The notes below the pieces were generated by a model. That model was given only the letters and a program-made list of their open reading frames with translations. It had not been told where the DNA came from and did not search any database. A program made the translations under genes and the position numbers. Below, one piece after another: positions 1 through 64,000 of a stretch of 64,000 bases of DNA (positions are counted from its first letter, which is position 1; each line of letters opens with the position of its first letter). The stretch is from Terrabacter tumescens (GTDB lineage: Bacteria; Actinomycetota; Actinomycetes; Actinomycetales; Dermatophilaceae), in NCBI RefSeq assembly GCF_014646815.1, contig NZ_BMNZ01000001.1, positions 310,001-374,000 on the forward strand, in the 5' to 3' direction.

Positions 1-819
1 GCCTGCGGGGGCGAGCTCGAGCAAGCCGGTGACACCGAGCGAGAGCATCGTCTCCATGCAGCGGTCCCAGCGCACGGGGTTGCTGACCTGGCGGACGAGC
101 CGGTCGAGCGCGTCCGGGCCGTCGGCGACGGTGGCGCCGTCGGCGTTCGAGAGCAGGCGGAGGGTGGGCGCGGCGGGCGTGACGTCGGCAGCGGCCGCAG
201 CGAGGGCGTCGACGGCGGGCGCCATGTGATGGGTGTGGAAGGCGCCTGCGACCTGCAGCGCGATGACCCGCGCCTTGGCCGGTGCAGCGGCGCGCAGCGC
301 CTCGACCTGCTCGAGGGTGCCGGCGGCCACGACCTGGCCGGCGCCGTTGATGTTGGCCGGTGTGAGGCCGTGGGCCTCGAGCGCAGCGAGGACCTCGTCC
401 GGGTCGCCGCCGAGCACGGCCGCCATCCCCGTCGGGGTGACCGCGCTGGCCTGCGCCATGGCACGGCCGCGCGTGGCGACGAGCGAGATGGCCTGCTCGT
501 CGGTCACGACGCCGGCGAGTGCCGTGGCCGTGAGCTCGCCCACGGAGTGGCCGGCGAGGACGGCGCCCGTCGCGGCGAGGTCGGAGCGGGCGGGGAACAG
601 TGCGTCGGCGGTGACGAGGCCGGCCGCGACGATGAGCGGCTGGGCGACGGCCGTGTCCTTGATGGTGTCGGCGTCGGACTCCGTGCCGTGGGTCACGAGG
701 TCGAGGCCGGCAGCCTGGCCGAGCGCGGTCAGCTGGTCACGCACCCCCTCGAGCTCGAGCCAGGGGGTGAGGAAGCCGGGAGTCTGGGAGCCCTGTCCGG
801 GGCACACGATCGCTAGCAC
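1..819 (-). CDS. fabD: Malonyl-CoA:ACP transacylase FabD (C-terminus off the left edge)
   Basis: Transfers malonyl from CoA to acyl carrier protein, the step that feeds type II fatty-acid synthesis in the cytoplasm. The first 273 residues are present. The N-terminus reads LAIVCPGQGSQTPG, the family's opening motif. The nucleophile elbow GHSVGE places the active serine near residue 92, and AGAFHTHHM carries the catalytic histidine. I chose the GTG at 819 because a GGAAAGG Shine-Dalgarno lies about 8 nt upstream and the conserved motif starts at once. The PucR-type regulator lies 46 nt upstream on the same strand, the arrangement seen for fasR-fabD in Streptomyces. Confidence 0.95.
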   Translation of the reverse strand, partial: MLAIVCPGQGSQTPGFLTPWLELEGVRDQLTALGQAAGLDLVTHGTESDADTIKDTAVAQPLIVAAGLVTADALFPARSDLAATGAVLAGHSVGELTATALAGVVTDEQAISLVATRGRAMAQASAVTPTGMAAVLGGDPDEVLAALEAHGLTPANINGAGQVVAAGTLEQVEALRAAAPAKARVIALQVAGAFHTHHMAPAVDALAAAAADVTPAAPTLRLLSNADGATVADGPDALDRLVRQVSNPVRWDRCMETMLSLGVTGLLELAPAG

Positions 820-865
820 GTGGTCAACCTTTCCCGGTTACCGGTGAGGACCCCGTCACCGAATG

Positions 866-2119
866 TCACGAAGTCGTGGGGGATACTTTGGAGGTTTCCT
901 CCAAGGTCGTGTGGTTGACGGCCGCGCGGCCCGAGACGGCGGGGCCCGGCGGCAGCGCGAGTCGTCCCAGTGCCAGGGCGATCCGCACGGTCCACGCCTC
1001 GCGCGGCGAGGTGAGGTCGTAGCCCGTCACGTCGGAGATGCGTCCGAGCCGGTAGCGGACGGTGTTGGGGTGCACGAAGAGGGAGCGCGCGCTGGCCTCC
1101 AGGGAGCCGCCGGTCTCGAGGTAGGCCGTGGCCGTCTGCAGCAGTGGGGCATGGCTCGCTGCCGCGAGGGGGCGGTAGATGCGCTCGACGAGGATGCGCC
1201 GGGCCGGCGGGTCACCGGCGAGCGCGCGCTCCGGCAGGACGACGTCCGACTCGAGGACCCGTGGTGCGTCCGGCCAGGCGGCGGCCGCGGCGAGACCGCT
1301 GAGGGCGGCGCGCGCCGACCGGCCCGCGGCGAAGAGGTGGGGCACGGTGGGCCCGACCACGATGGGCCCCGGGCCGAAGCAGTCGGCGACGGCCTCGACG
1401 ACCCGCGACGCCTCGCGCGTCCCGCCGAGGATCGCGATGAGGCGCGACCTCTGGACGATCGCCAGCGCCTCGACCCGGTGCTGGCGAACCGACCGACGCA
1501 GGTCGTCCACGGCCGGGACGGCGCCTCCGGCAACGGTGGGCGTGCTGCCCACGACGAACGTCACGTCGGCGACGTCGCCCCACCCGAGAGCGCTGGCCCG
1601 CGACTGCATCGAGTCGTCGGCCTCACCACGCAGCACGGCGTCGACGACCAGCGCCTCGAGCCGGGCGTCCCACGCACCGCGCGCCTCGGCGGCCCCGGCA
1701 TAGACCTCGGCAGCGGCGAAGGCGATCTCGCGCGAGAAGCGGAGCACGGACTCGCGCAGCAGCTGCTCGTCCCCGGGGCCCGCGAGGCTCTCGACGCGGG
1801 ACTCGACGACGTCGACGACCGTGCGAACGAGGTCCAGGGTCTGGCGCAGGCTCACCGACCGCGTCAGCTCCTGCGGCGCGTTCGCGAAGATCGAGATGGC
1901 CGACGGCGGATGGCTCTCCTCCTGGTGGAACCAGGCGATGAACTGCGAGATGCCGGCCTGGGCGACGAGCCCGACCTGAGACCGTTCTTCAGCGGAGAGC
2001 TCGCGGTACCACCGCAGGTGCTCCTCCATCCGCTGCGACGCGAGCGTCGCGAGCTCCCCGGCGCTGCGCTCGACGGCGCGTGACGTCGCCTCGCTCGGGT
2101 GCTGCCGCGGTCCGCTCAC
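866..2119 (-). CDS. fasR: PucR/CdaR-type transcriptional regulator, FasR-like
   Basis: A 417-residue protein with an N-terminal helical sensor-like region (about 20-170), a middle GGDEF-like PucR segment, and a C-terminal helix-turn-helix of the PucR type around residues 345-400 (FVHPNTVRYRLGRISDVTG). In Streptomyces coelicolor the protein in this position, FasR, activates the fabD-fabH-acpP-fabF operon. The position directly before fabD makes the same job likely here, but that is inference from context. The GTG at 2119 is preceded by TAGGCT and six bases, so the mRNA is probably leaderless and no Shine-Dalgarno is expected. Confidence 0.85.
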   Translation of the reverse strand: MSGPRQHPSEATSRAVERSAGELATLASQRMEEHLRWYRELSAEERSQVGLVAQAGISQFIAWFHQEESHPPSAISIFANAPQELTRSVSLRQTLDLVRTVVDVVESRVESLAGPGDEQLLRESVLRFSREIAFAAAEVYAGAAEARGAWDARLEALVVDAVLRGEADDSMQSRASALGWGDVADVTFVVGSTPTVAGGAVPAVDDLRRSVRQHRVEALAIVQRSRLIAILGGTREASRVVEAVADCFGPGPIVVGPTVPHLFAAGRSARAALSGLAAAAAWPDAPRVLESDVVLPERALAGDPPARRILVERIYRPLAAASHAPLLQTATAYLETGGSLEASARSLFVHPNTVRYRLGRISDVTGYDLTSPREAWTVRIALALGRLALPPGPAVSGRAAVNHTTLEETSKVSPTTS

Positions 2120-2169
2120 GGTGTCAGCCTATGGCGGTGCAGCCGCAGACTTTGTATGCCGTTCACAAA
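2120..2169 (-). promoter_or_regulatory. Probable fasR leaderless promoter with upstream dyad
   Basis: On the minus strand TAGGCT (2131-2126) sits six bases before the GTG at 2119, which places the start of transcription on the start codon. About 20 bases further upstream is a short dyad, TTTGT and ACAAA separated by 9 bases (2151-2169), in an otherwise GC-rich stretch. It could be a regulator site for fasR; no binding data are available. The arms are only 5 bp, so chance is possible. Confidence 0.4.
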
Positions 2170-2207
2170 CTGGTCTGGGACGCGTCGGTGCACGCGGGGC
2201 CGGGCGG

Positions 2208-2933
2208 TCAGCGGGCGGTGAGCACGGCGGTGCGGCCGGCATACGACCGCGGACCCTCGAAGTGGGGGAGCGAGCGCGCGAGCTCGGGGGAGAAGGTCGC
2301 GAGGTAGGCGCAGGCGGCGTCGTGGTCGACGAAGGTCGCACGGGTCTCGACGTCCCGCTGGGTGACGTGCTCGAAGTGCCGGCCGAGGACCTCGGCGGCG
2401 TTCTCCGACATGAACTGGGTGACGAGGGGCTCGCCGCCTGCCTCGCGGAGGAGCTCGCCCAGGTGCTCGCGTCCGTTGGTCGCGACGTGCAGCGTGCCAC
2501 CGTCGCGCAGCACCCGGCGGACCTCGCGCAGCGTGCCGTCCAGGTCCGGCACGTGGTAGAGCATCCAGGCTGCCACGGCCCCGTCGAACGCGTCGTCGGA
2601 GAAGGGGAGGTCGTCGGCCGCGGCGACCTGCGCCGGGACGCCGAGCGCCCGCGTGGCCTCGACCATGGCGGGCGAGAGGTCGGTCGCCAGGTAGTCGACC
2701 GTGGGAGCCTCGTCGACGACGGAGCGGGCGAACTGGCCCGTGCCGCAGCCGATCTCGAGGATCCGTCCGAAGCCGGAGGACACGACGTTCGCCCGGAGCA
2801 GGTCGGTGGGCGACACGCCCTCGGGGCCGGGGCCCCAGACGCTGCGGCGGGTCTCGAGGCGGTCGGTGCTCGCGTACTGCCGGTCCGTGGTGCTCCGGTC
2901 GGTCATCTGGCTCATGTCGCGCATCTCGGGCAT
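2208..2933 (-). CDS. Class I SAM-dependent methyltransferase
   Basis: A 241-residue cytoplasmic enzyme with the class I Rossmann signature ILEIGCGTGQFARSV (motif I, near residue 60), a TDLSPAMVEATRA segment for the second strand, and LREVRRVLRDGGTLHVATN typical of the methyltransf_11 group. The substrate cannot be told from sequence. It follows the ABC exporter permease by 9 nt and is probably the third gene of that operon. Starts at 2933, 2915 or 2906 are all possible, since the first residues (MPEMRDMSQMTDRS) contain several methionines and are not conserved. Confidence 0.8.
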   Translation of the reverse strand: MPEMRDMSQMTDRSTTDRQYASTDRLETRRSVWGPGPEGVSPTDLLRANVVSSGFGRILEIGCGTGQFARSVVDEAPTVDYLATDLSPAMVEATRALGVPAQVAAADDLPFSDDAFDGAVAAWMLYHVPDLDGTLREVRRVLRDGGTLHVATNGREHLGELLREAGGEPLVTQFMSENAAEVLGRHFEHVTQRDVETRATFVDHDAACAYLATFSPELARSLPHFEGPRSYAGRTAVLTAR

Positions 2934-2942
2934 CGGTGGACC

Positions 2943-4139
2943 CTATCGGGACCGCCGGGCCCCTGCACCGCCACCGCGCCCGAACAGCTCGGCCAGCCGG
3001 ACCCGGTGTCCGGTGATGACCAGCGCCCTGCGATAGACCGTCGAGGCGAGCCAGATGCTTCCGAGCCCGGCCAGGGCCGTGAGCAGCAGCGCCAGGGCCA
3101 ACTGGTAGACCGGGACCTCTCCCGACGCCCAGCGGATCGGCATGGTCAGCGGTGCCGTGAGCGGGAACAGCGAGGCGGCCACGCTCCAGGCCGAGCTCGG
3201 GTTGCCGATGACGACGATGACGCCGAGCATGTAGCCCGCGATGATGAGCATCGTCACCGGCAGGACCGCGGTCCCCGCCTCCGTCACCTTGTCGACGAGC
3301 GCCCCGCCCGCCGCGTAGAGGAAGGCGAAGAGGCAGAAGCCGAGCACGAACCACGTGATCGCGAGGGCGAGGTCCGGCGCGGCGACGGCCGGCAGCCACG
3401 ACGACCCGGTCACCGCCGCTCCGACGAGGACCGGCACGGCCAGCACGAGCAGTTGGAGGGTCGCCACCGTCGCGACCGCGAGGACCGTGCCGACGAGGAC
3501 CTGGCTCGGGCGCAGCACAGCCAGGAGCACCTCGGAGATGCGGCTCGCCTTCTCGGTCGCAACGGTCATCGAGATGACCTGGCCGCTGAAGAGGAGGGCG
3601 AGGTAGAGCACGAGCCCCACGGCATACCCGACGTTGGCCCGGCCCTGGTCCTGCGCGGAGGCGACGAAGACCTGCGCGGGCGGCCGCACGGAGTCGAGCC
3701 GCGCGACCTGCTCGCTCGTCAGGCCGAGATCGGTCAGCACCCGAAGGGTCTCGATCCGGAGGAGGGACTGGGCGACGATGCCCGGGAAGGGTCCGGCGGT
3801 CCGCTCGGGGACGTACATCCGGTCGCCGGCGAGTCCCACCGTCGCCTCGCCGCGCTGGACCGCGACCCGGACCCCCGCCTCGTCCGGCCGCTCGACGTAC
3901 GTCGTCCGGAAGTCCGCCGACCTGGCTGCCGCCCCGAGCGCGGTCGTGAGGGCCACCGGCGCACGGCCGACGGTTGCCAGCGTGTAGGTGGTCGGCCCAC
4001 CCGTGATGAGTCTGGGCACCACGACGGCGCCGATGGACAGCAGCAGCAGGACGCCCGTCACGATCTTGAAGGTCTTGGACCGGAGCTGCTCGCGCAGTCC
4101 GCGTCCGAGGACGAGGGAGGTGCCGTGCCACCAGGTCAT
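2943..4139 (-). CDS. ABC transporter permease, NatB/ABC-2 type
   Basis: A 398-residue membrane protein: one helix near the N-terminus (residues about 25-48), a large extracytoplasmic loop, then about five helices from residue 170 to 370. This is the layout of the NatB-like ABC-2 exporters, which act in sodium or drug efflux. It overlaps the ATPase gene by 4 nt (ATGA), so the two are translationally coupled and form one exporter. Substrate unknown. The C-terminus is basic (AGARRSR). Confidence 0.85.
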   Translation of the reverse strand: MTWWHGTSLVLGRGLREQLRSKTFKIVTGVLLLLSIGAVVVPRLITGGPTTYTLATVGRAPVALTTALGAAARSADFRTTYVERPDEAGVRVAVQRGEATVGLAGDRMYVPERTAGPFPGIVAQSLLRIETLRVLTDLGLTSEQVARLDSVRPPAQVFVASAQDQGRANVGYAVGLVLYLALLFSGQVISMTVATEKASRISEVLLAVLRPSQVLVGTVLAVATVATLQLLVLAVPVLVGAAVTGSSWLPAVAAPDLALAITWFVLGFCLFAFLYAAGGALVDKVTEAGTAVLPVTMLIIAGYMLGVIVVIGNPSSAWSVAASLFPLTAPLTMPIRWASGEVPVYQLALALLLTALAGLGSIWLASTVYRRALVITGHRVRLAELFGRGGGAGARRSR

Positions 4140-5107
4140 CGCGGACCTCCTCGGCCGGTCTGGACCGGGCCGACCGGATCCACCTGATCCGACCCGTCGC
4201 GCGCAGGGTCGCGGGCGCGCCCGACGGCCTCGAGGAAGAGCTGCGAGAGCGAGGGCAGGTCGAGCCCGAAGTCGTCCACGCGCCCCGCCGCTCGCGCCCC
4301 GTCGAGCACGCGGAGCGGGTCGGTGCCCGGCGGGATCGCGATCCGCACCTCGTCAGCCTCCTCGCTCACGACGACGGCGCCGGGGAACCCTTCGAGCCAC
4401 CGGCGGTCCGGGGCATGGACGTCGAGCCGGAGCTGCACGCCCGTCGAGGCGGCGCGCAGGCTCGACAGGGGACCGCGCAGGACGATCCGTCCCGCGTCGA
4501 CCATGAGGATGTCCTCGCAGAGGTTCTGCACGAGGTCGAGCTGGTGGCTGGAGAACAGGACAGTGCAGCCGGTTCGGGCGCGTTCGCGCAGGCTGTCGGA
4601 CAGCTCGGCGACCGCCACCGGGTCCAGCCCGGCGAAGGGCTCGTCGAGCACGACAACGTCCGGCTCGTGGACGAGTGCTGTGGCGAGCTGGAGGCGTTGC
4701 TGCAGGCCGCCGGACAGCTTGTCCGTGCGCTGGTCCCAGCGGTCCTCGAGACCGAGCTCGGCGAGCACTCGGTAGGCCCGGTCGGTCGCCTCGGCCCGGG
4801 AGAGCCCGTGCAGGCGGCCGAAGTAGACCACCTGGTCGCCGACCTGCATGCCCGGGTAGAGCCCGCGCTCCTGCGGCATGTAGCCCCAGTGCTGCCGGAC
4901 CTCGCTGTCGACCGGCGCCCCGTGGACCAGCACCTCACCGCGGTCCGGGCTCAGCACGCCGAGCATGATCCGCATCAGCGTCGTCTTGCCGGCCCCGTTG
5001 GGTCCGAGCAGGCCGGTCAGGACGCCGGGGGCGATCTCGAAGCCGACACCGTCGAGCGCCACCCGGTCGCCGTAGGCGTATGCCACGTCCCGGACCTCGA
5101 GGGCCAT
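4136..5107 (-). CDS. ABC transporter ATP-binding protein, NatA-like
   Basis: A 323-residue ATPase with Walker A GPNGAGKTT (near residue 35), signature LSGGLQQRLQLA (near 131) and Walker B VVVLDEPFAGLDP (near 152), plus the extra C-terminal domain of about 100 residues usual in NatA-type proteins. It powers the adjacent permease. The ATG at 5107 is preceded by TAGCGT and six bases, so the message is probably leaderless; there is no Shine-Dalgarno. Confidence 0.9.
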   Translation of the reverse strand: MALEVRDVAYAYGDRVALDGVGFEIAPGVLTGLLGPNGAGKTTLMRIMLGVLSPDRGEVLVHGAPVDSEVRQHWGYMPQERGLYPGMQVGDQVVYFGRLHGLSRAEATDRAYRVLAELGLEDRWDQRTDKLSGGLQQRLQLATALVHEPDVVVLDEPFAGLDPVAVAELSDSLRERARTGCTVLFSSHQLDLVQNLCEDILMVDAGRIVLRGPLSSLRAASTGVQLRLDVHAPDRRWLEGFPGAVVVSEEADEVRIAIPPGTDPLRVLDGARAAGRVDDFGLDLPSLSQLFLEAVGRARDPARDGSDQVDPVGPVQTGRGGPR

Positions 5108-5119
5108 GCCTCAACGCTA
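5108..5119 (-). promoter_or_regulatory. Leaderless -10 element of the ABC exporter operon
   Basis: TAGCGT on the minus strand (5119-5114), then TGAGGC, then the ATG at 5107. The TANNNT form and the 6-nt distance put +1 on the start codon. A convincing -35 is not visible. Confidence 0.5.
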
Positions 5120-5129
5120 GCCCCGCAGG

Positions 5130-5156
5130 CACCCCGAGACACGGGTTCTCGGGGTG
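5130..5156 (-). terminator. Perfect 10-bp hairpin after the SRPBCC gene
   Basis: CACCCCGAGA (5130-5139) and TCTCGGGGTG (5147-5156) form a perfect stem around a 7-nt loop. It lies 63 nt downstream of the SRPBCC stop and just upstream of the ABC operon promoter. There is no U-tract, which is common for terminators in high-GC actinobacteria. Confidence 0.6.
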
Positions 5157-5219
5157 ACCGCAGGCACGCTCAGGGGGCGCGTCGCCGTGACAGCCGATGC
5201 CGCTGCCCGGGTGGAGCGC

Positions 5220-5684
5220 TCAGCCGGCGACGGCCGACGCCAGATTGCCGAGGCTGTCCTCGAGCTGGTCCTTCTCGACGAGCGGGAAGCTCACCTTCTG
5301 GAGGATCTCCTTGTCGGTGACGTGGCTCCAGTCGTAGGTCAGCGAGACGAGGGTCGAGCTCGGGCCCTCGGGCGTCAGCTCCCACATCCACTCCCAGCCG
5401 GGGGCCGGGGTGTCGGCGGGCGCGGTCTTCCAGGCGAGCAGGGCGTTGTGGGAGTAGCCCGAGACGGTGTTGTCGGTCTGGTACTCGCCACCCATGTGGT
5501 CACCGGCCATGTTCATCCGGAACACGTCGCCGACCTTCTGGATCCGCTCGGCCTTCTCGTCGGACCGGACGAACCCGGACCCGTCGAGCTCGACGTGCCG
5601 CTTGGGGTTGCTCAGCACGTCGAAGATGTCGGCGGCCGAGGCGTCGATGCTCCGCTGGACGGTGATCTTCTGGGATTCGGTCAT
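5220..5684 (-). CDS. SRPBCC-family (START-like) protein
   Basis: A 154-residue single-domain protein whose N-terminus (ITVQRSIDASAADIFDVLSN) and middle (GWEWMWELTPEGPSSTLVSLTYDWS) match the polyketide cyclase/dehydrase SRPBCC fold, a helix-grip pocket for hydrophobic ligands. No catalytic role can be assigned. It starts 39 nt after argG on the same strand, with AGGGA upstream of the ATG, so it may be read through from argG. It ends before a strong hairpin. Confidence 0.75.
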   Translation of the reverse strand: MTESQKITVQRSIDASAADIFDVLSNPKRHVELDGSGFVRSDEKAERIQKVGDVFRMNMAGDHMGGEYQTDNTVSGYSHNALLAWKTAPADTPAPGWEWMWELTPEGPSSTLVSLTYDWSHVTDKEILQKVSFPLVEKDQLEDSLGNLASAVAG

Positions 5685-5722
5685 GCAGGGTCCCTACCCG
5701 CTCGGACCGGAACACCCCTCGC

Positions 5723-7185
<1,463 letters not shown>

Positions 7186-7260
7186 TCGCGTATGCCGTGT
7201 GCCCGGCTCCCGCTCGGGGTCTCCCAGCCGCCCGACGACCGTCGCTGCTCCCGGACAGGC

Positions 7261-7296
7261 GTGTGGCCCGGCCCCTGGGCGGGGACCGGGCCACAC
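7261..7296 (-). terminator. Strong hairpin after aceE
   Basis: GTGTGGCCCGG (7261-7271) pairs perfectly with CCGGGCCACAC (7286-7296), and inner CCCC/GGGG adds four more pairs. It lies 23 nt past the aceE stop. An outer pair of 13-bp arms, CGTATGCCGTGTG (7189-7201) and its complement (7292-7304), could form an alternative longer structure. No U-tract. Confidence 0.7.
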
Positions 7297-7318
7297 GGCA
7301 TACGTCAGCGTTTGGGCG

Positions 7319-10090
7319 TCAGCTCTCGCCGCCCGCATTGCCGGACGTGCCGGCGGTGACGTCGTCGAGGCGATACTTCTCGGCCGCGCGACGGGGGACG
7401 TCGGCGTCGACCTTGCCCTCCTTGGCGAGCAGCTGCAGCGTGCGCACCGCGACCGACGGACCGTCGATCTTGAAGAAGCGGCGGGCGGCCGCACGGGTGT
7501 CGGAGAAGCCGAACCCGTCGGCGCCGAGCGTCGCGTAGGTGCCGGGCACCCACTCGCGGATCTGGTCCTGCACGGCCCGCATGTAGTCGGACACGCCCAC
7601 GACCGGTCCCTCGGTGCCCTCGAGGCACTGGGTGACCCACGGCTTGACGGGCGACTCACCGGGAGAGAGGAACTCGCGCTCGTCGGCGGCGAGACCGTCG
7701 CGGCGCAGCTCGTTCCACGAGGTCACCGACCACACGTCGGCGGCCACGCCCCAGTCGTCGGCGAGCAGCTGCTGCGCCTCGAGCGCCCACGGCACGCCGA
7801 CGCCGGAGCCGAGGATCTGCGCGCGCGGCGCCTCGTGCGTCCAGCCCTCCGTGTTGGCCGGAGCGATCTTGTGCATGCCGCGCAGGATGCCCTCGACGTC
7901 GACGTCGTCCGGCTCCTTGGGCTGCTGGATCGGCTCGTTGTAGACGGTGAGGTAGTAGATGACGTTGGACTCCTCCGCCGTCTTGCCCTCGCCGTACATC
8001 CGCTGCAGGCCGTCCTGCATGATGTGCGCGATCTCGTAGGCGTAGGCAGGGTCGTAGTGCACGACCGCCGGGTTCGTCGAGGCGAGGAGCGGGCTGTGAC
8101 CGTCCGCGTGCTGCAGGCCCTCACCGGTCAGGGTCGTCCGGCCGGCCGTGGCGCCGATGAGGAAGCCACGCGTCATCTGGTCGGCGGCCGCCCAGATCGA
8201 GTCGCCGGTGCGCTGGAAGCCGAACATCGAGTAGAAGACGTAGATCGGGACCATCGGCTTGCCGTGCGTCGCGTACGACGTGCCGGCGGCGGTGAAGGCC
8301 GCCAGCGAGCCGGCCTCGTTGATGCCGAGGTGCAGGATCTGGCCGCTGACGTTCTCGCGGTAGGCGAGCATGAGCTCGGCGTCGACCGGCGTGTAGTTCT
8401 GCCCGTTGGGGTTGTAGATCTTGATCGTCGGGAAGAACGCGTCCATGCCGAACGTGCGCGCCTCGTCGGGGATGATCGGCACGATGCGCGGGCCGAACTC
8501 CTTGTCGCGCAGCAGGTCCTTGAGCAGGCGGACGAACGCCATCGTCGTGGCGACCTCCTGCTTGCCCGAGCCCTTCTTGACCTGGGCGTACGCCTCGTCG
8601 CCCGGCAGCTTGACCGGCTCGAAGTCGACGCGGCGGCTCGGCAGCGTGCCGCCGAGCTTCTGGCGACGGTCGACGGAGTACTTGATGACCTCGCTGTCGG
8701 CGCCCGGGTGGTAGTAGGGCGGCTGGTAGGGGTTCGCCTCGAGCTGCTCGTCGGTGATCGGGATGCGGAGGCTGTCGCGGAAGGCCTTGAGGTCGTCCAG
8801 CGTCATCTTCTTCATCTGGTGCGTGGCGTTGCGGCCGGCGAAGTGCGAGCCCAGGCCGTAGCCCTTGATCGTCTTGGCGAGGATGACGGTCGGCTGGCCG
8901 GTGTGCTCACGGGCCGCCTTGTAGGCCGCGTAGACCTTGCGGTAGTCGTGACCGCCGCGCTTGAGGTCCCACCAGACCTGGTCGTCGCTCCAGCCCTCGA
9001 CCATCTTGGCGGTGCGCGGGTCGCGACCGAAGAAGTGGTCGCGGACGTACTTGCCGTCGTTGGCGCGGAAGGTCTGGTAGTCGCCGTCGCTCGTCTGGTT
9101 CATGATGTGCACGAGCGCGCCGTCGCGGTCGGCGGCGAGCAGCGGGTCCCACCCGCGGCCCCACACGACCTTGATGACGTTCCAGCCGGCGCCGCGGAAG
9201 AATGCCTCGAGCTCCTGGATGATCTTGCCGTTGCCGCGGACCGGGCCGTCGAGGCGCTGCAGGTTGCAGTTGATGACGAAGTTGAGGTTGTCGAGCTCCT
9301 CGTTGGCCGCGAGCTGCAGCAGGCCGCGCGACTCGGGCTCGTCCATCTCACCGTCGCCGAGGAAGGCCCAGACGTCCTGCTGGCTGGTGTCCTTGATGCC
9401 GCGGTTGTGGAGGTACTTGTTGAACTGCGCCTGGTAGATCGCGTTCATCGGGCCGATGCCCATCGACACCGTCGGGAACTCCCAGTAGTTGGGGAGCAGC
9501 CGCGGGTGCGGGTAGGACGGGACGGCCTCGACCTTGCCGTCGACGAGGTGGCTCTTCTCCTGGCGGAAGCCGTCGAGCTGCGCCTCGGTCAGGTGGCCCT
9601 CGAGGTAGCTGCGGGCGTACATGCCGGGGGAGGCGTGGCCCTGGAAGTAGACCTGGTCGCCGCCTCCGGGGTGGTCCTTGCCGCGGAAGAAGTGGTTCAT
9701 GCCCACCTCGTAGAGCGTCGCGGCCGACGCGTACGTCGAGATGTGGCCGCCGACGCCGATGCCGGGGCGCTGGGCGCGGTGCACCATGACCGCGGCGTTC
9801 CAGCGGATGTAGCGGCGCATCTCGCGCTCGACGTCCTCGTCGCCGGGGAACCACGGCTCGCGCTCGGGCGGGATCGTGTTGATGTAGTCGGTCGCCGTCA
9901 GGGACGGGACACCGACCTGCTGCTGGCGCGCGCGCTCGATGAGCTTGAGCATGATGTAGCGCGCCCGCGTCCGGCCCTTCTCGTCGAGGACGGCGTCGAG
10001 CGAGTCGATCCACTCCTGCGTCTCGTCCGGGTCGATGTCCGGGAGCTGACTGGGGATGCCGTTGAGGATCGGTCCGGCCTCGGATGCCAC
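7319..10090 (-). CDS. aceE: Pyruvate dehydrogenase E1 component (single-chain type)
   Basis: Decarboxylates pyruvate with thiamine diphosphate and passes the acetyl group to the lipoyl E2. The 923-residue chain is the homodimeric AceE form used by actinobacteria. The thiamine-diphosphate motif [10 protein letters not shown] to NFVINCN lies near residues 245-275; the transketolase-like half and C-terminal domain are complete. I start it at GTG 10090 ([14 protein letters not shown]) because AAAGGA lies 9 nt upstream. The open frame runs on to 10438, but that extension has no protein-like character and would overlap the divergent gene. E2 and E3 are not in the window. Confidence 0.95.
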
Positions 10091-10158
10091 GTCGTGGGTC
10101 CTTTCTCGTCGCGAGGCGGCGCCCGCGGCCGGTCGGCCACGGCGCTGCGCCCTCCCAT

Positions 10159-10187
10159 CCTCTACCCAACGGTGGCGACCGTCACAA
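10159..10187 (-). promoter_or_regulatory. Possible aceE promoter
   Basis: On the minus strand TTGTGA (10187-10182) and TAGAGG (10164-10159) are 17 bp apart, about 70 nt upstream of the aceE GTG. The match to the consensus is moderate. The rest of 10091-10370 holds no recognisable gene, only this and the upstream region of the divergent DUF3052 gene, where TAGCGT at 10312-10317 could be a -10. Confidence 0.35.
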
Positions 10188-10376
10188 CTGGGTCCGTCAG
10201 CTGGGGCGCGGCACTGCGCCTCACGAGCCCTCCCTAGTGGTATGCCGTCCGCTTCCTCTGCTCGTCTGGCGCGGCGGGAGCGTTGTCCCGGACGAACCCC
10301 ACCTTGCGCGATAGCGTCGGAGCCGATGCACTGATGTCGTGGCAGTCGCGCCACGCAGACGAGAGGACCGGTGACA

Positions 10377-10793
10377 GTGAGCGAGACCGCGGGAGCGGCG
10401 TCCTTCAGCAAGCTCGGATTTGCCAAGGGGCAGGTCATCCAGGAGTTCGGCTATGACGACGACGTCGACGACGACCTGCGGTTCGGGCTCGAGGACGTCA
10501 TCGGGACCGAGCTCGAGGACGAGGACTTCAACGACGGCGCGGACGGGGTGCTGCTCTGGTACCGCGACGGCGACGACGACCTCGTCGACCTCATGGTGGA
10601 CGGGCTGACGAAGCTCTTCGACCAGGGGTTCATCGTGCTGCTGACGCCCAAGGCCGGCCGGCCCGGCCACGTCGATGCCGCCGTCGTCGAGGAGGCCGCC
10701 TCGACCGCCGGCCTGACGACCGGTGGCCAGGTCAACGTCGCGCGCGAGTGGGCGGCGACGCGGCTCATGCCGCCGAAGGGTCCGCGCCGCTGA
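10377..10793 (+). CDS. DUF3052 family protein
   Basis: A 138-residue acidic protein ([43 protein letters not shown]) ending in the family's [15 protein letters not shown] motif. DUF3052 proteins are conserved across actinobacteria and often lie next to aceE, as here, but have no known biochemical function. GAGAGGA at 10361-10367 is 9 nt from the GTG at 10377 and only 3 nt from an in-frame GTG at 10371, so I prefer 10377. Confidence 0.85.
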
Positions 10794-10862
10794 CGGCTCA
10801 CGTCGCCCGGCCCCTGTCGAGGGTGGAGCGCGCGGTGTGGTGGTGATGTCACACTTGCCGCC

Positions 10863-11390
10863 ATGACGAACGCGCACCCGACCGTCTCACCGGGCCAGGC
10901 GTCCGCCCCGCTGGGCGTCGGCGAGCTGGCTCCCGACTTCACCCTCGTCGACCAGTACGGCGTCGACGTCAGCCTCTCCGCGGTGCGCGACGTCAAGAAC
11001 GCCGTCATCGTCTTCTACCCGGCTGCGTTCTCGGGCATCTGCCGCGGCGAGCTGGCCGAGATCCGTGACGGGCTCGAGGACTTCCAGGACGGCGACATCC
11101 AGATCTTCGCGATCTCGTGCGACTCGATGTACACGCTGCGCGCGTGGGCCGACGCCGAGGGCCACTTCTTCCCGCTCCTGTCGGACTTCTGGCCGCACGG
11201 CGAGGTCGCCCGCCGCTACGGCGTCCTCGACGACGAGGACGGTTTCGCGCTGCGCGGGACCTTCCTGCTCGACCGGTCGGGCCGCATCGTCTGGTCCGAG
11301 GTGCGCGGCATCGGCCAGGGGCGGGACTTCCGCGCCTACCGCGAGGCGCTCGCGGCGCTCCGCGCGAGCCAGCGCGATGCCGTAGGCTGA
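10863..11390 (+). CDS. AhpE-like peroxiredoxin
   Basis: A 175-residue thiol peroxidase. FYPAAFSGICRGEL places the peroxidatic cysteine at residue 60 in the PxxxT/S-C context of AhpE-type enzymes, which reduce hydroperoxides in the cytoplasm. A second cysteine (86, AISCDSMY) is not in the usual resolving position. The C-terminus is short. CACACT and seven bases precede the ATG, so translation may be leaderless; there is no clear Shine-Dalgarno. It stands alone between DUF3052 and tRNA-Val. Confidence 0.9.
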   Translation: MTNAHPTVSPGQASAPLGVGELAPDFTLVDQYGVDVSLSAVRDVKNAVIVFYPAAFSGICRGELAEIRDGLEDFQDGDIQIFAISCDSMYTLRAWADAEGHFFPLLSDFWPHGEVARRYGVLDDEDGFALRGTFLLDRSGRIVWSEVRGIGQGRDFRAYREALAALRASQRDAVG

Positions 11391-11424
11391 CCGCCGCCTG
11401 CCGGGAACACCGGCCGGCGCGTGA

Positions 11425-11497
11425 GGGCCTGTAGCTCAGTTGGTAGAGCACCGCGTTTACACCGCGGGTGTCGTCGGTTCGAGCCCGGCCGGGCCCA
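11425..11497 (+). tRNA. tRNA-Val (anticodon TAC)
   Basis: A complete 73-nt cloverleaf: acceptor GGGCCTG pairs with CGGGCCC (one G-U), D arm GCTC/GAGC, anticodon stem CCGCG/CGCGG around TTTACAC, five-base variable loop, and T arm GTCGG/CCGGC around TTCGAGC. The anticodon TAC reads GUA valine codons. The CCA end is not encoded. Only one base separates the tRNA from the GTG start of the next gene. Confidence 0.97.
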
Positions 11498-11498
11498 C

Positions 11499-12455
11499 GT
11501 GGACGATCCCGCTCCCGACCTCAGCCCCGAGCTGTCGCTCCGCGACGTCGTCGCGGCCCTCGAGTCGCTCTACCCCCTCGAGAGCGCCGCGGACTGGGAC
11601 CGCGTCGGCCTCGTCACGGGTGACCTCGAGCAGCCCGTGCGTCGCATCCTCTTCGCGCTCGACCCGACGCTCGCCGTCATCGACGAGGCCCGCGAGTGGG
11701 GCGCCGACCTGCTCGTGACCCACCACCCGCTGCTGCTGAAGGGCGTGCACTCGGTCGCGACGTCGTCGGCCAAGGGTGCCTCCGTGACGGCGCTCGTGCG
11801 CGCCGGGGTCGCGCTCTGGGTCGGCCACACGAACGCCGACGTCGCCGACCCGGGAGTCTCCACCGTGCTGGCGGACGCCCTCGGTCTGACCGACCAGCGC
11901 CCGCTGTCCACGGAGGGGTCTGGAGCCGGGGGACGGGGGCCGGAGGGCGTGCCCGACGGCTCCCGGCCGTTCCGGAATGCGGTGGGGCGCGTGGGGCGGC
12001 TGGCCGCACCCGTGAGCCTGGCGGAATTCGCCGACGTCGTGGCCGCGGCCCTGCCCGACACCGCCGGCGGCATCCGCGTCAGCGGTGACCCGGACGGCGA
12101 GGTGCGCACCGTCGCCGTCATGGGCGGCTCGGGCGACGACCGCTTCGACGACGTCCGCGCGAGTGGCGTCGACGTCTACGTCACGGCCGACCTGCGCCAC
12201 CACCCGGTCCTCGAGGCGAGGGAGGAGGCCCGCGGCGGTCGGCCCTACCTCATCGACGCCGGTCACTGGGCGACCGAATCGCTGTGGCTGGCCGACGGGC
12301 GTGAGCGACTGGTCTCGGCGCTGGGGCAGGCTCCCGGAGCCACTAGGGTCGAGACCAGAGTCTCAACCATCCGCACCGAGCCGTGGACGTTCGTCGTCGG
12401 TGCGAACGCTGCGCGGGCGGACCGCGCGGCTCCCGATACCGGAGGTGTGTCCTGA
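11499..12455 (+). CDS. Nif3-like dinuclear metal-center protein
   Basis: A 318-residue member of the Nif3/YbgI family (annotated as GTP cyclohydrolase 1 type 2 homologue), a cytoplasmic protein with a two-metal site and no settled function. The motif VTHHPLLLKG supplies two metal histidines and DAGHWATES the H-x3-E pair near the C-terminus. GTG 11499 is the only start before the conserved LRDVVAALESLYP that does not lie inside the tRNA. It has no Shine-Dalgarno because tRNA-Val ends at 11497. It overlaps the zinc-ribbon gene by 4 nt. Confidence 0.88.
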   Translation: MDDPAPDLSPELSLRDVVAALESLYPLESAADWDRVGLVTGDLEQPVRRILFALDPTLAVIDEAREWGADLLVTHHPLLLKGVHSVATSSAKGASVTALVRAGVALWVGHTNADVADPGVSTVLADALGLTDQRPLSTEGSGAGGRGPEGVPDGSRPFRNAVGRVGRLAAPVSLAEFADVVAAALPDTAGGIRVSGDPDGEVRTVAVMGGSGDDRFDDVRASGVDVYVTADLRHHPVLEAREEARGGRPYLIDAGHWATESLWLADGRERLVSALGQAPGATRVETRVSTIRTEPWTFVVGANAARADRAAPDTGGVS

Positions 12456-13192
12456 AAGCCGACCCGTCCCGCCAGTGGCGCCTGCTCGACCTGCAGGCCA
12501 TCGACACGCGTCTCGACCAGATCAGGCACGCCAAGGCGACGCTGCCGCAGATCCCCGCGGTCGAGGCGGCCCGCCGTGAGCTGGGCGCGCTCGAGACGGA
12601 GATCGTCAACGCCCGCACGGCGGCCGGCGACGTCCAGCGCGAGCTGACCAAGTCGGACCAGGACGTCCAGCTCGTGCGCGACCGCGCCGCCCGCAACCAG
12701 GCGCGTCTCGACGCCGGTCAGGGCAGCGCCAAGGACCTCCAGGCGCTCCAGCACGAGCTGACCTCGCTCGCGCGCCGCCAGGCCGAGCTCGAGGAGGTCG
12801 AGCTCGAGGTCATGGAGCGGTCCGAGGCGCTCACCGCCCGGGTCTCCGAGCTCGAGGCGCGACGTGGCGAGCTCGTTTCCCGCGTCGAGTCGCTCGAGTC
12901 CGAGCGTGACGCCGCCCTCGCGAAGCTCGACGCCGAGGCCGGGACGGTCGGGGCCGGGCGTGCTGACATCGTCGCCGGCGTCGGTGAGGAGCTCATCGCG
13001 CTCTACGAGAAGATCCGTGCGAGCAGCGGCGGGATGGCCGCGGCCGAGCTGCGCCACCGCCGGTGCGGCGGCTGCCGGCTCGAGCTCGGCAACGTCGACC
13101 TCTCCCGCATCCGCAACGCCCCCGAGGACGAGGTCGTGCGCTGCGAGGAGTGCCGTCGCATCATGATCCGCACCGGCGAGTCCGGGCTGTGA
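12452..13192 (+). CDS. C4-type zinc ribbon protein with long coiled coil
   Basis: A 246-residue protein: a predicted coiled coil from about residue 15 to 185 (many QRELTKSDQD / LEEVELEVMERSEAL type heptads), then a zinc ribbon with CGGC and CEEC pairs at the C-terminus. Related proteins in other bacteria are nucleic-acid or ribosome associated; the role here is not known. The start appears to be CTG at 12452, with a perfect GGAGG 6 nt upstream and overlapping the Nif3 stop. The only in-frame ATG (12383) lies deep in Nif3 and gives non-conserved residues. It is always found before the RNase H gene in this lineage. Confidence 0.85.
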   Translation: MKADPSRQWRLLDLQAIDTRLDQIRHAKATLPQIPAVEAARRELGALETEIVNARTAAGDVQRELTKSDQDVQLVRDRAARNQARLDAGQGSAKDLQALQHELTSLARRQAELEEVELEVMERSEALTARVSELEARRGELVSRVESLESERDAALAKLDAEAGTVGAGRADIVAGVGEELIALYEKIRASSGGMAAAELRHRRCGGCRLELGNVDLSRIRNAPEDEVVRCEECRRIMIRTGESGL

Positions 13193-13199
13193 GCGGTCG

Positions 13200-14189
13200 G
13201 TGACCCCGCCCCGCGGGTCGGGTCGCCGACTCGTCATCGAGGCCGACGGCGGGTCGCGGGGCAACCCGGGCGTCGCGGGCTACGGCGCCCTCGTGCGTGA
13301 CCCCGCGACCGGCTCGGTCCTCGTCGAGCTCGCCGAGCCCCTGGGCCAGGCCAGCAACAACGTCGCCGAGTACTCCGGCCTGCTCGCCGGCCTACGCGCA
13401 GTGCTCGACCTCGACCCCGGCGCGACGGTCCGCGTCCGGATGGACTCCAAGCTCGTCGTCGAGCAGATGTCGGGCCGCTGGAAGATCAAGCACGAGGACA
13501 TGCGTCGTCTCGCGCTCGAGGCCCGCGACCTCTGCGCCGAGATCTCCGACGCCGGCGGCAGCGTCGACTTCGAGTGGATCCCGCGCGAGAAGAACAAGGA
13601 CGCCGACGCCCTCAGCAACGACGCGATGGACGGCAAGAGCGTCCACCGAGTCCTGACCGACGGCGTCCCGTCCGCACCGACCGAGGAGCCGAGCGCTGCT
13701 GCGGCACAGGCCTCCTCACCCGGCACCGCCGCCCCGGTCGCGACCCGGCCCCTCCGCCTGCTGCTCGTCCAGGCGCCGTCCGACGCCGAGCCGGCCCCGC
13801 GGATCGTCGCGGCGGTCCGTCGCCTCGTGGGCCCCGGCGCACGTGTCGTCGGCACCGATGACGCCGCGGGCGCCAGGGTCGCGGCCGACCTCGCGGCGGC
13901 GTTCGAGGTCGACGCGGACACCTCGGAGCAGTGGTCCGGCCGGGCACCCGGCGAGGGGGCCGACGCCACGGTGCAGACGGCATACCACTCGCTCACGGAG
14001 TCAGGGGGCACCGTCGTCGCGGTGACGAGCCGCAGGGGGGTGCTCTCGGTGCTCGCCGACGTGCTCGGCACGCCCGTCGACCGGTTCTGGGCGCTCGCCA
14101 CGGCGCCCGGCAGCCTGACCGCCGTCGAGGTCTGGGAGGACGGTTCGGCGTCGGTGGCTTTCACCAATCGGACGGACCATCTCGCCTGA
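13200..14189 (+). CDS. RNase HI with degenerate histidine-phosphatase domain
   Basis: A 329-residue protein. Residues 10-145 are an RNase HI domain with all four catalytic acidic residues (D16, E57, D82, D136), so it should cut RNA in RNA-DNA hybrids. In the Mycobacterium tuberculosis homologue Rv2228c the C-terminal half is an active acid phosphatase with an RHG motif. Here the matching strand reads LLLVQAPSD, and the second catalytic histidine region reads VVAVTSRRG, so the phosphatase domain seems inactive. GTG 13200 lies 7 nt after the zinc-ribbon stop. Confidence 0.88.
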   Translation: MTPPRGSGRRLVIEADGGSRGNPGVAGYGALVRDPATGSVLVELAEPLGQASNNVAEYSGLLAGLRAVLDLDPGATVRVRMDSKLVVEQMSGRWKIKHEDMRRLALEARDLCAEISDAGGSVDFEWIPREKNKDADALSNDAMDGKSVHRVLTDGVPSAPTEEPSAAAAQASSPGTAAPVATRPLRLLLVQAPSDAEPAPRIVAAVRRLVGPGARVVGTDDAAGARVAADLAAAFEVDADTSEQWSGRAPGEGADATVQTAYHSLTESGGTVVAVTSRRGVLSVLADVLGTPVDRFWALATAPGSLTAVEVWEDGSASVAFTNRTDHLA

Positions 14190-14213
14190 CGGACGCTGTG
14201 CGATATTCGGGCC

Positions 14214-14627
14214 ATGAGCTATGCCGGTGACGTGACCCCCGAGCAGGCCTGGACGGTCCTGCGCGACGAGCCCGGTGCGGTGCTCGTCGACGTGCGCACG
14301 AGGGCGGAGTGGTCCTACGTCGGACTGCCCGACCTCAGCGCGGCCGGCAAGGACGTCGTCCTCGTCGAGTGGCAGACCTACCCTGAGGGCGCCGTCAACA
14401 CGCGCTTCACGGCCGAGCTCGAGGCCGCGGGTGTCGCCAAGGACGCCCCTGTCTACTTCCTCTGCCGCTCAGGCGTGCGCTCCGTCGCCGCCGCCGAGGC
14501 CGCGACGCGAGACGGCTGGGCACGGTCGCACAACATCCTCGACGGTTTCGAGGGGCCGCACGACGCGCAGCGTCACCGCGCGGTGTCGGGCTGGAAGGTC
14601 GCGGGCCTGCCGTGGGTGCAGGGATGA
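14214..14627 (+). CDS. Rhodanese-like protein paired with metZ
   Basis: A 137-residue single rhodanese domain. The active-site loop FLCRSGVRS carries the persulfide cysteine at residue 84, and LVDVRTRAEW is the conserved N-terminal motif. It overlaps metZ by 4 nt. The same pair occurs as Rv0390-Rv0391 in M. tuberculosis, which suggests a role in handling sulfane sulfur for homocysteine synthesis. GATATT and six bases precede the ATG, which may be leaderless. Confidence 0.88.
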   Translation: MSYAGDVTPEQAWTVLRDEPGAVLVDVRTRAEWSYVGLPDLSAAGKDVVLVEWQTYPEGAVNTRFTAELEAAGVAKDAPVYFLCRSGVRSVAAAEAATRDGWARSHNILDGFEGPHDAQRHRAVSGWKVAGLPWVQG

Positions 14628-15805
14628 GCGACGCGACCCAGGGCTGGCGCCCCGACACCCTCGCCGTGCGAGCTGGACTGTCCCGCAGCGGTTTCGAGGA
14701 GACCAGCGAGGCGATCTACCTGACGTCGGGCTTCGTCTACGAAACCGCGGAGGCTGCCGAGGCCGCCTTCAAGGGCGACGTCGACCGCTTCGTCTACTCC
14801 CGCTACGGCAACCCCACGGTCTCGATGTTCGAGGAGCGCCTGCGCCAGATCGAGGGCGCCGAGGCGTGCTTCGCCACCGGCTCGGGCATGTCGGCCGTCT
14901 TCGTGGCGCTCGCTGCACTGCTCGGCAAGGGCGACCGCGTCGTCTCGTCGCGGGCCCTCTTCGGCTCGTGCTTCGTCATCCTCGACGAGATCCTGCCCCG
15001 GTGGGGGGTCGAGACCGTCTTCGTCGACGGCGCCGACCTCGACCAGTGGCGCGAGGCGCTCTCCGAGCCGACGACCGCCGTGTTCTTCGAGACGCCGAGC
15101 AACCCGATGCAGGAGCTCGTCGACGTCGCCGCCGTCACCGAGCTCGCGCACGAGGCCGGCGCCACGGTCGTCGTCGACAACGTCTTCGGCACTCCCGTCT
15201 TCAGCAAGCCGCTCGACTTCGGCGCCGACATCGTCGTCTACTCCGCGACGAAGCACATCGACGGTCAGGGCCGCACGCTCGGCGGGGCCGTGCTCGGGCC
15301 CAAGGTGTTCATCGACGGCCCCGTGCAGAACCTCATGCGCCACACCGGCCCGTCGATGTCGCCCTTCAACGCCTGGGTGCTGCTCAAGGGCCTCGAGACG
15401 CTGTCGCTGCGCGTCGAGCGGATGGCCGACAGCGCGCTCGAGGTGGCTCGCTTCCTCGAGTCGCACCCGAGCGTCAAGCGCGTCGTGCACCCGTTCCTCG
15501 AGTCGCACCCGCAGCACGACCTCGCCAAGCGCCAGATGCTCGCCGGCGGCACCGTCGTCACCTTCGAGCTCGACGGCGGCAAGGACGAGGCGTTCGCGCT
15601 CATGAACGCGCTCGAGGTCATCGACATCTCCAACAACCTCGGGGACTCGAAGTCGCTCATCACCCACCCGGCGACGACGACCCACCGCCGCCTCGCGCCC
15701 GAGGCGCGGGCTGCCGTCGGCATCACCGACGGGGTGCTGCGGGTCTCGATCGGGCTCGAGGACGTGCGCGACCTCGTCGACGACCTGCGCCGCGCCCTCG
15801 GCTGA
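14624..15805 (+). CDS. metZ: O-succinylhomoserine sulfhydrylase
   Basis: A 393-residue PLP enzyme of the Cys/Met metabolism family, making homocysteine from an acylated homoserine and sulfide. The PLP lysine lies in YSATKHIDGQG, near residue 210; DRFVYSRYGNPT and ATGSGMSA bind the cofactor phosphate. The gene begins at the ATG overlapping the rhodanese stop. Family members differ in use of succinyl or acetyl homoserine, which sequence alone does not settle. It ends before an inverted-repeat cluster. Confidence 0.92.
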   Translation: MSDATQGWRPDTLAVRAGLSRSGFEETSEAIYLTSGFVYETAEAAEAAFKGDVDRFVYSRYGNPTVSMFEERLRQIEGAEACFATGSGMSAVFVALAALLGKGDRVVSSRALFGSCFVILDEILPRWGVETVFVDGADLDQWREALSEPTTAVFFETPSNPMQELVDVAAVTELAHEAGATVVVDNVFGTPVFSKPLDFGADIVVYSATKHIDGQGRTLGGAVLGPKVFIDGPVQNLMRHTGPSMSPFNAWVLLKGLETLSLRVERMADSALEVARFLESHPSVKRVVHPFLESHPQHDLAKRQMLAGGTVVTFELDGGKDEAFALMNALEVIDISNNLGDSKSLITHPATTTHRRLAPEARAAVGITDGVLRVSIGLEDVRDLVDDLRRALG

Positions 15806-15824
15806 GACATCCCTGCTGCCCCCA

Positions 15825-15938
15825 GTTCGAGGTGATCGCGGCAGCGACGTGGTGCCCGCCATCATCTCGAACCGGTCGGCGGTCGTTGCGGTTCGAGGTG
15901 ATGGCGGCGGTGAGGGGGCGTGCGTGATCACCTCGAAC
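15825..15938. repeat. Four alternating copies of a GTTCGAGGTGATGGCGG-type element
   Basis: Copies lie at 15825-15840 (forward), 15857-15872 (inverted, one mismatch), 15891-15907 (forward) and 15925-15938 (inverted). They can fold into two successive hairpins with 12-bp stems. The cluster fills the gap between two convergent genes and may act as a two-way terminator. It resembles REP-type intergenic repeats. Confidence 0.75.
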
Positions 15939-15962
15939 GGGTGGAGCGAGCGGGCGGCCGGG

Positions 15963-17054
15963 TCAGGCGGTCGCGGCGAGCGTGACCGTCGCCGCGGCCA
16001 CGACGACGACCGCGCAGAGGGCGCCCGTGCGGGCGATCCGGCCGGCGTCGACGGTCAGTCCCGCCGAACGGCAGCGCGAGGCCCACAGCAGCGTCGCGAC
16101 CGAGCCCCACATCGTGATGATCGGGCCGGTGTTGACGCCGATGAGCAGGGCCGCGAGCCGGGCCGGCGAGTCGGTGACGGCCGGCTCGAGCGCGAGGTAG
16201 GCCGGCAGGTTGTTGATGCCGTTCGACGCGAGCACACCGATGCCGCTGACCCGGAAGAGGTCGGCCATCGAGGCGCCGTGCCCGACGACGGTGCGCAGCC
16301 AGGCCTCGAGCCCGAGCCGCAGCGCTGCGTCGATGACGAGGAAGAGCACGCAGATCCCCATGACGGTCAGCCACGGCACCTTGATCCGGCGGAGCAGCTC
16401 GGGGGCGCGCCAGTAGGTCGCCGCGAGCAGCAGGCCCGCGGCCGGCAGCGAGGCCAGCGCCGGCTGGATGCCGACGACGAACGCCGGGGCGAGCACGACG
16501 CAGACCCCGGCCGTGATCTGCATGAGCACCCGGTCGTGGGGCTCGGCGGGCGGCGGTGTCTCGTAGCCGCCGCCGAGGTCGCGCCGGTGCAGCAGCCACA
16601 GGACGGCGACGGTGGCGAGGATCGCGACGACCGCGGGGAGCGCCATCAGCCTGATGTAGCCGAACGAGCCGACGCCGAGCGCCGAGAACGGGTGCAGAGC
16701 GAGGAGGTTGGTGAGGTTCGAGACGGGCAGCAGGAGCGAGGCCGTGTTGGCCAGCCAGAGCGTCGTCATCGCGAACGGCAGGGGTGGCGCCCCCACCTGA
16801 CGGGCCACGACGATCGCCACCGGGGTCAGCAGGACCGCCGTCGTGTCGAGACTGAGCACGATGGTGCACGCGACCGCGAGCCCGACGATGAGCAGCCACA
16901 GCACGACCACCCGCCCGCGCGCCACGCGCGCCGCGTGGTGGGCCAGGACGTCGAACAGACCCGAGAGGTCGCAGATCTCGGCGACGACCGTGATCGCGAC
17001 GAGGAAGACGAGGATCGGCGCGACGCGCTCGACCAGTGCAGTGAGGTCGAACAC
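15963..17054 (-). CDS. ArsB/NhaD-superfamily (SLC13-like) membrane transporter
   Basis: A 363-residue protein with about ten hydrophobic segments. The motifs SLDTTAVLLTP, SNLTNLLAL, SNGINNLPAYLAL and GVNTGPIITMWGS are the paired hairpin signatures of the ion-transporter superfamily that includes ArsB. It is about 60 residues shorter than typical ArsB (near 430), and no arsR or arsC is nearby, so arsenite export is only one option; an anion carrier is another. It starts 4 nt after yaaA and is probably cotranscribed with it. Confidence 0.75.
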   Translation of the reverse strand: MFDLTALVERVAPILVFLVAITVVAEICDLSGLFDVLAHHAARVARGRVVVLWLLIVGLAVACTIVLSLDTTAVLLTPVAIVVARQVGAPPLPFAMTTLWLANTASLLLPVSNLTNLLALHPFSALGVGSFGYIRLMALPAVVAILATVAVLWLLHRRDLGGGYETPPPAEPHDRVLMQITAGVCVVLAPAFVVGIQPALASLPAAGLLLAATYWRAPELLRRIKVPWLTVMGICVLFLVIDAALRLGLEAWLRTVVGHGASMADLFRVSGIGVLASNGINNLPAYLALEPAVTDSPARLAALLIGVNTGPIITMWGSVATLLWASRCRSAGLTVDAGRIARTGALCAVVVVAAATVTLAATA

Positions 17055-17058
17055 CGTG

Positions 17059-17808
17059 TCAGGACCTCGGGGTCGTGGCGAGCTGCCACGGTCGGCCCGC
17101 CCGCAGCGGGGGAGTGAGCTCGACCTCGAAGCGCTCGCTGAGGCGCTCGGCGAGGGCCTGGGGCGTGCGCGGCGCCTCGGCCTGCACGAGCTCCCGCGTC
17201 ACGAGGCCGCGGGTGTGCTTGGCCATGTGCGAGGCACCGGGGACGGTGACGTGCACCCAGCGCTCGGCGCGCTCACCCGTGGGACGCCACATGCCGGCAT
17301 ACGTGCTCGACCGGCAGTCGACGACGAGCTCGCGCGGCTTCACCGCGGCATCGAGCGCGGCCGGCAGCTCCTTGCGCCACTCGTGTGACAGGTAGCCGAC
17401 CCCGGGGAGGGTGCTGCAGACGTTGACGCGGTAGGCGGGCACGCGGTCGCCGAGGCGCAGCGCGCCGAAGAGGGCCGACACGACGACGACCCAACGGTTC
17501 GCGCGGCGCTTCGACGCCGTGTCGAGCGAGTCGACGTCGAGCGCCTGGTAGAGCACCCCGGTGTAGACGTGCGAGGCCGCCGCGGTCGGGGCGCTGAGCA
17601 GGCGGGTGTTGCGCTCGATCTCGGCGACGAGGTTGGGATTCACCTCGAGGAGCGTCGCGGCGTCGGGCTCTGCGCTGACGCGCGCCACCGTCTCGACGAC
17701 CGACTCGCGCAGGGGCGTGAGCTCCGGGAACGAGAGCGAGCCGAGGTCGAGAGAGCGCCCCCGCCGGGGTGCCGTCTTCCCCTCGGACGGCGGGAGCAGG
17801 ATGAGCAC
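17059..17808 (-). CDS. yaaA: YaaA family peroxide-stress protein
   Basis: A 249-residue DUF328 protein beginning LILLPPSEGKT, the family's hallmark, with YTGVLYQALD, YRVNVCSTLPG, VDCRSSTYAGMW and ASHMAKHTRG further on. In E. coli YaaA lowers free iron during peroxide stress and binds DNA. GTG 17808 gives the expected length; TAGGCT and seven bases precede it, so it may be leaderless. It is divergent from the RNB nuclease. Confidence 0.88.
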   Translation of the reverse strand: MLILLPPSEGKTAPRRGRSLDLGSLSFPELTPLRESVVETVARVSAEPDAATLLEVNPNLVAEIERNTRLLSAPTAAASHVYTGVLYQALDVDSLDTASKRRANRWVVVVSALFGALRLGDRVPAYRVNVCSTLPGVGYLSHEWRKELPAALDAAVKPRELVVDCRSSTYAGMWRPTGERAERWVHVTVPGASHMAKHTRGLVTRELVQAEAPRTPQALAERLSERFEVELTPPLRAGRPWQLATTPRS

Positions 17809-17902
17809 GGGGGTCAGCCTAGGCAAACCGGTCGGTGATGTCGCATCTGTCCGCGTGTCGCGGACCCCGCTCCCGCGGCGGTGCGGTGCGTAGGGTGGCG
17901 CC
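17809..17902. promoter_or_regulatory. Divergent leaderless promoters of yaaA and the RNB nuclease
   Basis: On the plus strand TAGGGT (17891-17896) is followed by GGCGCC and the ATG at 17903. On the minus strand TAGGCT (17821-17816) is followed by GACCCCC and the GTG at 17808. Both distances place +1 on the start codon. No Shine-Dalgarno is present for either gene. Confidence 0.55.
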
Positions 17903-19339
17903 ATGGCCCAGCGACACATCGTCTTCCGCCCGGCGACCCGGCCCGGCGACGTGGCACAGCAGCTCACCGCACGCTTCGAGGCGGTGCGCCAGGAGTTCGA
18001 GGTGCCGGACGGGTTCCCGCCGGAGGTGCTGGCCGAGGCGGCCGCTGCCGCGGGCGCGGCGAGCCTGCCCGAGCAGGACGAGACCGACGTCCCGTTCATC
18101 ACCATCGACCCGCCGAGCTCGATGGACCTCGACCAGGCCATGTCGATCGGACGGCAGGGTGAGGGCTACCGGGTGCGCTACGCCATCGCCGACGTGCCCG
18201 CCTTCGTGCGCGCCGGCGGCGCCGTCGACACCGAGGCCCGCCGCCGCGGCCAGACCGTCTACTGCCCCGACGAGCGCATCCAGCTGCACCCCACGGCCCT
18301 GAGCGAGGGCGCCGCGAGCCTGCTCCCGGACCAGGTCCGGCCGGCCTTCGTCTGGGACATCACGCTGGCCGCCGACGGCGAGGGCACCGCGGTCGAGGTC
18401 CACCGGGCCATGGTGCGCAGCGTCCGGCGCTACGACTACGAGCAGGTGCAGAAGGAGGTCGACGCCGGCACCGCCGAGGAGTGCCTCGTGCTGCTCAAGG
18501 AGGTCGGCGAGAAGCGGGTGCTGCTCGAGCGCAAGCGCGGCGGCGCCTCCCTGCCCATGCCGGAGCAGGAGGTCGAGGAGGACGAGCAGGGCGGCTTCCG
18601 CATCTCGTTCCGGCCGATGCTCGCCGCCGAGGACTGGAACGCGCAGATCTCGCTGCTGACGGGGATGGGCGCGGCCCAGCTCATGCTCGACGGAAAGGTC
18701 GGCATCCTGCGCACCATGCCGCCGCCCGACCCGCGCGACCTGGCGCGCTTCCGCCGGCAGGCGGCCGCGGCCGGGGTGCCGTGGCCCGACGGGCTCGCCT
18801 ACGGCGAGTTCCTCCGCACGCTCGACCGCACCGACCCGCGTCACCTCGCGCTCATCCACGAGGCGACCTCGCTCTTCCGCGGCGCGGGCTACACCCCGTT
18901 CGACGGGACGGTCCCCGACCAGCCGCTCCACGCTGCCGTGGCCAACCCGTACGCGCACGTCACGGCGCCGCTGCGACGCCTCGTCGACCGCTTCGGTCTC
19001 GTCGTGTGCGAGGCGCTGTCGGCCGGCCGGGACGTGCCTGCCTGGGTGCGCGAGGCGCTGCCGACGCTGCCCGAGATCATGTCGACCTCGGACCGCCGCA
19101 CCAACGGTGTCGAGCGCGCCTGCACCGACGCCGTCGAGGCGGCCGAGCTGCACCCGCACGTCGGCGGGACGCTCGATGCCGTGGTCGTCGACGAGAACGA
19201 GAAGGGCGTCGTCGTCCAGCTCATCGAGCTGGCCGTCGTCGCCAAGGCCGCCGGCAAGGCCAAGGCGGGCGAGACCGTCACGGTGCGCGTCGACGCCGCC
19301 GAGGTGTCGACGGGCACCATCACGCTGACCATCGTCTGA
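17903..19339 (+). CDS. RNB-domain 3'-5' exoribonuclease (RNase II/R family)
   Basis: A 478-residue protein with the RNB catalytic signature TIDPPSSMDLDQAMSI near residue 70, whose aspartates bind the two magnesium ions, followed by YRVRYAIADV and YCPDERIQLHP. The C-terminus has the conserved VANPYAHVTAPLRRLVDR. It is much shorter than E. coli RNase R because the N-terminal cold-shock domains are missing; this short form is usual in actinobacteria. It lies alone and ends at a hairpin. Confidence 0.9.
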   Translation: MAQRHIVFRPATRPGDVAQQLTARFEAVRQEFEVPDGFPPEVLAEAAAAAGAASLPEQDETDVPFITIDPPSSMDLDQAMSIGRQGEGYRVRYAIADVPAFVRAGGAVDTEARRRGQTVYCPDERIQLHPTALSEGAASLLPDQVRPAFVWDITLAADGEGTAVEVHRAMVRSVRRYDYEQVQKEVDAGTAEECLVLLKEVGEKRVLLERKRGGASLPMPEQEVEEDEQGGFRISFRPMLAAEDWNAQISLLTGMGAAQLMLDGKVGILRTMPPPDPRDLARFRRQAAAAGVPWPDGLAYGEFLRTLDRTDPRHLALIHEATSLFRGAGYTPFDGTVPDQPLHAAVANPYAHVTAPLRRLVDRFGLVVCEALSAGRDVPAWVREALPTLPEIMSTSDRRTNGVERACTDAVEAAELHPHVGGTLDAVVVDENEKGVVVQLIELAVVAKAAGKAKAGETVTVRVDAAEVSTGTITLTIV

Positions 19340-19340
19340 G

Positions 19341-19371
19341 GCCGTCCGCCCGCGCGTCGTGGACGGACGGC
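19341..19371 (+). terminator. Hairpin after the RNB nuclease
   Basis: GCCGTCCG (19341-19348) and CGGACGGC (19364-19371) form an 8-bp stem with a 15-nt loop directly after the stop codon. Confidence 0.45.
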
Positions 19372-19483
19372 ACCGAGGGCGTATGCCGTCACGCGTCTCC
19401 TGGGCGGCCGCTCGGTCCGTGTCGGGCTGGGTCGTGCGCCGGCGTGGTGGCCGTCAGGTGCCGTGCCGTGTCGTCCGGTGGCG

Positions 19484-20347
19484 TCAGGGGCTGGTCGGTG
19501 TGGACGCGGGGGGGCTCGCGCCGTCGGCCGGCGTGGTCGGGGCGCCGGGAGCCGGGGGAGTGGCGTCCCCGGTCGGGGTGGCCGGAGCGGTCGGCGTGCC
19601 GGTCGCGCCGGCCGCACCGGTCGCGGCAGGGGTGCTCGCCGCGCCGGTGGAGCCGGTGGTCGCGGCGCCGGACGGGGTGGCGGACGGGGTGCCTGTCGAC
19701 TGAGTGGCCGGTGCCGAGGGCTCGGCCACGGTGCCCACGGAGCTTGAGGTGCCTGCCTGGGCCCGACCGGCGCTCGAGCCCGCGGGGGAGTCAACGACGG
19801 CGCCGGCCGACGTGCGACCGCCGAGGTTGGTGCCGGTCACCTGGGCACCGGTGGTCAGCTGCACGCCCGTGAGGAAGGCCGCGGCGATGGCGAAGACCGC
19901 CGCCGTCGTGGCGAGGACCCGGCGCGTCGTCGTGCGGTCGGGACGGCGCCACCAGCTCTCGCGCACGACCTCCACCTGGACGGCGTCGACGCCCTCGACG
20001 CCGCCGGCCCCGCGGCGGGAGCGCACGAGCACGACGGCATCCTTCGCCCGGGCCATGGAGTTCGTGTAGAGGCTCGCTGCGATGGCGGAGATGACACTGA
20101 GGACCGCGGCGCCGGCGATCGTGCCCACGACGCCGAGACGCGAGCCGAGCGCCGCCGCCGTGGCAGCAGCCATCGAGCCGCCGAGCAGCTGGGTGAGGGA
20201 GAGGTCGAGCAGCTTCGCTCTGGGTCGTGCCGGGGGCTCCTGGTCCGAAGCGGTTGCTCGTCCATCCACGGGTCCATCCACGGGTGCATCCACGGGTCGA
20301 GCTTCGGGTCGCGTGTCGGGCAGGTCGTCGGTCAGCTGTTGGGTCAT
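19484..20347 (-). CDS. Unrecognised membrane protein with low-complexity tail
   Basis: A 287-residue protein of unknown function. The first 45 residues are Pro/Asp rich and include a PVDAPVDGPVDG repeat. Two close hydrophobic segments follow (about 50-95), then a basic cytoplasmic-looking stretch (VRSRRGAGG), a third helix (about 145-165), and a 110-residue Ala/Pro/Thr/Gly/Ser-rich tail that is probably outside the cell. The ATG at 20347 has AGGA upstream. It is divergent from prfC and has no obvious partner. Confidence 0.65.
   Translation of the reverse strand: MTQQLTDDLPDTRPEARPVDAPVDGPVDGRATASDQEPPARPRAKLLDLSLTQLLGGSMAAATAAALGSRLGVVGTIAGAAVLSVISAIAASLYTNSMARAKDAVVLVRSRRGAGGVEGVDAVQVEVVRESWWRRPDRTTTRRVLATTAAVFAIAAAFLTGVQLTTGAQVTGTNLGGRTSAGAVVDSPAGSSAGRAQAGTSSSVGTVAEPSAPATQSTGTPSATPSGAATTGSTGAASTPAATGAAGATGTPTAPATPTGDATPPAPGAPTTPADGASPPASTPTSP
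20261..20296. repeat. Three 12-bp tandem repeats
   Basis: Units of the form TCCATCCACGGG at 20261-20272, 20273-20284 and 20285-20296 (last copy with one change). They encode the PVDG repeats near the N-terminus of the membrane protein. The unit is a multiple of three, so copy changes keep the frame. Confidence 0.7.
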
Positions 20348-20530
20348 GTTCCTGAGGGGTCTGTCGCGGTCGTCTTCTCCCATGCACGACGAACGGGAGC
20401 CGCGGATCGTTGACGCCTCGGCGCCGGTGTGACCCGGCTCACGTGCCTCTTGCCGGCCGGTGGGCCGGAGCAGCCGATGCGGAGGTTCGGGCCCAGCGAT
20501 GACAGACTCGGGGGCGATCACTGGAGGACC

Positions 20531-22168
20531 ATGGACGCCATCGCACTGCCCGACCGCGAGATCGCGGACCGCCGAGAAGCCGGCGGCGCGGGCCACGAGA
20601 CAGGAGCGGTCGCCCACGAGGCGGCGCGCCGTCGCACCTTCGCCGTCATCTCGCACCCCGATGCCGGCAAGTCGACCCTGACCGAGGCGCTGGCGTTGCA
20701 CGCGCGCGCCATCGGCGAGGCTGGGGCCGTGCACGGCAAGGGCAACCGTCGCGGCGTCGTCTCGGACTGGATGGAGATGGAGAAGGACCGAGGCATCTCG
20801 ATCACCTCCGCCGTGCTCCAGTTCGCCTACGACGGCACCGTCGTCAACCTGCTCGACACCCCCGGCCACGCCGACTTCTCCGAGGACACCTACCGGGTGC
20901 TCGCGGCGGTCGATGCCGCCGTCATGCTCGTCGACGCGGCCAAGGGCATCGAGCCTCAGACGTTCAAGCTCTTCGAGGTGTGCCGCGCCCGTGGGGTGCC
21001 CGTCATCACCGTCGTCAACAAGTGGGACCGCCCGGGTCTCGACGCGCTCGCGATCATGGACGAGCTGACGACGCGGATCGACCTGCACCCGATGCCGCTG
21101 ACGTGGCCCGTCGGCGTCGCCGGCAACTTCCACGGCGTGCTCGACTGCGCGACAGGCGAGTTCGTGCAGTTCACCCGTACGCCGGGCGGCGCCACCGAGG
21201 CGATCACGACCCGCATGGGTGCACACGAGGCCGAGCAGCTGCTCGGCTCGACGTGGACCGACGCGGTCGAGGAGTACGACCTGCTGCGGTCTTCCGGCCA
21301 CGACTACGACCACGAGCTGTTCCTCTCCGGCGCGGCCTCGCCGGTGCTCTTCGGGTCGGCGGTGCTCAACTTCGGCGTGCGCCAGCTGCTCGACACCCTC
21401 GTGGCGCTCGCGCCCGCGCCGGGAGCGCGTCCTGACCGGGCCGGCTCTCCTCGCGACGTCTCGGCGCCGTTCTCCGGCTTCGTCTTCAAGATCCAGGCCG
21501 GCATGGACCGCGCCCACCGGGACCGGCTCGCCTTCGTCCGGGTCTGCTCGGGACGCTTCAGCCGGGGCATGGTCGTCACGCACGCCGACACCGGTCGTCC
21601 CTTCACGACGAAGTACGCGCAGAGCGTGTTCGGCCGGGACCGGTCCACCGTCGAGGAGGCGTTCCCCGGCGACGTCATCGGCCTCGTCAACGCCAACGCC
21701 CTCCGCGTCGGCGACACGCTCTACGCGGACGAGAAGGTCGCCTTCCCGCGCATCCCGCTCTTCGCCCCCGAGCACTTCGCCGTCGCCCGCGCCGCCGTGA
21801 CCGGCAAGCAGAAGCAGTTCAGGCGCGGCATCGAGCAGCTCGGCGAGGAGGGCGTCGTCCAGGTGCTGCACTCGGACCGTCGCGGCGCGCAGGCACCGGT
21901 GCTCGCGGCCGTCGGGCCCATGCAGTTCGACGTCGCCCAGCACCGGATGGAGCACGAGTTCGGCTCGGCGATCCGGCTCGAGCCGCTGGGCTACTCGATC
22001 GCCCGTGCCGTGGCCGCGGACGCCATCCCGATCGTCAACAGCCGTGCGGGCGCCGAGGTCCTGACGCGCGAGGACGGGCTCGACGTCGCGGTCTTCGCGG
22101 ACAAGTGGCGCCTGGCCTCGGTCGAGCGCGACGTGCCTGCCGGCTCCTTCACGCCGATCTTCGGCTGA
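20531..22168 (+). CDS. prfC: Peptide chain release factor 3
   Basis: A 545-residue translational GTPase that recycles RF1 and RF2 from the ribosome after termination. G1 is SHPDAGKST, the switch region WMEMEKDRGISITS, G3 DTPGHADF and G4 NKWDRPG. The remaining domains II and III are complete (IQAGMDRAHRDRLAFVRVCSG, then KQFRRGIEQLGEEGVVQV). The N-terminus has about 30 extra residues before the G domain. ATG 20531 is chosen because GGAGG lies directly upstream. Confidence 0.93.
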   Translation: MDAIALPDREIADRREAGGAGHETGAVAHEAARRRTFAVISHPDAGKSTLTEALALHARAIGEAGAVHGKGNRRGVVSDWMEMEKDRGISITSAVLQFAYDGTVVNLLDTPGHADFSEDTYRVLAAVDAAVMLVDAAKGIEPQTFKLFEVCRARGVPVITVVNKWDRPGLDALAIMDELTTRIDLHPMPLTWPVGVAGNFHGVLDCATGEFVQFTRTPGGATEAITTRMGAHEAEQLLGSTWTDAVEEYDLLRSSGHDYDHELFLSGAASPVLFGSAVLNFGVRQLLDTLVALAPAPGARPDRAGSPRDVSAPFSGFVFKIQAGMDRAHRDRLAFVRVCSGRFSRGMVVTHADTGRPFTTKYAQSVFGRDRSTVEEAFPGDVIGLVNANALRVGDTLYADEKVAFPRIPLFAPEHFAVARAAVTGKQKQFRRGIEQLGEEGVVQVLHSDRRGAQAPVLAAVGPMQFDVAQHRMEHEFGSAIRLEPLGYSIARAVAADAIPIVNSRAGAEVLTREDGLDVAVFADKWRLASVERDVPAGSFTPIFG

Positions 22169-22172
22169 CCTC

Positions 22173-22895
22173 GTGAGCCGGCGCTTCGAGGAGATCGACT
22201 GGCAGCAGACGCCGCTGGGGGAGATCAGCCTGCGGCGCCGGCTCGAGCCGTCGCTGCTCGTCGACGTCTACGAGGTCAAGCTCGGCGAGGAGTTCCTCAT
22301 GTCGAGCCTCTTCACCGTCGCCGAGGTCGAGCTGGCGCGGATGGGGCTGGCCGCGGTGGAGGGGGAGGGCCTCGACGTCGTCGTCGGCGGTCTCGGTCTC
22401 GGCTACACCGCCCTCACGGCGCTCGAGGACGAGCGGGTGCGCACCGTCACCGTCGTCGAGGCGCTCGGCCCGGTCATCTCGTGGCACGAGCGGCAGCTGC
22501 TCCCGGACACCGCTGCCCTGACGCCCGACCCGCGCACCACGCTGCTCGAGGGCGACTTCTTCGCCTTCGCCCGCGCAGGTGGAGGGTTCGGCGCCGCGCC
22601 CGAGCTGCTCCATGCCGTGCTGCTCGACATCGACCACACGCCCCACCACGTGCTGCACCCGAGCCACGCCGACCTCTACACCCGCGAGGGTCTCGAGGGC
22701 CTGGCCGCGCGCCTGCACCCCGGCGGCGTCTTCGCGCTCTGGTCCGACGACCCTCCCGAGGACGCCTTCACCGGGCTGCTCGCCGCCGTCTTCGCGACCG
22801 CCGCGGCGCACGAGGTGACCTTCGCCAACCCGCTGACGGGCGGCACGTCCTCGAACACCGTCTACGTCGCCACGACGGCGCTGTCCGCAGCGTAG
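22173..22895 (+). CDS. Spermidine-synthase-like protein
   Basis: A 240-residue protein with the Rossmann glycine loop VVVGGLGLGYTALTALED and VEALGPVISWHERQLLP, which match spermidine-synthase-like and other class I methyltransferase folds. DIDHTPHHVLHPSHADLYT replaces the usual polyamine-binding segment, so polyamine synthesis is not assured. The GTG start lies 4 nt after prfC and the two are probably cotranscribed. Confidence 0.75.
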   Translation: MSRRFEEIDWQQTPLGEISLRRRLEPSLLVDVYEVKLGEEFLMSSLFTVAEVELARMGLAAVEGEGLDVVVGGLGLGYTALTALEDERVRTVTVVEALGPVISWHERQLLPDTAALTPDPRTTLLEGDFFAFARAGGGFGAAPELLHAVLLDIDHTPHHVLHPSHADLYTREGLEGLAARLHPGGVFALWSDDPPEDAFTGLLAAVFATAAAHEVTFANPLTGGTSSNTVYVATTALSAA

Positions 22896-23063
22896 GGCGT
22901 CTTCGTCTTCGTCGCGGCCGGAGCGTGGGCGAGCGCTGCGACGATCGGCGGGACACGGCATGCGCGATCGGTGTTCATCGTCCGGACACGACCGAAGTGC
23001 ACCACGCAGCACCATGACGTCCTACGGTGGGACGAGACGAACGGCTCGTCCGAAGGAGGTCAC

Positions 23064-23411
23064 GTGAGCGTCTCGGTGTCGAGTGCCGGTCCGGTGACCA
23101 CGGCACGGCTGTCGGGGGAGATCGACACGTACTCCGTGCCCGACGTCCGGGCCGCGTTCGAGCGGCTGCCGGTCGTGTCGGGAGGAACGGTCGTCGTCGA
23201 CCTGCGCGAGGTCACCTTCCTCGACTCGTCGGGTCTCGGGGCGATCATCGCGCTCTACCACCGTGCCGACGCGAGCACGGCGCGGCTGCGCCTCGCCTGC
23301 GGCGAGGTGACGCTGCGCCTCGTCCAGCTCATGCACCTCGACCAGGTCATGGACGTCGTCGGCGAGCCGTCCGACGCACCCACGGACCCGCAGACGTCCG
23401 CTCCTGCCTGA
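23064..23411 (+). CDS. STAS-domain anti-sigma factor antagonist
   Basis: A 115-residue SpoIIAA/RsbV-type protein. The motif FLDSSGLGAI (residues 52-61) holds the serine that the partner kinase phosphorylates. When unphosphorylated it would bind the anti-sigma factor and free the sigma factor. GTG 23064 follows a near-perfect AAGGAGG. It faces the anti-sigma kinase gene, with the PP2C phosphatase beyond, so all three partner-switching parts are present except the sigma factor. Confidence 0.88.
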   Translation: MSVSVSSAGPVTTARLSGEIDTYSVPDVRAAFERLPVVSGGTVVVDLREVTFLDSSGLGAIIALYHRADASTARLRLACGEVTLRLVQLMHLDQVMDVVGEPSDAPTDPQTSAPA

Positions 23412-23433
23412 GGCCTTCGACGTCGACCGAGGG

Positions 23434-23859
23434 TCAGGACGCGAGGCTGAGGTGCACGCGAACGCGCGTCCGCGTGGGCTGCGTCTCGATGGTGAGCCGG
23501 TCGGCGAGTCGTTGAGCGATCAGCAGCCCGCGGCCGCTCGTCGCCTCGCCGTCGACGGCGCGCAGCTGCGGCACCGATCCCGTGCCGTCCTCGTCCTCGA
23601 CCGTGAAGACGATGGAGTCGGCGGTCTCGTCGATGCGCAGGACACCGTGGCCGCCGCCGTGGACGATGCTGTTGACTGCCACCTCGTGCACGGCGAGCAC
23701 CGCGTTGTCGGCGCGGTCAGGGAGGCGCTCGACGACGATGGTGCGTACCACCTCACGCACGTGACGCAGGTCGTCCGGGCCGAACTCGACACGGCCGAGC
23801 TCCCGCTCTGAGGCGACCGACGGACCTGTCACATCTGCATGCTCCCACTTCTGCGTCAT
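23434..23859 (-). CDS. Anti-sigma factor serine kinase (RsbW/SpoIIAB-like)
   Basis: A 141-residue HATPase_c_2 protein: N box VHEVAVNSIVHGGG, a reduced G1 region (VEDEDGTGSV) and G2 loop SGRGLLIAQRLAD. It would hold a sigma factor inactive and phosphorylate the STAS antagonist. It is convergent with the STAS gene (22 nt apart) and divergent from the phosphatase. The start is uncertain: ATG 23859 gives 18 residues before the conserved part and has no Shine-Dalgarno. Confidence 0.8.
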   Translation of the reverse strand: MTQKWEHADVTGPSVASERELGRVEFGPDDLRHVREVVRTIVVERLPDRADNAVLAVHEVAVNSIVHGGGHGVLRIDETADSIVFTVEDEDGTGSVPQLRAVDGEATSGRGLLIAQRLADRLTIETQPTRTRVRVHLSLAS

Positions 23860-23898
23860 CCGTGGGCGATCTGGCGCCTCGACTGTCAGGATGACCCC

Positions 23899-25698
23899 AT
23901 GAACGCGCCGTGGCAGACCCCGGAGGCGAGCCGCTCCGCGGTCTCGCCCCGGCTCGCGGCGCTGGCCCGGCTGGCCGCGGAGGTCTCGGCGTCCGCGACC
24001 CTCGAACAGCTCACCGAGACGATCACCGAGCAGGCCTCGAAGCTGATGGGAGCATCGCGCGCGGTCTTCGCGGTGCGAGAGGGACAGGATCGGCTGCGCA
24101 GCATCGCAACGCACGGTCTCAGCGAGTCCGAGGCGCGGCACTGGGCCGACCTCTCACTCGATGTGAAGTCCCCGCCCACCGACGCCGTGCGCACCGGGCA
24201 GGTCGTCACGGTGACGAGCCGGGCGGACCTGCTGGAGAAGTACCCCGACCTGGACGACGGCACCGAGAGGTCGTCGGTGACCTTGCCCCTGATCTCCCGG
24301 AGCGACGGCTCGGCGCTCGGCGCGCTGGGCTTCCGCTTCGAGGGAAAGGTCGGGCCGATCGACCCCGACCTGCTGTGGGTGCTCGGGGTGCTCAGCGACG
24401 TGTGCGCCCAGACGATGCTGCGCCTGCGCGCCGAGGCCGAGAGCGCCGCGCGCGCTGCGCAGGCCGAGTTCCTCGCGGACGCCTCCGAGGCGCTCTCGAC
24501 CACGCTGGACTACCGGGAGACGCTGCGGCAGGTCGCCTCCCTCGCCGTGCCCGCGCACGCCGACTGGTGCTCGGTCCAGATGGTCGACGACGGTGTCCTT
24601 CGCACGCTGGCCGTGGCTCACATCGACCCGGACAAGGTGCAGCTCGCGAGAGAGCTCGAGACGCGCTGGCCATCGGACCCCAACCGCCCCGGCGGCGCCG
24701 CCCAGGTGGCTCGGACCGGCCGTAGCCTGCTCATCGAGAGCGTCAGCGACGAGATGCTCGTCGCCACGGCGCGGGACGAGGAGCACCTCCGGGTCGCGCG
24801 CGAGCTCGGGCTGCGCAGCGCCATGGTGGTGCCGCTCCTCGCCAAGGAGCGGGTGCTCGGCGTGCTGACCTTCGTGGCCGCCGAGTCCGGCCGCCGCTAC
24901 ACGCAGAAGGACGTCACCTTCGCCGAGGACCTCGCCCGGCGCGCGGGTCTCGCCATCGACAACGCCGACCTCTACTCCCAGACCCGGCGCGTCGCCTCCG
25001 TGCTCCAGGCGACCCTGCTGCCCCAGGACCTCCCGGAGCTGCCGGGGTGGCAGCTCGGCACCGTCTACCGGCAGTCGGGTCGCACCGACGTGGGCGGCGA
25101 CTACTACGACGTCAGCGGCCGCGACGACGGTCGGGTCATCGCTGTCCTCGGCGACGTCATGGGCCGCGGCGTCGACGCCGCCGTGTCGGGGTCGCTCATG
25201 CGCGCCGCGGCGCGCGTGCTCTCTACCCAGGACCCCGAGCCCGGCGCCCTGGCGGCGGCCATGGACCGGTTCATGGCCATCGAGCCACCGACGCAGATGG
25301 CCTCCTCCGTCTACGCGCTCTTCGACCCGGCGGAGGACGCCGTCGCTCTTGTCGTCGCCGGCCACCCGCCGCCGCTGCTCGTGCAGGGCGGCAGGACCCG
25401 CTTCGTATCCGAAGACGGGTCCCCGGTCCACGGTCTCGGTCCGGTGCCGCGAGGGGCCGTGCACAGCAGCTTCGGAGTCGGTGACCTGCTGCTCCTCTAC
25501 ACCGACGGCCTCGTCGAGCGCCGCGGCGAGGGCATCGACATCGGGCTCAAGCGGCTGCAGTCCGCCGCCGACGAGCTGCTCGTCGGCGCCGACGACGACA
25601 CCGACCTCGACGAGGTGCTCGAGACACTCGCCGAAGCCGTCTCCGACCCCGAGCGCCAGGACGACGTGGCCGTCCTCGCCTTCCGCCGCACCGTCTGA
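23899..25698 (+). CDS. PP2C/SpoIIE-type serine phosphatase with two GAF domains
   Basis: A 599-residue cytoplasmic protein. Two GAF-like sensor domains (about 15-180 and 205-365) precede a SpoIIE phosphatase domain (about 385-598) with the metal motifs GGDYYDVSG (near 398), GDVMGRGVDAAV, AGHPPPLL and YTDGLVE. It would dephosphorylate the STAS antagonist when the GAF domains bind a signal, releasing the sigma factor. ATG 23899 is preceded by CAGGAT and six bases; the upstream ATG at 23839 adds residues that do not look conserved. Confidence 0.9.
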   Translation: MNAPWQTPEASRSAVSPRLAALARLAAEVSASATLEQLTETITEQASKLMGASRAVFAVREGQDRLRSIATHGLSESEARHWADLSLDVKSPPTDAVRTGQVVTVTSRADLLEKYPDLDDGTERSSVTLPLISRSDGSALGALGFRFEGKVGPIDPDLLWVLGVLSDVCAQTMLRLRAEAESAARAAQAEFLADASEALSTTLDYRETLRQVASLAVPAHADWCSVQMVDDGVLRTLAVAHIDPDKVQLARELETRWPSDPNRPGGAAQVARTGRSLLIESVSDEMLVATARDEEHLRVARELGLRSAMVVPLLAKERVLGVLTFVAAESGRRYTQKDVTFAEDLARRAGLAIDNADLYSQTRRVASVLQATLLPQDLPELPGWQLGTVYRQSGRTDVGGDYYDVSGRDDGRVIAVLGDVMGRGVDAAVSGSLMRAAARVLSTQDPEPGALAAAMDRFMAIEPPTQMASSVYALFDPAEDAVALVVAGHPPPLLVQGGRTRFVSEDGSPVHGLGPVPRGAVHSSFGVGDLLLLYTDGLVERRGEGIDIGLKRLQSAADELLVGADDDTDLDEVLETLAEAVSDPERQDDVAVLAFRRTV

Positions 25699-25769
25699 GT
25701 CGCCGTTCGAGTCCCGGCCCCTCGGGTGAGCCCGCCGGGGCGCGGACGCAGCGGACGGCATACGCCCTC

Positions 25770-25775
25770 TATGCT
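25770..25775 (+). promoter_or_regulatory. -10 element of rnpB
   Basis: TATGCT lies 7 nt before the first paired base of the RNase P RNA P1 helix (25783), the expected distance for a +1 there. Confidence 0.5.
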
Positions 25776-25782
25776 GGTGCGC

Positions 25783-26180
25783 GGATGAGTCGGCCAGACG
25801 GTCGCGTCAGGGCCTCGGCCCTGCCGAGGAACGTCCGGGCTCCACAGGGCAGGGTGGTGGCCAACAGCCACCCGGGGTGACCCGCGGGACAGTGCCACAG
25901 AGAACAGACCGCCGGCCGCTTCGGCAGCCGGTAAGGGTGAAACGGTGGTGTAAGAGACCACCAGCGCTCCAGGTGACTGGAGCGGCTCGGTAAACCCCAC
26001 CCGGAGCAAGTCCAGACAGCGTGTGCACGGCGCCTTCGGGCGTCGAGGAGACCGGCCCGGTCGAGCGCGCGGGTAGGACGCTAGAGCCGGCCAGCAATGG
26101 TCGGCCCAGATGGATGGCCGTCGCCGCGCCACCGGTAACGGGGGCGCGGAACAGAACCCGGCGTATCGGCCGACTCATCC
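25783..26180 (+). ncRNA. rnpB: RNase P RNA, bacterial class A
   Basis: The catalytic RNA that matures tRNA 5' ends. Ends GGATGAGTCGGCC (25783-25795) and GGCCGACTCATCC (26168-26180) form helix P1. The universally conserved GAGGAACGTCCGGGCTCC (near 25826) and CAGGGTGGTGGCCAACAG follow, with GTAAGGGTGAAACGGTGG and the 3' ACAGAACCCGGCGTAT element. Length about 398 nt is normal for actinobacteria. Confidence 0.96.
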
Positions 26181-26442
26181 ACTTTCAGGCCTCTGACCTT
26201 CTTGGTGGAGGTCACCATCTGGTGCTGTTCGGTCGAAGCGACTGGATGCTCACAGTGACCACGCAGACCCGTTTCCCGTGACAACCTTCGCTGGCACCAC
26301 GACACCAACAGACCGAGTCCCGGCCCCATTCATTAGCCGCGTGCGATCCAGGTGCGATCCGGTCCAGCTCACCGGTCACCGGTGGGGAGGTCGCGTCTCC
26401 GCGCGACGGCCACGCATTCCCCGACAGCTCAAGCACCGTCCA
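26181..26442. other. Region with no recognisable gene after rnpB
   Basis: Base composition is less GC-rich than the surroundings. I see small imperfect hairpins (TGGTG-gaggt-CACCA near 26201-26215) and no coding signal on either strand; short open frames here have no start sites or family likeness. It may hold the rnpB terminator. Confidence 0.4.
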
Positions 26443-27333
26443 CTACGGTCTGACGACCTCGCGGAGGGTGTGCATGGCTCGGCCCACGGCGTCGCGAGCG
26501 GCATCGATCCGAGCCGCGCTCGAGGGCGCCGCGTGCATCAGCGCGCGGTCGAGCTCGAGCGCGGCCGCGAACAGGTCCTGAAGCACCTCGGAGTGGACCG
26601 CCTCGAGGATGCGCTCGCGCTCCTCGAGGCGGGCAAGGCGCTCGCTGCGTCGGATGTTGCAGACGTGGCCCTGCGACCCTGGCTGGGTGTAGAGGTCGGT
26701 CACCGCCACCTCCACCCAAGACCAGGCGTCGTCGGTGCGGACCCGGAGCTCACCGACCCGCTCCGGCCGGGGCGGGTCGGACGCCAGCAGCTCCGCGAAG
26801 GCTTGGTGGTCCTCGGGATGGATGCGATCCGTGAGCGGCGTGCCGACAACCTCGTCGACGGGCCAGCCGAAAAGGTTCGAGACCGCTGGGCTGGCGTAAC
26901 TGACCAGAGCTTGCTCGTCGACCAGGACTGCGGCGTCGCTGGAGCGTTCCATCAGGTGCCGGACGGCGTCACCGAGGTTGAGGGAGGCGCCGACGATGCC
27001 GATCAGCTCCCCGTCGCGGTACACGCCGGTGTCGGTGACCAGCGCGTGCAGCACCTCGCCGCTGCGGCTGCGAACCGGGAACCCACCGGACCATGGACGG
27101 CCTTCCCGCAGAGCAGCCATGATCTCCGCCGCCGCCTGCTGGGAGACCTCCGGCACCGTCACCTCCGTGATGTCACGCCCTATAGCCTCCGCGGCGGACC
27201 AGCCGTACAGCTGCTCGGCAGCGTCGTTCCAGGACAGCACCGTCCCCCGCGTGTTCGTCGCGATCACGGCGTGCCCGAGCGCGTGCAGCAGCTCGTCGGC
27301 AGACGGGTGCAGGGGGAGGGTATCGGTGTCCAT
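26443..27333 (-). CDS. PAS-PAS sensor with a histidine-kinase dimer region but no ATPase domain
   Basis: A 296-residue protein with two PAS domains (about 10-115 and 125-230; WNDAAEQLYGWSAAEAIGRD and VSNLFGWPVDEVVG) followed by EERERILEAVHSEVLQDLFAAALEL. That segment aligns with the HisKA_3-type dimerisation helix of DosS-like kinases, keeping the histidine. The protein stops right after it, where a HATPase domain would begin, and none follows downstream. It may be a truncated kinase or a sensor working with a separate protein. ATG 27333 follows CAGGCT and six bases. Confidence 0.7.
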   Translation of the reverse strand: MDTDTLPLHPSADELLHALGHAVIATNTRGTVLSWNDAAEQLYGWSAAEAIGRDITEVTVPEVSQQAAAEIMAALREGRPWSGGFPVRSRSGEVLHALVTDTGVYRDGELIGIVGASLNLGDAVRHLMERSSDAAVLVDEQALVSYASPAVSNLFGWPVDEVVGTPLTDRIHPEDHQAFAELLASDPPRPERVGELRVRTDDAWSWVEVAVTDLYTQPGSQGHVCNIRRSERLARLEERERILEAVHSEVLQDLFAAALELDRALMHAAPSSAARIDAARDAVGRAMHTLREVVRP

Positions 27334-27760
27334 GAATCCAGCCTGCGCCCCTTGCTTCTCGTGGTCACGGGCCGAAAGACCCGACTGCACGGCCGCTCTG
27401 TGCCCGCCATCTGCTCCAGAAGGCGGGATCGCCGGCATTGCGGCACTGGGGTGGCGGGCGGCTGCGGCCTGGAGCGAGGGTTCGGCCGACGGGTCGAGCC
27501 GTTCCGCGACGGCGCAAGAGCAGCGCGGCGCGGACCTGGCTGCGCGAAGGGGCTCCCGGCCCGGGCGTGTCAAGCCGTGCGGCGACCTGTTCCCCGATCC
27601 GTCGCGGGCCAGGGCCCTGTGGCGCGGAACTCGCGGGCTGTGCTCACGGGATCTCCCATCGTCGACAGATGACCTGATGGCGCCGCGCCTTCCGAATGAC
27701 GTCAGTTGGGTCTGTCTCGTAAGCGGTTCGGTGCGGGCGTTTCGTGGGGGCGGCAGCCGT
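27334..27760. other. 427-bp gap without a convincing gene
   Basis: Lies between the divergent upstream side of the PAS gene and the 3' end of mraY. Frames are open on both strands only because of GC content. I find no conserved motif, no clear hairpin and no repeat. Confidence 0.4.
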
Positions 27761-28873
27761 TCACAGCGTGGCGATCCATTCGCGGTAGAAGAGCGCCAGC
27801 CCGGCTGCGACGCAGATGCCGGCGATGATCCAGAAGCGGGCGACGATCGTGACCTCGGACCAGCCGACCATCTCGAAATGGTGGTGCAGCGGTGCGATGC
27901 GGAACACGCGCATGCCCGTGGTCTTGAAGCTGATGACTTGGATGATGACCGACGCGGTCACGATGACGAAGAGGCCACCGAGCACGACCAGCAGCAGCTC
28001 GGTGTGCGTCAGGATCGCCAGTCCGGCCATGGACGCGCCGAGGGAGAGGGAACCGGTGTCGCCCATGATGATCTGGGCCGGCGAGGTGTTCCACCAGAGG
28101 AAGCCGAAGCAGGCGCCGGCGATGGCGCACGAGACGACGGCCAGGTCGAGCGCGTTCGGCACGTCGTAGCACTTGGGCCCGGGAACATTCCGGCATCCCT
28201 CGCTGAACTGCCAGAAGCTGATCATCGTGTAGGCGCCGAAGACCATGACCGACGCTCCGGTGGCCAGACCGTCGAGGCCGTCGGTGATGTTCACGCCGTT
28301 GGAGGCTCCGGCGATGAGCACGTTGGACCACGCGATGAACAGCAGGACGGCCACCACGGGACCGGCGAAGGCCAGGTCGAGGCTGGTGTCCCTGATGAAC
28401 GAGACCGCGGTCGAGGCCGGCGAGACGCCCTGCTCGTCCTTGACCAGCAGAGCCGCCACGGCGAAGACGACGGTGACGAGCGTCTGGCCCGTGAGCTTCT
28501 GCTTCGAGGTGAGCCCGAGGCTGCGCTCCTTGCGGATCTTGGTGTAGTCGTCGAGGAAGCCGACCAGGCCGAGCCCCGCGAGCAGGAAGAGCACGAGCAG
28601 GGCGCTGAGCGAGATGGAGCTGTGGACGACCCAGAGCCGCCCGGTGGCTCCCAGCGCCAGCAGGAGCGCGTGCGAGCCGAAGTAGCCGGCGAGCACCGCC
28701 GCGATGATCACGACGCCGCCCATGGTGGGCTTTCCCCGCTTGACGTGGTGGTGGACGAGGTCGTCACGGATGAACTGTCCCCAGCGGCGCCGCACGAGGA
28801 GGGCGATGAAGGGCTTCGTGCACAGCAGCGCCACCGCCATCGAGATACCGCCGGCCAGAAGCACGTCGACCAT
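27761..28873 (-). CDS. mraY: Phospho-N-acetylmuramoyl-pentapeptide transferase, stand-alone copy
   Basis: A full-length 370-residue polytopic membrane enzyme that moves phospho-MurNAc-pentapeptide onto undecaprenyl phosphate, giving lipid I. All family motifs are present: KRGKPTMGGV, FLDDYTKIRKERSLGLTSKQK (D108, D109), NGVNITDGLDGLA, MGDTGSLSLG and APLHHHFEM. AAAGGA lies 5 nt before the ATG at 28873. The usual place of mraY is between murF and murD in the division cluster, but no mur or fts gene is near. It may be an extra copy; some producers carry spare mraY genes for resistance to MraY inhibitors. Confidence 0.9.
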   Translation of the reverse strand: MVDVLLAGGISMAVALLCTKPFIALLVRRRWGQFIRDDLVHHHVKRGKPTMGGVVIIAAVLAGYFGSHALLLALGATGRLWVVHSSISLSALLVLFLLAGLGLVGFLDDYTKIRKERSLGLTSKQKLTGQTLVTVVFAVAALLVKDEQGVSPASTAVSFIRDTSLDLAFAGPVVAVLLFIAWSNVLIAGASNGVNITDGLDGLATGASVMVFGAYTMISFWQFSEGCRNVPGPKCYDVPNALDLAVVSCAIAGACFGFLWWNTSPAQIIMGDTGSLSLGASMAGLAILTHTELLLVVLGGLFVIVTASVIIQVISFKTTGMRVFRIAPLHHHFEMVGWSEVTIVARFWIIAGICVAAGLALFYREWIATL

Positions 28874-29128
28874 GAATTCCTTTGCCTTCTTCCATTCACA
28901 ACCACGTCGATCCACCGGCGCCACCGCACGCCAGGGAGATCCGAGATCACCCGCCCCTGCCTCCAGGCCGGACGCGCCGAGGGACCCGCTCATCTCTCGG
29001 AGTCGAGTGACGCAGTCGTTCTCGATGTTGCTTCCCCGTGTCGACCCGCTGGACTGTCGTGGTCCAACGTCAGACCACGCCGGCTGAACGAAGGGGCAGA
29101 CCGAAGACCACGGGCGCCCCCAGTCCTG

Positions 29129-29869
29129 TCATGGCGATTCGAGGGCGAAGAACAGGAAGCAGATGAAGCGGCGCCCCGTCGGGGGCAGCAGCTCGGTGGG
29201 AGTCTCGGGGACGGCGGCCGGCTCGGTGACGGTGGTGATGACCAGGCCGGCGTCGAGGAAGGCGTCGAAGACGTCCTGCAGGGGCCGGTGCCAGTAGGTC
29301 AGCGTGAACGAGGCACCGTCGTGCTCGTGGTCCTCGGAGTATCGAGTCAGGGCGAAGTAGTCCTGGTCCTGGTAGCAGAACGCGTAGACGAAGGGGTGGA
29401 TGATCGAGATGACCAGGTGCCCGCCGGGCCTGAGGACCCGGCGCAGCTCGGCGAGGGCCGGCGCCCAGTCCTGCACGTAGTGGAGCGCGAGCGAGCAGGT
29501 GACGACGTCGAACACGTCGTCGTCGTACGGCAGCGGTTCGGACAGGTCAGCGACCCGGACGTCGGCGTCGCTGCCGAGGCGCTCCCGGGCGATGTCGACC
29601 ATGGCGGGGCTGAGATCGAACCCGACCACGTCGGCGCCCCGCTCGCGCAGGTCGGCCATGAGCGGACCGTGCCCGCAGCCCGCGTCGAGGACGCGCTTGC
29701 CGGTGACGTCGCCGGAAAGGCGCAGCATCTCGGGTCGGGCGTACCAGGCGTTGAAGAGGCTGGTGTCGTTGGCGGCTGCGTACGTGGCGGCGAAGTGGTC
29801 GTAGTCAGCTGCACCAAGGGCACCAGAGGCATCGGGCGTGGAAGGGATGGTGTAGGCGGTGTCGGTCAT
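29129..29869 (-). CDS. Class I SAM-dependent methyltransferase
   Basis: A 246-residue enzyme with motif I VLDAGCGHGPLMADLRERG, FDLSPAMVDIARERLG, and a strand-4 segment DVVTCSLALHYVQDW, followed by LRRVLRPGGHLVISIIHPF. A C-terminal subdomain rich in aromatics (FCYQDQDYFALTRYS, FTLTYWHRPLQ) may form the substrate pocket. Its ATG overlaps the stop of the ArsR-type regulator, with AGGGAG upstream, so the pair is one operon and probably self-regulated. Substrate unknown. Confidence 0.82.
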   Translation of the reverse strand: MTDTAYTIPSTPDASGALGAADYDHFAATYAAANDTSLFNAWYARPEMLRLSGDVTGKRVLDAGCGHGPLMADLRERGADVVGFDLSPAMVDIARERLGSDADVRVADLSEPLPYDDDVFDVVTCSLALHYVQDWAPALAELRRVLRPGGHLVISIIHPFVYAFCYQDQDYFALTRYSEDHEHDGASFTLTYWHRPLQDVFDAFLDAGLVITTVTEPAAVPETPTELLPPTGRRFICFLFFALESP

Positions 29870-30522
29870 GGATGCTGCTCCCTCTGAGGTGCGTCGTCGA
29901 CGGCGGAGATGTCCTCTACGAGGGCGCCCATGACGACCCCGTAGTACGCGTGGCGCTCCTGGCCGTCCTCGACCTCGGTCAGGGCGCGGGAGATGTCGGT
30001 CCAGCGGTCGAGGAGCTCGGCCACCTCGCGGCGCATCTGCTGCAGCTCGGTGTCGCTCAGGCGCACCGCGAAGTCGTCGCTGATGCTGCGGCGCTCGCCG
30101 CTGGGGACGTCCGTCGGATCCGGCGTCCGGTGGACGGCCCGATGCAGCGCGAGGACGTGAGCTTCGGCCGCACGCCGGACCGTGACCGCCGCAGCCTGGC
30201 CGCCGTCGTGGCGCAGCATCGCGTCGAGGTCGATCTCGAAACCACGGTCGGAGGTCAGGCGCCACCAGCGCTCACGCCCGTTCTCGGCCCGCTCCGGGTT
30301 CTCCTCGATCAAGCCGTGCTTGGCCAGCTGGCGCAGGTGGAAGCTCACGGAGTTCGCCGGCTCGTCCACGGCCGCAGCGAGATCCACGGCGCGAGCCGTT
30401 CCTGTCCGGGACAACTCCCCGAGCAGTCGCATCCGGACCGGATGCGTGACCGCAAGAACCGCTTTCGGGTCGGTGAGCCGGGTGGGGGACAGGCGCGATG
30501 GGTCATCCGTCACGCCGCACAC
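29866..30522 (-). CDS. ArsR-like winged-helix regulator
   Basis: A 218-residue protein with an N-terminal winged helix (KAVLAVTHPVRMRLLGELSR, ANSVSFHLRQLAKHGLIEEN, RWWRLTSDRGFEI) of the HTH_20/ArsR type and a C-terminal helical region (about 100-218) that may sense a ligand or dimerise. No metal-binding cysteine motif is seen. It is the first gene of the operon with the methyltransferase; a palindromic array just upstream is its likely operator. GTG 30522 has GAGG close by; GTG 30513 is an alternative. Confidence 0.82.
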   Translation of the reverse strand: MCGVTDDPSRLSPTRLTDPKAVLAVTHPVRMRLLGELSRTGTARAVDLAAAVDEPANSVSFHLRQLAKHGLIEENPERAENGRERWWRLTSDRGFEIDLDAMLRHDGGQAAAVTVRRAAEAHVLALHRAVHRTPDPTDVPSGERRSISDDFAVRLSDTELQQMRREVAELLDRWTDISRALTEVEDGQERHAYYGVVMGALVEDISAVDDAPQREQHP

Positions 30523-30543
30523 GTTGCCTCACTGCCAGCGAAA

Positions 30544-30574
30544 GCGCAAGAGGACTTGCGCAAGGGGGCTTGCG
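30544..30574 (-). promoter_or_regulatory. Three-part palindromic operator of the ArsR/methyltransferase operon
   Basis: GCGCAAG (30544-30550), AGGA, CTTGCGC (30555-30561), which runs on as the perfect palindrome CTTGCGCAAG (30555-30564), then four bases and CTTGCG (30569-30574). Half-sites alternate in direction with regular 4-bp spacers. It lies 22-52 nt upstream of the regulator's start codon. Confidence 0.6.
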
Positions 30575-30594
30575 AATCGGCTCAGCCGCTCTTC

Positions 30595-31344
30595 TCAGCG
30601 AGTGCGAGCGGTCGTAGGCTGTGTCGTCGGGTCGAGAAGCACCGAGGTTCCGGTCTGCGGAGCAGGCTGGCCCGGGGCGCTGACGTATGCGTGCACGACG
30701 CCGGGTGAGGGGTGCAGCACCTGGGCGCGGGCGAACTCCAGGACCGTGGCGGCAGAGGGGCCCCGGACGTACAACGTCAGCTTGTCGTTCTCGACGAAGG
30801 GACCGTGCACCGTCACTCCCGCTTGGAGGCCCGCTGCCGCGGCCCGGGAGAGGTTCTGCGGCAGCTCCCGCCACCACGTGGCCACGGGTTTCTCCGTCCC
30901 GTAGGAGCCAAGGACGAGCCGGGCCTCGACCTGGTCAGGCGGGACGGGCTCGCGCTGGTACCGGGGCGCTGGAGGCAAGCCGTCTGCGGTTATGGTCCAG
31001 TTGTCCGAGCTGCAGGCGCCCTCGCGCCGGGCGACCACGGTGCCCTGCAGGTCGCGAGCCACGAGCTGGTCGCGGTCGCACTGCTGACTGCCGGACGCCT
31101 GCCAGTACCCCTTCGCGCCCCACACGAGCGAGCTCCACCCCGCCCCGCCCGGAGCGCTCAGGGTGTCCGCGCGCTCGATGAGCAGCGGGCGACCGGTCTC
31201 GTTGGAGACGTCGAGATACGGATACGGCTCGCGCAACCCGTAGAAGAGCAGCAGCATCAGGCCGACATAGCCGGCGACGCCCACACCGATGACGATGAGG
31301 ACGACCCGCAGCGCCTTTCCGGCGACGGCCCTGGTCCCGCCCAT
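30595..31344 (-). CDS. Unrecognised single-pass membrane protein
   Basis: A 249-residue protein. A basic start (MGGTRAVAGKALR) and one long hydrophobic helix (about 12-36) anchor it, and about 210 residues lie outside the membrane. The outer part has cysteine residues (SQQCDRD, EGACSSDNW) that could form a disulfide. The C-terminus is Pro/Thr rich. GGGGGA precedes the ATG at 31344. I do not recognise a family. It is downstream of nothing obvious and convergent with no gene. Confidence 0.6.
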   Translation of the reverse strand: MGGTRAVAGKALRVVLIVIGVGVAGYVGLMLLLFYGLREPYPYLDVSNETGRPLLIERADTLSAPGGAGWSSLVWGAKGYWQASGSQQCDRDQLVARDLQGTVVARREGACSSDNWTITADGLPPAPRYQREPVPPDQVEARLVLGSYGTEKPVATWWRELPQNLSRAAAAGLQAGVTVHGPFVENDKLTLYVRGPSAATVLEFARAQVLHPSPGVVHAYVSAPGQPAPQTGTSVLLDPTTQPTTARTR

Positions 31345-31366
31345 CACGTCCCCCTGTCCTTGCCCG

Positions 31367-31590
31367 TCAGGCTAGAAGCGGCAGCCGATCAGGTCTGCCG
31401 ATCGCGCGACAGCGTGCGGCAATCGTGACCTCGGCGCCGGTGGGCGCCTCATCGATCCGATGCCAGGCCACGAGGAACGCGTCGGCGACCACGTCCGCGG
31501 CGTCGGACGGCTGCGCGGCGCGGCGTACGGCATGCGCCAGCAGTGCCAGGTGCGCGCCGGCGAACAGCGCCGCAAGCGACCCGACGGGCC
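31367..31590 (-). pseudogene. Remnant of an ECF-type sigma factor (region 2)
   Basis: A frame with no usable start reads LFAGAHLALLAHAVRRA, then SDAADVVADAFLVAWHRID, close to region 2 of ECF sigma factors (the DVVAETFLVAWRR helix that melts the -10 and binds core enzyme). It ends at a TGA at 31369-31367 after about 20 more residues, so region 4 is missing. The piece lies between dinB and the membrane protein gene. It was found by reading the frame that has no start codon. Confidence 0.5.
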
Positions 31591-31623
31591 GACGTCCATC
31601 ACCTGTCCACCACGGGGAGAGCG

Positions 31624-33210
31624 CTACACCAGAGAGTCACTTGAGCCCGCAGACGTGCCCGAGGAACCGTCCGGGGTCCGGCGAGTCGACTCGTCCGGCA
31701 GCAGCATCGCGGTGAGCTCATCAGCCTTGCCCAGCGTCGCCAGCGATGTCAGGCGTGCCGGGGGGCACGGCTCCGGCGGGTCCACCCGCATGAGCAGCTC
31801 CCGACGGATGTCGAACCTGCGATCCGGTCCCGGTCGGGTGTTCGGGCCCTCGAACCGGACGGTGACCAGACCGTCCTCGGCCCGCACCACCCAGCCCGCG
31901 CCGTGATGCGGGTGCGAGACGTCGAGGCCGAGCGCGACGGTGTGTGGGGTCAGGGGTGCCGGCAGCCGTTCCTCGTCCCCGTCGTCCGCATCGTCCTCCA
32001 GAGCGGGGCGGCCGACGGCCTCATCGGGCGGTGCATCGTCCAGGAGGTGGCTCTCGTCCGGCGTCGGGACACGATCCGGCGACGCCGAGCTGACGGTGGG
32101 CGCCTCTGCGAGGTCCTCCGAGGCCATGAGGCCGTCGACAGCAGCGCCGTCGGCTTCGTCCTGCGGCAGACGCAGCTGGGCCCAGTGGGTCAGCCCGGAC
32201 AGGGACACCCCCAGGAGGCGGACCGGCTCGACCGGGTTCGCCGCCGTCAGCGCCGCGTCTGCCGCCTCGCGCAGCTGATCGGCCTCGGCGGTCGGGTGGG
32301 CCAGGGTGACCGAGCGGGTCAGGGTGGTGAAGTCGGACAGGCGGACCTTGACGGTGACCGTCCGTGCCCCACCACCCTGGCGCCCGAGCCGGCGCAGCGC
32401 CCGTGCGAGGACGTCCTCGAGCGCGCCCGGCAGCTCCCACCGGAGCAGGTCCTGGGCGAAGGTCCGTTCTGCACCCACGCTCTTGGCCTCGCGCTCCACG
32501 ACGACAGGGCGGGGGTCGTCCCCGCGCGCGAGCCGATACAGGTTCCATCCTGCGGCGTCCCCGAGGACCCGCACCAGGTCATCACGCCCGGCTGCGCGCA
32601 GGTCGGCGACGGTGCGGATGCCCAGGGTGCGAAGGGTGGCCTCCGTGGCAGGGCCGACACCCCACAGGGCGCCCACCGGCTTCGGCATGAGGAACTCGTC
32701 CTCGTTCTCACCGGGCACGACGGTGAACCCGTGCGGCTTGTCCGCGTCGGACGCCAGCTTGGCGATGAGCTTCGAGCGCCCCAGCCCGACGGAGACCACC
32801 AGCCCGGACCGGTTGTAGATGAGCCGGCGTGCCAGGTCAGCGGCCGTCACCGGGTCGGCAGCGAACGGTCCCGCGGCCAGGTCGACGAACGCTTCGTCGA
32901 GGCTGACGGGCTGCACGAGCGGTGACAGCTGCCGCAGCGTGCCCATGATCAGGGCGCTGTGTGCGGCGTACGCGGGGAAGCGGGGCGTGAGCACGGTCGC
33001 GGCCGGGCACAGGACCCGCGCCTGGGACATCGGCATCGCCGACCGGCACCCGACGGCGCGCGCCTCGTAGTTCGCGGTGGCGACGACCCCTCGTGGGCCG
33101 GTCCCGCCGACGAGGACCGGGGACCGCGCCAGGGACGGCTTGTGCCGGGTCTCGACCGAGGCGAAGAAGGCGTCGGCGTCGACGTGCATCACGCTCGCGT
33201 CCTCGCGCAC
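31624..33210 (-). CDS. dinB: DNA polymerase IV (Y family), with actinobacterial C-terminal extension
   Basis: A 528-residue translesion polymerase. The palm motifs VMHVDADAFFASVE and VSLDEAFVDL hold the catalytic acids; SVGLGRSKLIAKLASDADKP and WGVGPATEATLRTLGIRTV follow (fingers and thumb). The little finger ends near residue 345. An extra 180 residues are acidic and disordered (DDAPPDEAVGRPALEDDADD), then a small conserved piece (HPHHGAGWVVRAEDGLVTVRFE). The extension is known from actinobacterial Pol IV proteins. No typical beta-clamp motif was recognised at the very C-terminus. Confidence 0.9.
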   Translation of the reverse strand: MREDASVMHVDADAFFASVETRHKPSLARSPVLVGGTGPRGVVATANYEARAVGCRSAMPMSQARVLCPAATVLTPRFPAYAAHSALIMGTLRQLSPLVQPVSLDEAFVDLAAGPFAADPVTAADLARRLIYNRSGLVVSVGLGRSKLIAKLASDADKPHGFTVVPGENEDEFLMPKPVGALWGVGPATEATLRTLGIRTVADLRAAGRDDLVRVLGDAAGWNLYRLARGDDPRPVVVEREAKSVGAERTFAQDLLRWELPGALEDVLARALRRLGRQGGGARTVTVKVRLSDFTTLTRSVTLAHPTAEADQLREAADAALTAANPVEPVRLLGVSLSGLTHWAQLRLPQDEADGAAVDGLMASEDLAEAPTVSSASPDRVPTPDESHLLDDAPPDEAVGRPALEDDADDGDEERLPAPLTPHTVALGLDVSHPHHGAGWVVRAEDGLVTVRFEGPNTRPGPDRRFDIRRELLMRVDPPEPCPPARLTSLATLGKADELTAMLLPDESTRRTPDGSSGTSAGSSDSLV

Positions 33211-33350
33211 TGCTCCGCCTCTTCCCGCGTGGTCCTGGGCCGGCGGCTCCCGTGGGTCGCCGGACTACCGACTCACTCTGCCGTACGCCGACGGCCGAGC
33301 AGCAGGGCCCGTCCGCTCGAGCACGATCGCCGCTCTCAGAAGCGGGCCGG

Positions 33351-33503
33351 TCAGGTCGAGGCTGCGGCTGCGCGTGCGGAATGGTTGGCGCCGCGCACCA
33401 CCAGGGTGTCCGGGTCGGGGTCCACCTGGACGGTGCAGGCGAGCCAGGGAGCGGGCAGGGCGAGCCCTGCCGCGGACCCGACCGCCAGACCGTCGACCGT
33501 CAG
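33351..33503 (-). CDS. Possible 50-residue open frame overlapping the serA stop
   Basis: Reads LTVDGLAVGSAAGLALPAP, then ACTVQVDPDPDTLVVRG and ends in ARAAAAST. Codon third positions are strongly GC and the text is protein-like. The only start would be a CTG overlapping the serA stop (CTGA). It may be a small coupled gene, the tail of a decayed gene or chance. The rest of 33211-33499 shows nothing else. Confidence 0.25.
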   Translation of the reverse strand: MTVDGLAVGSAAGLALPAPWLACTVQVDPDPDTLVVRGANHSARAAAAST

Positions 33504-34711
33504 GCCGAGGTGTCCTGGTGCCAGGTCTCGAGGTGGACGGCCTCGGCGACGTGGCGCAGCGACTCGAGGGTCTCGGGAGTCACGTGGTCGTCGGTGTCAG
33601 TGACGACGTAGCCGAGCTCGCCGCGGGTCGCGAGCGACTGGCCGATGACGTTGGCGCCTGCCTCGGCGAGGGTGCGGTTGATCGAGGCGAGGACTCCCGG
33701 GACGTTGCGGTGGAGCAGCGCGATCCGGAACGCCCCCTCGCGTGCGGCGGGGGCGACGTCGGGGAGGTTCACGGACAGCGCGGTGGCGCCGTCGAGGATG
33801 TATGCCGAGAGCTTGCTCGACACGAAGGTGCCGATCTCCTCCTGTGCCTCCTCGGTCGACCCGCCGACGTGGGGCGTGAGGATGACGTTGTCCAGGCCGC
33901 GGAGGGGCGACTCGAAGAGGTCACCCTGCGCCTTGGGCTCGACCGGGAAGACGTCGATCGCGGCGCCCGACAGGTGACCGCTCAGGATGTGCTCGCGCAG
34001 GGCGAGGTCGTCGACGACCATGCCTCGCGAGGCGTTGATGAAGACCGAGCCGGGCTTCATCTTGGCGAACTGCTCCGCGCCGAACAGGCCGGCGTTGCCG
34101 GGGCGGCCGTCGACGTGGAGGCTCACGACGTCGGACTCCTCGAGGAGCTCGTCGAGCGAGCCCATGCGCTGGGCGTTGCCGTGCGCGAGACGGTCCGCGG
34201 TGTCGAAGAAGGCGACGCGCATGCCGATGGCCTCGGCCATGTTGGACAGCTGCGTGCCGATGTTGCCGTAGCCCACGATGCCGAGCGTGCGGCCGCGGGT
34301 CTCGTAGGCGCCCTTGGCCGACTTGTCCCAGACGCCGTCGTGCATCCGCTGCGTCTTCTCGGGGAGGCGCCGTGCGAGGGCGAGGATCTCACCGATGACG
34401 AGCTCCACGACGCTGCGGGTGTTGGAGAAGGGCGCGTTGAAGACGCCGATGCCGAGCTTCGTCGCGTGCTCGAGGTCGACCTGGTTGGTGCCGATGCAGA
34501 AGCAGCCGATGGCGCGCAGGTCGGGGGCGGCGTCGAGGACGGCGCGGGTCACCTTGGTGTTGGACCGGATCCCGACGACCGAGACACCCTGCAGGGCCTC
34601 GATGAGCTCGGCCTCGCCCAAGGATCCCGTGCGCGTCTCGACGTCGAAGCCGTGGCGGCGGAACGTCTCCTGGGCGACGGAGTGGACGTTCTCCAGCAGC
34701 AGCACCTTCAC
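33500..34711 (-). CDS. serA: D-3-phosphoglycerate dehydrogenase
   Basis: Oxidises 3-phosphoglycerate to phosphohydroxypyruvate, the first step of serine synthesis. The 403-residue protein is the E. coli-type length with one C-terminal ACT domain (about 330-400), not the long mycobacterial form. NAD-binding GIVGYGNIGTQLSNMA, catalytic INASRGMVVDD and ILTPHVGGSTEEAQ (active histidine) are present. GTG 34711 has AAGGAG upstream. The ACT domain suggests serine feedback. Confidence 0.93.
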   Translation of the reverse strand: MKVLLLENVHSVAQETFRRHGFDVETRTGSLGEAELIEALQGVSVVGIRSNTKVTRAVLDAAPDLRAIGCFCIGTNQVDLEHATKLGIGVFNAPFSNTRSVVELVIGEILALARRLPEKTQRMHDGVWDKSAKGAYETRGRTLGIVGYGNIGTQLSNMAEAIGMRVAFFDTADRLAHGNAQRMGSLDELLEESDVVSLHVDGRPGNAGLFGAEQFAKMKPGSVFINASRGMVVDDLALREHILSGHLSGAAIDVFPVEPKAQGDLFESPLRGLDNVILTPHVGGSTEEAQEEIGTFVSSKLSAYILDGATALSVNLPDVAPAAREGAFRIALLHRNVPGVLASINRTLAEAGANVIGQSLATRGELGYVVTDTDDHVTPETLESLRHVAEAVHLETWHQDTSA

Positions 34712-34781
34712 GCGTGTCTTCTCCTTGGTGTCGTGGTCGTCGTGATCGTGGTGGTCGGGTCGTGTCGCTCTTCAGGCTGCC

Positions 34782-35498
34782 TCATCGGGCGGCCGCGGCG
34801 CGCCGGTGGGCGCTCTGTGAGACGCCGGCTGGCGCAGCAGGGTCGGCCCGCAGGGTGCGGGCCAGGAGTCGGCCGGTGTGCTCGAGGTGGTGGCGCATGG
34901 CGCGTTCCGCCGCGGCGCCGTCGCGCGCCAGGACCGCCGCGACGATGGGCTCGTGCTCGTCGCAGATCTCCGGCAGGGTGCGGCCGGCGGTGGTCGTCGG
35001 CGGGCCGAGCAGGGCGGTCGTGGCCCGGAGCCGCTCGATGATCGCGGCAGCGCGGCAGTTGCCGCCGGCCCGCACCAGGCAGTCGTGCAGGTGCTGGTCG
35101 GCGACCCAGAAGCGGTCCTCGTCGTGGACGGCTGCGCCCAGGGCCTCGAAGGCCGCCCTGATGGTTGCGTGCTCGTCGTCGCTCGCGTGCTCGGCGGCGC
35201 GGCGTGCGGCGTCGGGCTCGAGGGCGAGGCGGATCTCGAAGATCTCGAGGATGTCGCTGGCCCGGGGGAGCACCACCCGGAAGCCGCGGTTGCGCTCGAT
35301 CTCGACGAGCCCGGCCTCGGCCAGTCTCAGGAGTGCCTCCCGGACCGGGCTGCGCGAGACGTCGAGCACCTCGGCGAGCTGGTAGACGGAGTAGGTCCGG
35401 TCCGGCACGAGCTCGCCCGCGACGACGCCGGCCCGGATCGAGTCCACGACCGCGTCGGCCAGCGAGGGTGCGCCGGGGGAGAGGGACAACCGAACCAT
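34782..35498 (-). CDS. GntR-family regulator, FadR/FCD type
   Basis: A 238-residue regulator: winged helix at residues 10-75 (YSVYQLAEVLDVSRSPVREALLRLAEAGLVEIERNRGFRV) and an all-helical FCD effector domain (about 85-215) with candidate metal/ligand residues (HDEDRFWVADQHLHDCL, HEPIVAAVLARD, RHHLEHT). FCD regulators often sense organic acids such as lactate. It shares a single palindrome with the divergent FAD/Fe-S dehydrogenase, so it very likely controls that gene and itself. ATG 35498 is leaderless by position. Confidence 0.88.
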   Translation of the reverse strand: MVRLSLSPGAPSLADAVVDSIRAGVVAGELVPDRTYSVYQLAEVLDVSRSPVREALLRLAEAGLVEIERNRGFRVVLPRASDILEIFEIRLALEPDAARRAAEHASDDEHATIRAAFEALGAAVHDEDRFWVADQHLHDCLVRAGGNCRAAAIIERLRATTALLGPPTTTAGRTLPEICDEHEPIVAAVLARDGAAAERAMRHHLEHTGRLLARTLRADPAAPAGVSQSAHRRAAAAR

Positions 35499-35500
35499 GC

Positions 35501-35512
35501 GTAACATGTTAC
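35501..35512. promoter_or_regulatory. Shared palindromic promoter/operator of the GntR and dehydrogenase genes
   Basis: GTAACATGTTAC is a perfect 12-bp palindrome. It contains TAACAT on each strand, and each lies exactly 7 nt before an ATG: 35515 on plus and 35498 on minus. Both genes would therefore be leaderless and fire from one symmetric element, which also has the look of a GntR operator. Confidence 0.65.
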
Positions 35513-35514
35513 TC

Positions 35515-38340
35515 ATGGTCGAGGTGGTTGCTGACGTGGTGCGCGCGCTCGAGCGCGCCGGGCTCGAGGTCCGCGCCGACGCGGGGACGCGCAGCATGTA
35601 CTCCTCCGACGCCTCGCTCTACCGCATCCCCCCGCTCGCCGTCGTGCGACCGCGTGGCGTCGACGACGTCGCCGCCACCCTGGCCGTCGCGCGCGAGACG
35701 GGCGTCCCGGTCACGTCCCGCGGTGCCGGGACGTCGGTAGCGGGCAACGCGGTCGGTCGTGGTGTCGTGCTCGACTTCTCCCGTCACCTGGGCCGCGTGC
35801 TGTCCGTCGACCCCGAGACCCGCACGGCCGTCGTGGAGCCGGGGACCGTGCACGCGGTGCTGCAGAAGGCGGCCGCCCCGCACGGCATACGCTTCGGTCC
35901 CGATCCCTCGACGCACCCACGCTGCACGATCGGCGGGATGATCGGCAACAACGCGTGCGGCTCCCGCTCGCTGGCCTACGGACGCACCTCCGACAACGTC
36001 GCGGGACTCGAGCTCCTCACTGCCGCAGGGCAGTTCCTCTCCACCGGCTACGACGAGAGTGGTATGCCGTGTGCCCGGGGAGCCGACGACGTGATCGCCG
36101 GCGTCCGTGCCGTGATGTCGCGTCACCTCTCGACGGCGCGCACCGAGTTCGACCGTTTCGGGCGACAGGTCTCCGGCTATGCAGCGCACCACCTGCTGCC
36201 CGAGCGCTTCGACCTCACCCAGGCCCTCGTCGGCTCGGAGGGGACGCTCGGCGTCATCACGCAGGCGACCGTCAAGCTCGTCGTCGACGCGCCGGTGCGC
36301 GTCGTCGTCGTCCTCGGCTTCCGCGACATCGTCAGCGCCGGACAGGCCGCGCCCGCAGTCGTCGCGCACGGTCCGACCTCCTGCGAGGGCCTCGACTCCC
36401 GACTCATCGACGTCCTCCGTGCGCGTCGCGGCCCCGATGCGATCCCGCCTCTGCCACGCGGGCAGGCTTGGCTGTTCGTCGAGTTCGCGGGTGAGGACCT
36501 CGGTGAGGTCACCGCCCGAGCCCGCGCGCTGGTCGGGGAGGGCCTCGCTGACGACGCGGTCGTCGTCCAGGACCCGCGCGTGCAGGCACGACTGTGGCGC
36601 ATCCGAGAGGACGGTGCCGGGCTCGCCGGCCGGGCCCCGTCGGGCAAGCCGGCCTGGCCCGGGTGGGAGGACGCCGCGGTGCCGCCCGCTCGGCTGGGGG
36701 AGTACCTCGCCGCCTTCGACGAGCTCGTCAGCTCCTACGGCATGACCTCGGCACCGTTCGGCCACTTCGGCGACGGCTGCATGCACGTCCGGCTCGACCT
36801 GCCGCTCGACCAACCGCACGGCACGGCGACCATGCGCGAGTTCCTCACCGAATCCGCCCGCTTGGTAGGCGGATTCGGAGGATCTCTGTCCGGTGAGCAC
36901 GGCGACGGACGAGCCCGCTCCGAGCTGCTGCCCCACATGTACTCCGCCGACGCGATCGCGCTCTTCGGCGGCATCAAGCACGCCTTCGACCCCGGCAACC
37001 TGCTCAACCCCGGCGTGCTCGTCGATCCCGACCCGGTGGACGCCGACGTGCGACCGGCCGGCCACTTCCCGGTCCTCAGCCTGGCGATGGCCTACCCGCA
37101 CGACGACGGGAACCTCGCCCAGGCGGTGCACCGCTGCACCGGGGTCGGCAAGTGCCGGGCCGACAACTCAGCGGCCGGTGGCGTCATGTGTCCCTCGTAC
37201 CTCGCGACCCGTGAGGAGAAGGACTCCACGCGCGGACGCGCGCGGGTGCTCCAGGAGGTCGTCCGCGGTGAGCTGCCCTGGTCGCACCCGTCCGTCCACG
37301 ACGCGATGGACCTGTGCCTGTCGTGCAAGGGGTGCGCGTCGGACTGTCCCACCGGCATCGACATGGCCACCTACAAGTCCGAGGTGCTGCACCAGACGTA
37401 CCGTCGTCGGCTGCGCCCTCGCTCCCACTACACGCTCGGCAAGTTGCCGATGTGGTCACGCCTCGCCGGACGGGTGCCCGGGGTGGCCAACCGAGCTCTC
37501 ACCCTGCCGCTCCTCAAGCCCGTGGCCCTGTGGATGGCGGGCGTCGACCGCCGACGCACGATCCCGGCCTTCGCCGCGAGGCCTTTCCGTCGCACCTTCG
37601 CGCCACGACGGTCCGAGCTGAAACCCGTTGTGCTGTTTGCCGACTCGTTCACGGACTCCTTCTCGCCCGAGGTGGCCGAGTCCATGGTCCGGGTGCTGCG
37701 CGACGCCGGCTACGAGCCGAGGCTGCCGAGCGGCTCGGTGTGCTGCGGCCTCACCTGGATCACGACGGGACAGCTGGACTCGGCCAGGAGCATCCTGCGG
37801 AAGACCGTCGCCGCGCTCGCCCCCGACGCGCGGGCCGGCATCCCCGTCGTCGGCATCGAGCCGTCCTGCACGGCGGTGCTGCGCTCGGACATCCACGAGC
37901 TGCTCCCCGGCGACGAGGACGCCGCCCTCGTGGCGTCGAGCGTCCGCACGCTGTCGGAGCTGCTCGCCGAGACGCCGGACTGGACGGCCCCGGACCTGAC
38001 GGGCACGACCGTCGTGGCCCAGCCGCACTGCCACCACCACGCGGTCCTCGGCTGGAAGGCCGACGCCGACCTGCTCGCCGCCACCGGAGCGACGGTCCAG
38101 ACCCTGTCCGGCTGTTGCGGGCTCGCCGGCAACTTCGGGGTCGAGATCGGCCACTACGAGGTGTCGGTCGCCGTGGCGGGCCAGAACCTGCTGCCCGCGA
38201 TCGACGCGGCGCCCGATGCGGTCGTGCTGGCCGACGGCTTCTCGTGCCGCACCCAGGTGGCGGACCTGCGCGAACGGCCGTCCGTGCATCTGGCGCAGCT
38301 CCTCGACGCGGCACGTCCGGGCGGTTCCTCCACAGGGTGA
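35515..38340 (+). CDS. FAD-linked and Fe-S D-2-hydroxyacid (D-lactate-type) dehydrogenase
   Basis: A 941-residue fusion. Residues 30-480 are a GlcD/DLD-type FAD oxidase (PVTSRGAGTSVAGNAVG; GGMIGNNACGSRSLAYG; C-terminal GEHGDGRARSE). Then an Fe-S module with CTGVGKCR, GVMCPSY and CLSCKGCASDCPTGID, and a GlcF-like region with CCG motifs (SVCCGLTW, EPSCTAVL, GCCGLAGNFG). It would oxidise D-lactate or a related acid and pass electrons to the membrane chain. ATG 35515 is set by the palindromic promoter; the ATG at 35497 would lie inside the operator. The GntR gene alongside suggests substrate induction. Confidence 0.9.
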   Translation: MVEVVADVVRALERAGLEVRADAGTRSMYSSDASLYRIPPLAVVRPRGVDDVAATLAVARETGVPVTSRGAGTSVAGNAVGRGVVLDFSRHLGRVLSVDPETRTAVVEPGTVHAVLQKAAAPHGIRFGPDPSTHPRCTIGGMIGNNACGSRSLAYGRTSDNVAGLELLTAAGQFLSTGYDESGMPCARGADDVIAGVRAVMSRHLSTARTEFDRFGRQVSGYAAHHLLPERFDLTQALVGSEGTLGVITQATVKLVVDAPVRVVVVLGFRDIVSAGQAAPAVVAHGPTSCEGLDSRLIDVLRARRGPDAIPPLPRGQAWLFVEFAGEDLGEVTARARALVGEGLADDAVVVQDPRVQARLWRIREDGAGLAGRAPSGKPAWPGWEDAAVPPARLGEYLAAFDELVSSYGMTSAPFGHFGDGCMHVRLDLPLDQPHGTATMREFLTESARLVGGFGGSLSGEHGDGRARSELLPHMYSADAIALFGGIKHAFDPGNLLNPGVLVDPDPVDADVRPAGHFPVLSLAMAYPHDDGNLAQAVHRCTGVGKCRADNSAAGGVMCPSYLATREEKDSTRGRARVLQEVVRGELPWSHPSVHDAMDLCLSCKGCASDCPTGIDMATYKSEVLHQTYRRRLRPRSHYTLGKLPMWSRLAGRVPGVANRALTLPLLKPVALWMAGVDRRRTIPAFAARPFRRTFAPRRSELKPVVLFADSFTDSFSPEVAESMVRVLRDAGYEPRLPSGSVCCGLTWITTGQLDSARSILRKTVAALAPDARAGIPVVGIEPSCTAVLRSDIHELLPGDEDAALVASSVRTLSELLAETPDWTAPDLTGTTVVAQPHCHHHAVLGWKADADLLAATGATVQTLSGCCGLAGNFGVEIGHYEVSVAVAGQNLLPAIDAAPDAVVLADGFSCRTQVADLRERPSVHLAQLLDAARPGGSSTG

Positions 38341-38418
38341 TCCGACGCGCGGGCACCGGCACGGGGATGGCCGGGCGTCCGCACTGCGCGTCGCGAGTCG
38401 GTCGCCTAGCGTGGGCAC

Positions 38419-38805
38419 GTGGTCACCTCCGGCTTGGTCAACGTGTTCACCCAGGACATCGAGAAGGCTCTGGGCTTCTACCAAGGCGTGCTCGGGCTGC
38501 CCGAGTACTTTCGGACGCCGAGGGAGGGAGTCCCCGAGCACGTCGAGATGAGGGCCGGTGGCTTCGTCCTGGCGATCAGCTCGGCAGAGGCGGCGAAGCG
38601 CGTGCACGGTATCGAGGTCGAGACCGGGCGCGCGGCGATGTCGCTCGTCTTCTGGGTCGACGACGTGGACGCCACGTTCCACGCGGTCACGGCCGCAGGC
38701 GTGACCGCGCTGACGGCCCCGCACGACACCGGCAACGGCAACCGCAACGCCGTCGTGCGTGACCCCGACGGCACGCTCGTCGAGTTCGTCGCCAAGCGGT
38801 CCTGA
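38419..38805 (+). CDS. VOC (glyoxalase/bleomycin resistance) family protein
   Basis: A 128-residue protein with the two beta-alpha-beta-beta-beta units of the VOC fold: FTQDIEKALGFYQGVLGLPEYF and VFWVDDVDATFHAVTAAGVTAL, ending RDPDGTLVEFVAKRS. The last glutamate is the usual metal ligand position, but the substrate is unknown. TAGCGT and six bases precede GTG 38419, so it is probably leaderless. Confidence 0.82.
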   Translation: MVTSGLVNVFTQDIEKALGFYQGVLGLPEYFRTPREGVPEHVEMRAGGFVLAISSAEAAKRVHGIEVETGRAAMSLVFWVDDVDATFHAVTAAGVTALTAPHDTGNGNRNAVVRDPDGTLVEFVAKRS

Positions 38806-38894
38806 GCGGCCAATCACCTCGCGGGCCAGTTCATCTGCAAAGCCCAGGGTCAAGGCTGGCCTCGTGCGTCGCCCCGGCCACTAGTGTCGCTCAC

Positions 38895-39158
38895 ATGACA
38901 ACCTTCAGGACGGTGCTCGAGTCCACCGGCGGCAACAACGTCGGCATCGTGGTGCCCGAGTCGACCGTGCTGGCGTTCGGCCGCGGGAAGCGCGTGCCGG
39001 TCATCGTCACGATCGACGGTGGTTACACCTATCGGACGACCATCGGGGTCATGGACGGCCGCTACCTCGTCTCGTTCAACGCGGAGACCCGGAAGCAGAC
39101 CGGCCGCGGCGCCGGCGACGAGGTCGAGGTCGATCTCGTCGCCGATCCGGAGCGCTGA
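38895..39158 (+). CDS. DUF1905 family protein
   Basis: An 87-residue single-domain protein with the DUF1905 features VGIVVPESTVLAFGRGKRVPV, GYTYRTTIGVMDGRYLVSF and AGDEVEVDLVADPER. This small beta-rich domain is common in actinobacteria, sometimes fused to a YdeI-like OmdA domain; its role is not known. TAGTGT and seven bases precede the ATG, which fits a leaderless message. Confidence 0.82.
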   Translation: MTTFRTVLESTGGNNVGIVVPESTVLAFGRGKRVPVIVTIDGGYTYRTTIGVMDGRYLVSFNAETRKQTGRGAGDEVEVDLVADPER

Positions 39159-39174
39159 GCTCGGCCGTCGCCGA

Positions 39175-39594
39175 TCAGGCGCCGGACTGCCGCGCCGTGG
39201 CCCGCGGCCGGGGCCGTCCATCCGGTCGGGCGTCGATCTCCCTGCGCAGCCGGGTGTTCTCGTCCTGCAGGTCGAGCAGCATGCCGACGCCGGTGAGGTT
39301 GACGCCGGTCGCCATGAGCTCGGCGATCCGCCGCAGCCTCGTCACGTCGTTGGCGCTGTAGCGGCGTGTGCCTCCACTCGTGCGGTCCGGGGTCAGCAGG
39401 CCTCGTGACTCGTAGAGCCTCAGGCTCTGCGCCTCGAGGCCGACGAGCTCGGCGGCCACGGTGATGCCGTACACGCCACGATCGAGGTCGTCCTCAGGGT
39501 CGTTCGCAGGGTCGTTCGCGGGGTCGTTCGCAGGGTCGTTCGCAGGGGCGTTCGCGGGGTCGTTGGCGGGGTCGGAATCGGGTCGGCTCGGCAC
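39175..39594 (-). CDS. MerR-family regulator, HspR-like
   Basis: A 139-residue protein. After a low-complexity N-terminus of DPAN repeats, a MerR helix-turn-helix follows (YGITVAAELVGLEAQSLRLYESRGLLTPDRTSGGTRRYSANDV) and a short coiled coil (LLDLQDENTRLRREI). This is the HspR pattern, a repressor of chaperone genes. It faces hsp20 across an AT-rich operator-like stretch. GTG 39594 is chosen for its AGGAGG 9 nt upstream; an upstream GTG frame reaching 39666 would overlap the promoter. Confidence 0.82.
   Translation of the reverse strand: MPSRPDSDPANDPANAPANDPANDPANDPANDPEDDLDRGVYGITVAAELVGLEAQSLRLYESRGLLTPDRTSGGTRRYSANDVTRLRRIAELMATGVNLTGVGMLLDLQDENTRLRREIDARPDGRPRPRATARQSGA
39496..39567. repeat. 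Six 12-bp tandem repeats inside the HspR-like gene
   Basis: Units of the form AGGGTCGTTCGC at 39496, 39508, 39520, 39532, 39544 and 39556, with one or two base differences. They encode six DPAN/DPAN-like repeats before the DNA-binding domain. A seventh partial unit begins at 39568. The unit keeps the reading frame if copies are gained or lost. Confidence 0.85.
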
Positions 39595-39654
39595 GTCCGC
39601 TCGCCTCCTCTCCTGGGATCCCGTGAGGGGTCCGACGTTCCTCGCCGCGACCTC

Positions 39655-39707
39655 TTGCACGATCATCTCGTGGGTGCTACAAAAAATCTATAGCGCATGC
39701 CATAGAT
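39655..39707 (+). promoter_or_regulatory. hsp20 promoter with inverted-repeat operator
   Basis: TTGCAC (39655-39660) and TACAAA (39678-39683) are 17 bp apart. They are followed by ATCTAT-N10-ATAGAT (39686-39707), a 6-bp inverted repeat in the only AT-rich stretch nearby. The repeat covers the expected start of transcription, so a protein bound there would block the gene. It does not match the HspR box CTTGAGT-N7-ACTCAAG, so the regulator's site may differ. Confidence 0.5.
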
Positions 39708-39765
39708 CGCAACGGGCGATCATGGTCACCGTGGAGCATCACCTGACACGATGGAGGTGAAGACG

Positions 39766-40206
39766 ATGCTGATGCGCACCGACCCCTTCCGAGAGTCCTT
39801 CCGAGACCTGGACCGCGTGGCCCAGCTCGCCTTCGGGGCGGCCGGCACCCTCGCCCGACCCTCGGCCATGCCGATGGACGCCTGGCGCGACGGTGACACC
39901 TTCCACGTCGAGCTCGACCTGCCGGGCGTCGACCCGCGCTCGATCGACCTCGACGTCGAGCGCAACGTCGTGACCGTCAAGGCCGAGCGGCCGCCGCGGG
40001 CGAGCGACGCGGACCTCATCGCCGCCGAGCGTCCGAGGGGCGTCTTCAGCCGGCAGCTCGTGCTCGGCGACAGCCTCGACACCGAGCGCATCGAGGCGAG
40101 CTACGACGCAGGAGTCCTCTCCCTGTCGATCCCTGTGGCGGAGAAGGCCAAGCCGCGCAAGATCGCCATCGCCCAGCAGGACGAGCGTCAGGCCATCACG
40201 AGCTGA
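39766..40206 (+). CDS. Small heat-shock protein, Hsp20/alpha-crystallin family
   Basis: A 146-residue chaperone that binds unfolding proteins. The alpha-crystallin domain runs from about residue 40 to 130: [23 protein letters not shown], a middle [13 protein letters not shown], and the closing [21 protein letters not shown]. The start is ATG 39766, 8 nt after GGAGG; the GTG-frame ATG at 39751 overlaps that Shine-Dalgarno. Its divergent neighbour is the HspR-like regulator, so it is likely heat or stress induced. Confidence 0.92.
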
Positions 40207-40210
40207 GGCG

Positions 40211-40558
40211 GTGGCGGTCGTGGTCACGCCGATCCTCCCTGACGACCCCTTCCCTGCCGTCGAGCAGGCCGTCGAGGAGGCCGTCGACGAGCTCTTCGTC
40301 GAGCTGATGTGCGCCGACGAGGAGCTGCTGGCCGCCGAGTTCGAGGCGATCGTCGCCGCCGGATGGCCGGAGCAGCCCCGGGTGCCTCCGCCGCGCCGGG
40401 GCGAGCCGACCGAACCGGGCAAGGATCCGGACGGGCGCGTCGTCTCCGAGGCGGTCCGGGTCGCGAGTCGTTCATGGCGTATGCCGTCACGCCAGCCGGA
40501 GCGGGAGCGCTCGCCCCCGCTCGGGCGAGGACCAGCCCGGACGGGTCACCTGAGCTGA
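40211..40558 (+). CDS. Small acidic protein of unknown function
   Basis: A 115-residue protein beginning 4 nt after hsp20. The first half is acidic and helical, with LMCADEELLAAEFEAIVAAGW, a pattern I have seen in small actinobacterial proteins without a named function. The second half is Pro/Arg rich and disordered. Likely cotranscribed with hsp20 and ended by the strong hairpin at 40600-40640. Confidence 0.55.
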   Translation: MAVVVTPILPDDPFPAVEQAVEEAVDELFVELMCADEELLAAEFEAIVAAGWPEQPRVPPPRRGEPTEPGKDPDGRVVSEAVRVASRSWRMPSRQPERERSPPLGRGPARTGHLS

Positions 40559-40599
40559 AGGAGGAGGTGGGTTCACCGAGGTACAGCCACGACACGCAG

Positions 40600-40640
40600 G
40601 TCGCGTCCTCGGGTGGGTTCGTGCCACCCGAGGACGCGAC
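40600..40640. terminator. Perfect 17-bp hairpin between convergent genes
   Basis: GTCGCGTCCTCGGGTGG (40600-40616) pairs without mismatch to CCACCCGAGGACGCGAC (40624-40640) around a 7-nt loop. It sits between the hsp20 operon and the cysteine-rich gene and can stop transcription from both sides. Confidence 0.8.
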
Positions 40641-40655
40641 GTGTGCGCGCGAGGG

Positions 40656-40796
40656 TCAGGCTGCGTGGCTGCAGCGCGAGCAGGTGCAGTCCTCGCAGCT
40701 GCACGAGTCGCACGTGCAGCCTTCAGGGCAGTTGGCGCAGTCGCACGGGCTGTCGGGCTCGGTCTCGATGGGGATGGGTGGGATCTGTCCGCTCAC
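40656..40796 (-). CDS. Metallothionein-like cysteine-rich peptide (46 residues)
   Basis: GTG 40796 opens a 46-codon gene with GAAGGAG 6 nt upstream. Residues 1-17 are proline and acid rich (MSGQIPPIPIETEPDS). From residue 18 there are 10 cysteines in 25 residues in a regular C-x-C-x2-C pattern (CDCANCPEGCTC, then SCSCEDCTC), plus one histidine at 44 and no aromatic residue. That is the profile of a metallothionein, which would bind Cu, Zn or Cd in the cytoplasm. It lies 41 nt after the hemerythrin gene on the same strand and ends before a strong hairpin. I know no exact family for it; MymT of mycobacteria is comparable in size. Confidence 0.8.
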   Translation of the reverse strand: MSGQIPPIPIETEPDSPCDCANCPEGCTCDSCSCEDCTCSRCSHAA

Positions 40797-40837
40797 AGGG
40801 TGCTCCTTCTCTCGATTGCTGGGTATCGCCGGTGTCG

Positions 40838-41335
40838 TCAGGAGACGACGGCGTCGATGGCCTTCTTCATGGCGCTCGGCTGCTCCGGACGTCGCGGAGC
40901 CTTCTTCTTCGCCGCCAGCAGCTCCTCACCGAGCTCCTGCAGCTGCTTGCGCCCGAGCCCCTCTCGGACCTTCGGGAACCAGTCCTGCTCCTCCTCCTGC
41001 ATGTGGTGCTCGACGTTCTCGATGAGGACCGTCGTCTTGGCGTCGAAGCGCTCGTCCGTCGCGTCCATGGTGGAGAGCTCGACGCAGAGCACGTCCGCGA
41101 CGTGGTGCTCCTCGTACGACTCGAGCACGTCGTCCTCGAGGTCGGGCAGCAGCTCACGGACGCGTGGGTACATCACCTCGTTCTCGATGTAGGTGTGCAC
41201 GGTCAGCAGCTCGAGGATCGTGTCGACGATCCCCTGCTTCTGCACGGGCGTCAGGTCGGCCTTGCGAAACGCTCGGAACTGCTTGCGGACCTCCTGGTGG
41301 TCCTCCTTGAGCAGGACGATGGCGTCCGTCGACAT
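40838..41335 (-). CDS. Hemerythrin HHE-domain protein
   Basis: A 165-residue helical protein with the histidine and glutamate ligands of a di-iron hemerythrin fold (LLKEDHQEVRKQF, VHTYIENEVMYP, ESYEEHHVADVL, ENVEHHMQEEEQDWFP). Such proteins bind or sense O2, NO or peroxide, or store iron. A basic C-terminal tail follows (AAKKKAPRRPEQPSAMKK). ATG 41335 has GGAGGAG upstream. It is followed closely by the metallothionein-like gene, so the pair may serve metal or oxidative stress. Confidence 0.9.
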   Translation of the reverse strand: MSTDAIVLLKEDHQEVRKQFRAFRKADLTPVQKQGIVDTILELLTVHTYIENEVMYPRVRELLPDLEDDVLESYEEHHVADVLCVELSTMDATDERFDAKTTVLIENVEHHMQEEEQDWFPKVREGLGRKQLQELGEELLAAKKKAPRRPEQPSAMKKAIDAVVS

Positions 41336-41585
41336 GTGGGCTCCTCCGGGTGTGGCTCATCTGGTGTCGGGGCGCCGGTGGCTGCCCCTCGTGGTTCTCG
41401 TACCCATCCCGCCCGACGGCCAACGAGCTCCCTCTGCGCGCGAGCCCGTCCGTGGACCGCACCGGGTGCGTGGCGTGACCGGCATGAGGTCCCCGGTTGG
41501 GTCGGCGCGTGGTGGGTACCCGTCAGGCACCCGGCAGCGGGACCGGGCGCCCCTCGGGGGCGTCCGTCGACGAGGAGGAGTCTGC

Positions 41586-42380
41586 GTGTCGTTCGAACCC
41601 ACTGAGGCAGGACCCGGCCGTGCAACCGCCGAACCAGCAGGCCCGCAGGTCGCGGAGCTCGTGCTCGTGCGCCACGGCGAGAGCGTCGGCAACGTCGCCG
41701 ACGACGATGCTCGCCGACGCGGCGCCGGTCGCCTGGAGCTCGACACCCGGGACCCTGACACCCCGCTGTCCGAGCGCGGAGAACGACAGGCGCAGGTGCT
41801 CGCCCGCCATGTGGCGACGGGTGAAGCCGACGCACCCGAGGTGGTGCTCTCCTCGCCGTACGCCAGGGCTGCCTCGACGGCGCACGTCGTCGCCTCGGCG
41901 GTCGGGCTCGACCCCGTCCTCGACGAGCGGCTGCGCGAGCGTGACCTCGGCATCCTCGACGGGCTCACCGGCGTCGGGATCCGCGAGACCCTGCCGGACG
42001 AGGCGGAGCGGCGGGCCCGTCTGGGGAAGTTCTACTACCGGCCGCCGGGAGGTGAGAGCTGGACCGACGTCGCGCTGCGGGTGCGCCACGTCGTCCGCGA
42101 CCTCGCACAGGTCTACCCGGACCGCCGGGTGTGGGTCTTCACCCACCAGGCGGTGATCATGAGCTTCCGGCTCGTGCTCGAGGGGCTCGACGAGCAGACC
42201 CTCCTCGACGTCGACCGCAACGAGCCGCTGGGCAACTGCTCGCTGACCCGCTACCGGCGCCGGGACGGCGCGAGCCTCGAGCTCGTCAGCTTCGCAGACA
42301 CCCGGCACCTCGACGTCTCGGCGGTGGAGAACACCCGTGAGCCCACGCCCGAGCCCGCCGTAGAACGAGGGAGCGCCTGA
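41586..42380 (+). CDS. Histidine phosphatase family protein
   Basis: A 264-residue phosphoglycerate-mutase-like enzyme. LVLVRHGESVGN gives the phospho-accepting histidine at residue 30; SSPYARAASTA and the second histidine in VWVFTHQAVIMSFR complete the site, and RERDLGILDGLTG holds the catalytic glutamate region. The substrate is open. GTG 41586 has GGAGGAG upstream. It lies 1 nt before the NAD(P)HX dehydratase gene and both are probably one operon. Confidence 0.87.
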   Translation: MSFEPTEAGPGRATAEPAGPQVAELVLVRHGESVGNVADDDARRRGAGRLELDTRDPDTPLSERGERQAQVLARHVATGEADAPEVVLSSPYARAASTAHVVASAVGLDPVLDERLRERDLGILDGLTGVGIRETLPDEAERRARLGKFYYRPPGGESWTDVALRVRHVVRDLAQVYPDRRVWVFTHQAVIMSFRLVLEGLDEQTLLDVDRNEPLGNCSLTRYRRRDGASLELVSFADTRHLDVSAVENTREPTPEPAVERGSA

Positions 42381-42381
42381 C

Positions 42382-43278
42382 ATGCAGAACGAGACACCCG
42401 TGCCCGTCGACCCTCAGCTGCTGCGGAGCATGCCGCTGCCGGCCACCGACGGGGACAAGTCCGCGCGCGGCACGGTGCTGGTGGTCGGAGGCGCCCGCCA
42501 GACACCGGGAGCCGTCCTGCTGGCCGCCGAGACCGCGCTGCGCCTCGGTGCCGGCAAGGTGCAGGTCGCCACGGCCGAGGACACCGCGGCCGCGGTGGCC
42601 GCAGCGCTGCCGGAGGCCTTCGTCGAGCCCCTGCCCGCCACGAACGACGGGGAGCTCGCCGTTGCCGGTGCCGACCGCGTGGTCGAGCTCGCCGAAGGCG
42701 CCGACGTCGTGCTGGCCGGTTGCGGACTCGGGGACCCTGAGGCCGCGAATCTCTTCCTGGCGCACGTCATCCCGCAGATCGAGGTCGACCTCGTCCTCGA
42801 CGCGCTCGGGACGGCCTATCTGACGGACCGCGCCGACGGAGTGCGTCATCTCGCGGGCCGGGTGCTGCTCACCCCCAACGTCACCGAGGTCGCCGCCATG
42901 CTGGGACGGTCCGAGAAGGCGGTCGAGAAGGACCTGCTCTCTGCAGTCCGCGAGCTCGCGGAAGCGACAGGGGCCGTCGTCCTCAGCGGCAGCGACACCT
43001 CCTACGTCGCCACGGCTGACGGTGACGCCTGGTGCTCCGACGCCGGCCCGACCTCGCTCGCCACAGCGGGCTCCGGTGACGTCAAGGCAGGCGCCGTCGC
43101 CGGACTGGTGGGGCGGGGCGCATCTCCCCAGGTGGCGGCTCTGTGGGGCGCGTGGATCCACGCCCGGGCGGGGGAGCGCCTCGAGCGGTCACGACCGGGA
43201 TTCCTGGCCCGTGACGTCGTCCTGGCGATCCCCGAGGAGCTGGCCAGGACGGAGACGGAGCAGCACGGCCGGGACTGA
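42382..43278 (+). CDS. nnrD: ADP/ATP-dependent NAD(P)H-hydrate dehydratase
   Basis: A 298-residue protein of the YjeF C-terminal/CARKD family that repairs hydrated NADH and NADPH. GTVLVVGGARQTPGAVLLAA and the phosphate loop TAGSGDVKAGAVAGLVG are the signatures; LLTPNVTEVAAMLG is the conserved middle. The N-terminal epimerase domain (NnrE) present in many bifunctional homologues is absent, and no separate nnrE is nearby. Confidence 0.87.
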   Translation: MQNETPVPVDPQLLRSMPLPATDGDKSARGTVLVVGGARQTPGAVLLAAETALRLGAGKVQVATAEDTAAAVAAALPEAFVEPLPATNDGELAVAGADRVVELAEGADVVLAGCGLGDPEAANLFLAHVIPQIEVDLVLDALGTAYLTDRADGVRHLAGRVLLTPNVTEVAAMLGRSEKAVEKDLLSAVRELAEATGAVVLSGSDTSYVATADGDAWCSDAGPTSLATAGSGDVKAGAVAGLVGRGASPQVAALWGAWIHARAGERLERSRPGFLARDVVLAIPEELARTETEQHGRD

Positions 43279-43339
43279 AGCCCCGCGTGCCCTGCTCGCC
43301 CGGGGTGGACGCCCGTCCGGGAGGCCGGCCGTGACGGGA

Positions 43340-44296
43340 CTACGTCCGACGACCGAGACCGCGCCGCACCGCAGTGCTCACGGGCCTGATGGCGGAGCCG
43401 ACTCCCGAACCGTGGCCGCCATCAAGGCGGTTCGACCCGGGGACGCTGCGCCGCACGTTCCCCTCCGTCGGCGGCATGACGTCGGACCGGTCGGACGCGA
43501 GCCGGCCGAACAGGGGCCCGACCCAGGCGTCGAAGACCCGCGGGAGCAGCACGAAGCCGAGCCGGGTGACCCGGTCGAAGGCGCCGCCGTGCGTGACCGG
43601 CCGCGGGTGCTCGAGGACGTGGGCCACGAGCCCGCCCGCCTTCTCGGCCGACCACACGACCGGTGGCGGCTGCCCGGCCGGCCCCCCGGCATACGCCGCC
43701 TGTCGGTAGATGGGCGTGTCGATGCCGGGCAGCGAGACGTAGGAGACGTGCAGGCCCGGCACGTCGCGGTTCTCGACGAGCGCCTGCCGCGCGAGCGCGC
43801 GCACGCCCCACTTGCTCACGGTGTAGGCGCCCATCGTAGGGACGGCGATGTGGCCGATCATCGACCCCACGAGCACGACCGAGCCACGGCGCCGGGCGCG
43901 CAGGTGCGGGAGCGCGTGCCGCAGCACGTTGGCCGAGCCCAGCAGGTTGGCCTGCACCACGGCGTCGAAGAGGTCCGCGGACAGCTCCTCGAGTCGCCCG
44001 TAGGCCACGACGCCTGCGCAGCTGACCACGCCGTCCAGGCTCCCCTCGAGCCGCACGACCTGGGCGACCGCACGCGCGACGGCTGCGTCGTCGCGCACGT
44101 CGGCGGGCAGGACCACGACCGACGGGGCGCCGAGGGCGCGGCACTCCTCGGCGGCCCGTCGCAACGGCTCCTCGCCGCGGGCGAGCAGGGCCAGTCGGCG
44201 GCCGCGTCGCGCGAGCTCGTGGGCGGCCGCGAGGCCCACCCCGCTGGACGCGCCCGTGACGAGGACGACCGGCGTCGGGGGAGAGGTCTGGGGCAT
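43340..44296 (-). CDS. SDR-family oxidoreductase
   Basis: A 318-residue short-chain dehydrogenase. VVLVTGASSGVGLAAAHELARRG binds NAD(P); SYAG-type VVSCAGVVAYG and the catalytic YTVSK (with SMIGHIAVPTMG before it) are complete. About 70 extra C-terminal residues are basic and may touch the membrane. ATG 44296 has GGGGAG 7 nt upstream and is preferred to ATG 44326. The substrate is unknown. It is convergent with nnrD and divergent from the FAD oxidoreductase. Confidence 0.85.
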   Translation of the reverse strand: MPQTSPPTPVVLVTGASSGVGLAAAHELARRGRRLALLARGEEPLRRAAEECRALGAPSVVVLPADVRDDAAVARAVAQVVRLEGSLDGVVSCAGVVAYGRLEELSADLFDAVVQANLLGSANVLRHALPHLRARRRGSVVLVGSMIGHIAVPTMGAYTVSKWGVRALARQALVENRDVPGLHVSYVSLPGIDTPIYRQAAYAGGPAGQPPPVVWSAEKAGGLVAHVLEHPRPVTHGGAFDRVTRLGFVLLPRVFDAWVGPLFGRLASDRSDVMPPTEGNVRRSVPGSNRLDGGHGSGVGSAIRPVSTAVRRGLGRRT

Positions 44297-44418
44297 CGCC
44301 GGGCTCCCCGGTGTCGTCGGATCCATGCAGGCGACGTGCCCGGTGCGGGCGTGTCGCAAACGCCCGGTTAGCCCCCGAGGGCAGCGGGTACGGCACGACC
44401 ACCGGACGAGAGGACATC

Positions 44419-46017
44419 GTGACGACGACGGATGCCGTGGTCATCGGCAGCGGGCCCAACGGGCTCGTGGCCGCCAACCTGCTCGTGGACGCCGGCTGGT
44501 CGGTCGTCGTCCTCGAGGAGCAGCAGACTCCCGGGGGCGCCGTCCGAAGCGACGACTCGGTCGCGCCGGGCCACGTCCACGACACCTTCAGCTCGTTCTA
44601 CCCCCTCGCCGCCGGGTCCCCGACGATCCGTGGTCTCGGCCTCGAGGAGCACGGCCTCGAATGGGTCCAGGCGCCCTCCGTGCTCGGCCACGCCTTCCCC
44701 GACGGTCGGTGGGGCGTGCTCCACCGCGACCGGGGAGCGACCGCTGCGGCACTCGACGAGCAGGCCCCCGGCGACGGCGACAGCTGGCTGGCGCTCTGCG
44801 ACACCTGGGACCGCGTCGGGGACGACCTCATCCGCTGCCTGCTCAGCCCGTTCCCTCCCGTGCGCGGGGGTGCGGGGCTGGGGCGCCAGGTCCTGAGGCC
44901 CGGGGGCATGGAGCTGGTGCGCGAGATGCTCATGCCTGCCCGCAGCCTGACGGAGAAGCTCTTCCGCGGCGAGGCCGCCCGCATGCTCGTCGCGGGCAAC
45001 TCGGCCCACGCCGACATCGGGCTCGAGTCGCCCGGCTCAGCCGCCATGGGACTCCTGCTCGCCCTGCTCGGGCAGACCGTGGGCTTCCCGGTCCCGCGTG
45101 GCGGTGCCGGCGAGCTCTCGGCGGCCATGGTCCGTCGCCTCGAGTCCCGCGGAGGCGAGATGTGCCTCGGGGAACGAGCCGAGGGCGTACGCGTGCAGGA
45201 CGGTCGCGCGGTCGCCGTGCGGACTGCGTCCCGTGAGCTCTCCGTCCGACGGGCCGTCCTCGCCGACGTGTCAGCGCCTGCGCTCTACGGCGGCCTCGTG
45301 CCGTGGGACCAGCTTCCGACCAGGCTGCGGCATCGCATGGGCCGTTTCGAGTGGGACCCCTCGACGGTCAAGGTGGACTGGGCCCTCGACGCCGCCGTCC
45401 CGTGGGCGGGTGCGCCCGAGCTGTCACCGGGCACCGTGCACATCGCGGACTCGCTGGACGGACTGAGCCTCTCGGGGAGCCAGGTCGCCGCCGGACTCGT
45501 GCCGGAGCAGCCGTTCCTCCTCGTCGGCCAGATGGGCGTCGCCGACCCAAGCCGGGTGCCGTTGGGGCACGAGGCCCTGTGGGCGTACACCCATGTGCCA
45601 CAACGAGTTCGGGGTGATGCGGGGGCCGGCAGGTCCGACCTGCGCGGGGTGCGTGGCACCTGGGACGAGGCGGACCTAGACGCGATGGCCGAGCGCATGG
45701 AGCAGCGCATCGAGAGCCGCGCCCCGGGCTTCCGGGACCGCATCATCGCCCGTCGGGTGCTCGGTCCGCGCGAGCTCGAGGCCCGCGACGCCAATCTCGT
45801 GGGAGGCGCCATCAACGGTGGCACCGCCGGTCTGCACCAGCAGCTCGTCTTCCGCCCCGTCGCGGGTTCCGGACGGCCCGAGACACCGGTCAAGGGGCTC
45901 TACCTCGCATCGGCCTCGGCCCATCCCGGCGGCGGCGTGCACGGCGCGTGCGGCGCCAATGCCGCCCGAGCCGCCCTGTGGCAACACAAGATCCGATCCC
46001 CCTGGAGGCGCACATGA
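44419..46017 (+). CDS. Phytoene-desaturase-like FAD oxidoreductase
   Basis: A 532-residue amine-oxidase/CrtI-type flavoprotein. The FAD loop AVVIGSGPNGLVAANLLVDAGW and EEQQTPGGAVRSD are at the N-terminus, and the C-terminal SASAHPGGGVHGACGANAARAAL closes the FAD site. No crtB, crtE or other carotenoid gene is near, so it probably acts on another lipid-like substrate. GTG 44419 follows GAGAGGA. It overlaps the SRPBCC gene by 4 nt, and that partner could bind the substrate. Confidence 0.85.
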   Translation: MTTTDAVVIGSGPNGLVAANLLVDAGWSVVVLEEQQTPGGAVRSDDSVAPGHVHDTFSSFYPLAAGSPTIRGLGLEEHGLEWVQAPSVLGHAFPDGRWGVLHRDRGATAAALDEQAPGDGDSWLALCDTWDRVGDDLIRCLLSPFPPVRGGAGLGRQVLRPGGMELVREMLMPARSLTEKLFRGEAARMLVAGNSAHADIGLESPGSAAMGLLLALLGQTVGFPVPRGGAGELSAAMVRRLESRGGEMCLGERAEGVRVQDGRAVAVRTASRELSVRRAVLADVSAPALYGGLVPWDQLPTRLRHRMGRFEWDPSTVKVDWALDAAVPWAGAPELSPGTVHIADSLDGLSLSGSQVAAGLVPEQPFLLVGQMGVADPSRVPLGHEALWAYTHVPQRVRGDAGAGRSDLRGVRGTWDEADLDAMAERMEQRIESRAPGFRDRIIARRVLGPRELEARDANLVGGAINGGTAGLHQQLVFRPVAGSGRPETPVKGLYLASASAHPGGGVHGACGANAARAALWQHKIRSPWRRT

Positions 46018-46472
46018 GCACCACGACCCGGACGATCCACGCCACGCCTGACGCCGTCTTCGACGTGCTGTCCGATGGCTGGAGCTACAGCCAGTGGGTG
46101 GTCGGGGCCTCGCGCGTGCGAGACGTCACGCCCGGCTGGCCGGCGGAGGGCTCCCACATCCACCACTCCGTGGGTGCCTGGCCGATGCTCATCGACGACG
46201 CGACGACCGTCCGCGCCTGCGAGCGTCCGGCCCTCCTCGAGCTGACGGTGCGCGCCTGGCCCTCGGGGGAGGGCATCGTGCGGATCTCGTGTCGCCCCAA
46301 CGGTGCCGGCACCGACGTGACGATGGAGGAGGACGCCACCAAGGGCCCTGCGACCCTGTTCCCCAAGGCCGCTCGGGATCTCGTGCTCGACCGCCGCAAC
46401 CGGGAGTCCCTGCAACGGCTGGCGATCCTCGCGGAGCGGGCCTCGGCAGGGGTGGACCGCTCCGCGCCCTGA
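46014..46472 (+). CDS. SRPBCC-family protein
   Basis: A 152-residue helix-grip protein (MSTTTRTIHATPDAVFDVLSD, WVVGASRVRDVTPGWPAEGS, TDVTMEEDATKGPATLFP, LDRRNRESLQRLAILAE), a lipid-binding fold. Its ATG overlaps the stop of the FAD oxidoreductase (ATGA), with GGAGG upstream. The coupling suggests it works on the same hydrophobic compound. No catalytic residues can be named. Confidence 0.82.
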   Translation: MSTTTRTIHATPDAVFDVLSDGWSYSQWVVGASRVRDVTPGWPAEGSHIHHSVGAWPMLIDDATTVRACERPALLELTVRAWPSGEGIVRISCRPNGAGTDVTMEEDATKGPATLFPKAARDLVLDRRNRESLQRLAILAERASAGVDRSAP

Positions 46473-46498
46473 CCGCTCCGCACCCTGACCGACCCGCC

Positions 46499-47231
46499 TC
46501 AGCCGGCGAGCGACGTGCTCTGGTCGAGCTCGCTGAGGAAGTGCGCGAACCCGCCCGGCGCGCCCACGCATACGACCGGATGTCCGAAGGTGCAGGGCGT
46601 CGGAGGCCACGCAGGTGCCGCCCGAGGCGCGCACGCGCTCGACGAGACCCACGTCCTCGTGCAGGACGAGGGCCTCGAAGCCGCCACACTCCACGTAGCT
46701 CGACAGGCGCACGCCGAGGTTGGCGCCATGGACGTGGTGGTGCCCCTCGCGGAGCTGGTGGAGCGATCGCCATCGCGCCAGGACGGCAGGGTCGAGGTCG
46801 TGGTGGTCGGGCTCGACCGTGCCGGTCACGAGGTCCACCCCGGCATCGGCCAGGATCGCCTGGCGCACGAGCCAGTCGGCGGGGACGGCGCAGTCCGCGT
46901 CGGTGTTGGCCACCCAGTGGCGACCGCGCTCCGTGGCCGGCACCCAGTCCGTCGCGGACGCGACGCCCTGCGCCCGAGCGGCACCGACGTTGCGACAGCC
47001 CACCTCGACGAAGCGCACGTCCGCGTGTCGACGGGCGACGTCACGCGACCCGTCGGTGCACGCGTCGAGCACCAGCGTCACGTCCACCGCGATGGCCGGG
47101 CGCGCGCGGCGGAGCTCGGCCACGGCGGCGTCGAGCGTCGAGAGCGTGCGGGGCAGCAGCTCCTCCTCGTCGTTGGCGGGTACGACGACGTGCACGTGCG
47201 TCAGGTCTCCGGTTGGTGCAGCGGCGCTCAC
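46499..47231 (-). pseudogene. Family 2 glycosyltransferase with a frameshift near the 3' end
   Basis: Starts at GTG 47231 overlapping the PIG-L gene stop. The GT-A fold is clear: VHVVVPANDEEELLPRTL, then DACTDGSRDVA, VANTDADCAVPADW (DxD-type metal motif) and LHEDVGLVERVRASGG. Around 46555-46566 the frame changes: RTSGRMRGRA continues as unrelated residues, while the next frame reads APGGFAHFLSELDQS and stops at 46499. The span is 733 bp, not a multiple of three, so there is one extra base (or two missing) in a GC-rich run. It could be a real mutation or a sequencing error. Confidence 0.7.
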
Positions 47232-48604
47232 GACGACCCCGCCCGGTGCGCCGCGGTGCGGGAGAGCACGTCCAGCCGGAAGTCGTCCTCGACGTGCGTC
47301 ACGACGACGGGCGTCCGGGAGGCATCGCGCCAGATCTCGTGCACGCGTGCCCCGTCGAGTGGCCAGCCGCGCACCGGGTGCCGCCAGTGGCAGAGCACGA
47401 CCGCACCGTCCTCGTCCAACGAGGCCTCGACGCGAGCGACCAGCTGCCGCAGGCGTTTCGGGCTGAGGAAGTAGCCCACCTCGGAGACGACGACGAGGTC
47501 GAAGCGGCCGTCCGGCCACTCCTCGGGGACGCGCCGCTGCTCGACGGACACCGCGCCGACGCCATCCGCCGAGTCGAGGAGCTGCCGCGCGGCACGGGTC
47601 GCGCTGGCGCTCTCGTCGACGACGGTGAGCCGGTCGCACCGCCGGGACAGCTCTGCGGCGAGCGCTCCGACTGAGCCGCCGACCTCGAGGGCGCGTGAGT
47701 AGCGGCGACGGGGGAGCGCGGCCAGGGTGACGTTCCGCTTGCGCTGCTCGTACCAGCTCGTGCGCACCTCCCACGGGTCGTCGGCCGAGTCGTGGAGTCG
47801 CTCCAGGGTGTCGTCGCGCACGGGCCCGAGCCGGAGGTAAACCTCGACGTCCCGGCGGAAGTGCTCGAGCATGCCATCGTGGAGCACGGCCTCGTCTCCT
47901 GCGGCGTCCGAGAGCGGAGCCACCTGGGTCCGGTGCAGGGCCACGGCCGCGTCCTTCGCCGCTCGCGCCTCGTCGGGCAGGGGCAGCACCTGGAGGTCGG
48001 CCCACGGCGCCTGCGCCGGCTCGCACCAGTGCCAGAGCCAGACGGGGTACTCCCACAGCGTCGCGTCGGTGCGCCACGCGGCCACGGCCGCCGCGCGCCC
48101 GGCGGCGTCGTGGTCGGAGTGGCCGTCGGCGCGCCAGGGAGCCACGAGCAGCGTGCTGCCGCCGTCCTCCCCGACGACGTCGACGAGGGCCGTCACGACG
48201 GCGTCCGCGTGGTCGTGGACCGACCCGTCGGGCAGGCCCAGCCGCTGCAGCGTCCCGTCCGGGGCCAGGCGGCGCAGGGCTGCGCGGGACTCCTCGACCC
48301 GGAGCCGGGCCAAGTCATCCGGACTCGTCGAGGGCGACCCTGGGTGCGATCCCTCGCCGTCCGTCAGCAGCACGACGACGACCTCGCGGCCGTCCCGCGC
48401 CGTCTGGTGGATGAGACCGCCGGCGCCCAGCGTCTCGTCGTCCGGGTGGGCCGCCACGACGATCAGGCGCCGAACGCCGGTCTCGGCCGGGCGACCCACG
48501 CGGACCGCGTGATCCCACTCGGGACTCTCGCGCCAGCGGGCCTCGGGGGTGCCGGCCTCGGAATGGGTGAAGTCCCGGGCCGGACTACCGGGTGCCGTCA
48601 CCAC
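47228..48604 (-). CDS. Fused PIG-L deacetylase and SAM-dependent methyltransferase
   Basis: A 458-residue two-domain protein. Residues 45-235 are a LmbE/PIG-L zinc deacetylase (VVAAHPDDETLGAGG; APWRADGHSDHDAAG), which removes acetyl from amino sugars in other members. Residues 260-440 are a NodS-type methyltransferase (ALEVGGSVGALAAELSRRC, FDLVVVSEVGYFLSPKRL). It overlaps both neighbours (acyl-CoA dehydrogenase and glycosyltransferase) by a few bases, so the three are one coupled operon. GTG 48604 or 48601 is the start. A role in making a modified glycoconjugate is inferred. Confidence 0.87.
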   Translation of the reverse strand: MVTAPGSPARDFTHSEAGTPEARWRESPEWDHAVRVGRPAETGVRRLIVVAAHPDDETLGAGGLIHQTARDGREVVVVLLTDGEGSHPGSPSTSPDDLARLRVEESRAALRRLAPDGTLQRLGLPDGSVHDHADAVVTALVDVVGEDGGSTLLVAPWRADGHSDHDAAGRAAAVAAWRTDATLWEYPVWLWHWCEPAQAPWADLQVLPLPDEARAAKDAAVALHRTQVAPLSDAAGDEAVLHDGMLEHFRRDVEVYLRLGPVRDDTLERLHDSADDPWEVRTSWYEQRKRNVTLAALPRRRYSRALEVGGSVGALAAELSRRCDRLTVVDESASATRAARQLLDSADGVGAVSVEQRRVPEEWPDGRFDLVVVSEVGYFLSPKRLRQLVARVEASLDEDGAVVLCHWRHPVRGWPLDGARVHEIWRDASRTPVVVTHVEDDFRLDVLSRTAAHRAGSS

Positions 48605-49659
48605 GGCGGTCCGGTCCGGTCGCCGTCGAGCAGGAGTCGCCCGAGGGCCGCCTCGTCACGCTCGGCATGCTCCTGGCGGAGGTAGAGCTGGAGGTCCGCC
48701 ACCCGTCCGGCGTGGTCGTCCTCGAGGGCGAGCGGCGCGGGGCCGGTCGCGTGGCCGACGCGTTCGAGCACCGTCTCCGCGGCCCGGGCCACGACGTGGC
48801 GGACGCGGAGCGCGAGCGCCGAGCCGTCGGGCCCGGTCGCCCGCCCGTCGTCGACGCGCACCGCTGCGTCGGCCAGCGTCGCCCTCGCCGCCCAGAGAGC
48901 GGCATCGACCGCGCCGAGATGCATCTGCGCGATCTGGTCGGGCTCACGTCCGCCGCCGACGAGCCGGCGCGCGACCCCGACCGCGCCACCGAACCAGATC
49001 GCCGCGACCCCCATGGCGCCCCAGGCGAACCCGGGCCTCTCGAGGTACCACCCGGTCGGCCCGACGGGGGCGGCCCTGCTGTGCTCGAACGCCACGGGTC
49101 CGCTCATCACCGTCGGGAGGCCGCGGGCGAACCACGCCGCAGGCTGGACCGTCACGCCGTTGTCCTGACCCAGCGGGACGGCATACAACCTCCGCGTCGT
49201 CTCCCCGTCCCACGCGGTGACGAGGGCGTGCGAGAGGGTGCCCGCGAGCGAGCACCACGGCTTGGTGCCGTCGAGACGCGCACCGAGGGCGCCGTCGGCC
49301 CCGTCGTCCGTCGCGGTCAGCCGCACCCCGGGTCCCTCCGCCGCGAAGACGCCCCACGTCGCCGCCTCGGTGGTGTCCGGGACCGCGTGGCCGGCCGAGC
49401 GTGCCTCGGCGAGGATCGACAGCGCGTCGAGGTGCGGCTCGACGGCGCGGGCGGCCGTCAGGCTCACGGCGGCGACCGACGCGAGTGAGGTCCACAACGC
49501 AGCGGTCTCGCCGCGCCCGGGCAGCGGGAAGGCGCTCGGGTGGCGCTGTACGAGCGCGAGTGCGGTGAGCGGATCGGCGTGCGGGTCGAGGTCGGCGAGC
49601 ACCGCCTCGACGGTCTCGTCGCCCTGTGGTTCGTCAGCCAGGCGCACGGGCCGCACCAT
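48598..49659 (-). CDS. Acyl-CoA-dehydrogenase-like protein
   Basis: A 353-residue protein with the acyl-CoA dehydrogenase layout in reduced form: a helical N-terminus, a middle beta domain (TTEAATWGVFAAEGPGVRLTA, DGTKPWCSLAGTLSHALVTA) and a C-terminal helical domain (RPGFAWGAMGVAAIWFGGAVG). The usual catalytic glutamate is not obvious, so it may use another base or an unusual substrate. It is the first gene of the operon with PIG-L/methyltransferase and glycosyltransferase. ATG 49659 has GGAG upstream. Confidence 0.75.
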   Translation of the reverse strand: MVRPVRLADEPQGDETVEAVLADLDPHADPLTALALVQRHPSAFPLPGRGETAALWTSLASVAAVSLTAARAVEPHLDALSILAEARSAGHAVPDTTEAATWGVFAAEGPGVRLTATDDGADGALGARLDGTKPWCSLAGTLSHALVTAWDGETTRRLYAVPLGQDNGVTVQPAAWFARGLPTVMSGPVAFEHSRAAPVGPTGWYLERPGFAWGAMGVAAIWFGGAVGVARRLVGGGREPDQIAQMHLGAVDAALWAARATLADAAVRVDDGRATGPDGSALALRVRHVVARAAETVLERVGHATGPAPLALEDDHAGRVADLQLYLRQEHAERDEAALGRLLLDGDRTGPPW

Positions 49660-49866
49660 CACGACGGCTCCGCGGTCGCGGCGGACGAGGCGACGGTAGG
49701 AAGGGTCACGAGCGACACATACCCAGGGTCCACCGAAGGCCGGCGAGGTCCGGCGCACGCTGGGAAACTGGTGGGGCCCGGCCAGCGTGCGGCCTGCGCC
49801 CAGCGTCCTTTCAGGCGCGTCTGTCAGACATGGCCGGTCAGACAAACGTTGGGGGAGGGACTGCCC

Positions 49867-52668
49867 GTGTGCGGCATCGCCGGCTACTTCGGCCTCGGCC
49901 CGGACCGTGGGCTGCTCGAGCGGATGGGCGCGGCGCAGCGGCACCGCGGACCGGACGACCAGGGCACTTTCGTGGACGGTCCCGTCGGTCTGGCCCACCA
50001 GCGCCTGTCGATCATCGACCGTGAGGGCGGGCGTCAGCCCATGGCCACGGCCGACGGGCGCTTCGTCCTCGCGTACAACGGCGAGGTCTACAACTACCGG
50101 GCGCTGCGCGCCCAGCTCGAGGCGGAGTCGCGCACGTTCGTGACGCAGAGCGACACCGAGGTCGTGCTGCAGGCGTATGCCGCGTGGGGGGCCGACGCCT
50201 TCGACCGGTTCAACGGGATGTTCGCCCTCGCCGTCTGGGACCGCGACGAGCAGACCCTGACCCTGGCCCGCGACCACTTCGGGATCAAGCCGCTGCACCT
50301 CAGCCGGGTGACGCCTCAGGACGACGGCGCGGGCGGGTCGGGCGGGACCGGCGAGGCGTGGCTCTTCGCGAGCGAGATCAAGCCGATCCTCGCCACCGGC
50401 CTGCGGGACCCGGCGCCCGACGAGCGCACGATCTACCGCTACCTGCGCCACCGGGTGCACGACGACGGGGCGTCGACCTTCTTCGAGGGCATCGAGCGGC
50501 TGCTGCCGGGGGAGATGGCCACGATCAGCGCGCGCGGTCTCGAACGGCGCCAGTTCGCCACCCTGCAGCAGGATCTCGTCGCGACCCGTCCGCCGGCCAC
50601 CGGCGCGGGTCCCGAGACCGTCGCTGCGATGCGAGAGGGGCTCAAGGAGTCCATCGCGCTGCGGCTGCGCGCCGACGTGCCCGTGGGCACCTCCCTGTCC
50701 GGCGGCCTCGACAGCTCGGCGATCGCCGTCGGCATCGACCGGCTGCTCACTGCGCACGACGACTCGGCCGTGGCCGTCGGTCACCGTCAGCAGACCTTCT
50801 CGGCGGTCTTCTCGGGCTACCGCAACGACGAGGAGCGCTGGGTCGACGACGCGGTCGCCGCCTGCTCGGACCGGGTCGAGTCGCACCGCGTGCGGCCCAC
50901 GTCCGACGAGATGTTCGCCGACCTGGCCGACTTCGTGCGGACGCAGGAGGAGCCGGTCGTCTCGACGGGGCCGTACGCGCAGTACCGGGTCATGAAGGAG
51001 GCGAGCCGTCACGTCACCGTCATGCTCGACGGGCAGGGCGCCGACGAGATGCTCGCCGGCTACGTGCCCCAGACCGTGACGCACCTGCGCGACCTGCTGG
51101 CACGCGACCGCCGGGCGGGCATCGCCGAGGCGTTCGCCACCCGTGACGTGCTGGGCACCGTGGTGCGGGCGCGGCTGCGGACCCGCATCCGTGGCGGTGG
51201 ATCCTTCGGCGAGCTGCTGCGACCGGAGTTCGTCGCGGACCACGCCGACGACAGCTATGCCGTGGCCGGGGCGGACCTGCGCCACCGGCTCGTCCACGAC
51301 CTCTTCGTCGCGTCCCTTCCGGCGCTGCTGCGCTACGAGGACCGCAACTCCATGCGCTTCTCCGTCGAGGGGCGCGTGCCCTTCCTCGACCCGCAGCTGG
51401 TGCGCACCGTCTTCGCCATGCCCGACGACGCCATCATCAGTGGGGGCTGGAACAAGGCTGTCCTGCGGGACGCGGAGCAGGACGTCCTGCCGCCGTCGAT
51501 CACGCGGCGCCGCAACAAGATCGGGTTCACCACGCCGCAGAACGAGTGGTTCCACGAGCAGCGCGAGCAGATCTACCGGGTGTTCCTGTCGGAGTCGTTC
51601 TCGCGCCGCCCGTACTTCGACCAGGCGGAGGTGCTCAGCGCGTTCGACCTGTGGCTGAGCGGCCGAGGGTCGCTGGATTCGATGGCCTTCTGGCGCATCC
51701 TCAACCTCGAGCTCTGGCTGCGCGAGTTCATCGACCCACGACCCGAGCCTGACGAGTCGGCCCGGCCCGCAACGGTTTCCACGCTCGGGACCAGCCGCGG
51801 CACGGGGGTCGACCTCGTGCTCTCCGACGGCTCGCTGGCGCGCCAGCACCTGGTCGGCGCGCCCCGCGTCACCGACCAGGACGACCTGACGAGCCTCGTC
51901 GTCGAGCACGTCACCGCGTACCTCGACGTGCTGGGGGACGAGCGACCGGCCGGGGCCCGGTCCCGGCGGTGGTACGTGTTCGTCTCCGGGGAGGTCGTGG
52001 CCACGACGCAGCACCGGACGTTCGACGTCTGGGACATCCCGGTGACCCGCATCGCGCGGCTGCTCAGCCGGCACGCCACCCGCACTGGTGCAGGCGTCGG
52101 TTTCGGTTCGCCCTTCGCGATGCAGCTCGCGATCGACGAGGTGGGCCTGCCCCGCCTGCTCACCGCCGCGGCGGCGGATGCCGCGGGACGACTGGTGGGG
52201 CGCCGTGGCCTCTTCGACACCGTGGTCGGCAGCATCGTGGCGGGCAGAGACGAGCGCGCCGTCGACGGACCGAATCAGGGTTCCGCACGCGCAGCCAACA
52301 CGTCGATCAGGCTCGCCCCCAAGGACCCCGCAGCCGTGGCAGCCCTACTCAGCAAGGCCCTTCGTCAGGCCCTGCCGGACGAGCTCGCCGCCACGTTCTG
52401 CGGCACGGTCGTGGTCGACGCGGACGATCGCGGGTGCACCGTCCTCGGCACGGACGCAGCGACCGCCGTCGCCCGTCTGGAGCAGATGTTCGCCGACGAC
52501 CCGTGGGGTCGGGGCGCCGGGCAGACACCCCTCGCCCTCGTCCTCGACGACCGTCGCGTCGCCTCGGCCGAGCCACGGGGTCGAGACCACCAGCGGCAGG
52601 CGTCGGTCTCGCCGCTGTCGGTGCCGGCGCGAGCTCGTGTCGGCCACTCGACCGGACGGCCGGGATGA
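49867..52668 (+). CDS. asnB: Asparagine synthetase (glutamine-hydrolysing) fused to an F420-ligase-like domain
   Basis: A 933-residue protein. After Met1 comes the Ntn glutaminase cysteine (CGIAGYFG) with RHRGPDDQG and YNGEVYNY; the ATP-pyrophosphatase loop LSGGLDSSAIAVG lies near residue 278. The AsnB part ends near 640. From about 645 to 920 a second domain reads DDLTSLVVEHVTAYLD, GVGFGSPFAMQLAIDEVG, GRRGLFDTVVGSIVAG and NTSIRLAPKDPAAVA, which I recognise as F420-0:gamma-glutamyl ligase-like. So it may amidate and then glutamylate or ligate an acceptor other than aspartate. GTG 49867 has GGGGGAGGG upstream. It heads an operon with the next two genes. Confidence 0.87.
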   Translation: MCGIAGYFGLGPDRGLLERMGAAQRHRGPDDQGTFVDGPVGLAHQRLSIIDREGGRQPMATADGRFVLAYNGEVYNYRALRAQLEAESRTFVTQSDTEVVLQAYAAWGADAFDRFNGMFALAVWDRDEQTLTLARDHFGIKPLHLSRVTPQDDGAGGSGGTGEAWLFASEIKPILATGLRDPAPDERTIYRYLRHRVHDDGASTFFEGIERLLPGEMATISARGLERRQFATLQQDLVATRPPATGAGPETVAAMREGLKESIALRLRADVPVGTSLSGGLDSSAIAVGIDRLLTAHDDSAVAVGHRQQTFSAVFSGYRNDEERWVDDAVAACSDRVESHRVRPTSDEMFADLADFVRTQEEPVVSTGPYAQYRVMKEASRHVTVMLDGQGADEMLAGYVPQTVTHLRDLLARDRRAGIAEAFATRDVLGTVVRARLRTRIRGGGSFGELLRPEFVADHADDSYAVAGADLRHRLVHDLFVASLPALLRYEDRNSMRFSVEGRVPFLDPQLVRTVFAMPDDAIISGGWNKAVLRDAEQDVLPPSITRRRNKIGFTTPQNEWFHEQREQIYRVFLSESFSRRPYFDQAEVLSAFDLWLSGRGSLDSMAFWRILNLELWLREFIDPRPEPDESARPATVSTLGTSRGTGVDLVLSDGSLARQHLVGAPRVTDQDDLTSLVVEHVTAYLDVLGDERPAGARSRRWYVFVSGEVVATTQHRTFDVWDIPVTRIARLLSRHATRTGAGVGFGSPFAMQLAIDEVGLPRLLTAAAADAAGRLVGRRGLFDTVVGSIVAGRDERAVDGPNQGSARAANTSIRLAPKDPAAVAALLSKALRQALPDELAATFCGTVVVDADDRGCTVLGTDAATAVARLEQMFADDPWGRGAGQTPLALVLDDRRVASAEPRGRDHQRQASVSPLSVPARARVGHSTGRPG

Positions 52669-53633
52669 CGGATCCGCAACCGGACACCGCCGTGCCCGAC
52701 GGGCCGGACGCCAGCGAGCTGCCTGCCCCTGCAGACGCCTCCGCATCCGAGGGCGACTCCGCCGGCCACGCGGCATCCCGCCGCACCGTGCTCGCTGCCG
52801 CCGCCGGCGTCATCGGCGCCCTGGGTGTCGCGGCGTGCTCTCCCGCCGGGACGTCAGGGGCGCCGGGAACGTCAGGAGGGCCGGGGACGCCGACGACCGG
52901 GGGACCGGTCGGGACGAGTGCTGCGACAGGGCTGGCGGCCCCGCCGGGCCCCACGACCACCGGCAGTGAGCCCCGGGGAACGACGGGGACCACGACGTCC
53001 CCGACGCCGGGACGGCAGTCGGTCCTGGCGTCGGCGGGAGCGGACATCGGCTCCGGACCGCGGGACGTCCCGGCGGTCGCACTCACCTTCCACGGGGCCG
53101 GCCCCGCGGCGCGCACGTCGGCCGTGCTCGCCGTGGCCCGCGCGCACGGCGCCCACCTCACCGTCTTCGCCGTCGGCCAGTGGCTGCGGGCGAACCCGGC
53201 TCTCGGGCGGGCGATCCTGGCGGAGGGACACGACCTGGGCAACCACACGTGGAGCCACCAGCCGATGCGGCGGCTGACGGCGGCCGAGGCCGAGACGGAG
53301 GTCAGCCGAGGCGCCGCCGAGGTGGCTTCGGTCAGAGGATCCGCCGGCCTGCTGTTCCGTCCCTCGGGGACTCCGACGAGCACGGCGGTCATCCGGGCAG
53401 CGGCCCGCGCCGCGGGCTACCAGCGGTGCATCTCCTACGACGTCGACCCACAGGACTTCCTCGACCCCGGCGCCAGCGTGGTGCGGGACCGCACGCTCGC
53501 GGCGGTCGGCGCCGGGAGCATCGTCAGCCTCCACCTGGGTCACGCCGGCACGGTGGCCGCGCTGCCCGGCATACTCTCCGGTCTGCGGACACGCGGACTC
53601 CGTGCGGTCACGGTCACCGAGCTCCTCGCATGA
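52665..53633 (+). CDS. Exported polysaccharide-deacetylase-like lipoprotein, catalytic motif altered
   Basis: A 322-residue protein. A twin-arginine-like signal ends at a lipobox (SRRTVLAAAAGVIGALGVAAC), so it is probably an outer-face lipoprotein, followed by a Gly/Thr/Pro linker to about residue 115. The NodB domain then begins VALTFHGAGP, where active enzymes have TFDDGP, so the catalytic aspartates are gone. The zinc histidines remain (GHDLGNHTWSHQPM). It may bind rather than cut glycans. ATG overlaps the asnB stop. Confidence 0.8.
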   Translation: MTDPQPDTAVPDGPDASELPAPADASASEGDSAGHAASRRTVLAAAAGVIGALGVAACSPAGTSGAPGTSGGPGTPTTGGPVGTSAATGLAAPPGPTTTGSEPRGTTGTTTSPTPGRQSVLASAGADIGSGPRDVPAVALTFHGAGPAARTSAVLAVARAHGAHLTVFAVGQWLRANPALGRAILAEGHDLGNHTWSHQPMRRLTAAEAETEVSRGAAEVASVRGSAGLLFRPSGTPTSTAVIRAAARAAGYQRCISYDVDPQDFLDPGASVVRDRTLAAVGAGSIVSLHLGHAGTVAALPGILSGLRTRGLRAVTVTELLA

Positions 53634-54958
53634 CGGGCACGTTTGGGGGAGTGGGGTGCTCGCGTGCCGCAGTCGTGGGCCGGGCGGCCGTGGTCGTGCT
53701 GGCCGTGGCCTCGTTGCTCGCGAGCTGTTCGGTCGCCCAGACGTCCGCGACGGGTGCGCCGTCGACGCTGGAACCGGTCGCCTCCGCGGGCGCCACGTCC
53801 GGGACGACCACGACCTCCGGACCGAGCCCGTCCTCGAGCCCGACCTCGAGCCCGACCTCGAGCCCGACCGGGCGGGCGGTGTCCGAGCCCTCGGGACCGT
53901 ACGCGTTCACCGGGGCCTCGAACCTGTCGGCGGAGGCCGAGCGCGCCCGGCCCCTGGTCTACGTGCCGAACCAGCGCGCCGGGACCGTCCAGATCATCGA
54001 CCCGAGGACGTATGCCGTCATCTCCACCCGGGCCGTTCCACGCTCACCCGAGCACGTGGTGCCGTCACACGACCTGCGCCGGCTCTGGGTCAACAGTGAC
54101 GCGGGCAACGCCCTGACCCCGATCGACCCCCGCACCGGCAGGATGGGCGCCCCCGTCCCCGTGCGCGACCCGTACAACCTCTACTTCACACCTGACGGGA
54201 AGCACGCCCTCGTCATGGCCGAGCGGCTGCGGCGGGTCGACGTCCGAGACGCCCGGACGATGGACCTGCAGAGGTCGTTGCCGGTGCCGTGCAAGGGGGT
54301 CAACCACGCCGACTTCACGGCTGACCTGACCCGCGTCGTCGTCAGCTGCGAGTTCAGCGGGCAGCTCGCCGTCCTCGACGCGTCGGCCACCCGGGTGATC
54401 CGCATCGTCGACCTCAACCGGGTCGCGACACCCGGGGCGACGTCTCCGGCGCACGCGCGGTCCATGGGTGGCCCTGCCGGCATGCTCGCGGCGGGCGCGA
54501 GCTCGATGCCGCAGGACGTCCGGCTCGCTCCCGACGGGCGGTCCTTCCTCGTGGCGGACATGCTCCGCAACGGGGTGTGGGTGCTCGATGCGGCCACCTT
54601 GGCCGTGCGGCGCTTCGTGCCCACGGGCCGCGGGGCGCACGGGATCTACCCCTCCCGGGACGCGCAGCGCATCTTCGTGAGCAACCGCGACGAGGGGAGT
54701 GTCACCGTGCTGGACGCCGTCCACCTGAGGCGGCTCGCCATCTGGCGCCTACCAGGTGGGTCGCCCGACATGGGCGGGGTCACCGCGAACGGACGCGAGC
54801 TGTGGTTCTCGGGACGCTACGACGCCTGCGTCTACGTGATCGACACCGCCACCGGGAGGCTCACGCACCGGATCCCGGTGCGGCCCGGTCCGCACGGCCT
54901 CCTCGTCTGGCCGCAGCCGGGCCGCTACTCCCTCGGGCACACCGGCAACATGCGCTGA
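53630..54958 (+). CDS. Beta-propeller (YVTN-type) lipoprotein
   Basis: A 442-residue secreted lipoprotein: signal helix ending LASC near residue 27, a Ser/Pro/Thr linker with SSPT repeats, then repeated strands of a beta-propeller (RPLVYVPNQRAGTVQIIDPR, LRRLWVNSDAGNALTPIDPR, GRSFLVADMLRNGVWVLDAA, AQRIFVSNRDEGSVTVLDA, GRELWFSGRYDACVYVIDTA). Such proteins often bind partners at the cell surface. ATG 53630 overlaps the stop of the deacetylase-like gene, so both are coupled in the asnB operon. Confidence 0.85.
   Translation: MTGTFGGVGCSRAAVVGRAAVVVLAVASLLASCSVAQTSATGAPSTLEPVASAGATSGTTTTSGPSPSSSPTSSPTSSPTGRAVSEPSGPYAFTGASNLSAEAERARPLVYVPNQRAGTVQIIDPRTYAVISTRAVPRSPEHVVPSHDLRRLWVNSDAGNALTPIDPRTGRMGAPVPVRDPYNLYFTPDGKHALVMAERLRRVDVRDARTMDLQRSLPVPCKGVNHADFTADLTRVVVSCEFSGQLAVLDASATRVIRIVDLNRVATPGATSPAHARSMGGPAGMLAAGASSMPQDVRLAPDGRSFLVADMLRNGVWVLDAATLAVRRFVPTGRGAHGIYPSRDAQRIFVSNRDEGSVTVLDAVHLRRLAIWRLPGGSPDMGGVTANGRELWFSGRYDACVYVIDTATGRLTHRIPVRPGPHGLLVWPQPGRYSLGHTGNMR
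53832..53867. repeat. Three 12-bp tandem repeats in the propeller gene
   Basis: CCTCGAGCCCGA at 53832-53843, 53844-53855 and 53856-53867. They encode SSPT repeats in the linker after the lipobox. Confidence 0.8.
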
Positions 54959-54968
54959 CGACGCGGCG

Positions 54969-55003
54969 CCGTCGGCTACAGCCGGCCGCCAGACGGCCGA
55001 CGG
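54969..55003. terminator. Hairpin between convergent genes
   Basis: CCGTCGGC (54969-54976) and GCCGACGG (54996-55003) make an 8-bp stem between the propeller gene and the convergent GltS-like gene. Confidence 0.45.
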
Positions 55004-55008
55004 GCGGG

Positions 55009-56289
55009 TCAGCCGCCACCGATCCGCCCGGCGATGATGCTCGTGATGACGACGGAGGTGATGGTCACGGTCGAGAAGCCGGCCACGATCATCTTCGGCA
55101 GGATCTCGTGCTCGATGGCCGCGACCTCCTCTGGCGTCTCGCCGGCACCCTTGGCCGCCTCCTGGGACAGGATCATCGTGCCGGGGAAGCCGTAGAGCGA
55201 GGTGAGTCCGATGGCCACCGACATCGGCACGCTGTAGCCGAGCAGCTTGCCGACGAGGGCCGAGAAGCCGGTGATCCCGACGACGCCGAAGACGAACGCG
55301 ATGAGCAGGGGGCCTGCCAGGGCGGCCACGTCCGAGGGCTTCACCGTGGCGAGCGGACCGAAGACGAGGATCATGACCGCGATCATCATGAGCCCGAACG
55401 CGTCGATGCCCGAGAGCACCGACGGCCTGAGGATGCCGGCCGTCCGGAGGGCGATGCCGAGGACGAGCGCCACGACGAACGTGTTGAGGATGCCGTCGGT
55501 GAGGTTGTTGATCCCGAGGCTGACGAGGACCACGGCCCCGACGACGAAGAGCGTCCCCGCCGTCGTGCGCAGGAAGGCCGGCAGCCTCGTCTCGGGTGCG
55601 GGGTCGGGTGTGGGGTCGGGTGCGGTGTCTGGCGCGGGTGCGGCTGCGCCCGTGGACGGGTTGTCGTCGGCGGCGGCCGACGCAGCGCCTCCCGCCGGGA
55701 CGAGCCTGCCCGCGCGGTACTCGGCCTTGAGCCGGGCCGCCTCGCGCCGCAGGATGATCGAGGTGAGGGGGAAGCCGATGAGGCCCTGGAGCGCGGCGAT
55801 GAGGACCGGGAAGACGGCGATGCTCGTCAGGCCGACCCCGAGGGCGGCCTCCTGGACGATGAGCACCGAGATCGCCCCACCGCTCAGGGCGCCGGTGCCG
55901 GCGATGACGAAGTCGAGTGCCTGCGCGTAGCCGTCGGCTGCGGAGCCGCTGATGCGCGGCCCGAAGAGGAAGCCGGCGAGCAGCAGGGTGAGCCCGATGC
56001 CGACGACGGTCGCGATGCCGACGAGCAGCGTCTTCCACTGCTTCTTGAAGTCGTCGAGGCTGATCATCGTGCCGAGGTGCACGATGACGAACCCCACGAC
56101 GACGCCGGCCAGCGCCAGCAGGCTGGAGCTGGCGAGGAGGTCCTCGGGGAAGACGTCGGTGAGGAAGCCGACGAGGAAGATGATCGAGGCGACGAAGAGC
56201 GAGGACAGCAGCGACTGCGTCTTCTTCGCGACGAGGTCGCTGACGGTCCAGACGAGCATGACGATGACGAACGCGAGCACCGGGTTCAC
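55009..56289 (-). CDS. GltS-like polytopic membrane protein
   Basis: A 426-residue carrier of the family often labelled Na+/glutamate symporter-like. About ten helices are visible in two halves, joined by a hydrophilic Pro/Asp/Ala-rich loop (about 205-255, TAPDPTPDPAPETRL). Conserved-looking pieces are TGALSGGAISVLIVQEAALG and GLTSLYGFPGTMILSQEAA, the two symmetric re-entrant regions. GTG 56289 has GAGG upstream. Substrate not known. It is divergent from the ABC importer. Confidence 0.7.
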   Translation of the reverse strand: MNPVLAFVIVMLVWTVSDLVAKKTQSLLSSLFVASIIFLVGFLTDVFPEDLLASSSLLALAGVVVGFVIVHLGTMISLDDFKKQWKTLLVGIATVVGIGLTLLLAGFLFGPRISGSAADGYAQALDFVIAGTGALSGGAISVLIVQEAALGVGLTSIAVFPVLIAALQGLIGFPLTSIILRREAARLKAEYRAGRLVPAGGAASAAADDNPSTGAAAPAPDTAPDPTPDPAPETRLPAFLRTTAGTLFVVGAVVLVSLGINNLTDGILNTFVVALVLGIALRTAGILRPSVLSGIDAFGLMMIAVMILVFGPLATVKPSDVAALAGPLLIAFVFGVVGITGFSALVGKLLGYSVPMSVAIGLTSLYGFPGTMILSQEAAKGAGETPEEVAAIEHEILPKMIVAGFSTVTITSVVITSIIAGRIGGG

Positions 56290-56461
56290 GGTGGCCTCAG
56301 CTTCCTCGTGGCGGGTCGGTGGGGCGTGGGTGGTGCACCGAGCGTGCCGGACCCGGCCTCGCGCGGATTCCCCCTCGATGGGTGATCCGCACCGTTCCCG
56401 GAGCTCAGCCCTGCAGCCGCGCATGGTCGCTGCTGGGCGGACCCGGCGGAGGTGGACCCGA

Positions 56462-56492
56462 TTATCACTTCACGTTACTCGTCCTATAACGT
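56462..56492 (+). promoter_or_regulatory. Promoter of the ABC importer operon with overlapping dyad
   Basis: TTATCA (56462-56467) and TATAAC (56485-56490) are 17 bp apart, an unusually good match here. The inverted repeat ACGTTA-N9-TAACGT (56472-56492) spans spacer and -10, a likely repressor site. The expected start of transcription is near 56497, about 205 nt before the first gene. Confidence 0.6.
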
Positions 56493-56701
56493 TCTGTAGG
56501 TCAGGACGTGTGCCGGCGACGCCACTCGTCCTGTCAGGCCGTCCGGTCGCGCATCGACGACGATGCGCGCGGACACCCCCCTCCTGCAGCGACGCTCGCG
56601 CACCCGGCGCATCGCCATGCCCAGACGCAGCCGACCTGCCGACCTGCCCGAGCTGCTGACCTGCCCGACCTGCCCGACTGCTGACCCCAAGGACCTCACC
56701 C
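56493..56701 (+). other. Long structured leader of the ABC importer operon
   Basis: The leader contains a strong hairpin at 56541-56574 (GTCCG paired with CGGAC outside, CGCGCATCG with CGATGCGCG inside, ACGA loop). A GTG at 56508 opens an upstream frame of about 50 codons, starting VCRRRHSSCQAV and ending DLPDC at a TGA. A CTGCCCGAC-type motif repeats several times between 56634 and 56682, giving Cys codons in more than one frame. This could be an attenuator; no known riboswitch core was recognised. Confidence 0.4.
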
Positions 56702-57535
56702 ATGCCTCTGCTCACGCGCTCCGTCACCGCCTCCGCCGTCGCCCTCGTCGCCCTGTCGCTCGCAGCCTGCGGCGGTGGGTCCACGGCGACCGAGAGTGCG
56801 GCGGACAACCCCTACGACCTCCAGCAGCCCGGGACGCTCCGGGCGGGCACCCTGACGGACGCACCGCCGAACGTCTTCCTCAAGGACGGCAAGTTCACCG
56901 GCTTCGACAACGACCTGCTGACCGCCGTCGCCGCCAAGCTCGGCCTCAAGGTCGAGTTCGTCGGGACCGAGTTCAGCTCCCTGCTGGCGCAGGTCAAGAC
57001 GCGCAAGTTCGACGTCGGCTCGTCCTCGATCAGCATCACCGAGGCGCGCAAGAAGACTGTCGACTTCACGAACAAGTACGACTTCGGCTTCCTCGGCCTC
57101 GACGTGCCGAAGGGCTCGAGCATCACCTCCTTCGACCAGCTCGCCGGCAAGCGCGTCGTCGTCGTCCAGGGCACGGTCCAGGACGACTACGCCACGCGCG
57201 AGAACCTCAACCCCGTCCGCGTTCCCGACTACAACGCAGCGCTGAACCAGCTGCGCACCGGCACCGCCGACGCCTGGATCACCCCCGCCGAGATCGGTGA
57301 GAAGACGGCCGGCGAGTCCGGGGGCAAGGTCCTCGCCGTGGCCAAGCAGCTCGACCCGGGCGGCATCGCGTATGCCGTGGCGCCCGGCAACGACAAGCTG
57401 CGCGCGGCGCTCGACAAGGGCATCGACGCCGTCGTCGCCGACGGCACGTGGGCGAAGCTCCAGAAGCAGTACTACCCCAGCCGCGAGATCCCGGCCGACT
57501 TCGAGCCCGGCAGCGGCTCCACCGCGTCGCAGTGA
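56702..57535 (+). CDS. Polar amino-acid ABC transporter, solute-binding lipoprotein
   Basis: A 277-residue SBP_bac_3 protein. The signal ends at lipobox LAAC (residue 23). The two lobes are complete: NVFLKDGKFTGFDNDLLTAVAAKLGLKVEF, VGSSSISITEARKKTVDFTNKYD and LAGKRVVVVQGTVQDDYA. The arginine in ITEARKK is the usual ligand for the amino-acid carboxylate. Substrate not fixed; cystine or another polar amino acid is possible. It is followed by permease and ATPase genes, a full importer. Confidence 0.9.
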   Translation: MPLLTRSVTASAVALVALSLAACGGGSTATESAADNPYDLQQPGTLRAGTLTDAPPNVFLKDGKFTGFDNDLLTAVAAKLGLKVEFVGTEFSSLLAQVKTRKFDVGSSSISITEARKKTVDFTNKYDFGFLGLDVPKGSSITSFDQLAGKRVVVVQGTVQDDYATRENLNPVRVPDYNAALNQLRTGTADAWITPAEIGEKTAGESGGKVLAVAKQLDPGGIAYAVAPGNDKLRAALDKGIDAVVADGTWAKLQKQYYPSREIPADFEPGSGSTASQ

Positions 57536-57577
57536 CGCGACCGTCCTAGACCACACCATCACCGAGAGGAGGGCCGG

Positions 57578-58363
57578 ATGGACATCCTGACCACGTTGCG
57601 GGAGACCTTCTTCGACCTCGGCGCCATGCGCGAGGCCCTGCCGGAGCTGCTCCGCGTCGGCCTGCCCAACACGCTCATCCTGGCCCTCACCTCGGCGGTC
57701 ATCGGCACGGTGCTCGGCATGGTGCTGGCCGTCTCCGGGCTCTCGCACCGACGCTGGTTGCGTTGGCCTGCAAGGGTGTTCACCGACATCTTCCGCGGTC
57801 TCCCTGCTGCCGTGACGATCCTGCTCATCGGGGTCGGCCTGTCGCCCGTGGGGCTGCAGATCTGGGGTCCCAACCCCTACCCGCTCGGTATCCTCGCGCT
57901 CTCGCTCATCGCGAGCGCCTACATCGGCGAGATCTTCCGGTCCGGCATCCAGAGCGTCGACGACGGGCAGCTCGAGGCGGCGCGGGCGCTCGGCTTCAGT
58001 CGTCCGTCGGGCATGCGCCTCGTCGTCATCCCGCAAGGGGTGCGGCGCGTCCTGCCGGCGCTCGTCAACCAGTTCATCGCGCTCATCAAGGAGAGCTCGC
58101 TCGTCTACTTCCTCGGCCTGCTCGCCAGCCAGCGCGACCTCTTCCGGATCGGGCAGGACGCAGCCGCCAACACCGGCAACCAGTCGGCACTCGTCCTCGC
58201 CGGCCTGTTCTACCTTCTCGTCACCGTCCCGCTGACCCACGCCGTCAACGCCATCGACCGACGTCTGCGGGAGGGCCGCCGCGCCGACGGCAGCGACGGC
58301 AGCGACGGGGTGGACGATGACCGCGTCGAGGCGCCTGTCGCCCAGACCCAGGAGGCCCGATGA
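57578..58363 (+). CDS. Amino-acid ABC transporter permease
   Basis: A 261-residue HisM/GlnP-type permease with five or so helices. The EAA loop is AARALGFSRPSGMRLVVIPQGVRRVLPALVNQF, which contacts the ATPase, and LPNTLILALTSAVIGTVLGMVLAV is the conserved first part. AGGAGGGCCGG precedes the ATG. It overlaps the ATPase gene by 4 nt. A single permease gene implies a homodimer. Confidence 0.9.
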   Translation: MDILTTLRETFFDLGAMREALPELLRVGLPNTLILALTSAVIGTVLGMVLAVSGLSHRRWLRWPARVFTDIFRGLPAAVTILLIGVGLSPVGLQIWGPNPYPLGILALSLIASAYIGEIFRSGIQSVDDGQLEAARALGFSRPSGMRLVVIPQGVRRVLPALVNQFIALIKESSLVYFLGLLASQRDLFRIGQDAAANTGNQSALVLAGLFYLLVTVPLTHAVNAIDRRLREGRRADGSDGSDGVDDDRVEAPVAQTQEAR

Positions 58364-59103
58364 CCACCGCTCCCGTCCACGGCGTCGCCGTCGCGACACG
58401 TGACGTCCACCTCGCCTTCGGCGCCAACCGCGTGCTGCGCGGCGTGGACCTCGAGGTCCCGGCCGCGACGACGGCCTGCGTCATCGGTCCCTCGGGCTCG
58501 GGCAAGTCGACGCTGCTGCGCGTCGTCAACCGGCTCCTCGAGCCGGACCGTGGCGACGTGCTGCTCGACGGGCGGAGCGTGCTGCGCGACAACCCGGACG
58601 TGCTGCGGCAGCGGGTCGGCATGGTGTTCCAGCACTTCAACCTCTTCCCGCACAAGACCGTCCGCGCCAACGTGACGCTCGGTCTGACCAAGCTCAAGGG
58701 CCTGCCCGGGGACGAGGCGGACGAGAAGGCCCTGCACCACCTCGACCGCGTGGGCCTCGCGCACAAGGCCGACGTGCGCCCCGGGAACCTTTCCGGCGGC
58801 CAGCAGCAGCGCGTCGCCATCGCCCGCGCCCTCGCCATGGAGCCCGAGGTCATGCTCTTCGACGAGGCCACCTCGGCCCTCGACCCGGAGCTCGTCAAGG
58901 GCGTCCTAGCCACGATGGCCGAGCTCGCCGCCGAGGGCATGACGATGCTCGTCGTCACGCACGAGATGGGCTTCGCCCGATCGGTCGCGCAGCAGGTGCT
59001 CTTCATGGACCACGGGCGGGTCGTCGAGGCCGGAGCCCCCGACCGGCTGTTCGAGGCGCCGGAGACCGAGCGCCTGCAGCGCTTCCTCTCCCAGGTGCTC
59101 TAG
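58360..59103 (+). CDS. Amino-acid ABC transporter ATP-binding protein
   Basis: A 247-residue GlnQ/HisP-type ATPase: Walker A GPSGSGKST (near 40), Q loop MVFQHFNLFPH, signature LSGGQQQRVAIARAL, Walker B MLFDEATSALDPE and H loop VVTHEMGFARS. It drives import with the two genes before it and overlaps the permease gene by 4 nt. Confidence 0.93.
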   Translation: MTTAPVHGVAVATRDVHLAFGANRVLRGVDLEVPAATTACVIGPSGSGKSTLLRVVNRLLEPDRGDVLLDGRSVLRDNPDVLRQRVGMVFQHFNLFPHKTVRANVTLGLTKLKGLPGDEADEKALHHLDRVGLAHKADVRPGNLSGGQQQRVAIARALAMEPEVMLFDEATSALDPELVKGVLATMAELAAEGMTMLVVTHEMGFARSVAQQVLFMDHGRVVEAGAPDRLFEAPETERLQRFLSQVL

Positions 59104-59118
59104 CGCCAATCGGGGGTG

Positions 59119-59161
59119 GTTCGTCCCGTTTTCGTCGCTGTTCGGCGAGGGTTCACGGCAG
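59119..59161 (+). promoter_or_regulatory. PHO-box-like direct repeats
   Basis: Four successive GTTC-type units: GTTCGTCCCGT (59119-59129), TTTCGTCGCT (59130-59139), GTTCGGCGAGG (59140-59150) and GTTCACGGCAG (59151-59161). The 11/10/11-nt periodicity and GTTCA core match PhoP sites of Streptomyces. It lies about 80 nt before the GDPD start; TAGCGT at 59200-59205 could be the -10. This fits control by phosphate starvation. Confidence 0.5.
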
Positions 59162-59242
59162 CGCCATGTCGTGGGCACCTCGGCGGGGCGAGCGGTCCCT
59201 AGCGTCGAGGGGTCAGTCCGGCCCCGAGCAGAGGACCCCCCG

Positions 59243-60373
59243 ATGCGTGTGCGACACCTCCTGATCAGCCTGGCCTTGGCGGGCCCCCTCGCGGCAGGAG
59301 CCCTCGGGCAGGCCGCCACCGCCGCCACCGCCGCCACCGCCGCCACCGCCGCCACCGCCGCGACCGCCGCGGGGGAGACCGGTGACGGCTCCGGCGTCCT
59401 GCCGCAGAAGACCCACTTCGACCTGCAGGCCCACCGCGGCGGCATCGGCATGACCACCGAGGAGTCGCTCGAGGGCTTCGCCAAGGCCATGCGACTCGGT
59501 GTCACGACGCTCGAGCTCGACACGCAGGTCACCAAGGACGAGAAGGTCGTCGTCAACCACGACCGGCAGGTCAGCGCGACGAAGTGCCGCGACACCACGC
59601 CGGTCACGCCGGGGGACCCGATGTACCCGTACGTCGGCAAGTACATCAAGGACCTCACCCTCGCCCAGGTGAAGTCGATGGACTGCGGCTACCAGCAGCT
59701 CCCGGGCTTCCCCGACCAGGAGCGGGTCGCCGGCTTCCGGATGGTCGAGCTCAAGGACGTCCTCGACCTCGTCAAGGCCTACGACGCCAAGCAGGTCACG
59801 CTCAACATCGAGACCAAGGTCGAGGCGGGAGCCCCCGAGCAGACCGCCCCCCGTGACCTCTTCGTGCGCCGGGTCTACGAAGAGATCCACGCCTCCGGCG
59901 TCGAGGACCAGGTCACCATCCAGTCCTTCGACTGGGGCGCGCTCAACGTCATGCACCGGCTCGCGCCGACGTGGCCGCTCGTCGCCCTGACCAACTACGA
60001 TTTCCTCCAGGTCGGCAGGCCCGGCGCGTCGCCGTGGCTCGGTGGCGTCGACGCCGACGACTTCGGCGGTGACTACGTCGCGACGGCCGCGGCCGCCGTC
60101 CCCGGTCTGACGGCGCTCTCGCCCAACTACGGCTTTCCGCAGAACGGCACGGTGGCCGATCCCGGCTTCCGCTTCTACCCCGACCGAGCCATGGTCGAGT
60201 CGGCCCACGCCCGCGGCCTGAAGGTCATCCCGTGGACCTGCGACGACCCGGCGACGGTGAGCGCCCTCATCGACCTCGGCGTCGACGGTGTCATCACCGA
60301 CTACCCCAACCGGGTCCGCCAGATCATGGCCGACCGGGGCATGCGCCTGCCCAAGGCGTACGCACCCCGCTGA
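59243..60373 (+). CDS. glpQ: Secreted glycerophosphodiester phosphodiesterase
   Basis: A 376-residue enzyme that splits glycerophosphodiesters to an alcohol and glycerol 3-phosphate outside the cell. The signal peptide (RVRHLLISLALAGPLAAGALG) runs into an (ATA)n repeat. The catalytic pieces are DLQAHRGGIGMTTEES, TLELDTQVTKDEKVVVNHD, LNIETKV and VIPWTCDDPATVSALIDLGVDGVITDYP, the GDPD TIM-barrel set. ATG 59243 follows AGAGGA. Next to it is phospholipase C, and upstream a PHO-like box, a phosphate-scavenging unit. Confidence 0.9.
   Translation: MRVRHLLISLALAGPLAAGALGQAATAATAATAATAATAATAAGETGDGSGVLPQKTHFDLQAHRGGIGMTTEESLEGFAKAMRLGVTTLELDTQVTKDEKVVVNHDRQVSATKCRDTTPVTPGDPMYPYVGKYIKDLTLAQVKSMDCGYQQLPGFPDQERVAGFRMVELKDVLDLVKAYDAKQVTLNIETKVEAGAPEQTAPRDLFVRRVYEEIHASGVEDQVTIQSFDWGALNVMHRLAPTWPLVALTNYDFLQVGRPGASPWLGGVDADDFGGDYVATAAAAVPGLTALSPNYGFPQNGTVADPGFRFYPDRAMVESAHARGLKVIPWTCDDPATVSALIDLGVDGVITDYPNRVRQIMADRGMRLPKAYAPR
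59313..59366. repeat. 9-bp tandem repeats in the GDPD signal region
   Basis: Five perfect CCGCCACCG units (59313-59357) and one variant (CCGCGACCG). They encode an Ala-Thr-Ala run just after the signal peptide core, which may change in length between strains without loss of frame. Confidence 0.85.
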
Positions 60374-60426
60374 GCCCCACGGCATACACCCACCTTCACG
60401 AATCCTCCACCACACCAGGAGTTCCC

Positions 60427-62445
60427 ATGGTCGACCTCGACCGACGTCGCTTCCTCCGGATCGCCGGGGGAGCCGCGGCGGCGACGATGCTCAACGAGAG
60501 CATCGCGCGCGCTGCCTCCATCCCCGCCAACCGCGCGACCGGCTCGCTCAAGGACGTCGAGCACATCGTCGTCCTGATGCAGGAGAACCGGTCCTTCGAG
60601 CACTACCTCGGCAGCCTGCGCGGCGTCCGCGGCTTCGGCGACCCGCACCCCGTGCGCCTGCCCAGCGGCAAGAACGTGTGGCACCAGTCCGACGGCACGC
60701 GCGACGTGCTGCCCTTCCACCCCACCGTCGACGACCTCGGCGCCGCGTTCCTCGAGGGCCTGCCGCACAGTTGGACCGACGGCCAGGCGGCGGTCAACAA
60801 GGGGCAGTACGACGGGTGGGTGCCGGCCAAGGGCACGACGACGATGGCCCACCTGGAGCGTCAGGACGCGGCCTTCCACTACGCGCTCGCCGACGCCTTC
60901 ACGGTGTGCGACGCCTACTACTGCTCCTTCATCGGCAACACCGACCCCAACCGCTACTACCTGTGGTCGGGGTGGACGGGCAACGACGGCAAGGGCGGCG
61001 GCCCCGTCCTCTACAACGACGAGCTCGGCTACGACTGGCGCACCTACCCGGAGCGGCTCGAGCAGGCCGGCGTCTCGTGGAAGGTCTACCAGGACGAGGG
61101 CACCGGCCTCGACGGCGCGGGCTCGTGGGGCTGGACGTCCGACCCCTACATCGGCAACTACGGCGACAACTCGCTGCTCTACTTCAACCGCTACCGCGAC
61201 GCGAAGCCGGGAGATCCCCTCTACGAGAGGGCGCGTCGCGGCACGAAGGCCCGAGACGGACAGGACTACTTCGAGCTGCTCCGCCGCGACGTCGAGGCGG
61301 GCACCCTGCCGTCCGTCAGCTGGGTCGCGGCTCCGGAGGCCTTCAGCGAGCACTCGAACTGGCCGACGAACTACGGGGCCTGGTACATCTCCAAGGTCCT
61401 CGACACCCTGACGTCGAACCCCGAGGTGTGGGCCAAGACGGTCCTGCTCATCACCTACGACGAGAACGACGGCTTCTTCGACCACCTCGTGCCGCCGCAC
61501 CCGAACTCGCCCGTCATCCCCGGCGCGTCGACGGTCTCGACGGTGGACGAGTTCTACGACGGTGAGCACGGTCCCGGCGCCTACGGGATGGGTCCGCGCG
61601 TGCCGATGTTCGTCGTCTCGCCGTGGAGCACCGGCGGCTGGGTGAGCTCGGAGACGTTCGACCACACGTCGGTCATCCGGCTCATGGAGACGCGCTTCGG
61701 GGTCAAGGAGCCCAACATCACCCCGTGGAGGCGCTCGGTCGCCGGGGACCTGACCTCGGCGTTCGACTTCGGGAAGATCGTGGAGAAGGTGCCCGCGCTC
61801 CCGAGCACGACGAGCTGGAAGCCCTTCGACGACCAGCGTCACCCGTCGTACCGGCCCACGCCGCCCGCCGAGGCGTCCATGCCGTCGCAGGAGCCGGGCA
61901 CGCGTCCGGCACGCCCGACGCCCTACGCGCTCGAGGTGCGCGAGGTCGCCACGCCGGGCGCCGTCACCGTCGACCTCGACAACCGCGGGCGCCGCGGCGC
62001 GCACGTCCAGGCACGCCTCGTCGAGCCGGCGGGTGCGCCTCACAGCTACACCGTGGGCGCCGGCGACGAGCTGCGGGCGAGCTGGCCGGTCAGCGGGGAG
62101 TACGACATCCACCTGCACGGGCCGAACGGCTTCTTCCGGCGCTTCGCCGGCGACACGCGGACCGACCGGGTGCGCGTCGAGGTCTCGAGGGTCGGGCGCA
62201 CCCAGCGCCTGTCGGTGGCCGTCGAGGCGCTCCGCGGCGTGCGCGTCACGATTGACGACGCGTATGCCGGGACCTCCGTCGTCGGGAAGCGGTCCTTCGT
62301 CGTCGACACGTCCGCCAACGGCGGGTGGTACGACCTGACCGTGGTCGCGCACGACGGCACGTTCCTGCGGGGAGTGGCCGGTCACCTCGAGACGGGTCGC
62401 CCGTCCATCAGCGAGCCGGCCCTGGGGCGCGCAACCACGCGCTGA
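60427..62445 (+). CDS. Phospholipase C, phosphoesterase family
   Basis: A 672-residue secreted enzyme with a textbook Tat signal (DRRRFLRIAGGAAAATML). The phosphoesterase domain (about 40-450) has the family motif VVLMQENRSFEHYLG near residue 53 and later FIGNTDPNRYYLWSGW, YDENDGFFDHLVPPH and GPRVPMFVVSPWS. Two DUF756 beta domains fill the C-terminus (about 495-665). It cleaves phospholipids outside the cell, releasing phosphorylated head groups. AGGAG precedes the ATG; it lies 53 nt after GDPD and is probably cotranscribed. Confidence 0.92.
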   Translation: MVDLDRRRFLRIAGGAAAATMLNESIARAASIPANRATGSLKDVEHIVVLMQENRSFEHYLGSLRGVRGFGDPHPVRLPSGKNVWHQSDGTRDVLPFHPTVDDLGAAFLEGLPHSWTDGQAAVNKGQYDGWVPAKGTTTMAHLERQDAAFHYALADAFTVCDAYYCSFIGNTDPNRYYLWSGWTGNDGKGGGPVLYNDELGYDWRTYPERLEQAGVSWKVYQDEGTGLDGAGSWGWTSDPYIGNYGDNSLLYFNRYRDAKPGDPLYERARRGTKARDGQDYFELLRRDVEAGTLPSVSWVAAPEAFSEHSNWPTNYGAWYISKVLDTLTSNPEVWAKTVLLITYDENDGFFDHLVPPHPNSPVIPGASTVSTVDEFYDGEHGPGAYGMGPRVPMFVVSPWSTGGWVSSETFDHTSVIRLMETRFGVKEPNITPWRRSVAGDLTSAFDFGKIVEKVPALPSTTSWKPFDDQRHPSYRPTPPAEASMPSQEPGTRPARPTPYALEVREVATPGAVTVDLDNRGRRGAHVQARLVEPAGAPHSYTVGAGDELRASWPVSGEYDIHLHGPNGFFRRFAGDTRTDRVRVEVSRVGRTQRLSVAVEALRGVRVTIDDAYAGTSVVGKRSFVVDTSANGGWYDLTVVAHDGTFLRGVAGHLETGRPSISEPALGRATTR

Positions 62446-62481
62446 CGCGACCCAGCCCGCAGAGGTTTCGTCCCGCCCCGC

Positions 62482-63582
62482 TCACCCGGCACGCCGCCGG
62501 ATGGGCGGGGCGGAGCCGGCCGGTGGCCGCAGCGGCGCGTGCGCGAGCTCGAGCATCCCCTCCTCGAACCCGATCCGGGCCCGCCACCCGAGCTCGACCG
62601 CAGCGCGCTCCGAGCTGGCGGTGACGTGCCGCACGTCACCGCTCCGGTAGCCGCCGGTGACGACCGGGGCGAGACCGCCGGCCGCGGTGCTGAGCGCCGC
62701 GGCCAGCTCGCCGATCGTGTGCACGACGCCGCTGCCGGCGTTGTAGGCCCGCACCGACCCGCGTGGCCGCGAGCCGGTCGCCTCCAGCGCCACCACCACC
62801 GCGTCGGCCACGTCGCGCACGTGGACGAGGTCGCGCCGCTGCGCCCCGTCCTCGAGGACGAGCGGTGCCTCGCCCCGTTCGACGGCCGACCGGAAGATGG
62901 AGGCGACACCGGCATACGGGGTGTTCATCGGCATCCGCGGACCGTAGACGTTGTGGAAGCGCAGGGCGATGCCGCTCCCACCGCAGGCGAGCGCCCAGGC
63001 CGTCGCGAGGTGCTCCTGGTGGAGCTTCGTGGCGGCATACACGTTCTGCGGGTCCAGCAGCGAGTCCTCGCCGACGAGCGTGGGCCGGAGCGCCCCACCG
63101 TCGACGCCCACGGGATCGAACCGTCCGGCGTCGAGGTCGACGCGGCGCCGCGGGCGCGGACGCACGACCGTGCCTGCCTCGTCGAGGTAGTCGCCGTCGC
63201 CGTAGACGACCATGGACGACGCCAGCACGAGACGCCGGACGTCGGCTCGGGCCACCGCCCCGAGGAGCACGGCGGTGCCGGTCGCATTGGTGTGCACGTA
63301 GTCCTCCGTATCGGCGAAGTCGACGCCGAGGCCGACCTTGGCCGCCAGGTGCACGACGCGGTCACAGCCGACGAGGGCGTCCGCGACGTCGTGCGTCGAG
63401 GTCGTGTCACCCACGACGACCTCGACGCCGCACAGCTCCCGGAGCGGGCTGAGGTCCGGCGACGGACCGTGCACGTCGGGCCGCAGCGAGTCCAGGACGC
63501 GCACCCGGTGGCCGTCGCGGACGAGGGCCTCCACGACGTGCGACCCGATGAACCCCGCGCCTCCCGTGACGAGCGTGGTCAT
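62482..63582 (-). CDS. NAD-dependent epimerase/dehydratase of nucleotide sugars
   Basis: A 366-residue extended SDR. TLVTGGAGFIGSHVVEALVRDG binds NAD, SSMVVYGDGDYL and YAATK give the catalytic Ser/Tyr/Lys, and RFHNVYGPRMPMNTPYAGVASIF is the family's substrate region. A C-terminal EEGMLELAHA end is normal for this family. The exact sugar (for example UDP-glucose 4-epimerase-like) cannot be told. Its ATG overlaps the stop of the upstream membrane glycosyltransferase, so both work in surface glycan synthesis. Confidence 0.87.
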   Translation of the reverse strand: MTTLVTGGAGFIGSHVVEALVRDGHRVRVLDSLRPDVHGPSPDLSPLRELCGVEVVVGDTTSTHDVADALVGCDRVVHLAAKVGLGVDFADTEDYVHTNATGTAVLLGAVARADVRRLVLASSMVVYGDGDYLDEAGTVVRPRPRRRVDLDAGRFDPVGVDGGALRPTLVGEDSLLDPQNVYAATKLHQEHLATAWALACGGSGIALRFHNVYGPRMPMNTPYAGVASIFRSAVERGEAPLVLEDGAQRRDLVHVRDVADAVVVALEATGSRPRGSVRAYNAGSGVVHTIGELAAALSTAAGGLAPVVTGGYRSGDVRHVTASSERAAVELGWRARIGFEEGMLELAHAPLRPPAGSAPPIRRRAG

Positions 63583-64000
63583 GCACGCACCTCCTCGTGC
63601 GCGACGGCGTGCGGCGTGCGCGCGCGGCGTCGCAGGAGCCATCCGGCCACGACGACCACGACGGCGAGGGGGACCACACCGCGCATCACGGCGACGTCCG
63701 GGACGAGCAGGTGGGCGGTCATGACGACGGGGACCACGAACCACTCCCAGCGGCCGGTGAGGGCGATGAAGGGCACGAGCACGAGCGCGTACCACGGGTA
63801 GGGCGAGCTCAGGACGAGCAGCATGGCGCCCGCACCGACGAGCTGCGCGGTCCACGGGTCGTCGGGGTCGGCGAGGCGCCACTGGGCCACGGCGACGACG
63901 ACGAGGGCGACGACCGACACGGCGGAGGCGGCCGGCCCCGGCACGACGAGGTTCGCCAGGGTGAAGCCGTCACCGCTCTCGTATCCCTGCTCTCGCAGGT
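63579..64000 (-). CDS. C-terminal part of a polytopic membrane glycosyltransferase-like protein
   Basis: At least 139 residues, with the N-terminus beyond the right edge. The visible part has LREQGYESGDGFTLANLVVPG, then four hydrophobic helices (SAVSVVALVVVAVAQWRL; LVGAGAMLLVLSSPYPWYALVLVPF; WFVVPVVMTAHLLV; VVPLAVVVVVAGWLL). The SSPYPWY loop is typical of lipid-linked sugar transferases of the GT-C type in actinobacteria. It overlaps the epimerase gene by 4 nt. Confidence 0.65.
   Translation of the reverse strand, partial: LREQGYESGDGFTLANLVVPGPAASAVSVVALVVVAVAQWRLADPDDPWTAQLVGAGAMLLVLSSPYPWYALVLVPFIALTGRWEWFVVPVVMTAHLLVPDVAVMRGVVPLAVVVVVAGWLLRRRARTPHAVAHEEVRA

Follow-up and report, generated by a model that had tools for sequence, protein, structure and literature searches.

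A stand-alone metallothionein-like protein of Terrabacter tumescens, probably a Zn/Cd-binding form of a wider actinobacterial domain under general-stress control

Introduction

The described systems closest to the one analyzed here are the SmtA-type metallothioneins, exemplified by SmtA of Synechococcus and the metallothioneins of Pseudomonas and represented in Pfam by PF02069. The metal ligand set of SmtA is Cys9His2. Four zinc ions are reported for SmtA, and smtB-smtA is described as a divergent arrangement, in the portions of PMC7387436 drawn on here. Regulators of the alpha5 class of the SmtB/ArsR family carry the signature DxHx10Hx2E, and the metals ascribed to this class are Zn, Cu, Co and Ni; a cyanobacterial metallothionein is reported to be under the negative control of one such regulator, AzuR (PMC8790569, in the excerpts used).

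In Mycobacterium smegmatis the SigF consensus is given as GTTT-N14-19-GGGTA in the available sections of PMC4694148, where two hemerythrin genes that were both reduced in a sigF mutant, MSMEG_2415 and MSMEG_6212, are listed with GTTG-N15-GGGTA at 61 nt and GTTT-N15-GGGTA at 51 nt, respectively. The hemerythrin-like protein MsmHr of M. smegmatis is reported, in the excerpted text of PMC4295536, to repress sigF via one of its promoters, and the link between hemerythrin and SigF may therefore be reciprocal.

Here we describe a small gene in a window of 64,000 nt, the whole stretch of T. tumescens DNA that was analyzed, from a genome (G000) of 4.7 Mb in 23 contigs. An earlier note on this DNA had proposed a metallothionein-like gene that forms a two-gene unit with a hemerythrin gene, joining di-iron sensing with thiol buffering of Cu, Zn or NO. 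The comparisons reported below suggest that the product is probably a Zn/Cd-binding metallothionein, the stand-alone form of a wider actinobacterial domain, placed under general-stress control.

Results

The gene is located on the minus strand at 40656..40796, a 46-codon open reading frame that starts with GTG at 40796 and has its stop codon ending at 40656. A ribosome-binding site, GAAGGAG, was read directly in the sequence at 40803..40809 (minus strand), 6 nt 5' of the GTG. The deduced product, with the GTG read as methionine, is MSGQIPPIPIETEPDSPCDCANCPEGCTCDSCSCEDCTCSRCSHAA. The 46 residues include ten cysteines within a stretch of 25 (positions 18, 20, 23, 27, 29, 32, 34, 37, 39 and 42), arranged in the frame C-x-C-x2-C-x3-C-x-C-x2-C-x-C-x2-C-x-C-x2-C-x-H, and lack phenylalanine, tryptophan and tyrosine. 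The small size, very high cysteine content, conserved CxC and CxxC motifs and absence of aromatic residues are those of the metallothionein class. The GTG-started gene with its GAAGGAG, the regular C-x-C-x2-C series of ten cysteines in 25 residues and the lack of aromatics had been described in the earlier note, together with the hemerythrin gene 41 nt upstream on the same strand and a perfect 17-bp hairpin downstream, and each is borne out by the sequence.

The open reading frame at 40796..40656 is a real gene. The seven closest copies comprise that of G029 and six from the genus, and dN/dS among them was 0.06-0.38 in every one of the 21 pairs. Over 45 codons, 13 sites varied at codon position 1, 12 at position 2 and 35 at position 3. 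All cysteines are retained in the closest copies although 7 of the 10 cysteine columns switch between TGC and TGT. The 14 more divergent pairs, formed by the seven closest copies with two Humibacillus copies, gave dN/dS of about 0.3 to 1.0, an estimate that is poor because of the short length and the few usable synonymous sites. The cysteine-dense stretch is not a product of chance, since the maximum elsewhere in a six-frame translation of the window with the gene removed was 8 Cys per 25 residues and 10 first-order Markov simulations of the window gave maxima of 5-6. A cysteine frame that is not conserved, or a lack of coding constraint, had been named beforehand as grounds for abandoning the metallothionein reading; all cysteines of the frame are kept in the seven closest copies, and the dN/dS of 0.06-0.38 among these indicates constraint.

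Ten cysteines and one histidine are invariant in an alignment of 18 rows that includes both stand-alone and fused proteins, the exact frame being found again in both; the rows were chosen, leaving out proteins of other spacing, and within them His44, which had escaped the earlier note, is as invariant as the cysteines. The protein of M. lylae has x4 in place of x3, and one cysteine of the frame is missing in doubled repeats and in two further matches. Nine cysteines and the histidine are still invariant in 15 rows that take in proteins of other spacing. Two tandem metallothionein domains per open reading frame are present in L066, L067 and L068, with repeat units that lack one cysteine of the stand-alone frame.

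The nearest named relatives identified via the gene are strains of Terrabacter, Terracoccus, Intrasporangium and Humibacillus. Within the genus the gene was matched in 6 of 9 genomes, the source genome counted; among the three genomes with no match, G002 has a completeness of 74%. At the level of the family, 24 of 186 genomes matched the first profile at E≤0.001. The A4 profile, which takes in the doubled-domain rows, was applied to two samples at E≤1e-4. It matched 14 of 396 genomes in the order sample, 10 of which belong to other families, and 14 of 394 in the class sample, 13 of which belong to other orders. The A3 profile matched only the source genome over the phylum and order samples (1/396, 1/297), a result that reflects the limit of the profile and sample and not absence, because A4 matched 14/396 and 14/394; on ten selected genomes A3 recovered 7 of 7 known positives and matched 0 of 3 same-genus negatives. 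No second domain match was obtained in the source genome at E≤0.001, and a weak one (E 0.37) was dropped for want of the cysteine frame. Two of the 16 initial matches (L016 and L017) also were dropped as lacking the frame; from their appearance we take them to be RsgA-type GTPases. Three pattern matches on viral contigs were rejected by eye as translated repetitive DNA.

The distant copies, found across the class, consist of one or two domains at the C-terminal end of His-rich proteins in which the core resembles HGxxCGHxxVxHxDHVDYxHDGHxHREHxGHYDEC. The simplest history would be that the stand-alone form was cut from the fused form. A search of plasmids with the 46-residue protein, low-complexity filter on, returned no match, and the His-rich form returned a single protein, from Rhodococcus and labelled 'zinc transporter permease', with an alignment of 17 residues in the His-rich segment (E 0.5). 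On the Rhodococcus plasmid NZ_CP089607.1 (L078, 1693-1851 and 2947-3105) a 'hypothetical protein' and a 52-residue 'zinc transporter permease' form a pair that occurs twice in succession; the match of the 52-residue protein is restricted to the His-rich half of a fused metallothionein.

The surroundings of the domain were compared at 30 loci, comprising 23 genomes outside the family (order and class samples) and seven found earlier (G057, G049, G027, G156, G105, G157 and M. lylae); G157 is counted despite a His-rich part that is out of frame with the domain, and G853 and G737 look like one gene counted twice. A same-strand ArsR-like gene adjoins the domain gene in 25 of the 30, and D-x-H-x10-H-x2-E, which was not part of the search pattern, is present in 25 of those 25. 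The ArsR-like gene overlaps the candidate start of the open reading frame for the His-rich/metallothionein protein in 22 of 24 measured cases, by exactly 4 nt in 13, and the two others are separated by gaps of 1 nt and 119 nt. With the patterns used, no ArsR-like gene was found in 5 of the 30, all fused or doubled loci (G622, G724, G759, G957 and G996). The actinobacterial arrangement apparently parallels smtB-smtA, the metallothionein in this case giving no match to PF02069. The conserved Cys/His frame and the relatives fused to His-rich segments beside SmtB-type genes lend good support to the description of the window protein as metallothionein-like. Inspection by eye revealed no sensor gene next to the window gene, and the genome gave no second domain match at E≤0.001, so that a metal function of the window protein would be assigned by homology.

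None of the Pfam or NCBIfam models reached its cut-off for the window protein or four relatives. The PF02069 model gave no match for the window protein (E≤1), the four relatives (E≤10) or the source genome (E≤1); as a control, it gave matches in 4 of 14 control genomes, one of which is Synechococcus elongatus, and a single match exceeded the cut-off. Comparison with solved structures yielded nothing beyond chance (2mrb, E 0.13 with the A3 profile). No paper on this family was recognized in the open-access literature among the matches listed, judged by titles and abstract openings, a result that falls short of proof that the family is unpublished.

The neighboring gene encodes an HHE hemerythrin of 165 aa (40838..41335, minus strand), as indicated by the match to Pfam PF01814 (E 4e-14) and by His/Glu ligand motifs in which H13, H47, E51, H77, H111 and E115 were assigned by eye as putative di-iron ligands. 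The best NCBIfam match of the hemerythrin is NF053874, 'PA2171 family ribosome-binding persister protein', with 77.4 bits against a cut-off of 190; a distant link to ribosome binding or dormancy is possible. A search of 14 genomes recovered orthologs of the hemerythrin in 12, the match in G107 spanning 61 residues only. Both genes are present in 10 genomes and adjacent in four, with gaps of 41 nt in G000, 47 nt in G006, 46 nt in G008 and 181 nt in G029, where the peptide gene has its own GGGTAC. The genes are apart in G003, G004, G007, G024, G107 and G121 (G107 judged by contigs only). The hemerythrin gene was found with no peptide gene detected in two genomes of the same genus, G001 and G002, and the peptide gene with no hemerythrin gene detected in G041, which is 81% complete. 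Beyond the hemerythrin gene, only a few flanking genes recur around the metallothionein copies. The hemerythrin-metallothionein pairing is local, though real, and hemerythrin was dropped as a general partner because of the adjacency in only four of the 10 genomes. Conservation beside hemerythrin genes, which the earlier note had proposed as a check, thus holds in four genomes and fails in the six in which the genes are apart.

A SigF/SigB-type promoter motif that had gone unreported, GTTG-N15-GGGTAC, lies before the hemerythrin gene at 41400..41424 (minus strand), with GGGTAC starting 70 nt upstream of the ATG. The motif fits the SigF/SigB criterion GTTT-N14-19-GGGTA with one base off in the -35 box. 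A divergent SigF-type motif, GTTG-N14-GGGTAC, is found at 41496..41519 (plus strand) before a histidine phosphatase gene (GTG at 41586); the two motifs point apart within about 120 bp, and the plus-strand GGGTAC sits in the palindrome GGGTACCC. A third GTT..GGGTAC site, at 44367-44391, precedes by 27 nt the GTG at 44419 of an open reading frame whose product is FAD enzyme-like by eye. The pattern GTT-N14..17-GGGTAY thus occurs at 3 sites in the window, each before the start of an open reading frame, compared with 1.96 expected from mono-nucleotide shuffles and 0.4 from a second-order Markov model; GGGTAY alone is rarer in the window than expected (14 vs 23.9).

Upstream boxes were examined for 17 metallothionein copies, three directly behind hemerythrin and 14 others. 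No GGGTAY of their own was present within 260 nt of the three. Among the 14, GGGTAY was found 48-62 nt upstream in six and GGGTAG at 46-63 nt (by eye) in three more, giving GGGTA in nine; GGGTA was not found upstream of the remaining five. A clear GTTT-like -35 box was recognized by eye in some copies only, as GTGT-N15 in G029 and GTTT-N16 in G058. The chance of at least 6 of 14 copies with GGGTAY in a 31-nt span is ~5e-10, a value that assumes an independence violated by kinship and that refers to a span chosen post hoc. Eleven hemerythrin orthologs were compared likewise; at 49-74 nt, 9 have GGGTA and 7 have GGGTAY. The SigBFG model gave five matches in the source genome, four at 207-220 bits (best 219.5) and one at 133, the top-ranking ones being located at C3:508195-508863 and C5:106257-106925; these constitute weak evidence, since all are below the cut-off of 234.35 and the model also matches 10 of 14 control genomes, and show only that the genome has sigma-70-type factors of about the SigBFG kind.

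These results bear on the possibility of a dedicated hemerythrin-metallothionein pair, in which the peptide would serve the di-iron protein as a buffer of thiols, NO or Cu. Such a pair is consistent with the close spacing in four genomes, three with gaps of 41-47 nt and one with 181 nt, and with stress-type promoter motifs on both genes, but is unlikely given that the genes are apart in 6 of the 10 genomes with both (G107 by contigs only), that hemerythrin occurs with no peptide detected in G001 and G002 and the reverse in the incomplete G041, and that elsewhere in the class the domain is accompanied by a gene for an SmtB-type sensor. The two-gene unit exists at this locus but is adjacent in only 4 of the 10 genomes, and the proposed partnership of di-iron sensing with thiol buffering is not established in view of that frequency and of hemerythrin with no peptide gene detected in two same-genus genomes. 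Shared stress-sigma control would account better for the pairing because of the limited adjacency and the promoter motifs before both genes.

Downstream of the metallothionein gene, a perfect 17-bp hairpin with a 7-nt loop and no T run occupies 40600..40640 (minus strand; arms 40600-40616 and 40624-40640), between the metallothionein stop and a possible convergent open reading frame ending at 40558. The fold of 40590-40660 was -47.9 kcal/mol with a z of -7.07. The hairpin is likely a terminator, although a T run is lacking and this reading is therefore unproven. About 1 kb from the metallothionein gene, at 39175-40206, an open reading frame for a MerR-type regulator faces an HSP20 gene (identified by Pfam) in head-to-head orientation; the regulator has no cysteine, is HspR-like by eye and contains a repeated NDPA segment close to its beginning.

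Discussion

For the reading favored here, a Zn/Cd-binding metallothionein under general-stress control, the ten cysteines and one histidine would, by analogy with SmtA, hold some four divalent ions per protein in a cluster, Zn first and Cd or Pb if present, and the protein would buffer or sequester metal. The usual setting of the domain would be the C-terminus of a His-rich protein encoded beside an SmtB-type sensor, and in Terrabacter and its kin the domain would stand apart from the sensor under a SigF/SigB-type general-stress promoter. The promoter may be either that of the metallothionein gene itself or, at this locus, that of the hemerythrin gene, the transcript here probably being shared with hemerythrin. 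As for the ligands offered in the earlier note, Cu, Zn or NO, nothing points to NO, Cu is possible, and the sensor motif beside the relatives suggests Zn first.

Thiolate clusters release zinc on oxidation, so that redox and metal roles can coexist. A redox switch or thiol store in which the cysteines form disulfides under oxidative stress, with the metal incidental, is nevertheless very unlikely; the SigF-type motif and the hemerythrin neighbor do suggest oxidative stress, but the fixed Cys/His spacing, the invariant histidine and the sensor genes beside the relatives fit metal clusters better. The least probable reading is a copper metallothionein, as MymT is considered, for although CxC-rich proteins also bind Cu(I) and the metals ascribed to alpha5 sensors include Cu, the invariant histidine and SmtB-type motif would fit Zn better and no metallothionein model scored above cut-off, hence no named family favors Cu.

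Taken more broadly, the results tentatively suggest a class-wide actinobacterial system in which an SmtB-type sensor is translationally coupled to a His-rich protein with one or two metallothionein domains. The Terrabacter group may have excised the domain on its own and transferred it from metal to SigF-type stress control, with zinc buffering joining the oxidative-stress response alongside di-iron hemerythrin; we regard this scenario as possible and hold it with less than even confidence. The shift from a metal sensor to a stress sigma factor, if true, would mean that for the bacterium the buffering of zinc and thiols belongs to survival under general stress. As of 2020 only two bacterial metallothioneins had been studied for their biological function, according to the portions of PMC7387436 drawn on here. 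A metallothionein family that occurs in many actinobacterial families, with a probable sensor gene of its own alongside, would provide a further lineage and a clear case for testing.

The window protein resembles the SmtA-type metallothioneins in being small and rich in cysteine with histidine, and its eleven potential ligands equal the number in SmtA. The tie of smtA to smtB also has a counterpart in the tie of the domain's relatives to an SmtB-type regulator gene. Unlike the SmtA type, the window protein has no PF02069 match, no aromatic residues and a CxC-x2-C series, and the stand-alone form lies behind a stress-type promoter motif. Furthermore, smtB and smtA are divergent whereas the actinobacterial sensor genes and the genes of the relatives are on the same strand and mostly overlap. 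MymT of mycobacteria is likewise an actinobacterial metallothionein but, compared by description only and as far as the excerpted text goes, is a copper metallothionein with a motif absent from other bacterial metallothioneins. The repetition of CxC and CxxC is shared with eukaryotic metallothioneins (PF12749; CD7 metallothionein-2A, 2mrb); the weak scores, of PF12749 against the relative in G007 (E 0.016, 15.6 of 22 bits) and of 2mrb, are likely compositional because they are below threshold, and common descent is unsupported.

The hemerythrin gene is comparable to MSMEG_2415 and MSMEG_6212, each encoding an HHE hemerythrin behind GTT(G/T)-N15-GGGTA. The distance is 70 nt in the window, as against 61 nt for MSMEG_2415 and 51 nt for MSMEG_6212, and the motif in the window has the sequence and spacing listed for MSMEG_2415 in the sections of PMC4694148 available; unlike here, an adjacent metallothionein gene is not mentioned in those sections. 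Overall, a bacterial metallothionein is a known kind of protein, and the sequence family, the His-rich fusion and the stress wiring look new within the scope that could be searched.
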